Shown: positions 1 to 64,000 of the stretch, piece by piece
Layout: every line of letters starts with the position of its first letter
Position numbering within the stretch: position 1 is the first letter of the stretch
Assembly (NCBI GenBank): GCA_011049455.1
Contig: DSBL01000057.1
Coordinates: 1-64,000 of the forward strand
Source of the DNA: Desulfonatronum sp.
Lineage (GTDB): Bacteria; Desulfobacterota; Desulfovibrionia; Desulfovibrionales; Desulfonatronaceae
DNA length: 64,000 nucleotides
Direction of reading: 5' to 3'
Program-made: the position numbers and the translations under genes
The notes under the pieces: generated by a model
Database searches by the model: none
What the model was told of the DNA's origin: nothing
Seen by the model: only the letters and a program-made list of their open reading frames with translations

Positions 1-1473
1 CTGGGGCAAAGACAACGCCTTGTGCCGGTGGTTGAAGACGACCATGTGGTCGCGGTCATCACCCGCACGGATTTGATCAACATTTTCATTCAGGAATCAG
101 CAAGAATTCCGGAATTCTTGCTGCCCGAACGGGGCAGCGATCGGAACATCAAGAACATGATCAAATCCAGGTTGCCCGAAAATATTGTTTCCCTGCTGGA
201 ACACGCTGGCAGTCTGGCCGGGGATATCGGCGTTCGGGCGTATGCCGTGGGCGGATTTGTGCGTGATATTCTACTCAACCGTCCGAATCTGGATATCGAC
301 TTGGTTGTGGAAGGCGACGGCATCGCCTTTGCGCAGCTGCTCAGCCGGGAATTGGGCGGCCGCATCCGCATCCACAAAAAATTTCAAACCGCCGTGGTTA
401 TTTTGCCACGAGGACAGAAAGTGGACGTAGCCACGGCCCGACTTGAATATTATCAATATCCCGCCGCCCTGCCCACCGTGCAGCTGTCGTCCATCAAAAT
501 GGACCTTTACAGGCGTGATTTTTCCATCAATGCCTTGGCCGTTCATCTGAATCCGGACCAGTTCGGGATACTCGTGGATTTTTTCTCAGCCCAAAAGGAC
601 ATCAAGGAGCGAACCATCCGTGTTTTACACTCCTTGAGTTTTGTGGAGGACCCCACGCGCATTCTGCGGGCCATTCGTTTTGAGCAACGCTTTCATTTCC
701 GCATGGATCGTCAAACAGAACGGCTGATCAAAAATGCTCTGAATCTCAACCTGTTTCAAAAACTTTCCGGTAGACGTCTGTTTCACGAGCTGCAGCTGAT
801 CATGCAGGAAAATGAAGTCTTGGCTTGTTTTCGGCGTATGGACGGCTTTAATATTTTACAATCCCTGCACCCGTTGTTGAAGATGTCCAACCATCTGGAG
901 AAGGTTCTGGATGAAGTGGAACGGGTCTTGAATTGGTACCGCCTCCTCTACCTGGAGCTTGAGGTCCAGGCTTGGAAAGTCTTTTTTTTGGGCATGGCCA
1001 CCGGCCTGGATGATGTTCAGTTTCAAATTCTTTTACGACGACTTAATTTTTCCAAGAAGGACGAGCAGCATTTTCAGCAGCTTCGCCAAGGCATAGCCGA
1101 GACCGTGCAGTTTTTGCATGACTGGCAAAACCGGAATGGATCGTTGAGCGAATTGTATTCAATCCTCCATCCCCTGCCCTTGGAGGCTGTTTTGTATTTG
1201 ATGGCCAGGAGCCAAAAGGAAGAAATGCGCCGGCATATCTCATTATTCTTGACCCAACTGCAAACCCAAAAATTAGCCATTTCCGGCAAAGATCTCAAAA
1301 CAATGGGATTAAAGCCTGGTCCGAGCTACTCCGTCATCCTGAAAACCCTCCACGCGGCAATGATTGACGGGCATGCCGTGGACCGGAAGTCGCAACTCAT
1401 GCTGGCACGGCGGTTGGTTGATAAAATGTCGTCCAAGAACAAAACAACCGATATTTCCGCGTCGAGTTCTTGA
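1..1473 (+). CDS. CBS-domain-containing tRNA nucleotidyltransferase / poly(A) polymerase family protein (5' truncated by window edge)
   Basis: Frame is open from base 1. CBS tail (VPVVEDDHVVAVITRTDLI) followed by NTase motif (RAYAVGGFVRDILLNRPNLDIDLVVEGDG) and RNA-binding motifs (RRDFSINALA, EDPTRILRAIRFEQRF). Confidence 0.9.
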   Translation: MGQRQRLVPVVEDDHVVAVITRTDLINIFIQESARIPEFLLPERGSDRNIKNMIKSRLPENIVSLLEHAGSLAGDIGVRAYAVGGFVRDILLNRPNLDIDLVVEGDGIAFAQLLSRELGGRIRIHKKFQTAVVILPRGQKVDVATARLEYYQYPAALPTVQLSSIKMDLYRRDFSINALAVHLNPDQFGILVDFFSAQKDIKERTIRVLHSLSFVEDPTRILRAIRFEQRFHFRMDRQTERLIKNALNLNLFQKLSGRRLFHELQLIMQENEVLACFRRMDGFNILQSLHPLLKMSNHLEKVLDEVERVLNWYRLLYLELEVQAWKVFFLGMATGLDDVQFQILLRRLNFSKKDEQHFQQLRQGIAETVQFLHDWQNRNGSLSELYSILHPLPLEAVLYLMARSQKEEMRRHISLFLTQLQTQKLAISGKDLKTMGLKPGPSYSVILKTLHAAMIDGHAVDRKSQLMLARRLVDKMSSKNKTTDISASSS

Positions 1474-1570
1474 CCTGAGTATTGCAACTCTTTAGAGGCA
1501 CATTCTACGGCTGGCGCGATTTGGAGAACCACATCAAGGGATGACAACAGACAAAATGGAGGTAACAGGA

Positions 1571-2314
1571 ATGTTAAAGCGCGTTTTTTTAACGGGGTTT
1601 CTTTTGGTAACCTTGAGTTCCATGGCCTGGGCTCAAAAAACCATTACGTTTGCATCGGACTGCACATGGCCCCCCATGGAAATGATGAGCGAGCAAAAGG
1701 AGTGCATCGGTTTCGGACCTGATCTGGTCAATGCCATGGCCAAGGCCGGCGGATTCAACGTGGTGATTCAAAATACGGCCTGGGACGGCATTTTCGCCGG
1801 GCTGGCCATGGGAAAGTACAACGCCATTTCCTCCTCCGTGTCCATTACCGAGGAACGCAAGGCCACCATGGATTTCTCCGACCCCTATTTTGAGGTCAAA
1901 CAAGGGGTGGTGGTTCGGGAAGATTCACCTTTCAAATCCGAGGCCGACCTTGCCGGCAAAACCGTCGGCGCCCAAATCGGCACCACCGGATACTTCGCTG
2001 CCATGCGCATTGTCGGAGACAAGGCCAAAAGCTACGATGAAGTCGGTTTGGCCATCACTGACCTTGCCAACGGAAGGATTGACGCGGTGATCTGCGACGA
2101 TGCCGTGGCCGCGGACTATGCCCTGATGAATCCGGATTACGCCGACAAGCTGGCCATGCCTTTCGTGATTGTTCCGGATGAGCCCGAATACCTGGGATTT
2201 GCCGTGAAAAAAGGCGACAGCGAGACGTTGGAGGCCATTAACAAAGCCCTGACCGCTGTCCGGGACAGTGGAGAATATGATCAAATCTACAAAAAATGGT
2301 TTGGCAGCGAATAA
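1571..2314 (+). CDS. Periplasmic amino-acid-binding protein of ABC transporter
   Basis: Signal peptide MLKRVFLTGFLLVTLSSMAWA; SBP_bac_3 features (CTWPPMEMM..., FAGLAMGKYNAISSSVSITEERKATMDFSDPYF). GGAGGT ribosome-binding site upstream of the ATG at 1571. Confidence 0.92.
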   Translation: MLKRVFLTGFLLVTLSSMAWAQKTITFASDCTWPPMEMMSEQKECIGFGPDLVNAMAKAGGFNVVIQNTAWDGIFAGLAMGKYNAISSSVSITEERKATMDFSDPYFEVKQGVVVREDSPFKSEADLAGKTVGAQIGTTGYFAAMRIVGDKAKSYDEVGLAITDLANGRIDAVICDDAVAADYALMNPDYADKLAMPFVIVPDEPEYLGFAVKKGDSETLEAINKALTAVRDSGEYDQIYKKWFGSE

Positions 2315-2336
2315 CCGTCAAACGCCTTGCATCTCT

Positions 2337-2363
2337 CCGGGCCGTCCGATTCGGACGGCCCGG
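2337..2363 (+). terminator. GC-rich perfect hairpin between binding-protein and permease genes (attenuator / mRNA-stability hairpin)
   Basis: CCGGGCCGTCCGA-T-TCGGACGGCCCGG is a perfect inverted repeat, with a T-run about 12 nt downstream. Confidence 0.6.
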
Positions 2364-2390
2364 ACATTGATCATTTTTTAGGAATCCACA

Positions 2391-3218
2391 ATGGCTGAGA
2401 AAAAAACGACCATTGACGTCGGCGACGGCGCGGCCATCCCCACGAAACATGATATCGGCCTGTTCAGCGCGTGGTGGATTGCGCTGATCGGGGCCTTGGG
2501 CATCATTACCTATCTCAGTGTGTTCAAGCCGGATCCCTATTGGCGGATTCTGAAATTTTTGCCTGACGGAGTGCTGGTCACTTTCCAGGTGACCATTCTC
2601 TCCATCATTTTGGCGCTCATTCTCGGGCTGTTCACCGGTCTTGGACGCATTTCCAAAAACAGGGCCGTCAATCTGATTGCTTCCACCTATGTGGAAGTGG
2701 TCCGGGGCATTCCCTTGCTGGTCCAGCTCTTCTATATTTACTTTGCCCTGGGCCAAGTCTTTGCCAATCTGCCCGACTCCAACTTCGTGTTCGTCTTTTT
2801 GAAAAACATGCCGCCCCTGGTGGCCGCTGTCATTGCCATGGGCTTCTGCTACGGAGCCTATATGGGTGAAGTGTTCCGGGCCGGCATTCAATCCATTGAC
2901 AAGGGTCAGACCGAAGCGGCCCGGTCCCTGGGGTTCAACCGCAGACAGACCATGTTCTATGTCATTTTACCCCAGGCCTGGCGTACAATCCTGCCGCCGG
3001 TGGGCAATGAATTCATCGCCCTGCTCAAGGACAGCTCCCTGGTCTCCATTTTGGCCGTTTCGGACATTTTGCGCCGCGGGCGGGAATTCGCCAGTGTGAC
3101 CTTTAATTATTTCGAGACCTACACCATGGTGGCCCTGGTCTATCTGGTGATCACCCTGCTGCTGTCAAAAGCCGTAAGCTCCATGGAAGAAAGGTTGAAC
3201 TACTATGGACGACGCTAG
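2391..3218 (+). CDS. Polar amino-acid ABC transporter permease
   Basis: Membrane protein with HisM/GlnP-type signatures ([47 protein letters not shown]). Confidence 0.92.
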
Positions 3219-3945
3219 AATCATCATCAGCATTCGCGGCGTATTCAAGTTTTTCAGGACCCTCAGGGCACTGAACAATGTTTCCCTGGACATCCGGGCT
3301 GGCGAAAAGGTGGTGATCATCGGCCCCAGCGGTTCAGGCAAGAGCACTCTGCTGCGAGCCATCAATCGCCTGGAAACGACCGACCGCGGGGAAATCATCG
3401 TGGACGGGAAAAATGTCAATGATCCCAGGAATAATATCAACGCCATCCGCATGGAATTGGGCATGGTCTTTCAGAATTTCAACCTTTTCCCGCATAAGAC
3501 CGCTTTGCAGAATCTGATCATGGCCCCTATGAAGCTGAAAAAAATTCCTCGGGACCAGGCAAAACAGAATGCCATGGCCCTGCTGAAAAAAGTGGGCATC
3601 GAGGAAAAAGCCGATGTTTATCCGGTGCAGCTTTCCGGGGGGCAGCAGCAGCGTGTGGCCATTGCCAGGGCCCTGGCAATGAACCCCAAGATCATGCTCT
3701 TTGACGAGCCGACTTCGGCTCTGGACCCGGAAATGATCGGGGAAGTACTGGACGTCATGGTTACCCTGGCCCGGGAAGGAATGACCATGGTCGTGGTCAC
3801 CCACGAAATGGGATTCGCCCGTGAAGTGGCGGACAGGGTCGTGTTTATGGATCAAGGCGAGGTCGTGGAGATGGGAACACCCCGACATTTTTTCGAACGC
3901 CCGGAACATCCCAGGACCAAGAAATTCTTGAGTCAAATTTTGTAG
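3205..3945 (+). CDS. glnQ: Amino-acid ABC transporter ATP-binding protein (GlnQ family)
   Basis: Walker [10 protein letters not shown], signature [16 protein letters not shown], Walker [15 protein letters not shown]; overlaps the permease 3' end. Confidence 0.93.
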
Positions 3946-4044
3946 CCGCAGACATTCGGGTGCACTGAAACGAATTTTGCAGGAAGGGTTGCCGCAACCT
4001 GCTTCCGCATCACACCCTTGAACACTTGAACCGCGAACATCCCC

Positions 4045-4539
4045 ATGGACGCCCTTTTCGCCCCCTGGAGAATGTCTTATATCCTTGGTCCGAAAGAAAA
4101 AGGATGCGTTTTCTGTATACCTGAAAATCCGGAAAATGACGCCGCCTCCTTTATTTTGGCCCGGGGCAGGCTTTGCTTTGTGATCATGAACAGGTATCCT
4201 TACACCAACGGCCATTTGATGGTGGCCCCTCTGCGCCATGTCGCGGACCTGACCGAATTGAGCGACGATGAATCCGTTGAAGCCATGTTCTGGCTAAGCA
4301 CCTCCCTGACCGCGCTTCGAAATTCGCTGCGTCCTGACGGCGTGAATATTGGCCTTAACCTGGGGGAAGCCGCCGGCGCGGGTATCAAGGAACATCTGCA
4401 TTTTCACCTTGTCCCCCGCTGGAACGGCGATACATCCTTCATGTCCGTCTGTGCGAGGACCAGGATTATTCCGGAAGATTTGCCGGAAACTTTTGCGAAA
4501 CTGGCTCCGTTGATGGCATCCCACGTCCCTCACCCCTAA
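4045..4539 (+). CDS. HIT family hydrolase
   Basis: CVFCIPE N-terminus and the HIT motif HLHFHLVPRW. Confidence 0.9.
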   Translation: MDALFAPWRMSYILGPKEKGCVFCIPENPENDAASFILARGRLCFVIMNRYPYTNGHLMVAPLRHVADLTELSDDESVEAMFWLSTSLTALRNSLRPDGVNIGLNLGEAAGAGIKEHLHFHLVPRWNGDTSFMSVCARTRIIPEDLPETFAKLAPLMASHVPHP

Positions 4540-4554
4540 CCCAAGGAGAAGCGC

Positions 4555-4914
4555 ATGCGCTACATAAAAGTTCTGTTGCTGACGCTGTTCTTTTTTGTCT
4601 CCATGATTTTTTTTATTCAAAACAACCAGGCGCTTTCCGCCCTTCTCGTGCTCCGGCTGGACATTTTCGGCCTGGAACTGGTTTCCAAGGAAATGCCTTT
4701 TTACTTGCTCGTTTTGATCAGTTTCGTGATCGGATCAATTTTCAGCCTTTCCTATTTCCTGTGCGAAAAGTTGCGCCTGGCCAAGGAACTTAAAGCCGCC
4801 AAGGCCAAGCTCGCTACGCTGGAGCAGGAAGTGACCTCCCTGCGCAACATTCCGTTGGATAACGAGACATATCCGGCAATTTCCAGGGAGAAGAGCGACG
4901 AAAATCTGTCCTGA
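4555..4914 (+). CDS. lapA: LapA-domain (DUF1049) inner-membrane protein
   Basis: Two TM segments, IQNNQALSALLVL..., FVIGSIFSLSYFL, then coiled coil; immediately upstream of a LapB-like TPR protein. Confidence 0.75.
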   Translation: MRYIKVLLLTLFFFVSMIFFIQNNQALSALLVLRLDIFGLELVSKEMPFYLLVLISFVIGSIFSLSYFLCEKLRLAKELKAAKAKLATLEQEVTSLRNIPLDNETYPAISREKSDENLS

Positions 4915-5038
4915 GGATATTTCTGCCGACCACTGCTCCACCTTGAACCCCCGTGTCTATCAAAGTCCAAGGGGATCATCGGGTGCAAGGAAGGCGATAA
5001 GCCCAGTATTTTTTGCGCCGCATAAAAGGATTTTTTGA

Positions 5039-6154
5039 ATGTCTCACTGGCTCAAAGATTTTTTTTCCCCTGCGTTGCGATCTGAACAGACATCGGGCGA
5101 GGTTCTTGGAGAAGGATTGTTGCCTCCGTCCGAGGACACCTTGGCGGCCATCAACGAACTCAGCAGAGTGGTCAAGAATAATCCCGACGCCGTGGAAATC
5201 TACCTCGCCCTGGGCAATCTCTATCGATCTCAGGGGGAAATCGAGCGTGCCGTGCATATCCGCCAGAACCTCATTGTGCGGCCTGGACTGCGCGATGAAT
5301 TCAAGGCCAGAGCCCTGTACGAATTGGGTCGGGATTACAAACGCGGCGGTTTCGTGGACCGGGCTTTTGAGGCTTTTCAACAGGCGCGCAGTCTGGCTGG
5401 GAATAATCCGTCCATCACCCAGGAACTGGCGAAATTGTGCGCTGAAGCCGAGGATTATCTGCAGGCGGCCAGATATTACGTGGAACTCGGCAATTCCCTT
5501 GCAGAGGCCCATTATTTGGTCCGCCAATCCCAGAAAGAAGCCCGCGATCATCCTGACGGCAAAGGCCAAGCCCTGAAATGGCTGGAGCGGGCCTTGAAGG
5601 TCGCGCCCGATTCCATGGAAGCATGGCTGGAAAAAATGCATCGCGCTTTGTTGGGGTTGGAAAAACAACCTCTTTCCAGACTGTTGGAACAAGGCTTGCG
5701 CCTTGTTCCAGAAGCCAAGCGATTCATGCTTCTGGACGGCCTGGTCACATCCATCAAGTCCGAGGAACTGCCTTTTTTTGATTCAGCCGAAGAGGTGAAC
5801 GCCATCCTGATCATTTTGTCGGACTATCCCCAGGACCTGCTCCTGCAGTATTACGGTGGACTGCTGTTGCTGCACCTGGAGCAATTCAGCGAGGCTCAGC
5901 TCTGGTTTGAAAAATGTCTGCTCCTGGATACGAATTTCTGGTTGGCCAGGCTTGAACTTCTGGCTCTGGCCCTGAAGAACAACACCCTTCCCCAATCCGT
6001 GGAAGTACAGCTGATCTTCTTTCTTTCCCGGGCCAGAGAGGTCAAGAGATTCATCTGCCGTCAGTGCGGCCTGAAACGCGAATCCGTGTTTTTTGTTTGT
6101 CCTCGATGCGGCTCCTGGCACTCCATTTCCTTTCGCCGGAACCTGAATGAATGA
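5039..6154 (+). CDS. lapB: LapB-like tetratricopeptide protein with C-terminal rubredoxin-type zinc ribbon
   Basis: TPR repeats and C-terminal CRQCGLKRESVFFVCPRCGSWHS. Confidence 0.8.
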   Translation: MSHWLKDFFSPALRSEQTSGEVLGEGLLPPSEDTLAAINELSRVVKNNPDAVEIYLALGNLYRSQGEIERAVHIRQNLIVRPGLRDEFKARALYELGRDYKRGGFVDRAFEAFQQARSLAGNNPSITQELAKLCAEAEDYLQAARYYVELGNSLAEAHYLVRQSQKEARDHPDGKGQALKWLERALKVAPDSMEAWLEKMHRALLGLEKQPLSRLLEQGLRLVPEAKRFMLLDGLVTSIKSEELPFFDSAEEVNAILIILSDYPQDLLLQYYGGLLLLHLEQFSEAQLWFEKCLLLDTNFWLARLELLALALKNNTLPQSVEVQLIFFLSRAREVKRFICRQCGLKRESVFFVCPRCGSWHSISFRRNLNE

Positions 6155-8786
6155 TTCCACAGCCCCCAAGCTGACCCCCATGTTGGAACAATACCTGGGG
6201 ATCAAGGCGGAGCATCCGGACGCCCTGCTCTTTTTCCGTATGGGGGATTTTTATGAGCTTTTTTTTGAAGACGCTGAAACAGCCGCCAGGGAACTGCAGA
6301 TTGCGTTGACCAGCCGCAATCCTCATGCGGACAGTCCGGTGCCCATGTGCGGGGTGCCCTACCACGCCTGTGAATCCTACCTTACGCAACTTCTGGACAA
6401 GGGGATCAAGGTGGCGATCTGCGACCAGATGGAAGATCCTCGCCAATCCAAGGGACTGGTCAAGCGGGCCGTCACCAGGGTCTTGACCCCGGGCACGCTG
6501 GTGGAAGACGCCAATTTACGGACCAAGGAACACCACTATCTGGCTTCTCTGTTCTGGGATTCCCAGGCCGAAGCCGGAGGGCTGGCTTGGGTCGATGTTT
6601 CCACGGGCGAAGGCCTGGGCATTCGCTTGCGCAGGCAAATGCAGCTCTGGTCCTGGATGGACAAGCTTCATCCCAAAGAACTGCTCCTGCCTGATCACCA
6701 TCGCCCTCCTGTGCAGGCCGGCGAAATTGCCGCTCGAATCACGCCCTTGCCCATGCGCGGTTTTTTTGAGTTTGCCTCGGCCAAAGAGCGGCTTTTGCGC
6801 AGTCAAGGAATCGCTGATCTCCGAGTGCTTGATCTCGAGGACAAGCCCCAGCTTGTTCAGGCTTTTGGAGCCTTGCTGGCCTATCTGAAACAGACGCAGA
6901 AACGCGAGTCGTCCCACCTTGCCCCTTTTCGTGTGCTGCAACCGTCGGATTATCTCCTTTTGGACGAAGTCACCCTGCGTAATCTGGAAATATTCCGCCG
7001 TTTGGACGGAGGCCGCGGTCCGGGCACGCTTTGGCATGTGGTGGATCAGACCGCAACGCCCATGGGAGGAAGGCTGCTGGAATCCCGGCTGCATTTCCCA
7101 TGGAAGGAGATCGCCCCGATACTTCAAACACAGGAGGCGGTGGCCTTTTTTTTCGACCATGAAGGGCTGCATCGGGATCTGTCCGACCTGCTCAATTCCG
7201 TTACAGACCTGGAGCGCATCTCCACCAGGATCTCCTTGAATCGGACTTCACCCCGGGATTTCATCTCTCTGGGTCAGGGGCTAAGAGACATTCCAGAAAT
7301 CGAGGCTCTTTTACAACGCAACGAAGCAAAAAAAATGCCTGCGGTGTTGCAGGCAGCGCTCCGACAATGGGACAACCTGGCGGACCTGAAAGCCTTGCTG
7401 GATAAGGCTCTGGTGGACTCCCCTCCGCTGTTGGTCACGGACGGTGGAATTTTTCGAGCCGGATACGACCCTGAACTGGACAGCCTGCTTGAGCTTGTGG
7501 AACACGGCCAAGCCAAATTGCAGGCCATGCTTCATCGGGAACAGGAACGAACGGGATTGGCCAAAATGAAACTGGGATTCAACCGGGTGTTCGGCTATTA
7601 TTTCGAGTTGCCCCGATCACAGGCGGCCGCCCTGCCCGGTCGTTTTGAACGGAGACAGTCCCTGGCCTCCAGCGAACGATTCATCACCGTGGAACTTAAA
7701 GAACTTGAGGATCTTCTGCTGAGCGCGGCAGACAAGCGAAAATCCCTGGAATATCGACTGTTCCAGGATCTGCGGGACCGGGTGGATGGATTTCGAACCA
7801 GGGTCATGAACATGGCCGAGGCGTTGGCCCGACTGGACCTCTGGCAGGGTTTGGCCAGTGCGGCCCGCAAATGGTCCTGGAGCAGGCCCGCAGTACACAC
7901 GGGTCTTGAAATCCGAATCGCCGGAGGAAGACATCCCTGCATTGAGGCCTGCCAGGGAAGGGCCGAATACATCCCCAACGACGTATCCGTGAATGATGAC
8001 CAGCGTATTCTGATCATCACCGGACCGAACATGGGGGGCAAGTCCACGGTCTTGCGTCAGACGGCGATCATCTGCATCCTGACCCAGATCGGTTCGTTCG
8101 TGCCGGCTGCCCAAGCCTTCATCGGCCTGGCTGACCGCATTTTCACCCGCGTCGGCGCATCGGACAACCTCAGTCTCGGACAAAGCACGTTTATGGTGGA
8201 AATGATCGAGACGGCCAGGATCTTGCGGCAGGCCACCCGGCGTAGCCTGGTCATCCTGGACGAGATTGGACGCGGCACAAGCACCTACGATGGTCTGGCC
8301 CTGGCCTGGGCGATTGTGGAAGAGCTGGCCAGAAGCGGTCAGGGTGGAGTACGGACCCTGTTTGCCACGCATTACCACGAGTTGACCTCCCTGGAAGGCC
8401 GAATGCCCGGGATCCGCAACTTCAATATCGCGGTCAAGGAGTGGAAGGGCGAGATTATTTTTTTGCGCCGCCTGGTGCCTGGACCATCGGACCGCAGTTA
8501 CGGTATTGAGGTGGCCAAACTGGCTGGCGTGCCCCGTGCCGTGATTTCCAGGGCCAAACAGATTCTTGCGGATCTGGATGCCAAGTCCCAGGGGAAACCC
8601 AGAACCACTGTTTCCATCAGAGCCTCCTTGCCTGGTCTGGGCGATTCCGCCGCGCCGGGACCTGGAGAACTGCTCCTGGAGCAATTGCGGGAACTGGACC
8701 CCATGCGCCTTAGTCCGATGCAGGCTTTAGCCCTGCTGCAAAACTGGAAGGATGCCTGGGGCGATCCGTCTGGTGCAAAAAAATAA
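6147..8786 (+). CDS. mutS: DNA mismatch repair protein MutS
   Basis: TPMLEQYLGIKAEHPDALLFFRMGDFYELFFEDAE; Walker A ITGPNMGGKSTVLRQTA; DEIGRGTSTYDGLALAWA. Confidence 0.97.
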   Translation: MNDSTAPKLTPMLEQYLGIKAEHPDALLFFRMGDFYELFFEDAETAARELQIALTSRNPHADSPVPMCGVPYHACESYLTQLLDKGIKVAICDQMEDPRQSKGLVKRAVTRVLTPGTLVEDANLRTKEHHYLASLFWDSQAEAGGLAWVDVSTGEGLGIRLRRQMQLWSWMDKLHPKELLLPDHHRPPVQAGEIAARITPLPMRGFFEFASAKERLLRSQGIADLRVLDLEDKPQLVQAFGALLAYLKQTQKRESSHLAPFRVLQPSDYLLLDEVTLRNLEIFRRLDGGRGPGTLWHVVDQTATPMGGRLLESRLHFPWKEIAPILQTQEAVAFFFDHEGLHRDLSDLLNSVTDLERISTRISLNRTSPRDFISLGQGLRDIPEIEALLQRNEAKKMPAVLQAALRQWDNLADLKALLDKALVDSPPLLVTDGGIFRAGYDPELDSLLELVEHGQAKLQAMLHREQERTGLAKMKLGFNRVFGYYFELPRSQAAALPGRFERRQSLASSERFITVELKELEDLLLSAADKRKSLEYRLFQDLRDRVDGFRTRVMNMAEALARLDLWQGLASAARKWSWSRPAVHTGLEIRIAGGRHPCIEACQGRAEYIPNDVSVNDDQRILIITGPNMGGKSTVLRQTAIICILTQIGSFVPAAQAFIGLADRIFTRVGASDNLSLGQSTFMVEMIETARILRQATRRSLVILDEIGRGTSTYDGLALAWAIVEELARSGQGGVRTLFATHYHELTSLEGRMPGIRNFNIAVKEWKGEIIFLRRLVPGPSDRSYGIEVAKLAGVPRAVISRAKQILADLDAKSQGKPRTTVSIRASLPGLGDSAAPGPGELLLEQLRELDPMRLSPMQALALLQNWKDAWGDPSGAKK

Positions 8787-8870
8787 TCCGCGGTCGCACG
8801 ATATGCCAACAGCATATTTCGTCCCCACTACCCCGTAACCCACCTATCGATGCCAAAGGAGAATCAAGCA

Positions 8871-10124
8871 GTGCATCATTTCACCTACCGGGCAGGAGAA
8901 CTGTATGCCGAAGACCTGTCTGTTCAGTCCCTGGCGACCGAATACGGTACCCCCCTCTACGTTTATTCCACGGCCACATTCAAGCGGCATTTCCAGGCCT
9001 TTGATTCCGCTTTTGCCGATCTGCCCCATCTGACCTGTTTTTCGGTCAAGGCCAATTCCAACCTCTGCATTCTGCGACTGTTGAGCGAACAGGGAGCGGG
9101 CATGGATATCGTGTCCGGCGGGGAACTTTTCCGGGCCTTGTCCGCCGGCGTGCCGGCCCAAAAAATTGTTTACTCCGGGGTAGGCAAAAGACCCGGGGAG
9201 ATCGCGGAAGCCTTGCTGGCCGATATTTTGATGTTCAACGTGGAATCCCTGGAAGAACTGCGTCGAATCAATGATATCGCGCTGGACTTGGGGAAAACGG
9301 CCAGGATCAGTCTGCGCATCAATCCGGATGTGGATCCTCTGACCCATCCCTATATCTCCACGGGGTTGAAACAAAACAAATTCGGGCTGGACATTGAACA
9401 ATCCCTGGAAGCCTATCAACTGGCCTCCACCCTACCCTGCATCGAGCCTGTGGGCATTGATTGCCACATCGGATCGCAACTGACGAACATTGAGCCGTTT
9501 CTCGAGGCCTTGCGGCGCATCAAGGATTTTCTGGCCCAGCTCAAGACCATTGGGGTGAAGATTCGTTTCTTGGACCTGGGTGGCGGCCTGGGCATCACCT
9601 ATGACCAGGAAGACCCTCCACATCCCAAGGTTTTCGGCCAAACCCTGGTACGCGAACTCCAAGGCATGGACCTGACCCTGATCCTGGAACCGGGACGGGT
9701 CATTGCCGGAAACACCGGCATTTTGGTGACCGAGGTCGTGTATACCAAATCCACGAAATCCAAGGAGTTCGTGATTGTGGACGCGGCCATGAACGATCTG
9801 ATTCGCCCGGCATTGTACCAGTCTTTTCACCGCATCGACGAGGTCCGTCCCCGACAGCGGCCGGCCAAGAAGGTGGACGTGGTCGGCCCGATCTGCGAGT
9901 CGTCGGATTTTTTGGCCAGGGATCGAGAACTGCCCGAGGTCCGTTCCGGGGAACTGCTGGCCGTGTTTTCCGCCGGAGCCTATGGATTCACCATGTCCTC
10001 CCAGTACAATTCCCGACCCAGGGCTGCCGAAATCCTGGTGGACGGCACCAATGTGGTGCTGGCGCGGAAGCGGGAAACCTACAACGACCTGGTGGCCCTG
10101 GAGCGGCAATGTCTCAAGAAATGA
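8871..10124 (+). CDS. lysA: Diaminopimelate decarboxylase
   Basis: YGTPLYVYSTATF, FSVKANSN, LDLGGGLGITY, GPICESSDFLARD. AAGGAG lies 5' of a GTG at 8871 (the ORF track starts at 8850). Confidence 0.95.
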   Translation: MHHFTYRAGELYAEDLSVQSLATEYGTPLYVYSTATFKRHFQAFDSAFADLPHLTCFSVKANSNLCILRLLSEQGAGMDIVSGGELFRALSAGVPAQKIVYSGVGKRPGEIAEALLADILMFNVESLEELRRINDIALDLGKTARISLRINPDVDPLTHPYISTGLKQNKFGLDIEQSLEAYQLASTLPCIEPVGIDCHIGSQLTNIEPFLEALRRIKDFLAQLKTIGVKIRFLDLGGGLGITYDQEDPPHPKVFGQTLVRELQGMDLTLILEPGRVIAGNTGILVTEVVYTKSTKSKEFVIVDAAMNDLIRPALYQSFHRIDEVRPRQRPAKKVDVVGPICESSDFLARDRELPEVRSGELLAVFSAGAYGFTMSSQYNSRPRAAEILVDGTNVVLARKRETYNDLVALERQCLKK

Positions 10125-11305
10125 GTCCCGGCTTTTCCGGGATTCTCTCAGCACCGGCGCCCCTGCAGCGGCTAAGAATGCTGCAGGATAGGCTGGGCGT
10201 GACCAGCCGCCATCTTCAACGCATCAACGATCTTTCCGATGTTTTTCTTTCGGAAACCGAGGCCTTTGCTCACAGCCTGTATGAACAGCTGCATGATATG
10301 CAAACCACGCGCATGATTCTCGACCACGGCCCGTCCCGGGAAAAAATGATCCGGATCTGGAGCCGCTGGTATGCATCATTTTTTCATAACCAATCCACGG
10401 AAAACTTTCTTGCCGCGCAATGGAGAAGCGGTCTGCGTCATGTCGCCTCGGGCGTTGACCACCGCTGGATCAGTCTGGCTTACGCCCTGGCGCGGGTTTT
10501 TATCCACCAAGTGGCCACGAAAAAACTCGACTCCGCGACCAAGGGAGAAACCCAGGATTTGCTGGACCGGCTGGTGGATCTGTGCCTCCTTGTGGAAACC
10601 GACGCCTTCATCACCTCCCTGAGCAGATGTGATCATGAAATCATCCGGGGCATAGCCCATCAGGTGCGCAACCCGTTAACGATCATTGGCGGCAATGTGA
10701 TGCGTCTGCTCAAGCAAACCCCGAAGAGCGATCCGGTCCACGACATCTATGCATCCATGCTTACGGAGACATCTCGATTGGAACGCATGGTGCGCAATGT
10801 GACCACCTACAATGAAGTATTTCAGCGCGAGCCCGGGATGGCTTTCTGCCCGCTGGAACCCGCGCTGCAAACTGTCCTGGATGAATTACGTCCCGAGGAG
10901 GGCATCGCGGTTTATTTGCAATTGTCTTCCAAGCATCCCGCGGTGTTTGCGGATCCGAAAGATCTGCGCATCGTGTTTTATCACCTGCTCCAAAACAGTC
11001 TGGAAAATCTGACAAAAGCCGACTATCCCGAACTGCGAGTCATTTCCGCCCAAAATGTCGACAATGACCGTTTTCTGGACATTCGCATCTTCAACAATGG
11101 TCCCGTGCCGGATCCGGACAGCCTGGAAAAACTGTTCACCCCTTTCTACTCCACCAAAGCCTTGGGCACCGGCTTTGGTCTGCCCATCGCCCGGTTGGCC
11201 GTGAGCAAGAATCAAGGCCATTTGTCCCTGATTCCGGAACCGAACAAGGGCACAACCTGTCTGGTGACACTGCCGCTGGCTGAACCAAGTGAAAATCACC
11301 CTTGA
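10109..11305 (+). CDS. Sensor histidine kinase with N-terminal protoglobin-type domain
   Basis: N-terminal globin-coupled-sensor-like segment (LRHVASGVDHRWISLAYALAR); H-box IAHQVRNPLTIIGG; HATPase motifs (LEKLFTPFYSTKALGTGFGLPIA). Overlaps the lysA 3' end. Confidence 0.8.
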   Translation: MSQEMSPGFSGILSAPAPLQRLRMLQDRLGVTSRHLQRINDLSDVFLSETEAFAHSLYEQLHDMQTTRMILDHGPSREKMIRIWSRWYASFFHNQSTENFLAAQWRSGLRHVASGVDHRWISLAYALARVFIHQVATKKLDSATKGETQDLLDRLVDLCLLVETDAFITSLSRCDHEIIRGIAHQVRNPLTIIGGNVMRLLKQTPKSDPVHDIYASMLTETSRLERMVRNVTTYNEVFQREPGMAFCPLEPALQTVLDELRPEEGIAVYLQLSSKHPAVFADPKDLRIVFYHLLQNSLENLTKADYPELRVISAQNVDNDRFLDIRIFNNGPVPDPDSLEKLFTPFYSTKALGTGFGLPIARLAVSKNQGHLSLIPEPNKGTTCLVTLPLAEPSENHP

Positions 11306-11342
11306 AGTTTATCTTTAAGTTGGAACAAATGAGGACGTACGC

Positions 11343-12293
11343 ATGAATCAACCGCTCAAACTCGGTATCAGTTCCTGTCTTTTGGGCAATGCGGTGCGCT
11401 ACGACGGGGGGCACAAGCTGGACCGATTCCTGCGGGATACGTTAGGCGCTTATGTGGAATTCGTGCCGGTCTGTCCGGAAGTGGAGTGCGGCATGTCCGT
11501 GCCCCGGGAAGCGATGCGTCTGGTGGGGACCATTGACGCTCCCCGGCTGAAAACCATTCGCTCCGGCCAGGATATGACCGATCAGATGCTCGACTGGGCC
11601 GAAAAGAAAAACAAATGGTTGGCTGAGCAGGATCTCTGCGGCTTCATCTTCAAGAGCAAGTCGCCTTCCAGCGGCTTGCAGGGCGTGAAAGTCTATTCCG
11701 AGAAAGGCATGCCCCAGCAAAAAGGGTTGGGCGTCTTTGCCCGGGCCTATACCGAACGTTTCCCCCTGCTGCCCGTGGAAGACGACGGCCGTTTGCACGA
11801 CCCCGGTCTGCGGGAGAATTTCATCGAACGTATTTTCGTGATACGCCGCTGGCAGGAGGTGGCAGCGACCAAACCTGCCTTGGCCCCCCTCATTGCCTTT
11901 CACTCCCGGCACAAGTATCTCATCCTGGCGCATAGCACGAAACATTATCAGGTCATGGGCAAGTTGGTCGCGCATGCAGCGCAGATGGACGCGGACGCTC
12001 TTTTTGCCGAATATTCAAGCCTGCTCATGGAAGCGTTACTGGTTCGCGCCACCAAGGCCAAGAATTTTAATGTGCTGGAAAAAAGCATGGGACATTTCAA
12101 AAAAATGATTACCGCCTGGGAAAAGCAGGAAATGCTGGAGGTATTCAGGCGATACAAGGAAGGCCATGTCCCCTTGATCGTTCCCATCACCTTGCTCAAT
12201 CACTATATTCGGAAATATGACGAGCCCTATCTCAAACAACAGTACTACTTTCACCCGCATCCTTTGGAGTTGAAACTGCGCAACCATGTCTGA
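11343..12293 (+). CDS. DUF523-DUF1722 (YbgA-like) fusion protein
   Basis: N-term LGISSCLLGNAVRYDGGHK (DUF523); C-term KYLILAHSTKHYQVMGKLVA...PLIVPITLLNHYIRKYDEPYLKQQYYFHPHP (DUF1722). Confidence 0.9.
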   Translation: MNQPLKLGISSCLLGNAVRYDGGHKLDRFLRDTLGAYVEFVPVCPEVECGMSVPREAMRLVGTIDAPRLKTIRSGQDMTDQMLDWAEKKNKWLAEQDLCGFIFKSKSPSSGLQGVKVYSEKGMPQQKGLGVFARAYTERFPLLPVEDDGRLHDPGLRENFIERIFVIRRWQEVAATKPALAPLIAFHSRHKYLILAHSTKHYQVMGKLVAHAAQMDADALFAEYSSLLMEALLVRATKAKNFNVLEKSMGHFKKMITAWEKQEMLEVFRRYKEGHVPLIVPITLLNHYIRKYDEPYLKQQYYFHPHPLELKLRNHV

Positions 12294-12308
12294 GGCCCGA
12301 ATCCAGCC

Positions 12309-13403
12309 ATGCAAATGATCCGTTCCTGGTTCCAGCGACAATTCAGCGACCCCCAGGTGGTCATCCTGGTGGGCATCCTGACCGTCTGCTTCGCCATGAT
12401 CTTTTTTTTCGGGCGGATGATGGTTCCGTTTCTGGCCGGATTGGTGGTGGCTTATCTTCTGGAGGGTTTGGTCAGAGCGCTGGTCAAGTGGCGAATGCCC
12501 AGGCTGTTGGCGGTGGTGCTGGTTTTTTCAATCTTCCTGACCAGCATGTTTTTTGTCCTGTTCTGGCTTTTGCCACTGCTCACCAAGCAGCTCGCTCAAT
12601 TGGTCCAGCAAATCCCCGGGATCATCTCCGCAACTCAAGATCTGTTGCTTCAGATTCCAGAACGCTATCCCAAGCTGGTCAGCGATGAACAGGTGGTCCA
12701 GTTCACTTCTGTGTTGCGCACGGAGCTGTTCAATTTCGGCCAGAAACTGCTGACCTTTTCCGTGGCTTCGGTCATGGGGTTGATCACCATCATCGTTTAT
12801 CTGATCATCGTGCCCATGCTGGTCTTCTTTTTTCTCAAGGACAAGGACAGAATCACGGCTTGGGTGGCTTCGTTTTTGCCCAAAGAACGCCGTCTGGCCT
12901 CGCAGGTCTGGCAGGAGATCAATGAGCAGATGGGAAACTACGTTCGGGGCAAATTCTGGGAAATCCTGATCGTCTGGGGGGGGACCTATGCCACGTTTTT
13001 GTGGCTGAACCTGCAGTACGCCATGCTTTTGGGCCTGGTAGTCGGGCTGTCCGTTTTGATCCCCTATGTCGGAGCGGCCGTGGTCACCCTGCCCATAGCC
13101 ATCGTGGCCTATGCCCAGTGGGGCTTTGGGGATGAGTTTTTCTACGTGCTCCTGGCCTACACCATCATCCAGACCATTGACGGCAACATCTTGGCTCCCC
13201 TGCTCTTCTCCGAGGTGGTGGCCATCCATCCGGTGGCCATCATTCTTGCCATCCTCATTTTCGGCGGACTATGGGGCTTTTGGGGTATCTTCTTCGCCAT
13301 CCCCCTGGCCACGGTGGTCCAGGCCGTGTTGAGGGCCTGGCCCAGGCATGCGGAGGAAGGAGAATGTCCTCCAAACAGGGAACCTGAAGAACAAGCAGGG
13401 TGA
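12309..13403 (+). CDS. AI-2E family transporter (PerM-like)
   Basis: Multi-TM protein with VGLSVLIPYVGAAVVTLP and TIIQTIDGNILAPLLFSEVVAIHPVAIILAIL. Confidence 0.88.
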   Translation: MQMIRSWFQRQFSDPQVVILVGILTVCFAMIFFFGRMMVPFLAGLVVAYLLEGLVRALVKWRMPRLLAVVLVFSIFLTSMFFVLFWLLPLLTKQLAQLVQQIPGIISATQDLLLQIPERYPKLVSDEQVVQFTSVLRTELFNFGQKLLTFSVASVMGLITIIVYLIIVPMLVFFFLKDKDRITAWVASFLPKERRLASQVWQEINEQMGNYVRGKFWEILIVWGGTYATFLWLNLQYAMLLGLVVGLSVLIPYVGAAVVTLPIAIVAYAQWGFGDEFFYVLLAYTIIQTIDGNILAPLLFSEVVAIHPVAIILAILIFGGLWGFWGIFFAIPLATVVQAVLRAWPRHAEEGECPPNREPEEQAG

Positions 13404-13410
13404 GATCGTT

Positions 13411-14946
13411 TTATTTTTCTCTCAAAACGCAGCTTTTTTCGATATGCCCTTGCAACGGCCTGACCGTGCCGTAGGCCCTGCCGGTTTGCTTGGCCATGGT
13501 CTTGAGCATACCCTTAAAGATCAACACATGCAGCGGATAAGTGGCGTACCAGTATACCAAACCCCAAAGGCCACGTGGCAGGAAACGCGATTTTTCGATG
13601 AGTTCGGTATGGTCGCCGTTATCTCCCGCCGGATGCAGCTCGAAATCCAGCAGGGCCTGGCCCGGAACCTTCATTTCGGCCAACAAACGTAGCCTGCGGT
13701 CCGGTTCAACGGCCAGCACCCGCCAAAAATCCAAGGCGTCGCCTTCCCGGATTTGCGTCGGATGCCGTCGACCCCGGCGCAGCCCCACTCCCCCGATCAT
13801 CCTGTCCAGAAAGCCGCGCAGCCGCCATAAGCGGTTTCCGTAATACCAGCCGGTCTCTCCACCCAAACGGGCCAGTACCGGCCAGACCTGATCGGGCCTG
13901 GAGCAGATCTTGACCGAGTAGGACAGTCCCAGCAGCGTGCCCCCGGCATAGGCTGCGTCCCCGCAATCAATCCATTCCGGCGGCGGCTGGAACCCGGCAT
14001 CGCTCCAGCAGGTTTCCACCTCCAGTTGCCTGATTTTTTCCAGGGCCAGTGTGACAGCTTCCTCAAAGGACAGCAGATCCTGGGAAATGATTTCACGGAT
14101 GCGGTTGTCCCGGCAGACCACCCGATTGCGCAGACCCAAAACCAAGGGTTTGGCCTGGGCCGCGGGCACTGGCGTTACAAAATTAATCCACAGCGAGGAC
14201 AAACGCGGGGTCAAAAGCGGCACCGGAAGAATCAACCGGGGGCGCAGACCGGCAATTCGGGCGTAAATCTGAAACATCTGCTCATATGTCAAAATATCCG
14301 GGCCGCCGATATCATAGGTCTGCCCGGAGGTTTCCGGTCTTTCCAGGCATCCGGCCAGATACTCGATGACGTTGGATACCGCGATGGGCTGGCACTGGGT
14401 ACGCACCCAGCGCGGGGTGACCATCACGGGCAAACGCTCGGTCAGGTAGCGCAATATTTCAAATGACGCGCTGCCAGAGCCGATGATCAGGGCGGCGCGC
14501 AAAAAGGTCACGGGTACTCCTGTCTGCTCCAGAACCTTCGCCACTTCCAGCCTGGACCGCAGGTGTTTGCTCAGATCGGGATCGCTCTCCTCGCCCAGCC
14601 CGCCCAGATAAATGATCCGTCGCACACCTTGCCGGGTCGCGGCCTGGGCCATGTTTTGCGCCGCAATGCGGTCCACGTCGGCAAAGTCCCTGGATCCGGG
14701 GGTCATGGAGTGCACGAGATAATAGGCAACCTCGCAACCTGCCAGAGCCTGATCCAGGGAAGCCGGATCCATCACGTCGCCTTGAACCAGCCGGATGTTT
14801 TCGTGCCCGGCCCAGGCACGGCAGCCCAGTTTGCCCAGGGAGCGGGCCATGGCAATGACCTTGTATCCGTCCTGCAGCAGACGTTTGACCAGCCGCCCGC
14901 CGATGTATCCCGTGGCTCCGGTGATCAGGATGCTTTTTTGGGTCAT
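13411..14946 (-). CDS. NAD(P)-binding SDR-type protein with C-terminal DUF2867
   Basis: ILITGATGYIGGRLVKRLLQDGYKVIAMAR; C-terminal ...GLVYWYATYPLHVLIFKGML. Confidence 0.88.
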   Translation of the reverse strand: MTQKSILITGATGYIGGRLVKRLLQDGYKVIAMARSLGKLGCRAWAGHENIRLVQGDVMDPASLDQALAGCEVAYYLVHSMTPGSRDFADVDRIAAQNMAQAATRQGVRRIIYLGGLGEESDPDLSKHLRSRLEVAKVLEQTGVPVTFLRAALIIGSGSASFEILRYLTERLPVMVTPRWVRTQCQPIAVSNVIEYLAGCLERPETSGQTYDIGGPDILTYEQMFQIYARIAGLRPRLILPVPLLTPRLSSLWINFVTPVPAAQAKPLVLGLRNRVVCRDNRIREIISQDLLSFEEAVTLALEKIRQLEVETCWSDAGFQPPPEWIDCGDAAYAGGTLLGLSYSVKICSRPDQVWPVLARLGGETGWYYGNRLWRLRGFLDRMIGGVGLRRGRRHPTQIREGDALDFWRVLAVEPDRRLRLLAEMKVPGQALLDFELHPAGDNGDHTELIEKSRFLPRGLWGLVYWYATYPLHVLIFKGMLKTMAKQTGRAYGTVRPLQGHIEKSCVLREK

Positions 14947-15057
14947 ACGTTGATTCCAAGATTAAATTGTTGCGCAGGATTGATTTCAACCACATTGGAC
15001 AGTAGGTTTGGCTGACAACTATTCCAAAACACCTGCTCCGTCATCTCCGGTTGAGGT

Positions 15058-15777
15058 TTGGGAAAATTGCTCATGCCGCACACCGACTATCTGCAGATTT
15101 TTTTCCGCTCCTCCCTGATCATCCAGGGGGTTTACGTGATTTTGGCGTCAATGTCCGTGACCTGTTGGAGCATCGTGTTCTACAAGCTGATGCAACTGAG
15201 ACGGATGCGCAAAAAAATCAAAGAGGATTCGGAAACCTTTCAGGGCGCACGGGAACTGCACGCGGCATTCCTGAGCCTTGCTCCCGCCCCTGATTCCATC
15301 TCGCACAAAGTAGCCCAGGCCGGTTACATCGAGTATCAGGAACTGGGCAGCCTGGAATTGCCTCAAGGCGAGCGCGTCAAAATCGTTTTGGAAAGCCTGC
15401 GCCACACCCTTGGCGACGAGGTGCGCCAGGAAGTGGCCAACAGCTTTCGCCCGTTGCCCTTTCTCGGCGTTTGCGCCAATGCCGCGCCCTTGATGGGCCT
15501 GTTCGGCACGGTGTGGGGCATTTTCCACTCGTTTCAAGGATTCGGAAACATGGGCCGGGCGGCCAGCCTGATGGTCGTGGGACAGGGCCTGGGAGAGGCT
15601 CTGGGCACGACCATCGCCGGTCTGCTGGTGGCCATCCCGGCCACTCTTTTCTATAATTACTTTTTGAACAGAATCGGCGACCTTGAACGTTCACTCACGC
15701 AGTTTTCCCAACTATTCCTCAAGCTGATCAAAAACGACCTGCACCGGCGCCAAGCGGCATCCGGTCAAGCTCGCTGA
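15058..15777 (+). CDS. tolQ: MotA/TolQ/ExbB family proton-channel protein (TolQ-like)
   Basis: APLMGLFGTVWGIFHSFQ...GEALGTTIAGLLVAIPATLFYNYF. Confidence 0.85.
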   Translation: MGKLLMPHTDYLQIFFRSSLIIQGVYVILASMSVTCWSIVFYKLMQLRRMRKKIKEDSETFQGARELHAAFLSLAPAPDSISHKVAQAGYIEYQELGSLELPQGERVKIVLESLRHTLGDEVRQEVANSFRPLPFLGVCANAAPLMGLFGTVWGIFHSFQGFGNMGRAASLMVVGQGLGEALGTTIAGLLVAIPATLFYNYFLNRIGDLERSLTQFSQLFLKLIKNDLHRRQAASGQAR

Positions 15778-15839
15778 CCGGCTCTGGGTCTTGAGCGGGG
15801 AAAAGCGTCAGCAGGGAAAATCGCCTTGTATCTGTACGA

Positions 15840-16256
15840 TCAAGCAGCAGGCAAAAAACGCTGGAGAATGTTTTCCACTTCCAAAGGGATTTCCGGCCTG
15901 CCCCGTTCGTTCAAGGCCGTGGCGACGATCTTGGCCTTAAGCACCAGCTTGTGATCCGGCAGGCGAAAAATATCCTGATAAAAAACCAAGCGCAGACGGG
16001 ATTCCTTGACCAAATGCATGCCCACCTCAAAGGAGTCCCCGCTGGTCAAGGGGTGCTTGTAGTCCATTTCCGCCCGGACCACGACGAAATTGACCCCCAT
16101 CAGGGTGTAGTTTTTGAAATCAATGCCCACCTTTTTCATGCATACATGTCGGGCGTGCTCCAAATAATTCTGGTATACCGCATTGTTTACGATGCCCTGC
16201 ATGTCGCATTCGTAGTCTCGAACGGACATTTCCAAGGTGAAAAAGTAATCTTTCAT
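15840..16256 (-). CDS. Acyl-CoA thioesterase (YbgC/4-HBT hotdog family)
   Basis: VRDYECDMQGIVNNAVYQNYLEHARH...; hotdog-fold signature. Confidence 0.85.
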   Translation of the reverse strand: MKDYFFTLEMSVRDYECDMQGIVNNAVYQNYLEHARHVCMKKVGIDFKNYTLMGVNFVVVRAEMDYKHPLTSGDSFEVGMHLVKESRLRLVFYQDIFRLPDHKLVLKAKIVATALNERGRPEIPLEVENILQRFLPAA

Positions 16257-16436
16257 GGGGGATCCTTGTAATGATAACCGGATTTCGATCTGATGCGATC
16301 ATGAGCTGTCTGCCGCGTCTGTCCGAAAGACATCTTCCTGAAAACCAGCCCCGAGGTCAAACATAAGATCCAGATCGTTCTTGAGCTTGATCATTGAAGA
16401 GGGTAAGCACATCCCATGAACAATAAGGCTGCATGA

Positions 16437-16663
16437 GGAGTTTGTCCCGTACAGACTGGGCTTTGATTTTAAGCGTTGGCGCACTGTCTGACCGAGCCAG
16501 GATTCGCAGGTCCAAACGATTGCCCGGCGAATCCTCCGCGCAATGTTTGGTTCAAATTGCACAATCGTTTGGCCATACGAAGCCGACGAGGGAGTTAGCG
16601 CCGGCGTTGAAAAGCAAAGCCCAGGCCTGTGAACAACGGATTGGATCAATTGGGACAAACTCC
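16437..16663. repeat. MITE-like / nested inverted-repeat element
   Basis: Ends GGAGTTTGTCCC ... GGGACAAACTCC; arms also share CTGGGCTTTGxTTTT(A/C)A(A/G)CG..GGCGC. Internal IRs: GGATTCGC/GCGAATCC (16500-16507/16527-16534) and CCAAACGATTG/CAATCGTTTGG (16512-16522/16562-16572). Confidence 0.75.
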
Positions 16664-16692
16664 GAATGCTTTCAACAACAAGGAGGCCGCCC

Positions 16693-16914
16693 ATGGCGAT
16701 GAACAAGGAACTTTTGGACATTCTGGCCTGTCCCAAATGCAAGTCCGAGCTGGTTCTGACGCAACCGGAGGACGGGCTGATCTGTCATGCCTGCCAGGTT
16801 GTCTATCCCATCAAGGAAGAAATCCCGATCATGCTCATCGAGGAGGCCGTTCCCCTGGTTGACTGGGAAGCCGGCGCCCGGGAACAAAAACACGGCCCAA
16901 AAACCGCGAGATGA
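16693..16914 (+). CDS. Trm112 family zinc-ribbon protein
   Basis: MNKELLDILACPKCKSELVLTQPEDGLICHACQVVYPIKEEIPIMLIEEA. Confidence 0.9.
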   Translation: MAMNKELLDILACPKCKSELVLTQPEDGLICHACQVVYPIKEEIPIMLIEEAVPLVDWEAGAREQKHGPKTAR

Positions 16915-16930
16915 CAATTTGGAGGACATC

Positions 16931-17632
16931 ATGAGCCGCGAGCCATTCTGGATCGGCATTGGCGACATTCACGAACAGATCATGAACATTCGTTTCATTC
17001 CGGAGTTGGTCGAGGCCACCGGGGTTATTGTCAGCGGCGATTTGACCAATCGTGGCCGCAAAGCCGCTGCTGAGAGGATTTTGGGGGAGATCAGCCGCAT
17101 CAATCCGGTGATCTACGCCCAGATCGGGAACATGGATTTCAAGGAAGTGAACGACTACCTGGAAGAGCGCGGGATGAACATCCATGCCCGAGGTCTGGAT
17201 CTGGGCAACGGCGTGGGCCTGATGGGCGTCGGGTATTCCAACCCCACCCCGTTCGGCACGCCGGCCGAGGTTTCAGACGACCAGATCGCCTTGTGGCTTG
17301 ATCAGGCCTATGAACAGGTTCGGAACCTGCCGCACCTGCTGCTGGTGGCCCACAACCCGCCCTTCGGCACGGCCACGGACAAGGTCCGAGGCGGCGTATC
17401 CGTTGGCAGTCGGGCTGTGCGCGCATTCATCGAACGAGTCCAGCCCCAGGTCTGCCTGACCGGCCACATTCACGAGGCCCGGGCCGTGGACCAAATCGGC
17501 AAGACCGTGATCATCAATCCCGGTCAGTTGGTCGCGGGGGGCTACGCCCTGATCCGGCTCACGGACAACGGCCTGGAAGCGGAATTGCGCTCAATGGCAT
17601 CCCCTGCCGCAACCCGGACCACGAAATCATGA
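16931..17632 (+). CDS. Metallophosphoesterase
   Basis: WIGIGDIHEQIMN, VIVSGDLTNRG, IGNMD, LLVAHNPPFG, LTGHIHEA. Confidence 0.9.
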   Translation: MSREPFWIGIGDIHEQIMNIRFIPELVEATGVIVSGDLTNRGRKAAAERILGEISRINPVIYAQIGNMDFKEVNDYLEERGMNIHARGLDLGNGVGLMGVGYSNPTPFGTPAEVSDDQIALWLDQAYEQVRNLPHLLLVAHNPPFGTATDKVRGGVSVGSRAVRAFIERVQPQVCLTGHIHEARAVDQIGKTVIINPGQLVAGGYALIRLTDNGLEAELRSMASPAATRTTKS

Positions 17633-18393
17633 TTTTCTATTCCTGGAACGTAAACGGATTCCGCGCCATTCTTGAAAAGGGTTTCCGGAACTGGTTCCAG
17701 GCCGCAAACGCCGATCTGGTGGGGCTGCAGGAAACCAAGGTCCATCCGGAACAAATACCGGAACAGGACCGCACTCCACCCGGATACGAGGCCCATTGGA
17801 ATGCCAGCCAGGAAAAGAAAGGCTATTCCGGCGTGGCTTGTTTCACCCGCATCCCCCCCTTGGATGTGGTTTTTGAACTGCCGGACAGCCGTTTCCAGGG
17901 CGAAGGCCGGGTCATTCAACTGGAATTTGAGCGGTTCTACTTCTTCAACGTCTACTTTCCCAACGGACAAATGAGCCGGGAACGGCTGGACTACAAGATG
18001 GGCTTTTACGACGCCTTTCTGGATCATGCCCAGGCATTGCGCCAAAACAAGCCCATTGTGGTCTGCGGGGATTTCAACACCGCGCATCGGGAAATCGATC
18101 TGAAAAATCCCCGGGCCAACGCCCAGACCTCCGGCTTCCTGCCCATTGAACGGGCCTGGCTGGATGCATTCATCGCCGCCGGGTACGTGGACACCTTCCG
18201 GCTGTTCAACAACCAGCCCGGGCAATACACGTGGTGGACCTACCGCTTCGGCGCGCGCGGCCGCAACGCCGGGTGGCGCATAGATTATTTTTTCGTATCC
18301 GAGGAACTCAGACCCACGGTGAACCGGTCCTGGATCGAGCCTGCAGTCCAGGGCTCGGATCATTGTCCCATTGGCCTGGAATTGGCATTCTAG
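17629..18393 (+). CDS. xthA: Exodeoxyribonuclease III
   Basis: YSWNVNGFRAIL, LQETKVHPEQ, FNVYFPNGQ, VVCGDFNTAHREIDL, RIDYFFVS, GSDHCPIGLEL. Confidence 0.93.
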   Translation: MIFYSWNVNGFRAILEKGFRNWFQAANADLVGLQETKVHPEQIPEQDRTPPGYEAHWNASQEKKGYSGVACFTRIPPLDVVFELPDSRFQGEGRVIQLEFERFYFFNVYFPNGQMSRERLDYKMGFYDAFLDHAQALRQNKPIVVCGDFNTAHREIDLKNPRANAQTSGFLPIERAWLDAFIAAGYVDTFRLFNNQPGQYTWWTYRFGARGRNAGWRIDYFFVSEELRPTVNRSWIEPAVQGSDHCPIGLELAF

Positions 18394-18520
18394 CAGAAGT
18401 ATTTGCGACGAGGCAATGCAGGCATCCGTTGCCGTGAAGAGCATCCCGGATCGGGATACCGCCCCTCATTAATTTTTACCCGAACCAGAAGCCGTCATGC
18501 CCAGGCCACCGGGAGCATTA

Positions 18521-18600
18521 GGAGTTTGTCCCGTTAGAGCCAACCCGTTATTCACAGGCCTGGGATTTGCTTTTCAGCGCCGTCGCCAACTCCCTCGCGG
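18521..18600. repeat. Half-copy of the 16.44 kb element, in inverted orientation relative to that element's right arm
   Basis: GGAGTTTGTCCCGTTAGAGCCAACCCGTTATTCACAGGCCTGGGATTTGCTTTTCAGCGCCGTCGCCAACTCCCTCG aligns over about 75 bp with the reverse complement of about 16587-16663 with few differences. Confidence 0.8.
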
Positions 18601-18768
18601 TGATCAAGGCTGGAGAAACTTGAGGAGCAGGTCTTCCCGGCTCTATTTTTAAAAGTTGCATGATTTGATTTGTTTTGGCACAAATAGCAGTAGGATGATC
18701 TGATGCGTGGAGTTTGAGCATCCTGCTTTCTCTTGCATCCATAACCCCACCCGTCATGGAGACTTCCA

Positions 18769-18905
18769 TGGCGGAATCAACTTCCACGCAAAACCACGGC
18801 AGCGTCGCCCTTGGCTTCGATCGCAAGGATATCCTGGATCACGCGCCCATCTCCATATCCACGTCCACGTGCCCCACATATCCGGCGATCCTGTCCTCAA
18901 GTTGA
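18769..18905 (+). pseudogene. Short remnant resembling the start of a PAS-domain sensor protein
   Basis: MAESTSTQNHGSVALGFDRKDILDHAPISISTST, then in a shifted frame PHISGDPVL; resembles PAS N-termini of the form DILxHAPIGIFTSTPEGRYISxNPAL. Confidence 0.35.
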
Positions 18906-18928
18906 AAACCACGCCCAAAGGATGATGC

Positions 18929-21151
<2,223 letters not shown>

Positions 21152-21253
21152 TTACCTGGCTAAGCCTGTGCGGATGGAGGATTTGGAGAAGGTGTTGAAG
21201 ATGAATATTCTGTATCCAGCTTGATCTGGCCAGATATAAAAAGGACAACGACC

Positions 21254-21739
21254 ATGCAAGATCCGCTTCGCATCGGCATATTGCATTCCCTGCGAGGTCC
21301 CATGGCCATGTGCGAGACGGCAATGGTGGACGCCGCCCTGCTGGCTGTGGAGGAGATCAACTCCCGGGGTGGTCTCCTGGGACGGCCTTTGCAAGCCATA
21401 ATTGCGGATGGCGAGTCCGACCCCGCTGTTTTCAGGAACCAGGCCCGAAAACTCGTCCGATCCGACAAGGCCCAGGCGTTGTTCGGTTGCTGGACTTCCA
21501 GCGCGCGCAAGGCGGTCAGGACCGTTGTAGAAGAGGAAGATTCCCTGCTCTGGTATCCGGTTCAATACGAAGGGCTGGAGCAGTCCCCGAACATCGTCTA
21601 CACGGCCAATGGTCACGGTAAAGGGGCCCTTTCTTCCGGGGCCGCGGGCTTCATGGGCAAGCCTTATCAACTCAAGGAATTGGCAGTGGTGGTACGCAGG
21701 GTGCTGGATGAAAAAGAACCTGGTCCCCGACCTGAATGA
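21254..21739 (+). CDS. Chimeric ORF: UrtA/FmdD-like substrate-binding N-terminus joined to a receiver-domain C-terminus (likely internal-deletion remnant)
   Basis: RIGILHSLRGPMAMCETAMVDAALLAVEEINSRGGLLGRP...FGCWTSSARKAV...LLWYPVQYEGLEQSPNIVYT (UrtA family), followed directly by GHGKGALSSGAAGFMGKPYQLKELAVVVRRVLDE (end of a response-regulator domain). Confidence 0.8.
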   Translation: MQDPLRIGILHSLRGPMAMCETAMVDAALLAVEEINSRGGLLGRPLQAIIADGESDPAVFRNQARKLVRSDKAQALFGCWTSSARKAVRTVVEEEDSLLWYPVQYEGLEQSPNIVYTANGHGKGALSSGAAGFMGKPYQLKELAVVVRRVLDEKEPGPRPE

Positions 21740-21751
21740 ATTCAGTTGATC

Positions 21752-23980
21752 ATGTCCACCATCGACTCCACCCTGGTCGCTGGTTCCCAGGAGCCATCCC
21801 GGGCCTCAGTCTTGGACCGGACGAGACAACAATGTACGTTTTTCCCGCCAGGCCTTAATCCGGTCAATATTTTGCGAATCCTCCTTCTTGTCTTCACATT
21901 AGGGGCCTTGTCTGTGGCTGCCCCTCGTCCCATTGCGGCCCATTGCCATAAACCGGACTCCAATTTGGCTGGACAAGAACTGCGCGTTGCTCTGGACCTG
22001 GAGGCCGGAATGCTTCGAGGCCGCAGCACAATGCGACTGGATTTCGCATCGGGCGCTGATCTGGATATTTTTCTGCATCCGCGCATGGACATTGATTTTG
22101 TGCAGGTAAATGGCTGGCTTGTGGATCATGATTTTACCAACGGCCGGTTGCACCTGCACCTGAATCGCGTGGATATGCATTCACAATTACTTATAATTAT
22201 TGAATATTCTGGAATTTTTCATGATCCGACGCCTTTTTCTCCCTTCAGCATGGACAACCCCGCCACAGGGATCGACGCCACCATCACCAAGCAGGGGGCG
22301 TTTTTCCAGGGCCATAGCGGATGGTTTCCCAGGCCGTCCAACCAGGAACTGCCCGTTGACCTGGAAGTCACCGCCCCTGAAGGGGTTTTGGCCGTGACTG
22401 CAGGCCGGCTGATGGGACATGAACAAAAAGGAGGCCAAAGCATCTCCAGATGGCATGTGGATCAGCTTGGCCGCGGAGTGCCCCTTTCCGCTGGCACTTA
22501 CCAGCTGCACAGCCTGCAAACAGACAGCGTGCCGGTTTACACCTATTTTTCCCCGGAGAACGCCCATCTGGCCCGAACCTATCTTCAGGCCGCTGCCGGG
22601 CATTTGGCGTTTTACGAAAATCTTCACGGCCCCTATGCTTTTGATCATTTTGCCGTGGTTGAAAATTTCTTTCCATCCGGCTTCGGCATGCCCTCCTACA
22701 CTTTGCTCGGTTCGACCGTTCTCCGTCTGCCCTTTATCCCGGAGACCAGCCTGCGCCACGAAGTCGCCCACTGCTGGTGGGGCAACGGTGTCTTTGTGGA
22801 CTCCAGCCACGGCAACTGGAGTGAAGGCCTGACCACGTACGTGGCCGACTATTTGATTCAGGAGGAGAAGTCCGTCGAGGCAGCCAAAGAGTACCGGTTG
22901 CGCGTTCTTAGGGACTACGCCCTGTTGGCCGCCGGCCCGGCCGATTTTCCCGTAAGCAGATTCCTGTCCCGTTCCAGCCCGGCTTCCCAGGTCATCGGGT
23001 ATGGCAAGGCCATGTTCCTGTTGCACATGATCCGCCACCGTCTGGGAGACCGGGATTTCTGGGGCGCCCTGCAAAATTTTTATGCCCGATGGCTGTTCCG
23101 CGCAGCCACGTGGCAGGACCTGCTCCAGGCCTTTGAGCGGTCCGGATGGGGCTCCGAAGAAAGGAACGCCTTCACGGCCCAATGGCTCCTTGCGCCAGGG
23201 GCCCCGCGGCTGGCCCTGGGCAATGTTCAAGTCGATGATACAGCACGGGGATGGGTGGTGAACGGGACGATTGAACAGCAGGAGCCCTTCTTCGACCTTC
23301 TGGTCCCGGTACATTTGCAGACCACAGGACAAACCTTGGTCCAGGAGACGGCTTTAGCCGGAGCGCGAACCGTTTTCAGCTTTCAAAGCGCAGACCAGCC
23401 TCTACGTTTGCTGGTCGATCCGGAGCACCACCTTTTTCGCCTGCTTTCCCCGGACGAGATTCCGCCTACGGTCAACAGCATCAAAGGCGGCAACGCATTA
23501 ACGGCCGTGCTCAGTGATGCCTTTCAGGAGATTCCGCGAGATCTTCTACGTGGATTCCTGTCCAGCCTGAACCAACCGGACGCAATCGTGCTGGGGGAAC
23601 AAGAGGCATCATCCAAAGTGGATACGCTGGGAAATATGCTATTTTTTGGTTCACCACGCACCCCCCGCCTGCAGGATCTGCTCCGTCCTCCGGATACGTA
23701 TATCCCTGAAATGGAGGGACTGGGAAAAATCCTGCAGGGACATCTCCCGGATGACCTGGACACGGTTTTTGTGGTCCTGCCTCATCCGCACCACAAAAAC
23801 GGAATCATCGCCCTGTTCAGCCCCAATCCAGAGCTTGCTTTGGACCAGATCACGGATACGGTCCGACGTATAACGCATTACGGCAAGGACAGTTATCTCG
23901 GTTTTAGCAACGGAAACAATTTGTTACGAGGTACTTGGCCGCCCCAGGCCTTCCCCTTGAGCAGGGAGCTTCCGCAATGA
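21752..23980 (+). CDS. M1-family (gluzincin) metallopeptidase
   Basis: Zinc site LRHEVAHCWWGNGV...NWSEGLTTYVADYL; FGMPSYTLLGSTV. Start codon uncertain. Confidence 0.85.
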   Translation: MSTIDSTLVAGSQEPSRASVLDRTRQQCTFFPPGLNPVNILRILLLVFTLGALSVAAPRPIAAHCHKPDSNLAGQELRVALDLEAGMLRGRSTMRLDFASGADLDIFLHPRMDIDFVQVNGWLVDHDFTNGRLHLHLNRVDMHSQLLIIIEYSGIFHDPTPFSPFSMDNPATGIDATITKQGAFFQGHSGWFPRPSNQELPVDLEVTAPEGVLAVTAGRLMGHEQKGGQSISRWHVDQLGRGVPLSAGTYQLHSLQTDSVPVYTYFSPENAHLARTYLQAAAGHLAFYENLHGPYAFDHFAVVENFFPSGFGMPSYTLLGSTVLRLPFIPETSLRHEVAHCWWGNGVFVDSSHGNWSEGLTTYVADYLIQEEKSVEAAKEYRLRVLRDYALLAAGPADFPVSRFLSRSSPASQVIGYGKAMFLLHMIRHRLGDRDFWGALQNFYARWLFRAATWQDLLQAFERSGWGSEERNAFTAQWLLAPGAPRLALGNVQVDDTARGWVVNGTIEQQEPFFDLLVPVHLQTTGQTLVQETALAGARTVFSFQSADQPLRLLVDPEHHLFRLLSPDEIPPTVNSIKGGNALTAVLSDAFQEIPRDLLRGFLSSLNQPDAIVLGEQEASSKVDTLGNMLFFGSPRTPRLQDLLRPPDTYIPEMEGLGKILQGHLPDDLDTVFVVLPHPHHKNGIIALFSPNPELALDQITDTVRRITHYGKDSYLGFSNGNNLLRGTWPPQAFPLSRELPQ

Positions 23981-24224
23981 TCCCCCGTCCTGTGATCGAG
24001 ATAGATCAATAGTCGCAGCCCACAGACATCACAGAAACGAAAAATATGCGCTGACAAGAGGTGCCAGCGCGGGCATGTTCACATCCTTGAGAAAGGGCCA
24101 GAAGACATATGCTTTTATGAAAGCTGTTGATGGGCAAAAAAAAACACCGCAATTCATGGCGTTGCCTTGGATTTTCACTCCGCTGCGTGAAAATTCGAGG
24201 GCTTGTACGTAATCCGGTGAGGGA

Positions 24225-24716
24225 ATGACCGACAAACACACACATTTTTTCGGCCTTTTGGCCTGGCTTGCCGTCACATTCATCGCCGCGGCCATTGGCA
24301 GCGCCGCTTCGGTCAACGCCCCATTCTTCTACACCCAGGTTGCCAAACCGGCATGGGCGCCTCCCGGGTATGTTTTCGGGCCGGCCTGGACGGTTCTCTA
24401 TATCCTGATGGGTCTTGCGGCATGGCTGGTCTGGCGCGTCAAAAAATTCAAGAGTGCCTGCGCCGCCTTGAGCCTCTACCTTATCCAGCTTGTCTTCAAC
24501 GCGCTCTGGAGCTGGCTTTTTTTCGTCTGGAATCTGGGCCTGCTGTCGTTCATTGACATTCTCGTGTTACTGGTTCTGATCCTGATTACAACCTTTTACT
24601 TCTGGAGGATCAAGCCATTGGCTGGGGCATTGCTCATGCCTTACCTGATTTGGGTGATCTTCGCCGCGTTTTTGAATTTTTCCCTTTGGCGCCTTAACCC
24701 TCATATCCTGATGTAA
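24225..24716 (+). CDS. TspO/MBR family protein
   Basis: KPAWAPPGYVFGPAWTVLYILMGLAAWLVW, NALWSWLFF, PYLIWVIFAAFLNFSLWRLN. Confidence 0.93.
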   Translation: MTDKHTHFFGLLAWLAVTFIAAAIGSAASVNAPFFYTQVAKPAWAPPGYVFGPAWTVLYILMGLAAWLVWRVKKFKSACAALSLYLIQLVFNALWSWLFFVWNLGLLSFIDILVLLVLILITTFYFWRIKPLAGALLMPYLIWVIFAAFLNFSLWRLNPHILM

Positions 24717-25192
24717 CAACGCAAAAACCTTCTTGAAGGGCCAGCTCGTGCCGGGCCGAGCCAATACACACCGCTGCCATCGCCGTTGCCCTTTCCACTT
24801 GCAACATCCCTCTCACCGCTGGACCCCAGGAGATTCGCATGGTCCTGAAGCAACATTTCGGCATTGACTCCATCCATGGCGAGTTGGGACCGAGCTTGTG
24901 CATTGGTTGCTGAACCGAGACGTTCACTGCCATTCTGGCCTTCCACGAGGTCGCGTTTCATCAATGCGGCTTTCCGTTGTATTCCACAGGGCGTCGAGAT
25001 TGTTTCAGGACAAGGTTGCCTGTTTGCACAGGTCACCGGCAGGCATTCGACTGTCCACCTCTGTTTGATGTCCCTTCTTTGAAATCCGGCTTAGGCAAAC
25101 CCGATAATCATACATTTCACCATGAAAAATCGCGGCCTCATCAAGAAACATCCATGTTTGCCCAGTACTGTCCGAACCTGTCGGATACAACT

Positions 25193-25220
25193 ACAAAGCC
25201 CTGATTTCTCAGGGCTTTGT
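25193..25220. terminator. Perfect 12-bp hairpin downstream of tRNA-Ser
   Basis: ACAAAGCCCTGA-TTTC-TCAGGGCTTTGT. T-rich tract on the + side; tRNA-Ser on the - strand ends about 32 bp away. Confidence 0.55.
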
Positions 25221-25251
25221 ATCTTTTTCCGAACAACACCGGATTGTGAAC

Positions 25252-25341
25252 TGGCGGAGGGAGAGGGATTTGAACCCCCGGACGAGTTTCCCCGTCAGCG
25301 GTTTTCAAGACCGCCGCCTTCAACCACTCGGCCATCCCTCC
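25252..25341 (-). tRNA. tRNA-Ser(UGA)
   Basis: Reverse complement GGAGGGATGGCCGAGTGGTTGAAGGCGGCGGTCTTGAAAACCGCTGACGGGGAAACTCGTCCGGGGGTTCAAATCCCTCTCCCTCCGCCA: 7-bp acceptor stem, long variable arm, anticodon loop CTTGAAA (TGA), encoded CCA. Confidence 0.97.
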
Positions 25342-25584
25342 ATGCCTGGTCCCGCACTCAAAGCTTTCTTGGCAACATTGCCAACAAAACAGCGACCAAC
25401 CCGGGCCAAAGGATGGAATAATTAATCCGACATGATGCACTTGTCCAGGGAGGACTTTCCACAAGCCATTCTCCAGTTGAGCTTTCACGCTAACATGGGC
25501 GCGGTTCTCTTTGCTTTGGTTTCGGTTTCGGATAGAGAGTAACTCCACCAATCCTGCATTCATTTTTCAACACGACCTTTTTTC

Positions 25585-27042
25585 ATGCTTCAAACAAAAT
25601 GCACCTCTCGGGTTTCTCCCGCTCCATCACTTTTTTTGTCCATGATCGGCGTGAACATGATGGTGTTCATGTCCACCCTGGACATGAGCATCGTCAACGT
25701 GGCCCTGCCCAGCCTTGCCAGGCAGCTGAACACGGATTTCGCCACGGTTCAATGGGTGATCCTGAGCTACGTTCTGGTGGTTGCCGCGCTGTTGCTCCTG
25801 GTTTCCCGCCTGGGCGACATGTACGGCAAGAAAAGCATCTTTTCCTCGGGGCTGGCCCTTTTTACCCTGGGTTCCTTGTTTTGCGGACTGGCTCCGAATG
25901 TGGAGTGGCTGATCTTTTTCCGCGGTTTTCAAGGCATCGGCGCGGCCATGAGCCAAGCCCTGGGCATTGCCATTGTCACGGAAATCGCCCCCCCGTCCCG
26001 CCGAGGCCGGGCCATCGGGCTGATCGGCGCCACCGTGGCCATGGGGCTGGCCCTGGGTCCTTCCCTGGGCGGATTGATCATCGAATTCGTGGGCTGGCGG
26101 TGGATATTTCTGATCAACGTTCCTCTGGGAATTCTCGCCCAGTGGATCATTACCCGCCATATGCCCCCGCTTTTGCCGGTCAAATCAGGGCAGCGCTTTG
26201 ACGTTCCCGGCGCCCTCCTGGCCGCCCTCACGTTAACCGCCTATTCCATGGGCATGACCATGGGCCAAAAGCACGGTTTTGACTCCAGCATGGTGATTGG
26301 ATTTTTAACGGTGGCCCTGGGCGGACTGATCGCGTTCATCACTCTGGAACGTCGAACCGAACACCCCATGATCGATCTGACGATATTCGCCAACCCGCTG
26401 TTCAGCCTGAATCTGATTATGTCCGTATTGGTGTTCATCGCCCTGGCCGGGGGATTCATCATGCCCTTTTTCCTGCAAATGGCCCAAAATCGTTCCCCCA
26501 GCGAAGTTGGAGTATTGATGATGCTCATCCCTTTAAGCATGGGGCTGATGGCCCCGTTTTCCGGCGCCCTGTCCGACCGCTTCGGACCGCGGGAGCTGAG
26601 CCTGCTGGGACTGCTCATTGTCGCCGGAGGGTGTCTGGCCATCAGCACGCTGACCCTGGACAGCCCCTGGTGGGGGTTTGCCTTGCGCGTCATGCCCTTG
26701 GGATTGGGCATTGGACTGTTCCAGGCTCCAAACAACAGCGCCATAATGGGCGCCGTGCCCAGAGAGCGCCTGGGCGTAGCCTCTGGATTACTGAACTATT
26801 CAAGGGTATTTGGACAAACCACGGGCCTGCCCTTGGTCGGCACCATCTTCACCTTGTTCGTGGTCTCCATGACCATGGAAACCGTACGCATCGATCTGGA
26901 CGCTGTTTCCCCGGAGGCATTGGTGGCCGGCGTCACCGGCGTCTACAGGGTGCAGGCGCTGTTCATTCTGGTGGCCTTTATCCTGGGTATTGTGGCCTGG
27001 ATCATTGATCGTCGGTCCCATCCGGGCAAGCCCGGCACATAA
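25585..27042 (+). CDS. MFS transporter, DHA2-like multidrug family
   Basis: VFMSTLDMSIVNVALPSLARQL, VILSYVLVVAALLLLVSRLGDMYGKK, RGFQGIGAAMSQALGIAIV. Confidence 0.9.
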   Translation: MLQTKCTSRVSPAPSLFLSMIGVNMMVFMSTLDMSIVNVALPSLARQLNTDFATVQWVILSYVLVVAALLLLVSRLGDMYGKKSIFSSGLALFTLGSLFCGLAPNVEWLIFFRGFQGIGAAMSQALGIAIVTEIAPPSRRGRAIGLIGATVAMGLALGPSLGGLIIEFVGWRWIFLINVPLGILAQWIITRHMPPLLPVKSGQRFDVPGALLAALTLTAYSMGMTMGQKHGFDSSMVIGFLTVALGGLIAFITLERRTEHPMIDLTIFANPLFSLNLIMSVLVFIALAGGFIMPFFLQMAQNRSPSEVGVLMMLIPLSMGLMAPFSGALSDRFGPRELSLLGLLIVAGGCLAISTLTLDSPWWGFALRVMPLGLGIGLFQAPNNSAIMGAVPRERLGVASGLLNYSRVFGQTTGLPLVGTIFTLFVVSMTMETVRIDLDAVSPEALVAGVTGVYRVQALFILVAFILGIVAWIIDRRSHPGKPGT

Positions 27043-27073
27043 CTGTGAATTTGCATACGACCTTTCTCTCGAC

Positions 27074-29659
27074 ATGAACACGTCCACCGATATCTCCCCG
27101 CCGCAGGTCTTTCCCCACGTTCTCGTCGTCCATGCCTCGGCCGGAGCGGGCAAAACGTACAGCCTGAGTTTGCGATTTCTCCAGCTTTTGGCCTTGGCCA
27201 AAAAGCCCTCTCTGGAAGCCCTGCGCCACGTCATGGCCCTGACTTTCACCGTGGCTGCGGCCCAGGAAATGAAGTCCCGCATCGTCTCCTTTCTCAAGGA
27301 TATCGCCCTGGAATCTGATCAGGGCAAGGTTCTGCACCAACTCAGCGGACTCGCGCCGGATATGGCCCGAAATTGGCTGGACTGCATCCTCGCTCATTTC
27401 CAAAGTTTCCAGGTCAAGACCATTGACAGCCTGCATTTTCAAATAGTTCAAGCCCTGGGCCGCAGAATGAACCTCTGGCCTGACCTGGAACCCAGTTTTG
27501 ATCAAGCCAAATGGGCAACATTGATGCTTGATTCCCTGCTGGCCAGGACCAGCTGGAGCGATGCGCCGCAAACATCAAAACCGGATTTTTCGTCTTCGCT
27601 GCGCTCTCTCTGGGAGGAAATCTTCTCGGTCTATCTGCACCTGGAAATGCGCACCGGTGTTCGTTTTTTAAAATGGCTGGAAAATCAGGCCGCGCAGGTT
27701 TTCAGTGGGCTGGACCAACATTTGGGAGAGCTGCGGACAACCTCCCTGGCCACCCTGAATGCCCGGCAACTTGCATTCGAGAACGCCTGCCGGGAATTCT
27801 GCCTTGTTCTGGAACAACATGGTTTGGAAAACCATGTTGCCCGTTTCAAGCCCGCAACCCTCCTGACAGATCCTTTGCGCAGTATTGATTCCGCCTTTTA
27901 TGCCAAGAACACGCCGCAAGATTTGTTCAAGAAGACCATGCGCCCCAGTCGCGAGACGGCTCTGGCCTGGGAGAAATATGAAAGCCTGTGCCGGGCAAGA
28001 AATGCCTTTGTGTTGGAAAAAGCCAGACTGCGCATGGACCCTTTGGCCCGGTTGCAGCATCTGCTGATCCAGGAGACGCAACGTCTGGGACGATCCCAGG
28101 GGCTGCTTCTGGGTGGCTGGTGGACCAGACTGATCCGCCAACACATGGCCGACAAGGACCTGCTTCTGGAGGCGGAAATGGTGCTCAACGCAAAATGGCG
28201 GCATATGCTCTTGGACGAATTCCAGGATACCAGCCGGGAACAATGGGAAGTGCTGCGCGAACTGGCCCTCGAAGCTCTGGCCCAAGGCGGCAGCCTGTTC
28301 TGCGTCGGCGACGTAAAACAGGCCATCTACGGATGGCGCGGCGGGGACTGGCGGCTATTTTTTGATCCCCTGACGCCTCAAACCTTCCCCAACGTCGAAG
28401 ATCATGCCCGCTTGCATAAGACACTGCCACGCAACCGTCGTTCCTGCCCGGAAATCGTGGCCTTCAACAACGCCTGCTTCGCTTCCCTGGAAAATTGCGA
28501 AACAGCGCGCCGATTGGCCGCAACCATGATCAGCGGCAAGGACAAGGAGCACCCCCGGACGCTGCTTTCCCAATCCATCTCCAGGCTGTATGCCCAAGGA
28601 AAACAAAAGCCATGGAAACACTGCCCCGGCAATGTCCGCGTGACGACCCTCACGGCGCAATCCCTGGAGGAATACAAGGTAGCGGCCTTGGACGCGCTGC
28701 TTGAGGAAATCATGAGTTTGCGGGCCGCGGGCGAACCCCTGGACGATATCGCGGTCCTGCTCCGGACCAATGCCGAAGCCGGGGAATGCTCCAAGGCTCT
28801 TTTGGGACAGGGCATTCCCACAATCACCGAACAGAGCCTGCTCATCTTTGCTCATCCCCAAGTACGCGGCCTGCTGGCCCTGCTGGCCTGGCTGGACAAC
28901 CCCGCGGACGACGCTGCCCTGTTCGCCCTGTGCAAAAGCCCTCTTTTGGCTCACGTCAACATCGATGCCACGATACCGGCATGCTTCCAGGGCAATGCTG
29001 ACAACGGGAAACACGCTCCCGGCCGCCTTGTTCATGCACTGCGCCGGACCGATCCGGACACATGGTCCCGATATCTGCAGCCTTTTCTGGAATATGCCGG
29101 TTTTTCCAGCGCCTACGAAATTTTGTTGGCCGCGGTGACGCACTTCGGCCTGCGCAATATGCCCCTGGGTCAGTGGGCCTGGGTGGAAAAACTGCTGGAA
29201 GCGGCCTGGAGCGCGGAAGTGGCCGGCGCCGCCAGCATCGCCTCCTTTCTGGAATATTGGCGGGAAACCGGGCATAAATGCGTCGTGGGTCTGCCCGATC
29301 ATGGACTGGAGGCGGTACGCGTGCTGACCATGCACAAGGCCAAGGGGTTGGAATTTTCACGCGTCATTCTCCCCCTTCTGGACTATGGTCCTAAAAACCG
29401 CAGCGATTATCATCTGTTGCACACAGCAAACGGCGAATCCTTTCTGGCCGCCTCGGCCAGGCCCAGGTCCGCGGAAGTGGCCGAGGCGGCTGACCTGGAG
29501 TTGGCCAAGACAATGGCCGAGGAACTGAATCTGCTCTATGTTGCCTTGACCAGGGCCAAGCACAATCTGCACCTTTTTTTGGCGGACATCCCCGACGTCA
29601 GGGGATCGCGGGCATCGGACTGGCTGCGGGTACTCATGACCGGACTGAGCGCGAATTGA
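27074..29659 (+). CDS. AddA/RecB-like UvrD-family helicase lacking a C-terminal nuclease domain
   Basis: Walker A VVHASAGAGKTYSL; LLDEFQDTSREQWEVL; GDVKQAIYGWRGG; VLTMHKAKGLEFSRVILP; LLYVALTRAKHNLHLF. Stops by TGA right after motif VI. Confidence 0.9.
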   Translation: MNTSTDISPPQVFPHVLVVHASAGAGKTYSLSLRFLQLLALAKKPSLEALRHVMALTFTVAAAQEMKSRIVSFLKDIALESDQGKVLHQLSGLAPDMARNWLDCILAHFQSFQVKTIDSLHFQIVQALGRRMNLWPDLEPSFDQAKWATLMLDSLLARTSWSDAPQTSKPDFSSSLRSLWEEIFSVYLHLEMRTGVRFLKWLENQAAQVFSGLDQHLGELRTTSLATLNARQLAFENACREFCLVLEQHGLENHVARFKPATLLTDPLRSIDSAFYAKNTPQDLFKKTMRPSRETALAWEKYESLCRARNAFVLEKARLRMDPLARLQHLLIQETQRLGRSQGLLLGGWWTRLIRQHMADKDLLLEAEMVLNAKWRHMLLDEFQDTSREQWEVLRELALEALAQGGSLFCVGDVKQAIYGWRGGDWRLFFDPLTPQTFPNVEDHARLHKTLPRNRRSCPEIVAFNNACFASLENCETARRLAATMISGKDKEHPRTLLSQSISRLYAQGKQKPWKHCPGNVRVTTLTAQSLEEYKVAALDALLEEIMSLRAAGEPLDDIAVLLRTNAEAGECSKALLGQGIPTITEQSLLIFAHPQVRGLLALLAWLDNPADDAALFALCKSPLLAHVNIDATIPACFQGNADNGKHAPGRLVHALRRTDPDTWSRYLQPFLEYAGFSSAYEILLAAVTHFGLRNMPLGQWAWVEKLLEAAWSAEVAGAASIASFLEYWRETGHKCVVGLPDHGLEAVRVLTMHKAKGLEFSRVILPLLDYGPKNRSDYHLLHTANGESFLAASARPRSAEVAEAADLELAKTMAEELNLLYVALTRAKHNLHLFLADIPDVRGSRASDWLRVLMTGLSAN

Positions 29660-29719
29660 GGTTGCCATCCGCATCCCATCATTTTCATTCCACATTCAAT
29701 CCTTGAATATGCACCACTG

Positions 29720-32700
29720 ATGTCCATTTTCCCCCGTCTTGCCTTGGCCTCACCGGACTGTTCAACCTGGAACGACGACGCTTTGCGCCGCATCCAGGGG
29801 GAACTGGCTCACCAGGCATTGGCTCTTTTGCAGCCGGGAGAAAACGCATCCAAAGATGTGCTGCGACGGCTGCGTCAGGCCAGGGCTTTACAAGGATTAC
29901 ATCACGCCCGGATCGAGCTGGAATCTCTAGCCAAAAGCATCGTCCGAGCCCTGCATCATCCCAAGATTGCCCCGTTTTTCGCTGAAAACGTTTTGGCCCT
30001 GGCCGAACAGGAAGTCGTGGTCCCGGGCAGGACCGCCGCATCCTCGCACCATGTGCTGCGCATGGACCGGGTGGTCCTGTTTCCGGACAAAACACTCTGG
30101 GTCTTGGATTTCAAGCTCGGCTCGGGAGACCCATCCCTGGATTGCGAACAGGTGTGTGGCTACCAGCAGCTGTTGTCCGGAATTTTTCAACGCCCGTGCC
30201 ATGGGGCCTTGATCCATCTGGACACGGGACAGATGCAGGAATTGCCGCCCATGAACCTGGACCCCGCAACGGTTAAGCCGCAATCCGGGGATCCTTCTGG
30301 GGCCAACGACGCCTTCTTTCCAGAAGGCAATACCCATCCTTGCCCCATCCAGGTTTTTCCTCTGAAGGCCAATCTGTTGGCCCTGTTGAGCAAGGACCTT
30401 CTGCGGTTTTACGCCCCGGGCCAACCGCTGAACCTGACCGCCGTCCAGGTTCTTTTTCCCCATCGCCGCCCCAAAATCCATCTGCTGCACACCCTGGTCC
30501 AAGCCATCAACGCCCCCTTTCTGCCGCCTCGTTGCATGAGCTTGGAGGACTGGATCCTGCACCAAGCCTGTCTGAGCCTGGACGCACCGCCGGCTGTGGC
30601 CTCGTCCCTGGACCAAGCCTGGCTGCTGCACGGCCTGCAGGAAACCGGTTACGAGAATGAAAAGGAGGCTCCGGCGTGGCATCAATTTTTGCCCTGGGGC
30701 CTGCGCCTGGCCCAGGTCATGGAAGAGTTGGATTCGCATCAAGTCCGCGGCCGCAACCTGGACTCCCCTCCGGACGATCTGCCGCTTACGGCCAGGGACA
30801 TGCTGGCCCGGCTGGGCTCCCTGCAGGCCGGCTTCCATGCCGCCTTGGAGGCCAACGACCTGTGGACCAAGGCAAGCCTGGCCCGTCATATCGCGCCTGA
30901 ACAGCTGCGATGCCACGACCCGATGTATGTGTGCGGGTTGTTCGCCCTGACGCGAACCGAGGCGTCTCTGGTGGAAACCCTGTGGCGATCCGGCGCTCGG
31001 CTGTGGTGGCAGGCGGATCGCCCTTTGCCGGACCAGCTGGACCAATGGGTCAAAACCTGGCGAGCCCGCCTGGAGTGGATGGACGACCACAGCCAGAAGG
31101 CCCGTTTTGACCAGGACAGGACACCGCAAAAAACCTTTCTGGTGCAGGCCCATGACCTGCACTCCCAGCTACGGCATCTGGCCGCGAACATGTCTTCCTG
31201 GGATCCAGAGGAACATATCGCCGTGATCGTGCCTGATGCAACAATACTGCGACCTGTTTTGGCGCACCTGCCCTCAGCAGGCCAGGTGAACATCACCCTG
31301 GGGATGCCTTTGGCGCGCACCGGGCTGGGGGCGCTGTTGCATATCCTGGTGCGCACCACCCGGGACCGTCAGCTTTCCGGTATTGGTCCCCACCCTGAAA
31401 ATCTCCTGTTTTTTTTGCAATCCCCTTGGGTGCGCCGGCTGTTGCCCGAGGGCATGATGGGCTGGCTGCGCCAAACCCTGGCCGAAAAAGGAAATGTCGC
31501 CCTTGTTGCCGAAGATTTGACCTGGATTTCCCTCCAGGCCCAAGAGCGCTTCACTGATATGGGCCATTTTTTGCCCGAGCTGGCCGGCCTTTTTTTCGAA
31601 GCCTTGGATCTGGAGTCGCTGTCCTCCTTGTGCAGCTATATAAAACGCCTGTTCAGGATCCTGCGCATCGACGACACGGCGCACGTGCCCCTGGAAATGC
31701 ATGTGGCCCATGCCCTGTACACCCGGATACTCCCCGAACTGGAACATGCTTTGTGCAGCAGCCAGAACATGCCCGCCGGCTCCCTGTGGAGCGTCTTTTG
31801 GACCGCCTTGCAAGCCGAGCGGATCCCTTTCAGCGGTGAACCGCTAACCCCGTGGCAGGTCATGGGATTATTGGAAAGCAGGCTGCTGTGCTTCGACAAG
31901 GTGGTGGTCCTGGAATGCGTTGAAGGAACGCTGCCCACCGATCAAGTCCCCAACCCCCTGCTTCCGGAAGTCCTGCGGCCGGCCCTGGGACTGCCTCCTG
32001 GACACGCGGATGAACAGATCATTCGTCATCATTTTCAACGATTAATCGCTTCACCCCGGGAAGTGCACCTTTACAGCCGTCAGGGACTAGCCGCCGACCC
32101 CTTGGAGGGCCGAAAAATCCCCAGCCGGTATTGGGAACAGGCCCTGTGGAAGGAAGAAAAACATCAAGGCGTCCGGCTTGAGGACTCCATTATCAAAGTT
32201 TCCCTGGAACTGGATATGAGCGGCAAGCCGGTGAATGTTCCCACAAAGGAACAGTGGATGCCGCTGCTACGCGAGCGTTTGGCCGCCGGACTGAGCTTGT
32301 CCGCCCTGAATACCTACCTCTCCTGTCCGATTCGTTTTCTGTATGAACAGGTGGCCCGCTTTCCATCAAGGACATATGCGGCGCACGACCCTGGCCCGCA
32401 GGTCATGGGCGAATTGGCGCACAAGGTCCTGGAGAATCTCTTTCGGCCGCATCGTAATGCCTGCATAGTGCCCAGGGATCTTTTGCCGCAATTGACGCGA
32501 ATATGGGACGATTGTGTTGCCGAAGGCTTGCGTGACGCGCCTTTGTCTCCCGCCTCCCGTTTTTTCCATGTCCGCCTGTTGCATGAACTGCTGAGCAATT
32601 ATCTGCGCAAGGCCACTGATCCGGTCCGTCCGATCATGCTCGAAGAACCGGTGCAGCGTGCACTGCCGGGTACGGCCTGTTCCATTCTTTTGCGCGGTCG

Positions 32701-33172
32701 ACTGGATCGGGTCGACCTTGACATGGAAACCAGACTGCCCTTGATCCTGGATTACAAAACCGGCGCGGCGCCGTTGAAACGGTCCCTGCCCGTGCATCAT
32801 CTCTGGGAATTGAGTGAAACCTTGGAAAACGCTCCCTTGGATCAAGAATCGCTGATACTGGTCAAGGAAAAACTCCAGGATCTTCAACTCCCGGCCTATC
32901 TCTTTCTGCTTGGTCGCCCGGCCTTATCCGCTTTTTGGCTGCTCGGCGAATGGGAGCCCAAAAGGGCCTTTGTTGGCTTTCACATGAACGACAAAAAGGA
33001 CATTCAAGGCTCTTTGGAGGACTTTTTAACCTGGCAGCGACAAGGACTGCCCGTGCTTATGGAATGGCTCGGCCGGCATATCCTGGAGTCCGCCCGATTT
33101 ACTCCGGCTTGTCGTCCACTAAGTTGTGGCTTTTGTCCCTGGAGTCCGGTCTGTCCATGGACGAGTGGGTAA
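29720..33172 (+). CDS. AddA-type RecB nuclease domain fused to AddB-like protein with C-terminal Fe-S PD-(D/E)XK nuclease
   Basis: N-term RecB-nuclease motif RMDRVVLFPDKTLWVLDFKLG...CGYQQLL. AddB-like region from about IQVFPLKANLLALL...VQVLFPHRRPKIHLL. C-term LDRVDLDMETRLPLILDYKTG and cysteine cluster (SCPIRFLYEQ ... CRPLSCGFCPWSPVC). Confidence 0.85.
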   Translation: MSIFPRLALASPDCSTWNDDALRRIQGELAHQALALLQPGENASKDVLRRLRQARALQGLHHARIELESLAKSIVRALHHPKIAPFFAENVLALAEQEVVVPGRTAASSHHVLRMDRVVLFPDKTLWVLDFKLGSGDPSLDCEQVCGYQQLLSGIFQRPCHGALIHLDTGQMQELPPMNLDPATVKPQSGDPSGANDAFFPEGNTHPCPIQVFPLKANLLALLSKDLLRFYAPGQPLNLTAVQVLFPHRRPKIHLLHTLVQAINAPFLPPRCMSLEDWILHQACLSLDAPPAVASSLDQAWLLHGLQETGYENEKEAPAWHQFLPWGLRLAQVMEELDSHQVRGRNLDSPPDDLPLTARDMLARLGSLQAGFHAALEANDLWTKASLARHIAPEQLRCHDPMYVCGLFALTRTEASLVETLWRSGARLWWQADRPLPDQLDQWVKTWRARLEWMDDHSQKARFDQDRTPQKTFLVQAHDLHSQLRHLAANMSSWDPEEHIAVIVPDATILRPVLAHLPSAGQVNITLGMPLARTGLGALLHILVRTTRDRQLSGIGPHPENLLFFLQSPWVRRLLPEGMMGWLRQTLAEKGNVALVAEDLTWISLQAQERFTDMGHFLPELAGLFFEALDLESLSSLCSYIKRLFRILRIDDTAHVPLEMHVAHALYTRILPELEHALCSSQNMPAGSLWSVFWTALQAERIPFSGEPLTPWQVMGLLESRLLCFDKVVVLECVEGTLPTDQVPNPLLPEVLRPALGLPPGHADEQIIRHHFQRLIASPREVHLYSRQGLAADPLEGRKIPSRYWEQALWKEEKHQGVRLEDSIIKVSLELDMSGKPVNVPTKEQWMPLLRERLAAGLSLSALNTYLSCPIRFLYEQVARFPSRTYAAHDPGPQVMGELAHKVLENLFRPHRNACIVPRDLLPQLTRIWDDCVAEGLRDAPLSPASRFFHVRLLHELLSNYLRKATDPVRPIMLEEPVQRALPGTACSILLRGRLDRVDLDMETRLPLILDYKTGAAPLKRSLPVHHLWELSETLENAPLDQESLILVKEKLQDLQLPAYLFLLGRPALSAFWLLGEWEPKRAFVGFHMNDKKDIQGSLEDFLTWQRQGLPVLMEWLGRHILESARFTPACRPLSCGFCPWSPVCPWTSG

Positions 33173-33200
33173 GCATGTCTGCAATCCAGGAGTGTTTTTT

Positions 33201-34205
33201 ATGAATACCTATATTTTTCTGCCTCCCCTGGCGAAAATGACCGGCGGATTGGCCGTGCTCGTCCAGACGGCCCGACATCTGCACGCTTCCGGATTCCCGA
33301 TCCGACTGGTGATCAGGGAAACCGGCAGGCCTGCTCTTTCTTCGGCCTTGCAACCATTGGCCCTGGCATGGGATGACTTGGAACTGGGCGGCAAAGATCT
33401 CTGGCTGGTCCCGGAAGGCTGGATCAACGCTTTGACGCCGGGCTTGAAGGCCGGCGCCCGGTGCATGGTGTACGTGCAAAACTGGGCCTACCTCTTTTCC
33501 TCCCTGTCAAAGGATCTGTCCTGGCATGATCTGCCCGTCTCGTTTCTGGCCGTGTCCCGCCCCGTGGCCTGGTTCATTCAACAGACCCTGGGCAGAAAGT
33601 GTCCTGTACTGCCTCCGGGAATTGATCGTGTTGTTTTTTCCAAACCGGAATCCAAGCCCTTGAAACCGCTGCAGGTGGCCTTCATGCCCCGCAAAAACAA
33701 GGCCTTGGCCAATCTGATTCGCTCCATCTGGGAGGCGAGGAACCCTGGTCAGGTGGACAAAGGACAGCTGGCTTGGATGGAAATCCATGGCCAGGATCAA
33801 TCCGGCGTGGCCCGCATGATGCAAGAGGCTCATTTTTTTCTAGCCACCGGTTTTCCTGAAGGCTGCCCGCTGCCACCGTTGGAGGCCATGGCCTGCGGCT
33901 GCCTGCCCCTGGGCTTCACCGGTTTCGGCGGTTGGGAGTACATGACCCAGATTCGCCCGGATGCGTGGCGCCCCTGGTGGACCGTGCCGGAGAACCCTTG
34001 GGGGGGCAACGGATTCTGGGCTCCGGATGCGGACGCTTTGGCCGTTGCGCTGGCCTTGGAAGACGCTGTGAGGTTGGCAATACACTCCGGACCGGAATTG
34101 CAAGCGGCCTTGGATGCAGGACAACAGACGGCTGATGCTTTCAGCCTGGAACGCCAACGGGAAAAAATCGTCAGTTTGTGGTCCCACTGGTCGACTGGTG
34201 GATGA
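33201..34205 (+). CDS. Glycosyltransferase family protein
   Basis: KMTGGLAVLVQTARHLHASGFPIRLV; HFFLATGFPEGCPLPPLEAMACGCLPLGFTGFGGWEYM. Confidence 0.8.
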   Translation: MNTYIFLPPLAKMTGGLAVLVQTARHLHASGFPIRLVIRETGRPALSSALQPLALAWDDLELGGKDLWLVPEGWINALTPGLKAGARCMVYVQNWAYLFSSLSKDLSWHDLPVSFLAVSRPVAWFIQQTLGRKCPVLPPGIDRVVFSKPESKPLKPLQVAFMPRKNKALANLIRSIWEARNPGQVDKGQLAWMEIHGQDQSGVARMMQEAHFFLATGFPEGCPLPPLEAMACGCLPLGFTGFGGWEYMTQIRPDAWRPWWTVPENPWGGNGFWAPDADALAVALALEDAVRLAIHSGPELQAALDAGQQTADAFSLERQREKIVSLWSHWSTGG

Positions 34206-35594
34206 TCAACTGTGAGCTTCCATGGTCTGCGCCAAGCGGTCAAGCTGTCGGCCGACGGGACTTTTTCTGGCAATTTCCCGTTCCACCTGAGTGATGCCTT
34301 TAAGCACCGTGGAATGTTTGCGGTTGAAGGCTTCGCCAATCTTATTCAAGGAAAGGTCGGTGTGTTTTCGGGCCAGATAAAAAATGGCGTTACGGGCCAG
34401 CACATTCTCCTTTTTACGGCTTTTTGCACGCAATTTTTCATCGGAAAGATTGAAGGATCGGCAAATAAAACGTGTAATTTTTGCCAAATCCGGCTTATGC
34501 AGGGATGAGGAATAATTCTGCAGGATTTCCATGGCCATGGTGTGGGAGATCTGTTGATTCAGGAGTCTGGCTTTCATCACAAGGTTCTGAAGGCAGCTTT
34601 CCAGGAGCCGCACATCGGTTTGAATGGAATTGGCGAACAGTTCGGTCACATCCCGGGGTATTTGGATCTGGTAGCTTTTGGCCTTGGCTTCCAATATGCG
34701 CACCCTGGTTTCGAAATCCGGCCTGTTGATGACGGCCATGAATCCGTCACAAAACTGGGAGGCAAGCTGGCTGTCCAGCTTGGGCAATTCCTTGGGCAAG
34801 AACGAACTGCTGAAAATGACTTTCTTTCCGGCGGCTCGCAAGACTTTGACAGTGGCCAACAGCTCTTCCTGGGTCTTTTCCTTGCCCTGCAAAAAATGAA
34901 TGTCTTCCAGAAGCAGGACATCCACTGCGTCTCGAAATCCAGCCTTGAAGGTTTCCATTTCGCGGCGCTTCAACGCGATGATCATGCGGCAGGCAAACTC
35001 CTCCGCACTGAGATAGGCCACCCGGAGAGATCCGTTTCCGTTGCCGCTGGTGGAAAATTCCTGACCAATGGCCTGGAGCAGATGGGTTTTGCCCAATCCC
35101 GGAGCTGAACAGATGTAGCATTGATCCGTGACCAGCTGATGACGGCAAATGCTTCTGGCCGCGCTGAAGGCCAATTCATTGCTGGGGCCGACCACAAAAT
35201 CTTGAAAGGAAAAACGCCAGTTGGCCTTGCTGGAAACGGTCTTGCTCGCCAGGTGCATCGGGACGGGCAACGCCAGAGGCAGGTATTGCCTTTCAAGGCG
35301 ACGTGGTGCCGTGCATTTCTCCTGGGCTTGAGGACAGACCTCGCTGATGATGCGCAAGTCATAATCGCGTCCCGCCGCCTGCCGCAGGACTTGGGAAATG
35401 GTTTGCGCATAGTGGTTTTTGATCCAGGAAGCCACAAACCCGTTGGCTGCGGTCAGGGTCATGCAGGTGGCATCCATCTCGACCTTCAGCGGGGAAATCC
35501 AGACCCGGACGTGAGTTGGATTTATTGATTTTTCGAGAATTTCAAGAGTTTTTTTCCAAACAGCATTCATGGCAGCCGTGTTTACGTTCTTCAC
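34206..35594 (-). CDS. dnaA: Chromosomal replication initiator protein DnaA
   Basis: WISPLKVEMDATCMTLTAANGFVASWIKNHY; FVVGPSNELAFSAA; GLGKTHLLQAIG; LLLEDIHFLQGKEKTQEELL; DnaA signature region FNRKHSTVLKGITQVE. Confidence 0.93.
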   Translation of the reverse strand: MKNVNTAAMNAVWKKTLEILEKSINPTHVRVWISPLKVEMDATCMTLTAANGFVASWIKNHYAQTISQVLRQAAGRDYDLRIISEVCPQAQEKCTAPRRLERQYLPLALPVPMHLASKTVSSKANWRFSFQDFVVGPSNELAFSAARSICRHQLVTDQCYICSAPGLGKTHLLQAIGQEFSTSGNGNGSLRVAYLSAEEFACRMIIALKRREMETFKAGFRDAVDVLLLEDIHFLQGKEKTQEELLATVKVLRAAGKKVIFSSSFLPKELPKLDSQLASQFCDGFMAVINRPDFETRVRILEAKAKSYQIQIPRDVTELFANSIQTDVRLLESCLQNLVMKARLLNQQISHTMAMEILQNYSSSLHKPDLAKITRFICRSFNLSDEKLRAKSRKKENVLARNAIFYLARKHTDLSLNKIGEAFNRKHSTVLKGITQVEREIARKSPVGRQLDRLAQTMEAHS

Positions 35595-35917
35595 GCCGCC
35601 GAAACAAGTATGGAAAGCCGCCCTTTCCGAAGACCATCATTCATTTTTAAATAATATATAACATCCTATAGCAATTAATTATATTTTCCAACCTTTCCCT
35701 AACCCATTGAACTCTGAATGCAATCCTTGACCGGCTTCCAACCCCTGAACATTGCTGTATTCCGGTGGTCAAAAACTTGTGAAGCATTTTATGAATCACA
35801 ACTAATTTTTAAAATACATAAAAAATCTTCAATTTACTTCAATAATCAAACAACCTGTTACATGATTTTTTTCTCCCCTGAATCATTGACGATTTTTTTA
35901 AAGCGAAACTTTAAAAA

Positions 35918-37396
35918 TTAATATCGCCCCGTGGGGAGATATCGTTCCACCGGGGCCAAGCTGTCCATGAGAACAGGCATATCCCGCGGGATATCTCCCT
36001 GCCAGAGATGGGCCAAATGGCTGTTCAGTTCGTCTGTTGCGGCGATCATTTCCTGCTCGGCATTGGCTTTCAGGGCCACCAGAACAATATTTTGCACGGA
36101 GTAAGGATCCTCTGGATGGGTCACCGGAAAAAGCAGAACCCGAGGAAAGACGCTCTCCAGCGTGGCTAATTGTGCCCTTAAGAACCGTCCATTTTTTCCA
36201 TGGATCGCGGAGATCAGGTTCATGATCAGTACGCCGTTTTTCGTCAAACTGGCGGACATGCGCGACGCGGCCTGCCTGGTGGTGAGCTGAAACGGGATAG
36301 AGTAGTGGGAGTTGAATGCATCCAGAATGATCAGGTCATAAGGCTGCTTGTGTTGATTCAGAAAACGACGGGCATCCTGGTGATGCACGCGAACCCTCTG
36401 ATCCGGTTCAAAGGCAAAAAAGGATTTAGCCAGGTCGGTGAACCCGGGATCAATCTCCACCACGTCCAGTTCCATATCCGCCCGTGTGGACTGAAGATAT
36501 TTTGGAAAGGAATACCCGCCTCCGCCGATCATCAGCACCCTTTGAAACCTTGGGGAAAAATGCTCCCCCAGGCGAAAAAAGCGGGTGTACGGCAAAACCA
36601 GCTCCACTGGATCGTCCAGGTACATGGCTGATTGAAACCAGCCCGGCCCGGTGGTCATGATGCGCATCCGCCGATCCGTGATCTCATCCTTGGCAGGGGC
36701 GACGATAATCCTGTTGTAGGGCGTGTCCACGTCAATCCAGCCAATGGCAACCAGGGCACGCTGATGGTACAGATGCATCCCCCCCCCGAGAACAAGAACC
36801 AGCAAAAGCAAAACTTTGGGCACCAACGCCGCCCTGGGTGCCAAAACAAGGGCCAAGGCGGTCATCAGCAGGCCCAAAAAAATAAGGATGGTCAGGCTCC
36901 CGAAAAAAGACAACAGCACAAAACCGGCCAGAAAAGTGCCCGCGATGCTGCCGATGGTGGACAGGGCGTACATCCGACCCACTGTGGCGCCGGAATATTC
37001 CAGACAAGACAGCTTCATTTTAACGGCATACGGAGCGATCATCCCCAACAGGATGCTCGCCGGTCCGAAAAGCAGGACCGTGGACAGCAAAACGCCGAGA
37101 TGCAGGTTCAAAACGTGCTTCTGGAGCATGCGCAACAGCGGGGCCTGGACCAGGGCGGCCAGACCGATGGCCGCTCCCGCGGCCATGACAATCAGGGACA
37201 AAACGCGCAGAGTCGGCTTTTGGTCCGCGATCCGCCCGCCCCACCAATACCCCAGGCTGAGGGCTCCGAGGACCACGCCGATCAGGCCGGTCCAAACCAC
37301 CAAAGATGTTCCCAGATACGGCGCCAAAATTCTGGAGCCGGTCAGCTCCAGAATCATCACCACGCCCCCGCAAAGGAAGACAGTCAATTCCAGCAT
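35918..37396 (-). CDS. Membrane-fused spermidine-synthase-like protein
   Basis: Multi-TM N-terminal half; MIGGGGYSFPKYLQSTRADMELDVVEIDPGFTDLAKSFF...YDLIILDAFNSHYSIPFQLTT. Confidence 0.85.
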   Translation of the reverse strand: MLELTVFLCGGVVMILELTGSRILAPYLGTSLVVWTGLIGVVLGALSLGYWWGGRIADQKPTLRVLSLIVMAAGAAIGLAALVQAPLLRMLQKHVLNLHLGVLLSTVLLFGPASILLGMIAPYAVKMKLSCLEYSGATVGRMYALSTIGSIAGTFLAGFVLLSFFGSLTILIFLGLLMTALALVLAPRAALVPKVLLLLVLVLGGGMHLYHQRALVAIGWIDVDTPYNRIIVAPAKDEITDRRMRIMTTGPGWFQSAMYLDDPVELVLPYTRFFRLGEHFSPRFQRVLMIGGGGYSFPKYLQSTRADMELDVVEIDPGFTDLAKSFFAFEPDQRVRVHHQDARRFLNQHKQPYDLIILDAFNSHYSIPFQLTTRQAASRMSASLTKNGVLIMNLISAIHGKNGRFLRAQLATLESVFPRVLLFPVTHPEDPYSVQNIVLVALKANAEQEMIAATDELNSHLAHLWQGDIPRDMPVLMDSLAPVERYLPTGRY

Positions 37397-37490
37397 GGCT
37401 TATCCCCTTGATCAGCGTTGAACTCACCGGGATGTTGGGGCGAGACTTCGGCAGAAAAACAAGGCTCGCGCAATCAAAACCTTGCTCCCT

Positions 37491-38525
37491 TCAGAAGACC
37501 GATTCTTCGCCCTGTGGCGGCGAATCAGGGATGCGTCCCGGGCGCAACGTGCCTTTCATGCCCCGGCGATTGAAGAAACAGGTGCTTCCTGGCATGTCTT
37601 TGGCCATTTTTTTGACCTCCGCGCACATGCTCGAGACTTCCAGGTGGTGTGAAAAATTTTTTTCCCCCAATTCCACGATGCCCAGGCTGATCGTAGCCAA
37701 AGGAAAACGTCGCTGGTTTCCGCTCCTGTCCGCAACCTCAATGGCCTGTCGCGCCAAGTCCCGGGGCTCGTAAAACTGGCAGATATTGGCGTCAAACTCC
37801 CTGATGATCCGCTCGGCCACCTTCTGGACTAGGTCCGAGGAAACAATGAACACGAAATCATCGCCGCCGATATGCCCGATCATGTTTCCCTTCCCGCAAA
37901 TTTCCTCGACCGCAGTGCCTATTATCCTGGCAGTATACAGCAGGACGCGGTCGCCAACGGCAAACCCGTATTTATCGTTGAGCGCCTTGAAATTATCCAA
38001 GTCCACATAGGCCACGCTGACGTCCTGTTCTGCCGCTATGGCCTCGTTGATGGCCTTGATGATGGAATTATTTCCCGGCAACTGGGTCAGGGGATTGGCG
38101 TCCAGGGCCAGTTGACGCAGCCGTTCCAGTTCCATGACCACCTCGTGCAAATGGATGTGCGTGCGCACTCTGGCCAAAATTTCCGCTTCATTGAAGGGTT
38201 TGAGAATGTAGTCCACAGCCCCGGCGGCGAATCCGCTGACGATGTCCGCGCTGGTGTTCTTGGCGGTGATAAAAATTATGGGCGTTGCCTGAAATCGTGG
38301 GTTTTCTTTTAATCTGCGGCACAAGGAAAACCCGTCCATTTGGGGCATCATCACGTCCAGCAGAAAAATATCAGGCGTTTCCTCTTCTATGATTTCCAAG
38401 ACTTCCTGACCTTTTTCCGCGGCCAGGACCTCGAATCCGGACCTGGACAAGATGTCCAGCAACAACTGCAAGTTGCTCGGCGAATCATCCGCAATAAGAA
38501 CGGTATGCTTTTTCATGATGATCAA
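37491..38525 (-). CDS. Response regulator with GGDEF (diguanylate cyclase) domain
   Basis: VLIADDSPSNLQLLLDIL...DIFLLDVMMPQMDGF...FNEAEILARVRTHI; PLTQLPGNNSI...YVDLDNFKALNDKYGFAVGD...IGHIGGDDFVFIV. Confidence 0.9.
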   Translation of the reverse strand: MIIMKKHTVLIADDSPSNLQLLLDILSRSGFEVLAAEKGQEVLEIIEEETPDIFLLDVMMPQMDGFSLCRRLKENPRFQATPIIFITAKNTSADIVSGFAAGAVDYILKPFNEAEILARVRTHIHLHEVVMELERLRQLALDANPLTQLPGNNSIIKAINEAIAAEQDVSVAYVDLDNFKALNDKYGFAVGDRVLLYTARIIGTAVEEICGKGNMIGHIGGDDFVFIVSSDLVQKVAERIIREFDANICQFYEPRDLARQAIEVADRSGNQRRFPLATISLGIVELGEKNFSHHLEVSSMCAEVKKMAKDMPGSTCFFNRRGMKGTLRPGRIPDSPPQGEESVF

Positions 38526-38540
38526 GACGATAAATGGTGA

Positions 38541-42169
<3,629 letters not shown>

Positions 42170-42185
<16 letters not shown>

Positions 42186-43408
42186 CTGGTCCAGTCGGAA
42201 AGCGGGACGAAACGCCCGCTTTGAACAGTGGAAAAATAGACCGTGTGCAATCCTTGGTGTTGCTCGGGGTCTAGAAAGATCGGCTCACCGATCCCCAGGT
42301 GAAAGAGAATGGAAGATTCACCAAAGGCGTCCTCCCTGTTTTTGCGGAAAGCTTCAAGCGACAATTGCTGCAGCATCTGAGTCAGCACCTTGGCATTCAA
42401 CAGTCCTTCAAAGCTGGCGAAACTGTATTCCAAAGGGGTGTAAGGCTCCGGCGTTCGCTGTTGAGGAACGGAGCAGCGGCACTGGTCCATGATCCAGCGG
42501 TATTCCATGACGCCCCACAGGGAAAAATCCTCATAACTGGGCACGACCTGCGAATTGATCAAATTTTGCGTATAGTCCCGGCCTGTTCGTCGCCCTTCTT
42601 GCAACAGCAGATCCAGCATGCTTTCACTGCTCACAAAGGACAGGTTGGCCACGGGCACATCCCAGTCGGCCTCCCGGGCATCGCGAATAAAGGCGGCCGC
42701 GGCGGCATACGTGGCAACGCTGATCACCACCTCCGGCGCGGCGCGGCGCAGGATTTCCACCTGATCGCGCATGCTCTGCTCAAAATGAAATCCGCGCTGA
42801 TAGGTGGCTTCCTCCACAAGAACCAGGGAACGGCGTTGCAGGGCGTGCCGCAGCCCTTCCCAGCCGCTGCGGCCATAGGCGTCCACCTGGTAGAGGATGG
42901 CGAAGCGCGTTTTGCCCAGATTTGCAAACTCGCGAACCAGGGCCTCCACCTCCTGACCGTAGGAAACGCGCATGTTGAACACGAACTGATCATAAGGCGG
43001 ACGTCGCTGCGGCTCAGCCCCGGTGGCCGGGAAAAAAAGCAACATGTTTCGGTCTTCATAGACCTTGAGCAGCGGCAGGATCCTGGTCACAGTGGGCGTG
43101 CCCACATAGTTGAACAAAAGGTCCGCCCGGTCCTCCTCCACCAGCCTGACGGTATTCTCCAGCGTGGTCGCGGGGTCGTAGGCATCGTCGTAGGCGATGA
43201 ACCGGATCGGACGGCCGTTGATGCCGCCGGTGCGGTTGACATGGTCGAAATACGCTGCCGCGCCTCTATACAACTCGATGCCCAGGGCCTTGATCGGACC
43301 GCTGAAGGCGCCGGACATGCCCACGCGCAGAGGCTCCTCGGCCATGCCGCGTCCCGTGCAGGCAAAAAAGGCCAGCAGCAACATCCCAAAAAATCTGCAC
43401 ATGTTCAT
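42170..43408 (-). CDS. Periplasmic ligand-binding protein (Peripla_BP_6-type ABC substrate-binding family)
   Basis: Signal peptide; [64 protein letters not shown]. Confidence 0.88.
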
Positions 43409-43783
43409 GGCGCATCCTCTGCCCGTTCATCCAGCAAGCGCTGGATCACCGGAGTACGGAGATATCAATGTCAAACTGGCCGGCCAAACGTCGTGCTCCA
43501 ACGCCAAAAACGAATTCCGGCGCGACAAACGTTCGCAAAGCGTGAACATCCGACGGCAACATGCAAGCTCCCTGGTGTTTTCAGTGGTGAACGGCCTATC
43601 CCAAAAAAAGCCCAACGTTCAAAGCGTAGTACGGCACATCGGTTATGACCGGTCTTCTGCTGGAATACATGAAAAAGGATACGTCAAAACAAACCAGGAA
43701 TCCATCATGACGGCCAGATCCCGAACACGAAGAGTTGCCTAGGCCCAAACGTTTATGGCATTTTCCCCGGTAATCTTTTATTC

Positions 43784-44461
43784 ATGCAAGAAGGCACCAT
43801 GACTGAACACCAGCAGAGAGGCGTAATTTTTGATCTGGACGGCACGCTTTTGAACACGCTCGAGGATTTGGCCGAATCCATGAACATCGTTCTTTCCCAA
43901 ATGGGCTGGTCAACGCACCCCACGGAGGCCTACCGTAAATTCGTGGGCAACGGCATGGACATGCTGGTCCAGCGGGCGCTTCCTGAAAAGCATCGCCAAA
44001 AGTCCACCGCGACCGAATGTCTTCGGGCCATGCGCAGGGAATACGCACGGCGTTGGGCCAAGACGACCCGTCCCTACTCCGGAATAACCGCCCTTCTGGA
44101 TCAGCTTGCATCGCAGCAGTGTCCCATGGCCGTATTGTCCAATAAACCAGACGACGCCACCCAGGAAATGGTCAAACATTTTTTCCCGCGGGTCGATTTC
44201 CACGGCATTGCCGGCGCCCAGACGGGCAAACCCAAAAAGCCTGATCCTGCCATGGCACTACAACTTTCTGAAATAATGGGTCTTTCTCCCGGAGCCACAC
44301 TTTTTCTTGGGGATTCAAACACGGACATACAAACGGCCAGAGCGGCCGGAATGGTTGCCCTGGGCGCGGGCTGGGGATTCAGGGGACCAGCCGAACTGCT
44401 GGACGCCGGTGCCGCAGAGGTTCTGGATGCACCTTTGAAGTTGCTCAACTGGCTGGAATAA
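43784..44461 (+). CDS. gph: HAD-superfamily hydrolase, phosphoglycolate phosphatase-like
   Basis: GVIFDLDGTLLNTLEDLAES; AVLSNKPDDATQ; FLGDSNTDIQTARAAGM. Confidence 0.88.
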   Translation: MQEGTMTEHQQRGVIFDLDGTLLNTLEDLAESMNIVLSQMGWSTHPTEAYRKFVGNGMDMLVQRALPEKHRQKSTATECLRAMRREYARRWAKTTRPYSGITALLDQLASQQCPMAVLSNKPDDATQEMVKHFFPRVDFHGIAGAQTGKPKKPDPAMALQLSEIMGLSPGATLFLGDSNTDIQTARAAGMVALGAGWGFRGPAELLDAGAAEVLDAPLKLLNWLE

Positions 44462-44489
44462 AGCAAAATACGGATGGCCACCCTACCGC

Positions 44490-46202
44490 TCAGGTATCGG
44501 AAACGCGTGACAACTTGTTTTTGCCCATTTTTTCCATCTCCTCCTGGCGAAGAGCACGGCGCAAGACTTTGCCCACCAGAGTCTTGGGCAGTTCCGGGCG
44601 GAATTCCACCCGCCGCGGTATCTTGTACTTGGCCAACCGTTGAGCACAAAATTCAATAATCTCAACAGGCTCAACAACCTCTCCATCCTTGGGCACAATG
44701 AAGGCCTTGACGATCTCCCCGCGGGTCGGGTGGGGAATGCCCACAGCCACGGCCTCCTTGACCTTGGGATGTTCGTAGAGGACTTCATCCACATCCCGCG
44801 GATAGATATTATAGCCACCGGAAATGATCATGTCCTTTTTCCTGTCCACAATAAAGCAAAAGCCGTCAGCATCCATATAGGCGATGTCGCCTGTATACAG
44901 CCAGGTGTTGCGGATCGCACTGGCGGTTTCATCCGGCCTGTTCCAATAGCCGAGCATCACTTGGGGTCCGCGAATGACCAATTCGCCCATCTTGCCCGTG
45001 GGCACGGGTACAGCGCCCCCTTCCAGCTCTACAATCGCGGCTTCCGTGCCCGGCATGGGAATCCCGATGGAGCCTGGCTTGCGCTGCCCCTTCAGCGGGT
45101 TTAAATGCGTCACCGGCGAGGCCTCGGTAAGTCCGTATCCTTCAATGATTTCCGCGTTGGTGATCTTTTCAAACTTGTTCATCACCTCCACCGGCAAAGG
45201 CGCGGATCCGGAAATACAATAATCAATGGAGGAGAGTTGATAGTCCTTGAGCTTTTTGTGTTGCAGCATGGCCACAAAAATTGCCGGAACCGCGGGAAAA
45301 ATCGTTGGCTTGGATTTCTGCACGGATTTGAGCAGATCATCCACCACAAGCCGGGGAAAAGGAATAATCGTCGCGGCCAAGGCAACGGACAAATTAATAC
45401 ATACGGTCAGGCCGAAAATATGAAAAAATGGCAAGACAGCCAACAAAGTATGATGTTTCGTCTTTAATTCCGGGAGCATGGCCAGGCATTGCTGAACATT
45501 GGCGGTCAAATTGAAATGGCTGAGCATCACTCCCTTGGGCACTCCGGTGGTTCCGCCGGTATATTGAAGCATGGCCAATTCCTGACGGGGATCACTCACG
45601 GCGTGCGTATGGATCTCTTTGCCTTTGACCACTTCCCGCCACCGCAGGATATTTTCATCCTCAAACGGGACATCCGTTCCCATTTTTTGTTTCCAGGCCT
45701 TGAGACGAAAGAGTTGCCGCAAGGGAAAAGCCAGCGCGTCGGCGATGCTGGTGACGATAATTTTTCTGAACCGCGCTTGTGTCCGGATTTCCTTGATTTT
45801 CGGCCAAAGCAAATCCAAGGTGATCAAAAACTCGGCCCCGCTGTCCGAAATCTGTTCCCGCAATTCCTTTTCCATATACAAAGGGTTCATCATTACCAGA
45901 ACCCCGCCCGCCTTGAGCGCTCCGAAAAAGGTGATCAACGTCTGCGGCAGGTTGGGCAGCAGGACGGCTACCCGAGCCCCTGGACGCAACCCCAGGCGGC
46001 GCAGATTCGCTGCGACCACTCCGGTCAAGCGGTCAAATTCCGCATAAGTCATGGACCAGTTTTTGAAGACAATGGCCTTGCGTTTTGGAAAATTTTTCGC
46101 CGCGTTGGCCAAAAAATCAGGAATGGACGAGACTTGAGGTTCGAAGTGCAAGGGGGTTTCGGGACCATAGAATTTTGTCCAGGCCCTGGGCGCCTCTATC
46201 AT
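44490..46202 (-). CDS. fadD: Long-chain fatty-acid--CoA ligase
   Basis: AMP-binding motif MLQYTGGTTGVPKGVMLSH; EGYGLTEASPVTHLNP; LYTGDIAYMDADGFCFIVDRKKDMIISGGYNIYP. Confidence 0.93.
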   Translation of the reverse strand: MIEAPRAWTKFYGPETPLHFEPQVSSIPDFLANAAKNFPKRKAIVFKNWSMTYAEFDRLTGVVAANLRRLGLRPGARVAVLLPNLPQTLITFFGALKAGGVLVMMNPLYMEKELREQISDSGAEFLITLDLLWPKIKEIRTQARFRKIIVTSIADALAFPLRQLFRLKAWKQKMGTDVPFEDENILRWREVVKGKEIHTHAVSDPRQELAMLQYTGGTTGVPKGVMLSHFNLTANVQQCLAMLPELKTKHHTLLAVLPFFHIFGLTVCINLSVALAATIIPFPRLVVDDLLKSVQKSKPTIFPAVPAIFVAMLQHKKLKDYQLSSIDYCISGSAPLPVEVMNKFEKITNAEIIEGYGLTEASPVTHLNPLKGQRKPGSIGIPMPGTEAAIVELEGGAVPVPTGKMGELVIRGPQVMLGYWNRPDETASAIRNTWLYTGDIAYMDADGFCFIVDRKKDMIISGGYNIYPRDVDEVLYEHPKVKEAVAVGIPHPTRGEIVKAFIVPKDGEVVEPVEIIEFCAQRLAKYKIPRRVEFRPELPKTLVGKVLRRALRQEEMEKMGKNKLSRVSDT

Positions 46203-46463
46203 GCGACAACCTCGCTTTTTTTGAAATGATCGACCGAACGGGCAGTATTATTTTGAAACAACGCTTTTGTCCAGAAAATCGTGACGATTGTGGTACGCCT
46301 GACGCCGCAGGCCAGGTGCATCCCCTGGATTCCCGGTTGCCATTCCCTGAACTCTCTTGTAGAAAAAAATGTTTTCCAGGCGTCACTCCGATTTCCAGTC
46401 CATGCCTGTTTTAGCTGTCGTTTGCCATCCAAATTTTCCAAAAATATTGTAAGCAGCCACGCA

Positions 46464-49400
46464 ATGCCCAAACGAACCGACTTGCGCCGCATTCTGCTCA
46501 TCGGCTCCGGCCCCATTGTCATCGGCCAGGCCTGCGAGTTCGACTATTCCGGCACCCAAGCCCTCAAGGCCCTGAAAGAGGAAGGGTACGAAGTGATTCT
46601 GGTCAATTCCAATCCGGCCACGATCATGACCGACCCGGAACTGGCCGACAGAACCTACATCGAATCTATCGACCCTGATGTCGTGGCCCGGATCATCGCC
46701 CGGGAACGACCGGACGCCCTGCTTCCGACCCTGGGCGGCCAGACCGGCCTGAACACAGCCGTGGCCCTGGCCGAGTCCGGCGTGCTGGACCAGTTCGCCG
46801 TGGAACTGATCGGCGCATCCCTGCCCGCCATCCGCAAGGCCGAAAGCCGCGAGGAATTCCGACAGGCCATGCACAACATCGGTCTCCAGGTCCCCAAGAG
46901 CATCATCGTACGCACCATGGCCCAGGTCCGCGACGCCTGCCAAGAAATGGACTTTCCGGTGATCGTTCGTCCTGCCTTCACCCTGGGCGGAACGGGCGGC
47001 GGCGTGGCCTACAACCAGGAGGATCTGGAATCCCTGGCCTCGCAGGGGCTTGACGCCAGCCTGAAAAGCGAGGTCATGCTGGAACAGTCCATCCTGGGAT
47101 GGAAAGAGTTCGAGCTGGAGGTCATGCGGGACAGGAACGACAACTGCGTGATCATCTGTTCCATCGAAAACCTGGACCCCATGGGCGTGCATACCGGCGA
47201 CTCGGTGACCGTGGCCCCGGCCCAGACACTGACCGATGTCGAATACCAATGTATGCGCAATGCTTCCCTGGACATCATGCGCGAAATCGGCGTGGAAACC
47301 GGCGGCTCCAATGTCCAGTTCGCGGTCAATCCCATGAACGGCGACCTGATGGTCATTGAGATGAACCCGCGCGTATCCCGTTCCTCGGCACTGGCTTCCA
47401 AGGCCACAGGTTTTCCCATTGCCAAGATCGCGGCCAAGCTCGCCGTGGGATACACCCTGGACGAACTGCCCAACGACATCACCCGGGAAACCATGGCCTC
47501 CTTTGAACCGGCCATTGACTACTGCGTGATCAAGATTCCCAGGTTCACCTTCGAGAAATTCCCCGGTTCCCAGGACTTCCTGACCACGTCCATGAAAAGC
47601 GTGGGCGAAACCATGGCCATAGGCCGGACCTTCAAGGAAGCCCTGCAAAAGGGCCTGCGCTCCCTGGAAGTGGGCGTCGCCGGACTGAGCCTTGATCTTT
47701 GCGCAAACGTACCGGACAGTGAAACCATTCTGGCCGGGCTGCGTCGCCCCCATTCCAAGCGGCTGTTCGTCCTGCGCCAGGCCCTGGTGGCCGGCCTGCC
47801 CGAACAGGACATCTGCCGGGCCACGGGCATTGATCCCTGGTTTGTCCGCCAGCTCGCTGAAATTGTGGCCTTTGAGGACGAACTGAAGACCTTTGCACTC
47901 ACTGAAAGCCTGTCCGCCGACAATCCCAAACTGCCTGTCATCCTGCGCCGGGCCAAGGAACTGGGATTTTCGGACGTGCAATTGGCTGCGGCCTGGCAAC
48001 GAAGCGAGGCCGATATCCGCCTCTTACGCGAAACCCTGGCCGTCCTGCCCGTTTACAAGCTGGTGGACACCTGCGCGGCTGAATTCGAGGCCTACACGCC
48101 CTACTATTACTCCACTTATGAACAGGAAACCGAAACCAGGGCCAGCGACCGTCGCAAGGTGATCATCCTGGGCGGCGGACCCAACCGCATCGGCCAAGGC
48201 ATTGAGTTTGATTACTGTTGCGTCCATGCCTCCTACGCGCTTCGGGAAATGGGCGTGGAATCCATCATGGTCAACTCCAACCCGGAAACCGTGAGCACGG
48301 ACTACGACACCTCGGATCGGCTGTACTTCGAACCGCTGACCTTCGAGGACGTGCTGAACATCGTGGAAACGGAGCATCCCGAAGGGATCATCGTTCAGTT
48401 CGGAGGCCAGACCCCTTTGAATCTGGCCGTTCCCCTGATGCGCGCCGGCGTGCCCATTTTGGGCACGTCCCCGGACAGCATTGACCGGGCCGAGGACCGG
48501 GAGCAATTCCAGGCCTTGCTGCACAAGCTTGGCTTGCGCCAGCCTGAAAACGGCATGGCCATGAATCCTGAAGAAGCCATCCATATCGCCGCGCGCATCG
48601 GCTACCCCGTCGTGGTGCGTCCCTCCTATGTCCTTGGCGGACGAGCCATGGAAATCGTGCATGATGAATCCGAATTGCGCTTGTACTTTGACGACGCGGC
48701 CCAGGTCCGACCAGGCCATCCGATCCTCATCGACAAATTCTTGCAGCACGCCGTTGAGGTGGACGTGGACGCCTTGAGCGACGGCAACAACACTTTCGTG
48801 GCCGGAATCATGGAACACATCGAGGAAGCAGGCATCCATTCCGGAGACTCGGCCTGCGTATTGCCGCCGCACACCCTGCCTTTTGACATCATCGAAGAAA
48901 TCCGACGCCAGACAGCGGCTCTGGCCGCCGAATTGGGCGTGATCGGCCTGATGAACATCCAGTATGCCGTCAGGGGCAAAACCATCTTCATTCTGGAAGT
49001 CAATCCCCGGGCCTCGCGCACCGTGCCCTTTGTGAGCAAGGCCACGGGCCTGCCCCTGGCCAAGCTGGCCACCCGGCTGATGCTTGGAGAACGCCTGCAG
49101 GACCTGAACATCCCAATCCAAGCACCATTGAATCATGTTTCGGTCAAGGAGGCTGTCTTTCCTTTCCGCCGTTTCCCCGGCGTGGACATCCTGTTGGGAC
49201 CAGAAATGCGCTCCACTGGTGAAGTCATGGGCATTGACCACACTTTCGGTCTGGCCTTCATGAAAAGCCAGCTCGCGGCGGGCCAGCGTTTGCCCGAATC
49301 CGGCTCGGTGTTCATCTCAGTCAATGATCAGGACAAGCCGGAACTGCTTTCAGCTGCAAAAATCTTCGCGGACTTGGGCTTCAAAATCCTGGCCACCAGA

Positions 49401-49700
49401 GGCACTGCGGAGTATCTGCAGGATAACGGCCTGTCCCCTGAACTGGTGTTCAAAGTCCATGAGGGACGTCCCCATGTGGTGGATCACATCAAAAACAAGG
49501 CCATTCACCTGGTGATCAACACATCCTCGGGCCAGAAGACCGTCCGGGATTCATCGGCCATTCGTCAGACAACATTGCTGTACGGAATTCCTTATACCAC
49601 CACCGTGGCCGGGGCCAAGGCCATGGCCATGGCCGTCAAGGAGCAGAAGGGCCGAGGACTGAAGGTCAAGAGCTTGCAAGAATATCATGAACAGGGTTGA
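46464..49700 (+). CDS. carB: Carbamoyl-phosphate synthase large subunit
   Basis: [37 protein letters not shown]; duplicated ATP-grasp halves; [20 protein letters not shown]. Confidence 0.97.
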
Positions 49701-49747
49701 GAATTGCCGGTGGGAAGGAGAAACGTTTCCAGGATGAGGAACAAGGC

Positions 49748-51145
49748 ATGAAACGTGAATATTGCGGTCTAGTAGGCATCTCCGGGCATCCCGAAGCGGC
49801 GCGGATGACCTATTTCGGCTTGTACGCCCTGCAGCACCGGGGCCAGGAAAGCGCTGGAATCGTCACCTGGGACGGGAACAAGCTTCGGGAGCAACGGGGC
49901 ATGGGCCTGGTGGCCGACGTGTTCAACGAACGTCATCTGGGCAAAGAGCTCAAGGGATCCACAGCCTTGGGCCACATCCGCTATTCCACCACCGGGGCGT
50001 CGTTGATCCGCAATGCCCAACCATTCATGGTTCGCTTCAGGGATTATCGTCTGGCCATCGGACACAACGGCAATCTGGTCAATGCCCAGGTCTTGCGCCG
50101 CGAATTGGAAGGCCAGGGATCCATTTTTCAGACCACCATGGACAGCGAAGTGATCGTGCATTTGATCGCCCGCAACCTGAACGGAAAGAGCCTGGAAGAA
50201 GCCATTGCCGCAGCCTGTTCCCGCATTCAAGGGGCCTATTCCCTGATCATATTGGCCAACAACAAGCTCATCGCCCTGCGCGATCCGCTGGGTTTTCGTC
50301 CCCTGTCCCTGGGCCGAATGGGCGACGTCTACGTGGTGGCTTCGGAGACCTGCGCCTTTGACTTGTTGGAGGCCGAGTACCTGCGCTGCGTCGAACCCGG
50401 CGAAATGGTGGTCATTGAAGACCGCTGCCTGGCCAGTACCCGTTTCGCTCCACAGGTTCCTGCCAAATCCTGTATTTTTGAACTGATCTATTTCGCCCGC
50501 CCCGATTCCCTGGTCTTTGGCAAGGAAGTCTATTCCACCCGCAAGAAAATGGGGGTCATGCTGGCCCAGGAAGCCCCGGTGCAAGGCGACTACATCATGC
50601 CTTTCCCGGACTCGGGGATGTACGCGGCCGTCGGCTATGCCCAGGCCTCGAACCTGCCCTTCGAGCTGGCCATGATTCGCAATCACTATATCGGGCGGAC
50701 ATTCATCCAACCCTCCCAGGACATGCGGGACTTCGGGGTGCGGGTCAAGCTCAATCCCGTCCGCTCGTTGATCAAAGACAAACGATTCGTGATTGTTGAA
50801 GATTCCATTGTGCGCGGCACCACCATCCGGACCAGGGTCAAGAAACTGCGGGAGCTGGGGGCGCGGGAGATCCATATGCGGGTCAGCTGTCCACCCATCC
50901 GTCACCCCTGTTTTTTCGGTATTGACTTTTCCTCCAAGGGAGAATTGATCGCCGCGAACAATAGCGTGGCCGACATCGCCCGGTATATCGGCCTGGACAG
51001 CCTGCACTACCTGAGCATCGAGGGACTTTTGGCCGCCACTGGCGGCGACAACGGATATTGTCTGGCCTGTTTTGACGGCAATTATCCCGTTCCTCCGTCC
51101 GGACAGTGCTTTAAAATGTGTTTGGAGGATAGAACCTCCGAATAA
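49748..51145 (+). CDS. purF: Amidophosphoribosyltransferase
   Basis: CGLVGISGHPEAARMTYFGLYALQHRGQESAGIV; PRPP site FVIVEDSIVRGTTIRTRVKKL. Confidence 0.97.
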   Translation: MKREYCGLVGISGHPEAARMTYFGLYALQHRGQESAGIVTWDGNKLREQRGMGLVADVFNERHLGKELKGSTALGHIRYSTTGASLIRNAQPFMVRFRDYRLAIGHNGNLVNAQVLRRELEGQGSIFQTTMDSEVIVHLIARNLNGKSLEEAIAAACSRIQGAYSLIILANNKLIALRDPLGFRPLSLGRMGDVYVVASETCAFDLLEAEYLRCVEPGEMVVIEDRCLASTRFAPQVPAKSCIFELIYFARPDSLVFGKEVYSTRKKMGVMLAQEAPVQGDYIMPFPDSGMYAAVGYAQASNLPFELAMIRNHYIGRTFIQPSQDMRDFGVRVKLNPVRSLIKDKRFVIVEDSIVRGTTIRTRVKKLRELGAREIHMRVSCPPIRHPCFFGIDFSSKGELIAANNSVADIARYIGLDSLHYLSIEGLLAATGGDNGYCLACFDGNYPVPPSGQCFKMCLEDRTSE

Positions 51146-51215
51146 CATTGGACGTACATGATTGACAGGTAGCTGACAGGAGCAGCTTCTTGCAAACGCT
51201 GACGACCCGAACGCC

Positions 51216-52223
51216 ATGACCCAGAATGCCGCCTTTAAAGAAACCCCGCCCGTCGATTGGCTGACCGTGGGCCGCGAGGTCTTGGACATAGAAATCGCAG
51301 GCTTGAGCGCTGTCCGCGATCAGTTGGGGCATGGATTTGTGGATGCCGTCCAGACCCTGGCCGCTTGCCAGGGCCGGGTGGTGGTCACGGGAATCGGCAA
51401 GTCCGGACTGGTGGGCCGTAAGATCGCCGCAACCTTCAGCAGCACGGGGACCCCGTCTTTTTTTCTGCACCCAGTGGAGGGCGCTCACGGCGACCTGGGC
51501 ATGATCCGACAGGAGGACGTCGTCCTGGCCATCTCCAACAGCGGGGAAACCGACGAACTGAATGCCGTTTTGCCCACCATGCGCTCCCTGGGCTTGTGCA
51601 TACTGGGCATAACCAAAAACGAGCGCTCCACCATGGCCGGTCTGTGCGACGTCGTCCTCAAGGTGCATGTCCCCAGAGAGGCTTGTCCGTTCGGCTTGGC
51701 GCCCACGGCCAGCACGACGGCGATTTTAGCTGTGGGAGACGCTCTGGCGGTCTGTTTGATCCGCTGGAAACGTTTCGACGCCCGAGATTTTCGACGTTGC
51801 CATCCCGGAGGGATCTTGGGACAACGTCTGCGTCTGTCCATCAAGGACGTGATGCACCGGGAAAGCATCCCCAAGGTTGGCCACGACGCCCCTGTTTCCC
51901 TGGCACTAGACGTGCTCAATCAGGGAGGTCTCGGCACCGTGGCCGTGGTCGACGCTGTCGGCGCACTGATCGGCATTCTTACGGACGGGGATGTGCGTCG
52001 CCTGGTATGTCAGGGCCTTCTGGACCCGGGCGTGCCGGTTGACCAAGTAATGACTCGAAGACCCCGCTGCATACGTCCGGAACAGTCAGCGGCCTCGGCC
52101 CTGGACATCATGGAGGTCGCGGCGATCACCGTGCTGCCGGTGGTGGATGAGCGCAACACCCTCTTGGGCATGGTTCATCTGCATGACCTGCTGGGCAAAG
52201 GTCGAGTCAAATTCTCCGATTAA
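51216..52223 (+). CDS. kdsD: KpsF/GutQ-type arabinose-5-phosphate isomerase (SIS + CBS pair)
   Basis: VVTGIGKSGLVGRKIAATFSSTGTPSFFLHPVEGAHGDLGMI; C-terminal CBS domains. Confidence 0.93.
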   Translation: MTQNAAFKETPPVDWLTVGREVLDIEIAGLSAVRDQLGHGFVDAVQTLAACQGRVVVTGIGKSGLVGRKIAATFSSTGTPSFFLHPVEGAHGDLGMIRQEDVVLAISNSGETDELNAVLPTMRSLGLCILGITKNERSTMAGLCDVVLKVHVPREACPFGLAPTASTTAILAVGDALAVCLIRWKRFDARDFRRCHPGGILGQRLRLSIKDVMHRESIPKVGHDAPVSLALDVLNQGGLGTVAVVDAVGALIGILTDGDVRRLVCQGLLDPGVPVDQVMTRRPRCIRPEQSAASALDIMEVAAITVLPVVDERNTLLGMVHLHDLLGKGRVKFSD

Positions 52224-52238
52224 GCGTCTTTTTCAACC

Positions 52239-52772
52239 ATGAATGATCCCGACATCTGCGTCCAGTGCGGGGCAATGCACGCCACTTGCTGTCAAATCTC
52301 CCCGGGACGAGAAGAATCGTGCTTTCCCTTGAGTCTTGAAGAACGGCGAAAACTGGAACGTTGTGGAGTTTTCATTTCCGGACCTCGCTTTGCGTTGAGC
52401 TCCAATTCCAAAACATTTCTGCGCCATCTGCGCCGGCTGTTTCCACAAGATGCCCTCGCCCTTCACCGCCTGTTTCCCCTGGATGCATCACACCATCGCC
52501 TCGCCCTCACACCCCGGGGACACTGTGTTTTTTTGGGCGCTACGGGTTGCATGATGCGTATGGAAGATCGACCGTATTATTGCCGGCTGTATCCATTTTG
52601 GTTCATCGGAAAACGGCTTTCCGGATTTGCATCATCCGCATGTCTTGCTGTACAATGTTCTCCCTCGCTCACGGGCTTGTGTTCCCTTTTCAACACCAGC
52701 GAATCAGCGTTGTGGGATTTATACACGCGGCTCCGTGTTGCGTGGGGAATTGATCACCATGTGGAGATGTAA
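52239..52772 (+). CDS. YkgJ-like cysteine-cluster protein
   Basis: DICVQCGAMHATCCQISPGREESC...CVFLGATGCMMRMEDRPYYCRLYPFW. Confidence 0.75.
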   Translation: MNDPDICVQCGAMHATCCQISPGREESCFPLSLEERRKLERCGVFISGPRFALSSNSKTFLRHLRRLFPQDALALHRLFPLDASHHRLALTPRGHCVFLGATGCMMRMEDRPYYCRLYPFWFIGKRLSGFASSACLAVQCSPSLTGLCSLFNTSESALWDLYTRLRVAWGIDHHVEM

Positions 52773-52895
52773 ACACAATTTTTGACGGGGATTTGATTTT
52801 TCCCGTGAATCCAACAAGACTTTGCGCACTCATGCATTGACACGGGCAGATGTTCAAACATGTCCAACTGTAACCATTAATCGCTCGACAAGTAC

Positions 52896-55304
52896 ATGAA
52901 GAAAATTCTTCTTTGCGGCATCATCATTCTCTTTTCCTGCATTCTGATCGGCGCAGCCGGTGTCGCGGGGCTGTATTTCTGGGCGGCCAGGGATTTGCCC
53001 AGCTTCAAGAACATCACGGACTATAACCCGTCCTTGGTCACCACCGTCCTGGCCAGGGACGGGCAGGTTTTGGGCTATTTTTACAAGGAACGTCGATTCC
53101 TGGTAGAGGCCAAGGACCTTCCCCAGGAAGTCATCCGGGCGTTTTTGGCAGCCGAGGACAGCGGTTTTTATTATCATGAAGGCATCGACATCACAGGCAT
53201 TCTTCGTTCCCTGATCCGCAACATCCAGGCCCGGGGCATTGTCCAGGGAGGCAGCACCATCACCCAGCAGGTCATCAAGTCACTGCTGCTGACGCCGGAA
53301 CGCAGCTATGAACGCAAGCTCAAAGAGGCTATCCTGGCGTATCGCTTGGAAGGTTCCCTGAGCAAGGACGAAATTCTGACCATCTACCTGAATCAGATTT
53401 TTTTCGGAGCCGGCGCCTACGGCATAGAAGCCGCGGCGCGGACCTATTTCAACAAGCACGCCCAAGAACTGGATCTGGCCGAAGCAGCTCTTTTGGCCGG
53501 CCTGCCCAAGGCGCCGACGAACAACAATCCATTTCGCAATCCCTTGGCTGCCCAAGCCAGGCAGGCCTATGTCCTGGAACGCCTTCTGGCATTGGGCTGG
53601 ATATCCCCGGAAGAGCATCAGGCCGCCCTGGAACAGCCGCTGGAGTATGCCAGCAAAAGCGATCCTTCCTGGCAACAGGGTGCTTGGTATCTTGAGGATA
53701 TTCGTCGTGAGCTGATTGATCGTTTTGGCGAGCACAAGGTCTACACAGGAGGACTCAAGGTCCAGTCGGCCGTGGACCTTGACCATCAAACGGCGGCGGA
53801 ACAAGCATTGCGCAATCAACTGGTTTCTTTGGGCAAGCGGCAGGGCTGGCGCGGTCCGCTGAAACATCTTTTGCCTGCGGAAGCAGAAGCGTTTTTGTCG
53901 TCCCAATCCGTTGATCCGGCTGCTGCTCTTTCCGGGCAATGGATTCAAGTGCTCGTGGACGCCGTCCGGGAAAACGGCGCGGATATCCGCTTCAGCCGGT
54001 TTCACGGCACCATGGATGTCCGGACCATGGCCTGGGCGCGGCCTCCCGACCCGGCCAGGGCTCCGGAAGACGTGCCTCCTGTGAGTGACGCCAGGCGCGT
54101 GCTGCAGGCCGGGGACGTGGTTTGGGCTTCCGTGCTTGCTGATCCTGAAGACGAAACAACGGCAGCGATACTGGAAATGACCGATGCGGAAAGCATAGCG
54201 CAAGCCTTTGCACACTCGACCTGGAATATGGCGCTGGAACAGGAACCCGAGGTCGAAGGAGCCCTGGTTTCCATTGACCCGCATACAGGGGACGTCCTCG
54301 CCATGGTGGGCGGTTACAGTTTCCACCGCAGCCATTTCAACAGAGCCACCCAGGCCAAGCGTCAGCCCGGGTCGACTTTCAAGCCCATTGTCTATTCAGC
54401 GGCGCTGGACAATGGTTTTACGGCCGCCTCCATCCTGATGGACGCGCCCATCGTGTACACCGACTACTCCACCAGGACCACCTGGAAGCCGGAAAATTTC
54501 GAGGGAAGATTTCATGGACCGACCATGCTGCGCACCGCCCTGGTCAAGTCCCGCAATCTGGTGACCATCCGCGTGGCCCAATCCGTGGGCATTCCCCAGA
54601 TCATAGAACGGGCGAAGCTTTTGGGTCTGGATGAAGATTTTCCGCCCGATCTGTCAGTCAGCCTTGGTTCGGTTCCCGTCAGCCTGATCAATCTCTGCCA
54701 AGCCTTTTCCGCCTTTGCCAGAGACGGCTCCACCGTTGTGCCTCGGACAATTCTCTCCGTGCATACCGCTTGGGGCGATCCCCTGCTGGAAAACGACGTG
54801 CATGCAACGCCGGCTGTTTCTCCGCAAAACGCATACATCATCACAAACATGCTGCAAGATGCCGTTCAGAACGGCACCGGTGCGCGGGCCAAGGCCTTGG
54901 GCCGTCCCGTGGCCGGAAAAACAGGAACATCCAACAATGAACACGATGCCTGGTTTGTCGGATATTCACCCTATCTGCTGACCGGAGTTTATGTGGGCTT
55001 TGATCAGCTTGCTCCTTTGGGCCGGTTGGAAACAGGTGCCCGTGCGGCCCTGCCCGCTTGGCTCGCCTACCGCCAGGAAGTGGAACAGCTCTATCCCGCG
55101 CAGAATTTTTCTCCGCCTCCGGGTGTGATCATGGCCAGAATCGACGCCCAAAGCGGTCTTTTGGCCGGACCGGGCTGGGAAGGAGAAACCTATCTTCTGC
55201 CTTTCAAATCAGGCACTCAACCCCTGCAGTTGGCCAGCACGAACAAGGATGCGTCGCCTCAAGGTCTCAGCTCGGAAGAAGAATTGTTGCGGCAGATTTT
55301 TTAA
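52896..55304 (+). CDS. mrcA: Penicillin-binding protein 1A
   Basis: Transglycosylase motifs (AFLAAEDSGFYYHEGIDITGILRS; QGGSTITQQVIKSLLLTPERSYERKLKEAILAYRLE); transpeptidase motifs RQPGSTFKPIVYSAAL, SRN, GKTGTSN. Confidence 0.95.
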   Translation: MKKILLCGIIILFSCILIGAAGVAGLYFWAARDLPSFKNITDYNPSLVTTVLARDGQVLGYFYKERRFLVEAKDLPQEVIRAFLAAEDSGFYYHEGIDITGILRSLIRNIQARGIVQGGSTITQQVIKSLLLTPERSYERKLKEAILAYRLEGSLSKDEILTIYLNQIFFGAGAYGIEAAARTYFNKHAQELDLAEAALLAGLPKAPTNNNPFRNPLAAQARQAYVLERLLALGWISPEEHQAALEQPLEYASKSDPSWQQGAWYLEDIRRELIDRFGEHKVYTGGLKVQSAVDLDHQTAAEQALRNQLVSLGKRQGWRGPLKHLLPAEAEAFLSSQSVDPAAALSGQWIQVLVDAVRENGADIRFSRFHGTMDVRTMAWARPPDPARAPEDVPPVSDARRVLQAGDVVWASVLADPEDETTAAILEMTDAESIAQAFAHSTWNMALEQEPEVEGALVSIDPHTGDVLAMVGGYSFHRSHFNRATQAKRQPGSTFKPIVYSAALDNGFTAASILMDAPIVYTDYSTRTTWKPENFEGRFHGPTMLRTALVKSRNLVTIRVAQSVGIPQIIERAKLLGLDEDFPPDLSVSLGSVPVSLINLCQAFSAFARDGSTVVPRTILSVHTAWGDPLLENDVHATPAVSPQNAYIITNMLQDAVQNGTGARAKALGRPVAGKTGTSNNEHDAWFVGYSPYLLTGVYVGFDQLAPLGRLETGARAALPAWLAYRQEVEQLYPAQNFSPPPGVIMARIDAQSGLLAGPGWEGETYLLPFKSGTQPLQLASTNKDASPQGLSSEEELLRQIF

Positions 55305-55393
55305 GGTATCTTCGCGCATTGCATCCACGATCAGGCTTTTGAAGCGTTACCCTTAAACCAACGAGGCCTTTCTCGCCAAGGAGCGTCAATCCT

Positions 55394-55852
55394 ATGAGCA
55401 TTGAGATTGCAAAATCCTTCATCAAAGCGACCACCGAGGTCCTTTCCACCATGGCCATGATTTTCCCGGTCGCCGGGAAGCCTTATGTGAAGAAGGACAA
55501 CACGGCCCAAGGGGATGTCACCGGCGTGATCGGATTGACAGGAGACAGGCAAGGGACCATTTCCGTGACCTTCACCCAGCAATGCGCACTGGCCGTGGTC
55601 AAAAACATGCTTGGGAACGACATCCAGGACATTCTTCAGGACACCAGGGACGCAGTGGGTGAAATCACGAATATGATTTCAGGCAAAACCAGACAGCTTC
55701 TGGCCCAGACCGGGCTGACCATCCTGTCGGCCACACCCTCGGTGATCATGGGCAAGGATCATTCCGTATACCACATTTCCTCGGAGCCGATCATCGCCAT
55801 TCCTTTTTCGACGGATTTCGGCGATTTTACAGTGGAATTTTGTTTCCAGTGA
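55394..55852 (+). CDS. cheX: Chemotaxis protein CheX-like
   Basis: GVIGLTGDRQGTISVTFTQQCALAVVKNML...VGEITNMISGKTRQLLAQTG. Confidence 0.85.
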   Translation: MSIEIAKSFIKATTEVLSTMAMIFPVAGKPYVKKDNTAQGDVTGVIGLTGDRQGTISVTFTQQCALAVVKNMLGNDIQDILQDTRDAVGEITNMISGKTRQLLAQTGLTILSATPSVIMGKDHSVYHISSEPIIAIPFSTDFGDFTVEFCFQ

Positions 55853-56792
55853 TTCCAGCGAGTTGCTGTACCCGATCAATCTCAACCGTTTTTTGTCTTT
55901 TTTCCAAGATCTCTTTGTTGCAGCTTGTCGAATACTGACGCAGGCCCATGACCAGCCAATCCAGCACCAAAAGCGGGGAGACCTGGGCCACGAGCGCCTG
56001 TTCGGCCTGAATCAAACGTAGATCCATGTTCCGCCAAGCATGTGGAGCCCCGAGTCCGTAAAAAAAGGTCGCCAGGCCTTCCCTCGGCGAATGCTGCATC
56101 GCCGCGATCAAACTGCTTCGGCACTCATGGATCAGCCCTGCAGCCAAAGATTTGTCGATCCGGGGCTTGGCCATGGTCATGGCAAACCAACCTTTCCCTG
56201 TTCTCAAAAAATCCTCCAGGGCCGCAAGCCATTGAGCAACCCCGGGGACATTTTCTTTTTCGTCATCCCCTGAAGACGCCTTTCTGCAAGAAGAAAACCA
56301 TCCCAAAGTCAGCACCCAGCTCCGGGAAACCAGGGTTGGCAAAAGCCGCTCCCTTTGCGGGGCAAGCAGGACGAAATGATTATACGCGTCCATGTCTTCC
56401 ATGGATTTGAGCAGCGCGTTGGCCGCTTCCACCGTCAGTTCCTGGGCCTCTCCAAGGACGATGATTCGTCTACCACCCGCCTGCCGAGGAGCCTGGCCAA
56501 GCAGCGGACGCAAATCCCGCACAGCGTCAATGCCGATCCGACCCTCGCGGCCGTCCAGGTAATGCATATCCGTGAACTCCCCCTGCGCGATCCAGCGGCA
56601 AACAGAACAGGTGCGGCAGGGCTTCTGCGTCGCAGTGCAATTCAGGGCCGCGGCCCAGTACTTCGCGATCGTGGCCCGCTCCTCAGTTCTTCCGCCCTCC
56701 AGAAGAAGCACCCTGGGCGGTTGCAACAGCAAACGCCCCAGATAATCCAAGAGCCTTTCCTGGCGCGGGATAAACAAACAGTCATCAATCAT
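55827..56792 (-). CDS. holB: DNA polymerase III delta-prime subunit
   Basis: LLEGGRTEERATIAKYWAAALNC, zinc cluster CTATQKPCRTCSVC, IIVLGEAQELTVEAANALLKSMED. Confidence 0.85.
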   Translation of the reverse strand: MIDDCLFIPRQERLLDYLGRLLLQPPRVLLLEGGRTEERATIAKYWAAALNCTATQKPCRTCSVCRWIAQGEFTDMHYLDGREGRIGIDAVRDLRPLLGQAPRQAGGRRIIVLGEAQELTVEAANALLKSMEDMDAYNHFVLLAPQRERLLPTLVSRSWVLTLGWFSSCRKASSGDDEKENVPGVAQWLAALEDFLRTGKGWFAMTMAKPRIDKSLAAGLIHECRSSLIAAMQHSPREGLATFFYGLGAPHAWRNMDLRLIQAEQALVAQVSPLLVLDWLVMGLRQYSTSCNKEILEKRQKTVEIDRVQQLAGITGNKIPL

Positions 56793-56801
56793 GGAAGCCG
56801 A

Positions 56802-58094
56802 TCACTTCGCAATGCGCCTGCGATCTATGGTCTGCGTCCTGTTGGAACCTACGGAAATGATGCTCACGGGAGTATGCAGCTCCTTTTCAATCCGCAGGAC
56901 ATACTCCCTGGCCGCGTGAGGGAGATCGTCCCAGCATCGGGCCCCGCTGATGTCTTCGGACCAGCCGTTGACATTCTCGTAAACCGGCCGCACCTGTCCC
57001 AGCTGCCCTTCTCCCTGAGGTGGATGACGCAATGTCCTATCAGCCAAGACATATCCGGTGCACAGGGCGATGCGGTCCAAACCGCTAAGCACATCCAGCT
57101 TGGTCAAGACAATCTCTTGTACTCCATTTAATCGGATGGACTCCCGCAACAATGCCAGATCCAGCCAGCCGCAACGTCTTTTGCGGCCCGTAGTGGCCCC
57201 GAATTCGCCGCCCTTTTGCTGCAAATAATCGCCCGTGGAATCCGTAAGTTCAGTGGGAAAAGGACCGGAACCAACCCTGGTGGTGTAGGCCTTGACAATG
57301 CCCATGATCGTCCCGAGGAGCCTCGGCGAACAGCCCGCTCCGGCCGAGGCGTTGCCAGCAACCGTGTTGGAGGAGGTCACAAAAGGATAGGTGCCGTGAT
57401 CGATATCCAGATGGGTTCCCTGGGCTCCCTCGAAAAGCACTGATTTGCCTTGTTTATCAGCCAAGGCAAGATGTTCGGAAACATCTCCCAGATATGCGGA
57501 CAGTCGCTGTCCAGGCTCGGCGACCATTTGCAACACAGCATCGACCGACAACTCTTCAACGCCGTAATGGTGTTTCAAAAGGGCGTTTTTCTCGACCAGG
57601 GCCATGCTGATCTTCCGACGCAACAGGTCCGGCTGCAAAAAATCCCCGGCCCGGATTCCGATGCGGGAAACCTTATCCTCGTAACATGGTCCGATCCCCC
57701 TGCCCGTGGTGCCGATTTTCTCCCCTGTGCGTTTTTCTTCCCTAAGCTTATCCAGAAGCCGGTGATACGGCATGATCAAATGGGTTTTTGGACTGACCAC
57801 CAACCTTTCCGGTCGCACATCAATGCCCCTGTTCGACAGACCGTCCAATTCCCGGCAAAATACTTCAGGATCGACCACAACGCCGTTGCCGATCAGACAA
57901 ATCTTTTCGGCATGAAGAATACCGGAAGGGATCAGGTGCAAAATAAACGTCTCCTCACCGACCACCAATGTATGACCGGCGTTGTTCCCGCCTTGAAAGC
58001 GGACAATCAGTCCTGCTTCCTCGGTCAGCAGATCCACGATTTTTCCCTTGCCCTCATCCCCCCACTGCGTTCCGATGACAACCACGTTTGACAT
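56802..58094 (-). CDS. purA: Adenylosuccinate synthetase
   Basis: [58 protein letters not shown]. Confidence 0.97.
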
Positions 58095-58356
58095 TCCCCA
58101 CTCCTTGAAAGTAGATAATCTAATTTGCGCAACACGACCTCTTGCAACTAAAAAAGGCCGTTCCCAAAGTCAATGCACAGATCCTTTGAAAGTGAGCCCG
58201 GCCAACCTTCAGACATGATTGCACGTCTGTTCCTGTTCCATTTGCGGACAACTGGACGTGGACATGTAGAACCGCTGCCTCGGATTTTTTGCAGCACACG
58301 GCATCCACTGAATACTTCTCAATAATCAGCATTCTTCCAGCATTCACGTTTTAAAA

Positions 58357-59799
58357 ATGCCCCGTAGCCGAGTTTTCGCCACAGAGCGATTCATCATCTT
58401 TTTATTATTTTTTGTCCAACTTGCCCTGGTCAGCAGACAGATCTGGAACATTGATCCTCCGGGGATGATCATGCCGACCATCAGGGTTTTGGCTTTGGAT
58501 TCGGAATTGGTGCACTCCCGTCTGTCCCCCTATGGGCCGGGTTTCGAGAGGGAGCTGGTGGAAAATTTCGCTGAACAGTCAGGGGTGCATCCCGTGTGGC
58601 TGCACCCGGCCAGCCCAAAAGCAGCATGGAAAGAACTGCATGCCAAACGCGCGGACTTGTTGGTCGGCGCGGGCGACGCACCGCGGGCCGGTTTCGCTCC
58701 AAACCATCGGAGCCGCATTGTTACCGGGCCGGTCTATGCCCAACACCCCGTGGCCGTGGTTCATCAACAACAGTACAAGGCGCTCTCCGATATTTCCGAA
58801 TTGTGCGACCGCCGGGTCATGATTCCGAAAAATCCCCTCCTGCGAAGCATTTCCACGAATTTGTTGAATGATCAGGGATGCCCCACGGCCGCCCTCTACA
58901 CAGACGACGGGCCTCTGCCGGTTCAATTCAGCATCATGCAACAGTCCGACTCCCGCTTCACCATTGTGAATGCCGGCGAATACCGGTTATGGAAACCTTT
59001 TTTTCCGGAATTCCATCTATCCGAATACCTGGAAGCCATTGTGGAATACAGATGGTTCTGGAAAACGCGCAACCAACAATTGGGAAAGGATCTGCAAATT
59101 TTTTGGCGGAACAAACCGAACAATGAGCGCTTGGCCGCTCTGATGGACAGGTATTTTGGATTTTTTCCGGAAAGCCTCGATCGTTTTGAGCTGTATCAGT
59201 TCGCGAGAATGCTCAAATACGAACTGCCCCGCTACAACACCATCATCGCGGAAGCCGCCCAACGCTACGAACTTGACCCCCTGCTGCTGATCGCCCTGAT
59301 TTATCACGAGTCCGGGTTTGATTCCCAGGCTGTCAGCCGTACCGGCGTACGCGGAATCATGCAAATCACCCAGGCCACGGCACTGAGCCTGGGCTTGGAC
59401 AATCCTGATGACCCCAAGCAAAGCATCCTCGCGGGAGCCCGGTATTTGCGGCAAATCTGGGAACGATTGGACAGGGAAGGACTGACTGGATGGGATCGCT
59501 GGTTTTTGGCCTTATCAGCCTACAATCAGGGTCTGGGACACACCTGGGACGCCATGGACTTGGCAAAAAATCTGGGACTCCAGGAAACGAGCTGGAAAAA
59601 CGTGAAGGAGGTCTTCCCCCTGCTCAGCCAGCCGGAATACTTTTCCAAATCGCGCCATGGGTACACCCGCGGACGCGAAGCCGTGGCCCATGTGGAGTCC
59701 GTGCGCTACTACCACTATATTCTGCACGGCCTATTCAGTCTTGGGAGGGACGAAGGGAAGCACCTTGGCCGGCTTGGATTGATCAACCGGGCGTCTTGA
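58357..59799 (+). CDS. MltF-like membrane-bound lytic transglycosylase (SBP_bac_3-like + SLT domain)
   Basis: N-terminal solute-binding-like region; SLT motifs LLIALIYHESGFDSQAVSRTGVRGIMQITQATA, ALSAYNQGLGH. Confidence 0.9.
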   Translation: MPRSRVFATERFIIFLLFFVQLALVSRQIWNIDPPGMIMPTIRVLALDSELVHSRLSPYGPGFERELVENFAEQSGVHPVWLHPASPKAAWKELHAKRADLLVGAGDAPRAGFAPNHRSRIVTGPVYAQHPVAVVHQQQYKALSDISELCDRRVMIPKNPLLRSISTNLLNDQGCPTAALYTDDGPLPVQFSIMQQSDSRFTIVNAGEYRLWKPFFPEFHLSEYLEAIVEYRWFWKTRNQQLGKDLQIFWRNKPNNERLAALMDRYFGFFPESLDRFELYQFARMLKYELPRYNTIIAEAAQRYELDPLLLIALIYHESGFDSQAVSRTGVRGIMQITQATALSLGLDNPDDPKQSILAGARYLRQIWERLDREGLTGWDRWFLALSAYNQGLGHTWDAMDLAKNLGLQETSWKNVKEVFPLLSQPEYFSKSRHGYTRGREAVAHVESVRYYHYILHGLFSLGRDEGKHLGRLGLINRAS

Positions 59800-60060
59800 G
59801 CCGGTCTTTGGCCGGGCCAAGGGACGGGATGGGTTTTCCGGGCTGCTTCCGGGTTGCTGCTGGGCCGCCCAATGATGGTTGAAAAGATGATTCTTCCATC
59901 GCAGAACTTGTATCAATCCCAAAACCATCACGGCCTGCTCCCATTTTTTGGTGGGTTGAAATTCCCTGGCCAAGCCTTCATATTTATCCCACAAGGACGT
60001 CAAGGATGCTTCGTCAAAAGCGGCAAGCTGCTCGGCCAACTTGGTCAACACCTTTTCCAC
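59731..60060 (-). CDS. Conserved-looking hypothetical protein
   Basis: 109-aa ORF convergent with the transglycosylase (69-nt overlap). Helical N-terminus and Pro/basic tail. Coding nature supported mainly by ORF position. Confidence 0.55.
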   Translation of the reverse strand: MEKVLTKLAEQLAAFDEASLTSLWDKYEGLAREFQPTKKWEQAVMVLGLIQVLRWKNHLFNHHWAAQQQPGSSPENPSRPLARPKTGSRRPVDQSKPAKVLPFVPPKTE

Positions 60061-60317
60061 GGGTACTCCCCTTTACTTCGATTCGGAACGCGCCAAATGC
60101 ACGATTGTTTCCACAAAACTCTCCTAAGTCTTCCCACGTTGATTTTCAAGTCGCGCTACAAAGCATGATCCCTTCCTCGCCCAAACATCCGGATCTGTAT
60201 TTTGACCGCGAGATAATGGATTCAACTCCACGTTTATATGGAAAATATTCTATTCTCATGAACTTCTGAATTCGACTTGATTGTTTAATACTATATTTCG
60301 CAGCAACAGGAGCCACA

Positions 60318-61592
60318 ATGCCAAGCTTGAAGGACATGTACCGGACCCTGGCCAAGGACCCTTTTCCCTTGGAAATGACCATCCGCCTTGGGGACCAGGA
60401 ACTTCATTTTCGCAAACGCACCTGGACCATCCAGGGCGAGGAACGGGGATTGCGCTACGGTGAAAATCCGGATCAGCCCGCTGCTCTGTATGCCCTGACC
60501 CGGGGCTCACTGAACCTGGGCGGGATCGACTTTCATCCGGCCGGTCGCGGCCTGGTTTCGGCCCTGACCGAGGAGCACATGCTTCAGGCCGGGAAACATC
60601 CCGGGAAAATCAATCTCACGGACGTGGACAACGGCCTGAACATTCTCCAGTACCTGCATGCCAAACCCGCGGCGGTGATCCTCAAGCACAACAATCCCTG
60701 CGGGGCCGCATGGAGCGATCACGGTCTGGAGACGGCCTTGAGCAAGGCCTTTTGGAGCGACCGCATTGCCGCATTCGGCGGCGCCGTGGTGGTCAACAGG
60801 CCCGTGGACGCGTCCTGCGCGGCCTTTTTGGCAAAATCGTTTTTTGAGGTGGTGGCGGCTCCTGATTTTGAACCCATGGCCCTGGACGCCCTTACAAAGC
60901 GCAAAAGTCTGCGCATCCTGCGCATTCCGGGCCTGGGTCGGCTGGACGAGCTTTGCACCGCCCCGTTTTTGGACATCAAATCCCTCCTGGACGGCGGCCT
61001 GATCGTGCAATTTTCCTTTCGCAACAAAATTCTCGCGGCGTCCGACTTTCTGCCTGCTTCGGCCCAAAAGGAAAACGTTCTGATCCATGCCAGATCGCCC
61101 AATGCCAGGGAAATGGACGACCTTGTGTTCGCCTGGGCCGTAGAGGCCGGGGTGACTTCCAATTCCGTGATCTTTGCCCGCGACGGCGCCACCGTGGCCG
61201 TGGGCACCGGAGAACAGGACCGGGTCGGCTGCGTGCAACTGACCATACACAAGGCCCGCACCAAATACGCCGACTGGCTCTGCTTCACGGAACTGAAACA
61301 ATCACTGTATGAACTGCAACAGCAGGCCATGACCGACAACGACGCCCAGGCCAGGCTCGCGGACATCGAAGCCCGCACCCGGCTGGCCAAGGGCGGCCTG
61401 CCCGGCAGCGTCATGGTTTCGGACGGGTTTTTTCCGTTTCGGGACGGAGTGGACTTGGCTGTGGCCCAGGGCGTCACGGCCATTGCCCAACCGGGCGGAT
61501 CAATGCGGGACTTTGAAGTCATCGAGGCCGTAAACCAAGCCGAACCGCAGGTGGCCATGGTCTTTACCGGTCAACGTTCCTTCAGGCATTGA
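60318..61592 (+). CDS. AICAR transformylase (standalone PurH C-terminal domain)
   Basis: LRYGENPDQPAALYAL, KPAAVILKHNNPCGAAWSD, SDGFFPFRDGVDLAVAQGVTAIAQPGGSMRD. No cyclohydrolase (MGS-like) domain in the ORF. Confidence 0.9.
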   Translation: MPSLKDMYRTLAKDPFPLEMTIRLGDQELHFRKRTWTIQGEERGLRYGENPDQPAALYALTRGSLNLGGIDFHPAGRGLVSALTEEHMLQAGKHPGKINLTDVDNGLNILQYLHAKPAAVILKHNNPCGAAWSDHGLETALSKAFWSDRIAAFGGAVVVNRPVDASCAAFLAKSFFEVVAAPDFEPMALDALTKRKSLRILRIPGLGRLDELCTAPFLDIKSLLDGGLIVQFSFRNKILAASDFLPASAQKENVLIHARSPNAREMDDLVFAWAVEAGVTSNSVIFARDGATVAVGTGEQDRVGCVQLTIHKARTKYADWLCFTELKQSLYELQQQAMTDNDAQARLADIEARTRLAKGGLPGSVMVSDGFFPFRDGVDLAVAQGVTAIAQPGGSMRDFEVIEAVNQAEPQVAMVFTGQRSFRH

Positions 61593-63649
61593 TCAGGAAC
61601 CCAATGGCCATTGTCTCTCTCCCCCCCGGACCCGGCTCCATTGTGGAATACCTTCAGGACAACGAGCCCCAAATGGCCATGGTCCTGGAGGAACAAAACG
61701 GACGATTGCGCCTTTTCACCCGGCGCGGCCGGGAAACGACCATGCCCGCAAGCCGTCTGCTGCCCTGGGTCGGTCCCAGGCACCCTCTTCCGTCTTCTCG
61801 TGCCGAGATGGAGGAACGCCTGGCCCGCCATCAGGAAATGCGTCATCAGGCAGCCTCGGTCATCAACGTCATGGAGATCTGGACCTTGGCCCAGGGAGAA
61901 CTGGAAAGCGCCTCCCTGGAATGGTTCGCGGGCCTGATCTGGGATAACCCGGATGCGGACAAATTGGCGGCTTTGGGCCGGGCGCTTCTGGATGCAAAAA
62001 CCCATTTCAAGTTTCAGCCCCCGCTGTTTTTGATTCATTCCCAGGAAATCGTCTCGGCCCGGTTGGCTGAACAGGAAGCCGCCCGAAAATCCCGGGAACT
62101 GGTTCTCGCCGGGCAGGATTTTTTCGTTGATCTTTGGAAATCAGGCAAAGTGATAAATCCGCCCGAAGAGATCGTTGCAAGGGAGCTGGCCGACCTGCTG
62201 CTGCGCCGGATCAGACGGCCGGAGGATCAGGCCGATGACCCCTTGTGGCGCAACCTGACCAAAAAAATTCCGGAACATCCCCATCAGGCCCTGCTGTTGG
62301 CCCAGGCCTGGGGGCTGCTGCCCCCGCATTACAATTATCTGCTGGATCAAACAGGGTATGACTGGCAGGATGACTGGAGCCAAGTTCATGCCCGGGAAAT
62401 TCAAAGCATCCACCAAAAAGTCACCACCCAGAAACGTTCATCCGATGTTACCGAACTGATCAGCGTGGACTCCGAATCCACCCGGGACATTGATGACGCC
62501 TTCAGCCTGTCGCGCACCGAGGACAAGGGTTTTGAGCTGACCATGGCCATTGCCTGCCCCTGCCTGGATTGGCCGTGGAATTCAGAGCTGGACATGGCCG
62601 TGGCCGACCGGGCCTCCAGCCTGTATCTGCCTGAAGGCGTCAGCCACATGCTTCCGGAACTTCTGGGCACGGAGGTGTTTTCCCTGCGCGCGCACAAAAC
62701 GCGTCCGGCCTTGTTTTTACAGCTTTGGCTCGACGCCCGGGGCATGGTGGAAAAATTCTCTCCACGCATGGGCTGGGTTGAGCTTCAAGAAAATACCCAC
62801 TATCTTGCAGTTGAAAAGGCCATTGAAGCCTGTGTCGAACCCTATTCCGCCGCCTTTGAGCTGGCGGTTTTGCTGCGCGACGCCCGGATCAGCCAGGGAG
62901 CCGTGGTTTTTGATCAGCCCGACCCGGAGTTCATACTTACAGGGGACAAACCGGATCCACGCATCCTGTTGGAGCCAAAACCAGCATCGCCCAAAGCTCA
63001 GCTTCTGGTCAGCGAATTGATGATCCTGGCCAACACTGAAACGGCCCGCTGGGCGAACCAGCAGGATTTGCCGCTGATCTACCGGACCCAGAACGTGGCC
63101 TTGCCGCCCGGCAGCGCGGGACAGTATACCCGGCCGGAAGACATGTATCGCATGTCCAGGCTGCTGGCCAACGCCACATTGCGCACCAAGCCGGATCTGC
63201 ACGCCAGCCTGGGGGTTCGGGCCTACGCCTCGGTGACATCACCGCTGCGCAGGTATGTGGATTTTTTGAATATCAGCCAGGTCATGCACCTGCTCATGCA
63301 CGGCCGGGCACGTCTTTGCCGGGAGGAAATGGAAACGGGACTGCCCCAATGGAAAGCACGGCTGGAGGCCGTGAACCGAATCCAGCGCTACCGAATCCGT
63401 TACTGGAAGCTGCTCTATCTGCGTCAGCAGGGGCAGGATCATCTTTGGCCGGCGGTCCTGGTGGACGAAACACATGCACAGGCGGTATTTGCCTTGCCTG
63501 CGCAACAAATTCTGGTTCGAGCGCCCAAAAGGCTGATCGGAGAAAAATGCTTTGTGGGCAACAGATATTTGTTGCGGATTGGAAAAGTGGATCCCCTGCT
63601 CAACGAAATCAAGGTGCTGGAAGTACGCGAAGATCAAACAGACCGATAG
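61589..63649 (+). CDS. RNB-domain ribonuclease (RNase II family)
   Basis: LISVDSESTRDIDDAFSL; YLPEGVSHMLPELL...VFSLRAHKTRPAL; LGVRAYASVTSPLRRYVDFLNISQ. Confidence 0.88.
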   Translation: MIRNPMAIVSLPPGPGSIVEYLQDNEPQMAMVLEEQNGRLRLFTRRGRETTMPASRLLPWVGPRHPLPSSRAEMEERLARHQEMRHQAASVINVMEIWTLAQGELESASLEWFAGLIWDNPDADKLAALGRALLDAKTHFKFQPPLFLIHSQEIVSARLAEQEAARKSRELVLAGQDFFVDLWKSGKVINPPEEIVARELADLLLRRIRRPEDQADDPLWRNLTKKIPEHPHQALLLAQAWGLLPPHYNYLLDQTGYDWQDDWSQVHAREIQSIHQKVTTQKRSSDVTELISVDSESTRDIDDAFSLSRTEDKGFELTMAIACPCLDWPWNSELDMAVADRASSLYLPEGVSHMLPELLGTEVFSLRAHKTRPALFLQLWLDARGMVEKFSPRMGWVELQENTHYLAVEKAIEACVEPYSAAFELAVLLRDARISQGAVVFDQPDPEFILTGDKPDPRILLEPKPASPKAQLLVSELMILANTETARWANQQDLPLIYRTQNVALPPGSAGQYTRPEDMYRMSRLLANATLRTKPDLHASLGVRAYASVTSPLRRYVDFLNISQVMHLLMHGRARLCREEMETGLPQWKARLEAVNRIQRYRIRYWKLLYLRQQGQDHLWPAVLVDETHAQAVFALPAQQILVRAPKRLIGEKCFVGNRYLLRIGKVDPLLNEIKVLEVREDQTDR

Positions 63650-63658
63650 GAGGTAACA

Positions 63659-64000
63659 ATGGTCACGATTTTTTGGTTGGCAATGAGCTATCTACTGGGC
63701 GCCATGCCGTTCGGCCTGATCCTGGCCAAGGCCGCGGGCAAACCTGATCCCCGACTGCACGGAAGCAAAAACGTGGGCGCGACCAACGTGGCCAGGGTTT
63801 GCGGCTCGGGCTACGGCGTGGCCACGCTGATTCTGGACGTTTTCAAAGGGTATTTCCCAGTGGCCGTGGCCGCCACGTTCAGCCAGTCGTGGTTCTTCTT
63901 GACTCTCACGGCCCTGGCCGTGCTTTTGGGCCACATGTATTCCGTCTTTCTGAACGGCAAAGGCGGCAAAGGCGTGGCCACAGCCGTGGGCGTGTATCTC
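63659..64000 (+). CDS. plsY: Acyl-phosphate glycerol-3-phosphate acyltransferase PlsY (3' truncated by window edge)
   Basis: [42 protein letters not shown]...[24 protein letters not shown]. Confidence 0.93.

Follow-up and report, generated by a model that had tools for sequence, protein, structure and literature searches.

Redistributed AddAB-type domains in Desulfonatronum: a nuclease-less helicase beside an AddA-type nuclease fused to AddB

AddAB is a two-subunit machine with one nuclease per subunit, the AddA nuclease normally forming the C-terminus of AddA itself. AdnAB carries a motor and a nuclease on each subunit. In Bacillus subtilis AddAB each nuclease has its own strand to cut, the 3′-terminated one for AddA and the 5′-terminated one for AddB, and crystal structures place the AddA nuclease on the surface of AddB (PMC4824097). 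The open-access literature that we searched holds no description of an AddA split or of a nuclease::AddB fusion; a survey of AddAB/RecBCD shuffling by Cromie (2009, J Bacteriol) lay outside that search and may hold one.

The locus described here lies in a 64,000-nucleotide stretch of a Desulfonatronum sp. genome (contig DSBL01000057.1), termed the window in what follows, and consists of two genes on the forward strand: one for an AddA/RecB-like helicase (ORF1) and one that joins an AddA-type nuclease to a complete AddB (ORF2). We consider it likely, at roughly 80%, that the pair encodes a functional AddAB-type enzyme for double-strand-break resection whose domains were redistributed by fission and then fusion.

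Domain content of the two genes

ORF1 (27074..29659, + strand) encodes an 861-aa SF1 helicase with Pfam matches to UvrD-helicase and UvrD_C; NCBIfam AddA/RecB models also match. Its motor motifs, read in the translation, are intact (HASAGAGKT, LLDEFQDTS and LLYVALTRAK). The AddA model TIGR02784 covers the protein over profile positions 15–890 of 1138 only. ORF1 ends ∼26 residues past motif VI, at the TGA (29657-29659) where a sequence-only reading of the same DNA had placed its end, and the helicases of the relatives stop at the same point. No nuclease domain was found after motif VI with Pfam or NCBIfam profiles; the RecB-type nuclease that forms the C-terminus of the helicase polypeptide in AddAB is found here only at the N-terminus of ORF2. 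Matches of ORF1 to GajB in PADLOC reflect the shared UvrD fold, and its assignment to a defence system was rejected.

ORF2 (29720..33172, + strand, 1150 aa) has full-length homologues in all genus members, with 51–58% identity in six of them. Residues 1–187 (29720..30280, +) form an AddA-type PD-(D/E)XK nuclease with H31, E96, D116, D130, K132 and Y148/Q149. Within it, residues 21–149 match TIGR02784 positions 980–1104 of 1138 (E 1.3e-4), in the C-terminal nuclease part of the model. The part of the AddA model that is absent from ORF1 thus matches the front of ORF2, and the missing piece of AddA therefore sits there. A low-confidence linker follows (residues 188–204, 30281..30331, +; pLDDT <50), whose length varies among relatives, and after it the AddB homologous region (residues about 205–1150, 30332..33172, +; TIGR02786 addB_alphas), with a helicase-like core in which no Walker A motif is visible. 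Matches to separate AddB proteins start at ORF2 residues 204–244, the earliest (∼204–210) corresponding to positions near 30332–30349. The AddB region carries its own C-terminal nuclease (residues 858–1146, 32291..33157, +; PF12705, PDDEXK_1, E 2.8e-28), with key residues H901, D996, D1011, K1013, Q1056 and Y1060 and the Fe-S cysteines C869, C1136, C1139 and C1145. Profile searches of both genes, with UvrD/AddA found in ORF1 and an AddA nuclease plus AddB in ORF2, thereby bear out what had been read from the letters: a RecB-type PD-(D/E)XK motif in the first ∼200 residues of ORF2, an AddB-like region from near 30343, and AddB's own nuclease with an Fe-S cysteine pattern, its four cysteines being invariant.

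Searched against the PDB by sequence, ORF2 alone gave no match, and profile searches gave only weak, partly spurious ones, so a fold search was used. The AlphaFold2 model of residues 1–207 (pLDDT 87.7) has B. subtilis AddA as its best PDB fold match (4ceh_A, E 6.5e-7), followed by ACE1 and AdnA. For the full-length model (pLDDT 84.8, pTM 0.73) the top full-length fold matches are the B. subtilis AddB chains 4ceh_B and 3u4q_B. An alignment that mixed free nucleases with full ORF2 had placed the former on the C-terminal nuclease, and was dropped from structure prediction.

The arrangement and its junctions within the genus

Forty related genomes were searched for ORF2 homologues, the genus being taken as Desulfonatronum/Desulfonatronaceae and its other members labelled G001–G007. 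Homologues of fused length are present in all seven, as single open frames of 1163–1408 aa in six, the gene of G007 spanning two contigs. The accompanying helicase is ∼860–890 aa long and nuclease-less in 7/7. Split and fusion together thus occur in 8/8 genus genomes searched, two of them having the locus divided between two contigs, and a scan of genome contigs returned three loci only, all from the genus group. A complete nuclease for the helicase elsewhere, which would have spoken against the sequence-only reading, was looked for: no second AddA-type nuclease lies in the window's genome or in G001–G006. Nor does the window's genome have a RecB over the curated cut-off (TIGR00609 scores 178.6 bits at best, and the cut-off is 696).

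With one base altered at 29657 the frame would stay open for 2032 codons, and the TGA might on that account be an error of sequencing or assembly in a gene that simply fuses AddA to AddB, as had been suggested. The split recurs in seven independent genus assemblies whose junction sequences differ, which refutes such an error and leaves it a probability close to nil. Since all seven relatives share the split and the fusion, the catalytic residues are invariant and dN/dS is ∼0.2, the arrangement is, on these comparisons, a real and conserved rearrangement. The alternative first raised from the letters, a nuclease-less helicase with a two-nuclease AddB, gains the support of all eight genomes.

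Among 35 aligned nuclease-domain rows, comprising fused, free and canonical forms, H31, E96, D116, K132 and Y148 are invariant; among 32 AddB rows the same holds for H901, D996, D1011, K1013, Q1056, Y1060, C869, C1136, C1139 and C1145. Between close species pairs dN/dS is 0.19–0.25 for the N-terminal nuclease and a similar 0.22–0.31 for the AddB part, so that both evolve under purifying selection. Both nucleases of ORF2 look active, the two active sites of an AddAB being represented by intact catalytic residues. One might still take the N-terminal domain for a decaying, non-catalytic remnant beside an AddB nuclease that works alone. Such a domain can be dispensable: in four Desulfovibrionaceae, which form a related clade, AddA ends at the linker, and their genomes hold no AddA-type nuclease elsewhere. 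We regard a remnant as quite improbable here, given invariant catalytic residues at ∼50% overall identity, the low dN/dS of the domain and its confidently predicted fold.

Between the helicase stop and the ATG of ORF2 lies a 60-nt spacer (29660..29719, +). The two genes share a frame in the window and the spacer has no other in-frame stop, as had been noted. It has no promoter- or terminator-like match to consensus, and a mini-ORF (ATG CAC CAC TGA, 29709-29720) overlaps the ORF2 start codon. By reading, no Shine-Dalgarno-like element precedes 29720, again in agreement with the earlier reading; a start 60 nt past the stop and lacking such an element is an observation that we count against our preferred account of the locus.

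The shared frame had also suggested readthrough of the TGA at 29657, and its recoding as Sec or Trp would likewise yield a single AddA-AddB polyprotein. From local base composition, a stop-free spacer of 20 codons with the frame kept has a chance of ∼0.18, and the frame common to the window's two genes is unremarkable, a matter of chance. The relatives are arranged otherwise. The ORF2 frame differs from that of the helicase, which ends in TAA, in five of the seven (G001, G003, G005, G006 and G007). Four of these five have TAATG as an overlap of helicase stop and ORF2 start; in the fifth, G005, the junction is TAACAATG. In G002 the helicase stop is again TAA, and a 44–45-nt spacer with further in-frame stops precedes the ATG. 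In G004 the two genes are probably parted by an IS element: the contig with the helicase breaks off within the first part of a transposase gene, and the contig with ORF2 opens within the last part of a similar one. Nothing conserved in the relatives corresponds to the 20 spacer codons of the window, and its ATG at 29720 aligns with their ORF2 starts (MSIFPRLALASPDCSTW / MRDPLFPHLVLAPPDASTW), the start being homologous throughout the genus.

With an in-frame stop in a continuous frame conserved in 0/7 relatives, a conserved readthrough mechanism is refuted, and readthrough in the window itself becomes very improbable on the relatives' frames, their stops and the probable IS element. The picture of one open frame broken by a single TGA is accurate for the window and incidental, as the relatives do not share it. 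The differing frames, stops and junctions therefore make two separately translated proteins the rule, and in close relatives ORF2 is probably translated by stop/start coupling.

Distribution and history of the arrangements

Profiles for helicase, nuclease and AddB, run over the loci, revealed four arrangements in the phylum. The canonical one, a helicase-nuclease with AddB, is found in a Desulfovibrionaceae-like family (f5) and in families f18, f59 and f89. In the three-gene form a helicase of ∼800–860 aa, a free nuclease of ∼180–270 aa and AddB are encoded separately; it occurs in families f16, f34, f35, f43, f70 and f98, and also in f2 and f3, two families from the taxonomic order of the window's genus, and f86 has a free nuclease too. 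This version, which the letters of the window could not have shown, extends to at least nine other Thermodesulfobacteriota families. The fused form was seen in the window's genus only, and the nuclease-lost form is that of the four Desulfovibrionaceae mentioned above. When 395 phylum genomes were sampled, the nuclease lay in a short open frame in 29 genomes from seven families by our count, and only in the window's own genome did it lead a long AddB frame. Neighbouring genes of the three share a 4-nt ATGA or GTGA overlap in families f16 and f98, with one exception at one junction; one frameshift could therefore join nuclease and AddB.

A concatenated helicase and AddB tree was built from 28 genomes under a site-heterogeneous model, by quick search and unrooted. 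A branch with SH-aLRT 96 separates the fused and three-gene forms from the canonical ones, the fused group being sister to the three-gene group, and the helicase tree agrees (support 98). In the midpoint-rooted tree of AddB only, the fused group neighbours f5, the branching there being weak and open. That this tree alone does not join the fused with the three-gene form was counted against our account.

The most likely history begins with fission of AddA and ends with fusion of its freed nuclease to addB in the window's genus. AddA would have been split at its interdomain linker, producing the three-gene form that related families retain; fusion of the nuclease gene thus set free to the neighbouring addB gene would have followed. 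This order is favoured by parsimony, an unrooted tree with sister groups giving no order of its own. The steps could also have run the other way, a common ancestor having put the AddA nuclease straight onto AddB, from which the three-gene families later detached it. The sister relationship of the fused and three-gene groups accommodates this equally, the tree alone ordering nothing. We think it unlikely, as it needs simultaneous fission and fusion, and the fused form is confined to one genus against a three-gene form spread over those nine or more other families.

A rewired resection enzyme and its known counterparts

The product of the first gene would be a 3′-5′ helicase motor alone, and that of the second an AddA-type nuclease, a flexible linker and an AddB with its own Fe-S nuclease. 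Translated separately, the two proteins would form a heterodimer of the customary composition, with a single motor, AddB as scaffold and two nucleases. Since the AddA nuclease of B. subtilis resides on the AddB surface, the geometry would plausibly allow a covalent tie to AddB, and the quaternary arrangement could be kept: the AddA-type nuclease may still sit at the 3′-strand exit, tethered to AddB and not to the motor. We infer a working AddAB with rewired tethering, by analogy with the B. subtilis enzyme. Whether a 3′-strand nuclease held on the Chi-scanning AddB also alters regulation, for example through constant positioning or a weaker or different Chi attenuation, is a tentative thought to which we give rather low odds.

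Were regulation so altered, the canonical, three-gene, fused and nuclease-lost forms across the phylum would make up a natural series of differently wired resection enzymes. The cutting of the machine at a domain linker and its rejoining on the other subunit, both nucleases staying under selection, support a picture of the AddA nuclease as a docked module at the exit channel of AddB that needs no covalent tie to the motor. In the three-gene form the nuclease subunit could be added, omitted or mutated separately, which would make the switching-off of one nuclease at Chi easier to test. Annotation pipelines that expect an AddA of ∼1200 aa may miss or misname split and fused systems.

Among known systems, RecBCD likewise has a RecB-like motor and nuclease, and its RecC is structurally related to AddB; it differs from the present locus in having one nuclease where there are two here, and in its RecB, for which the window's genome has no match over the curated cut-off. 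Mycobacterial AdnAB is also a helicase-nuclease heterodimer, with a PD-(D/E)XK nuclease of the same fold. Unlike AdnAB, the Desulfonatronum enzyme would have its motor on one subunit and two nucleases on the other, ORF1 being without a nuclease and ORF2 without a visible Walker A motif. The canonical AddAB of Desulfovibrionaceae (f5, from the same taxonomic order) shares the gene order, helicase then addB, and has a homologous helicase, nuclease and AddB, but its AddA (∼1050–1200 aa) carries its own nuclease. Three-gene Thermodesulfobacteriota loci have AddA cut at the same linker, the same gene order and the same nuclease family, their nuclease being a free protein of ∼190 aa, unfused to AddB. 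With the AddAB of B. subtilis (PDB 3U44, 4CEH) and of alphaproteobacteria, the locus shares one SF1A motor, an AddB that combines a helicase-like core with an Fe-S nuclease at its C-terminus, and a total of two PD-(D/E)XK nuclease domains, B. subtilis giving the best fold match for both regions of ORF2. In those AddAB enzymes the first of these nucleases is the C-terminus of AddA, whereas here it is N-terminal in the polypeptide that holds AddB, leaving the helicase with none.

Flanks of the fusion gene

The mini-ORF ATG CAC CAC TGA (29709-29722) lies at the start of the gene fusing the AddA nuclease to AddB, its stop overlapping the fusion gene's ATG as TGATG; this arrangement could have a role in reinitiation, or could be due to chance. 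Close downstream, on the opposite strand, is an ORF of 462 aa (34206-35594, minus strand) judged, from its sequence alone, to be DnaA-like. In one Desulfonatronum relative (G004) a transposase gene appears to have inserted between helicase and fusion gene (L025, 1-560, and L062, 6900-7331, the contigs ending within the element), and both ORFs are still intact.

Dispersed and reordered three-gene loci

Among systems with separate helicase, free nuclease and addB genes, three (L055/L056 in G397, L069/L070 in G486, L039/L061 in G017) keep helicase and nuclease adjacent, with addB elsewhere in the genome or on a separate contig. Gene order deviates in L060 (G053), running addB, helicase, free nuclease. 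Free nuclease and addB are present at L082 (G421) and L083 (G350), and no helicase gene was found in the regions fetched around them.

Loss of the AddA nuclease in Desulfovibrionaceae

In four Desulfovibrionaceae (G139, G111, G204 and G221; L064-L067) AddA ends exactly at the interdomain linker (WLPRLKIF...). Genome-wide searches of all four found no AddA-type nuclease, and AddB is intact in each. These genomes are natural cases in which one of the AddAB nucleases has been cleanly lost.
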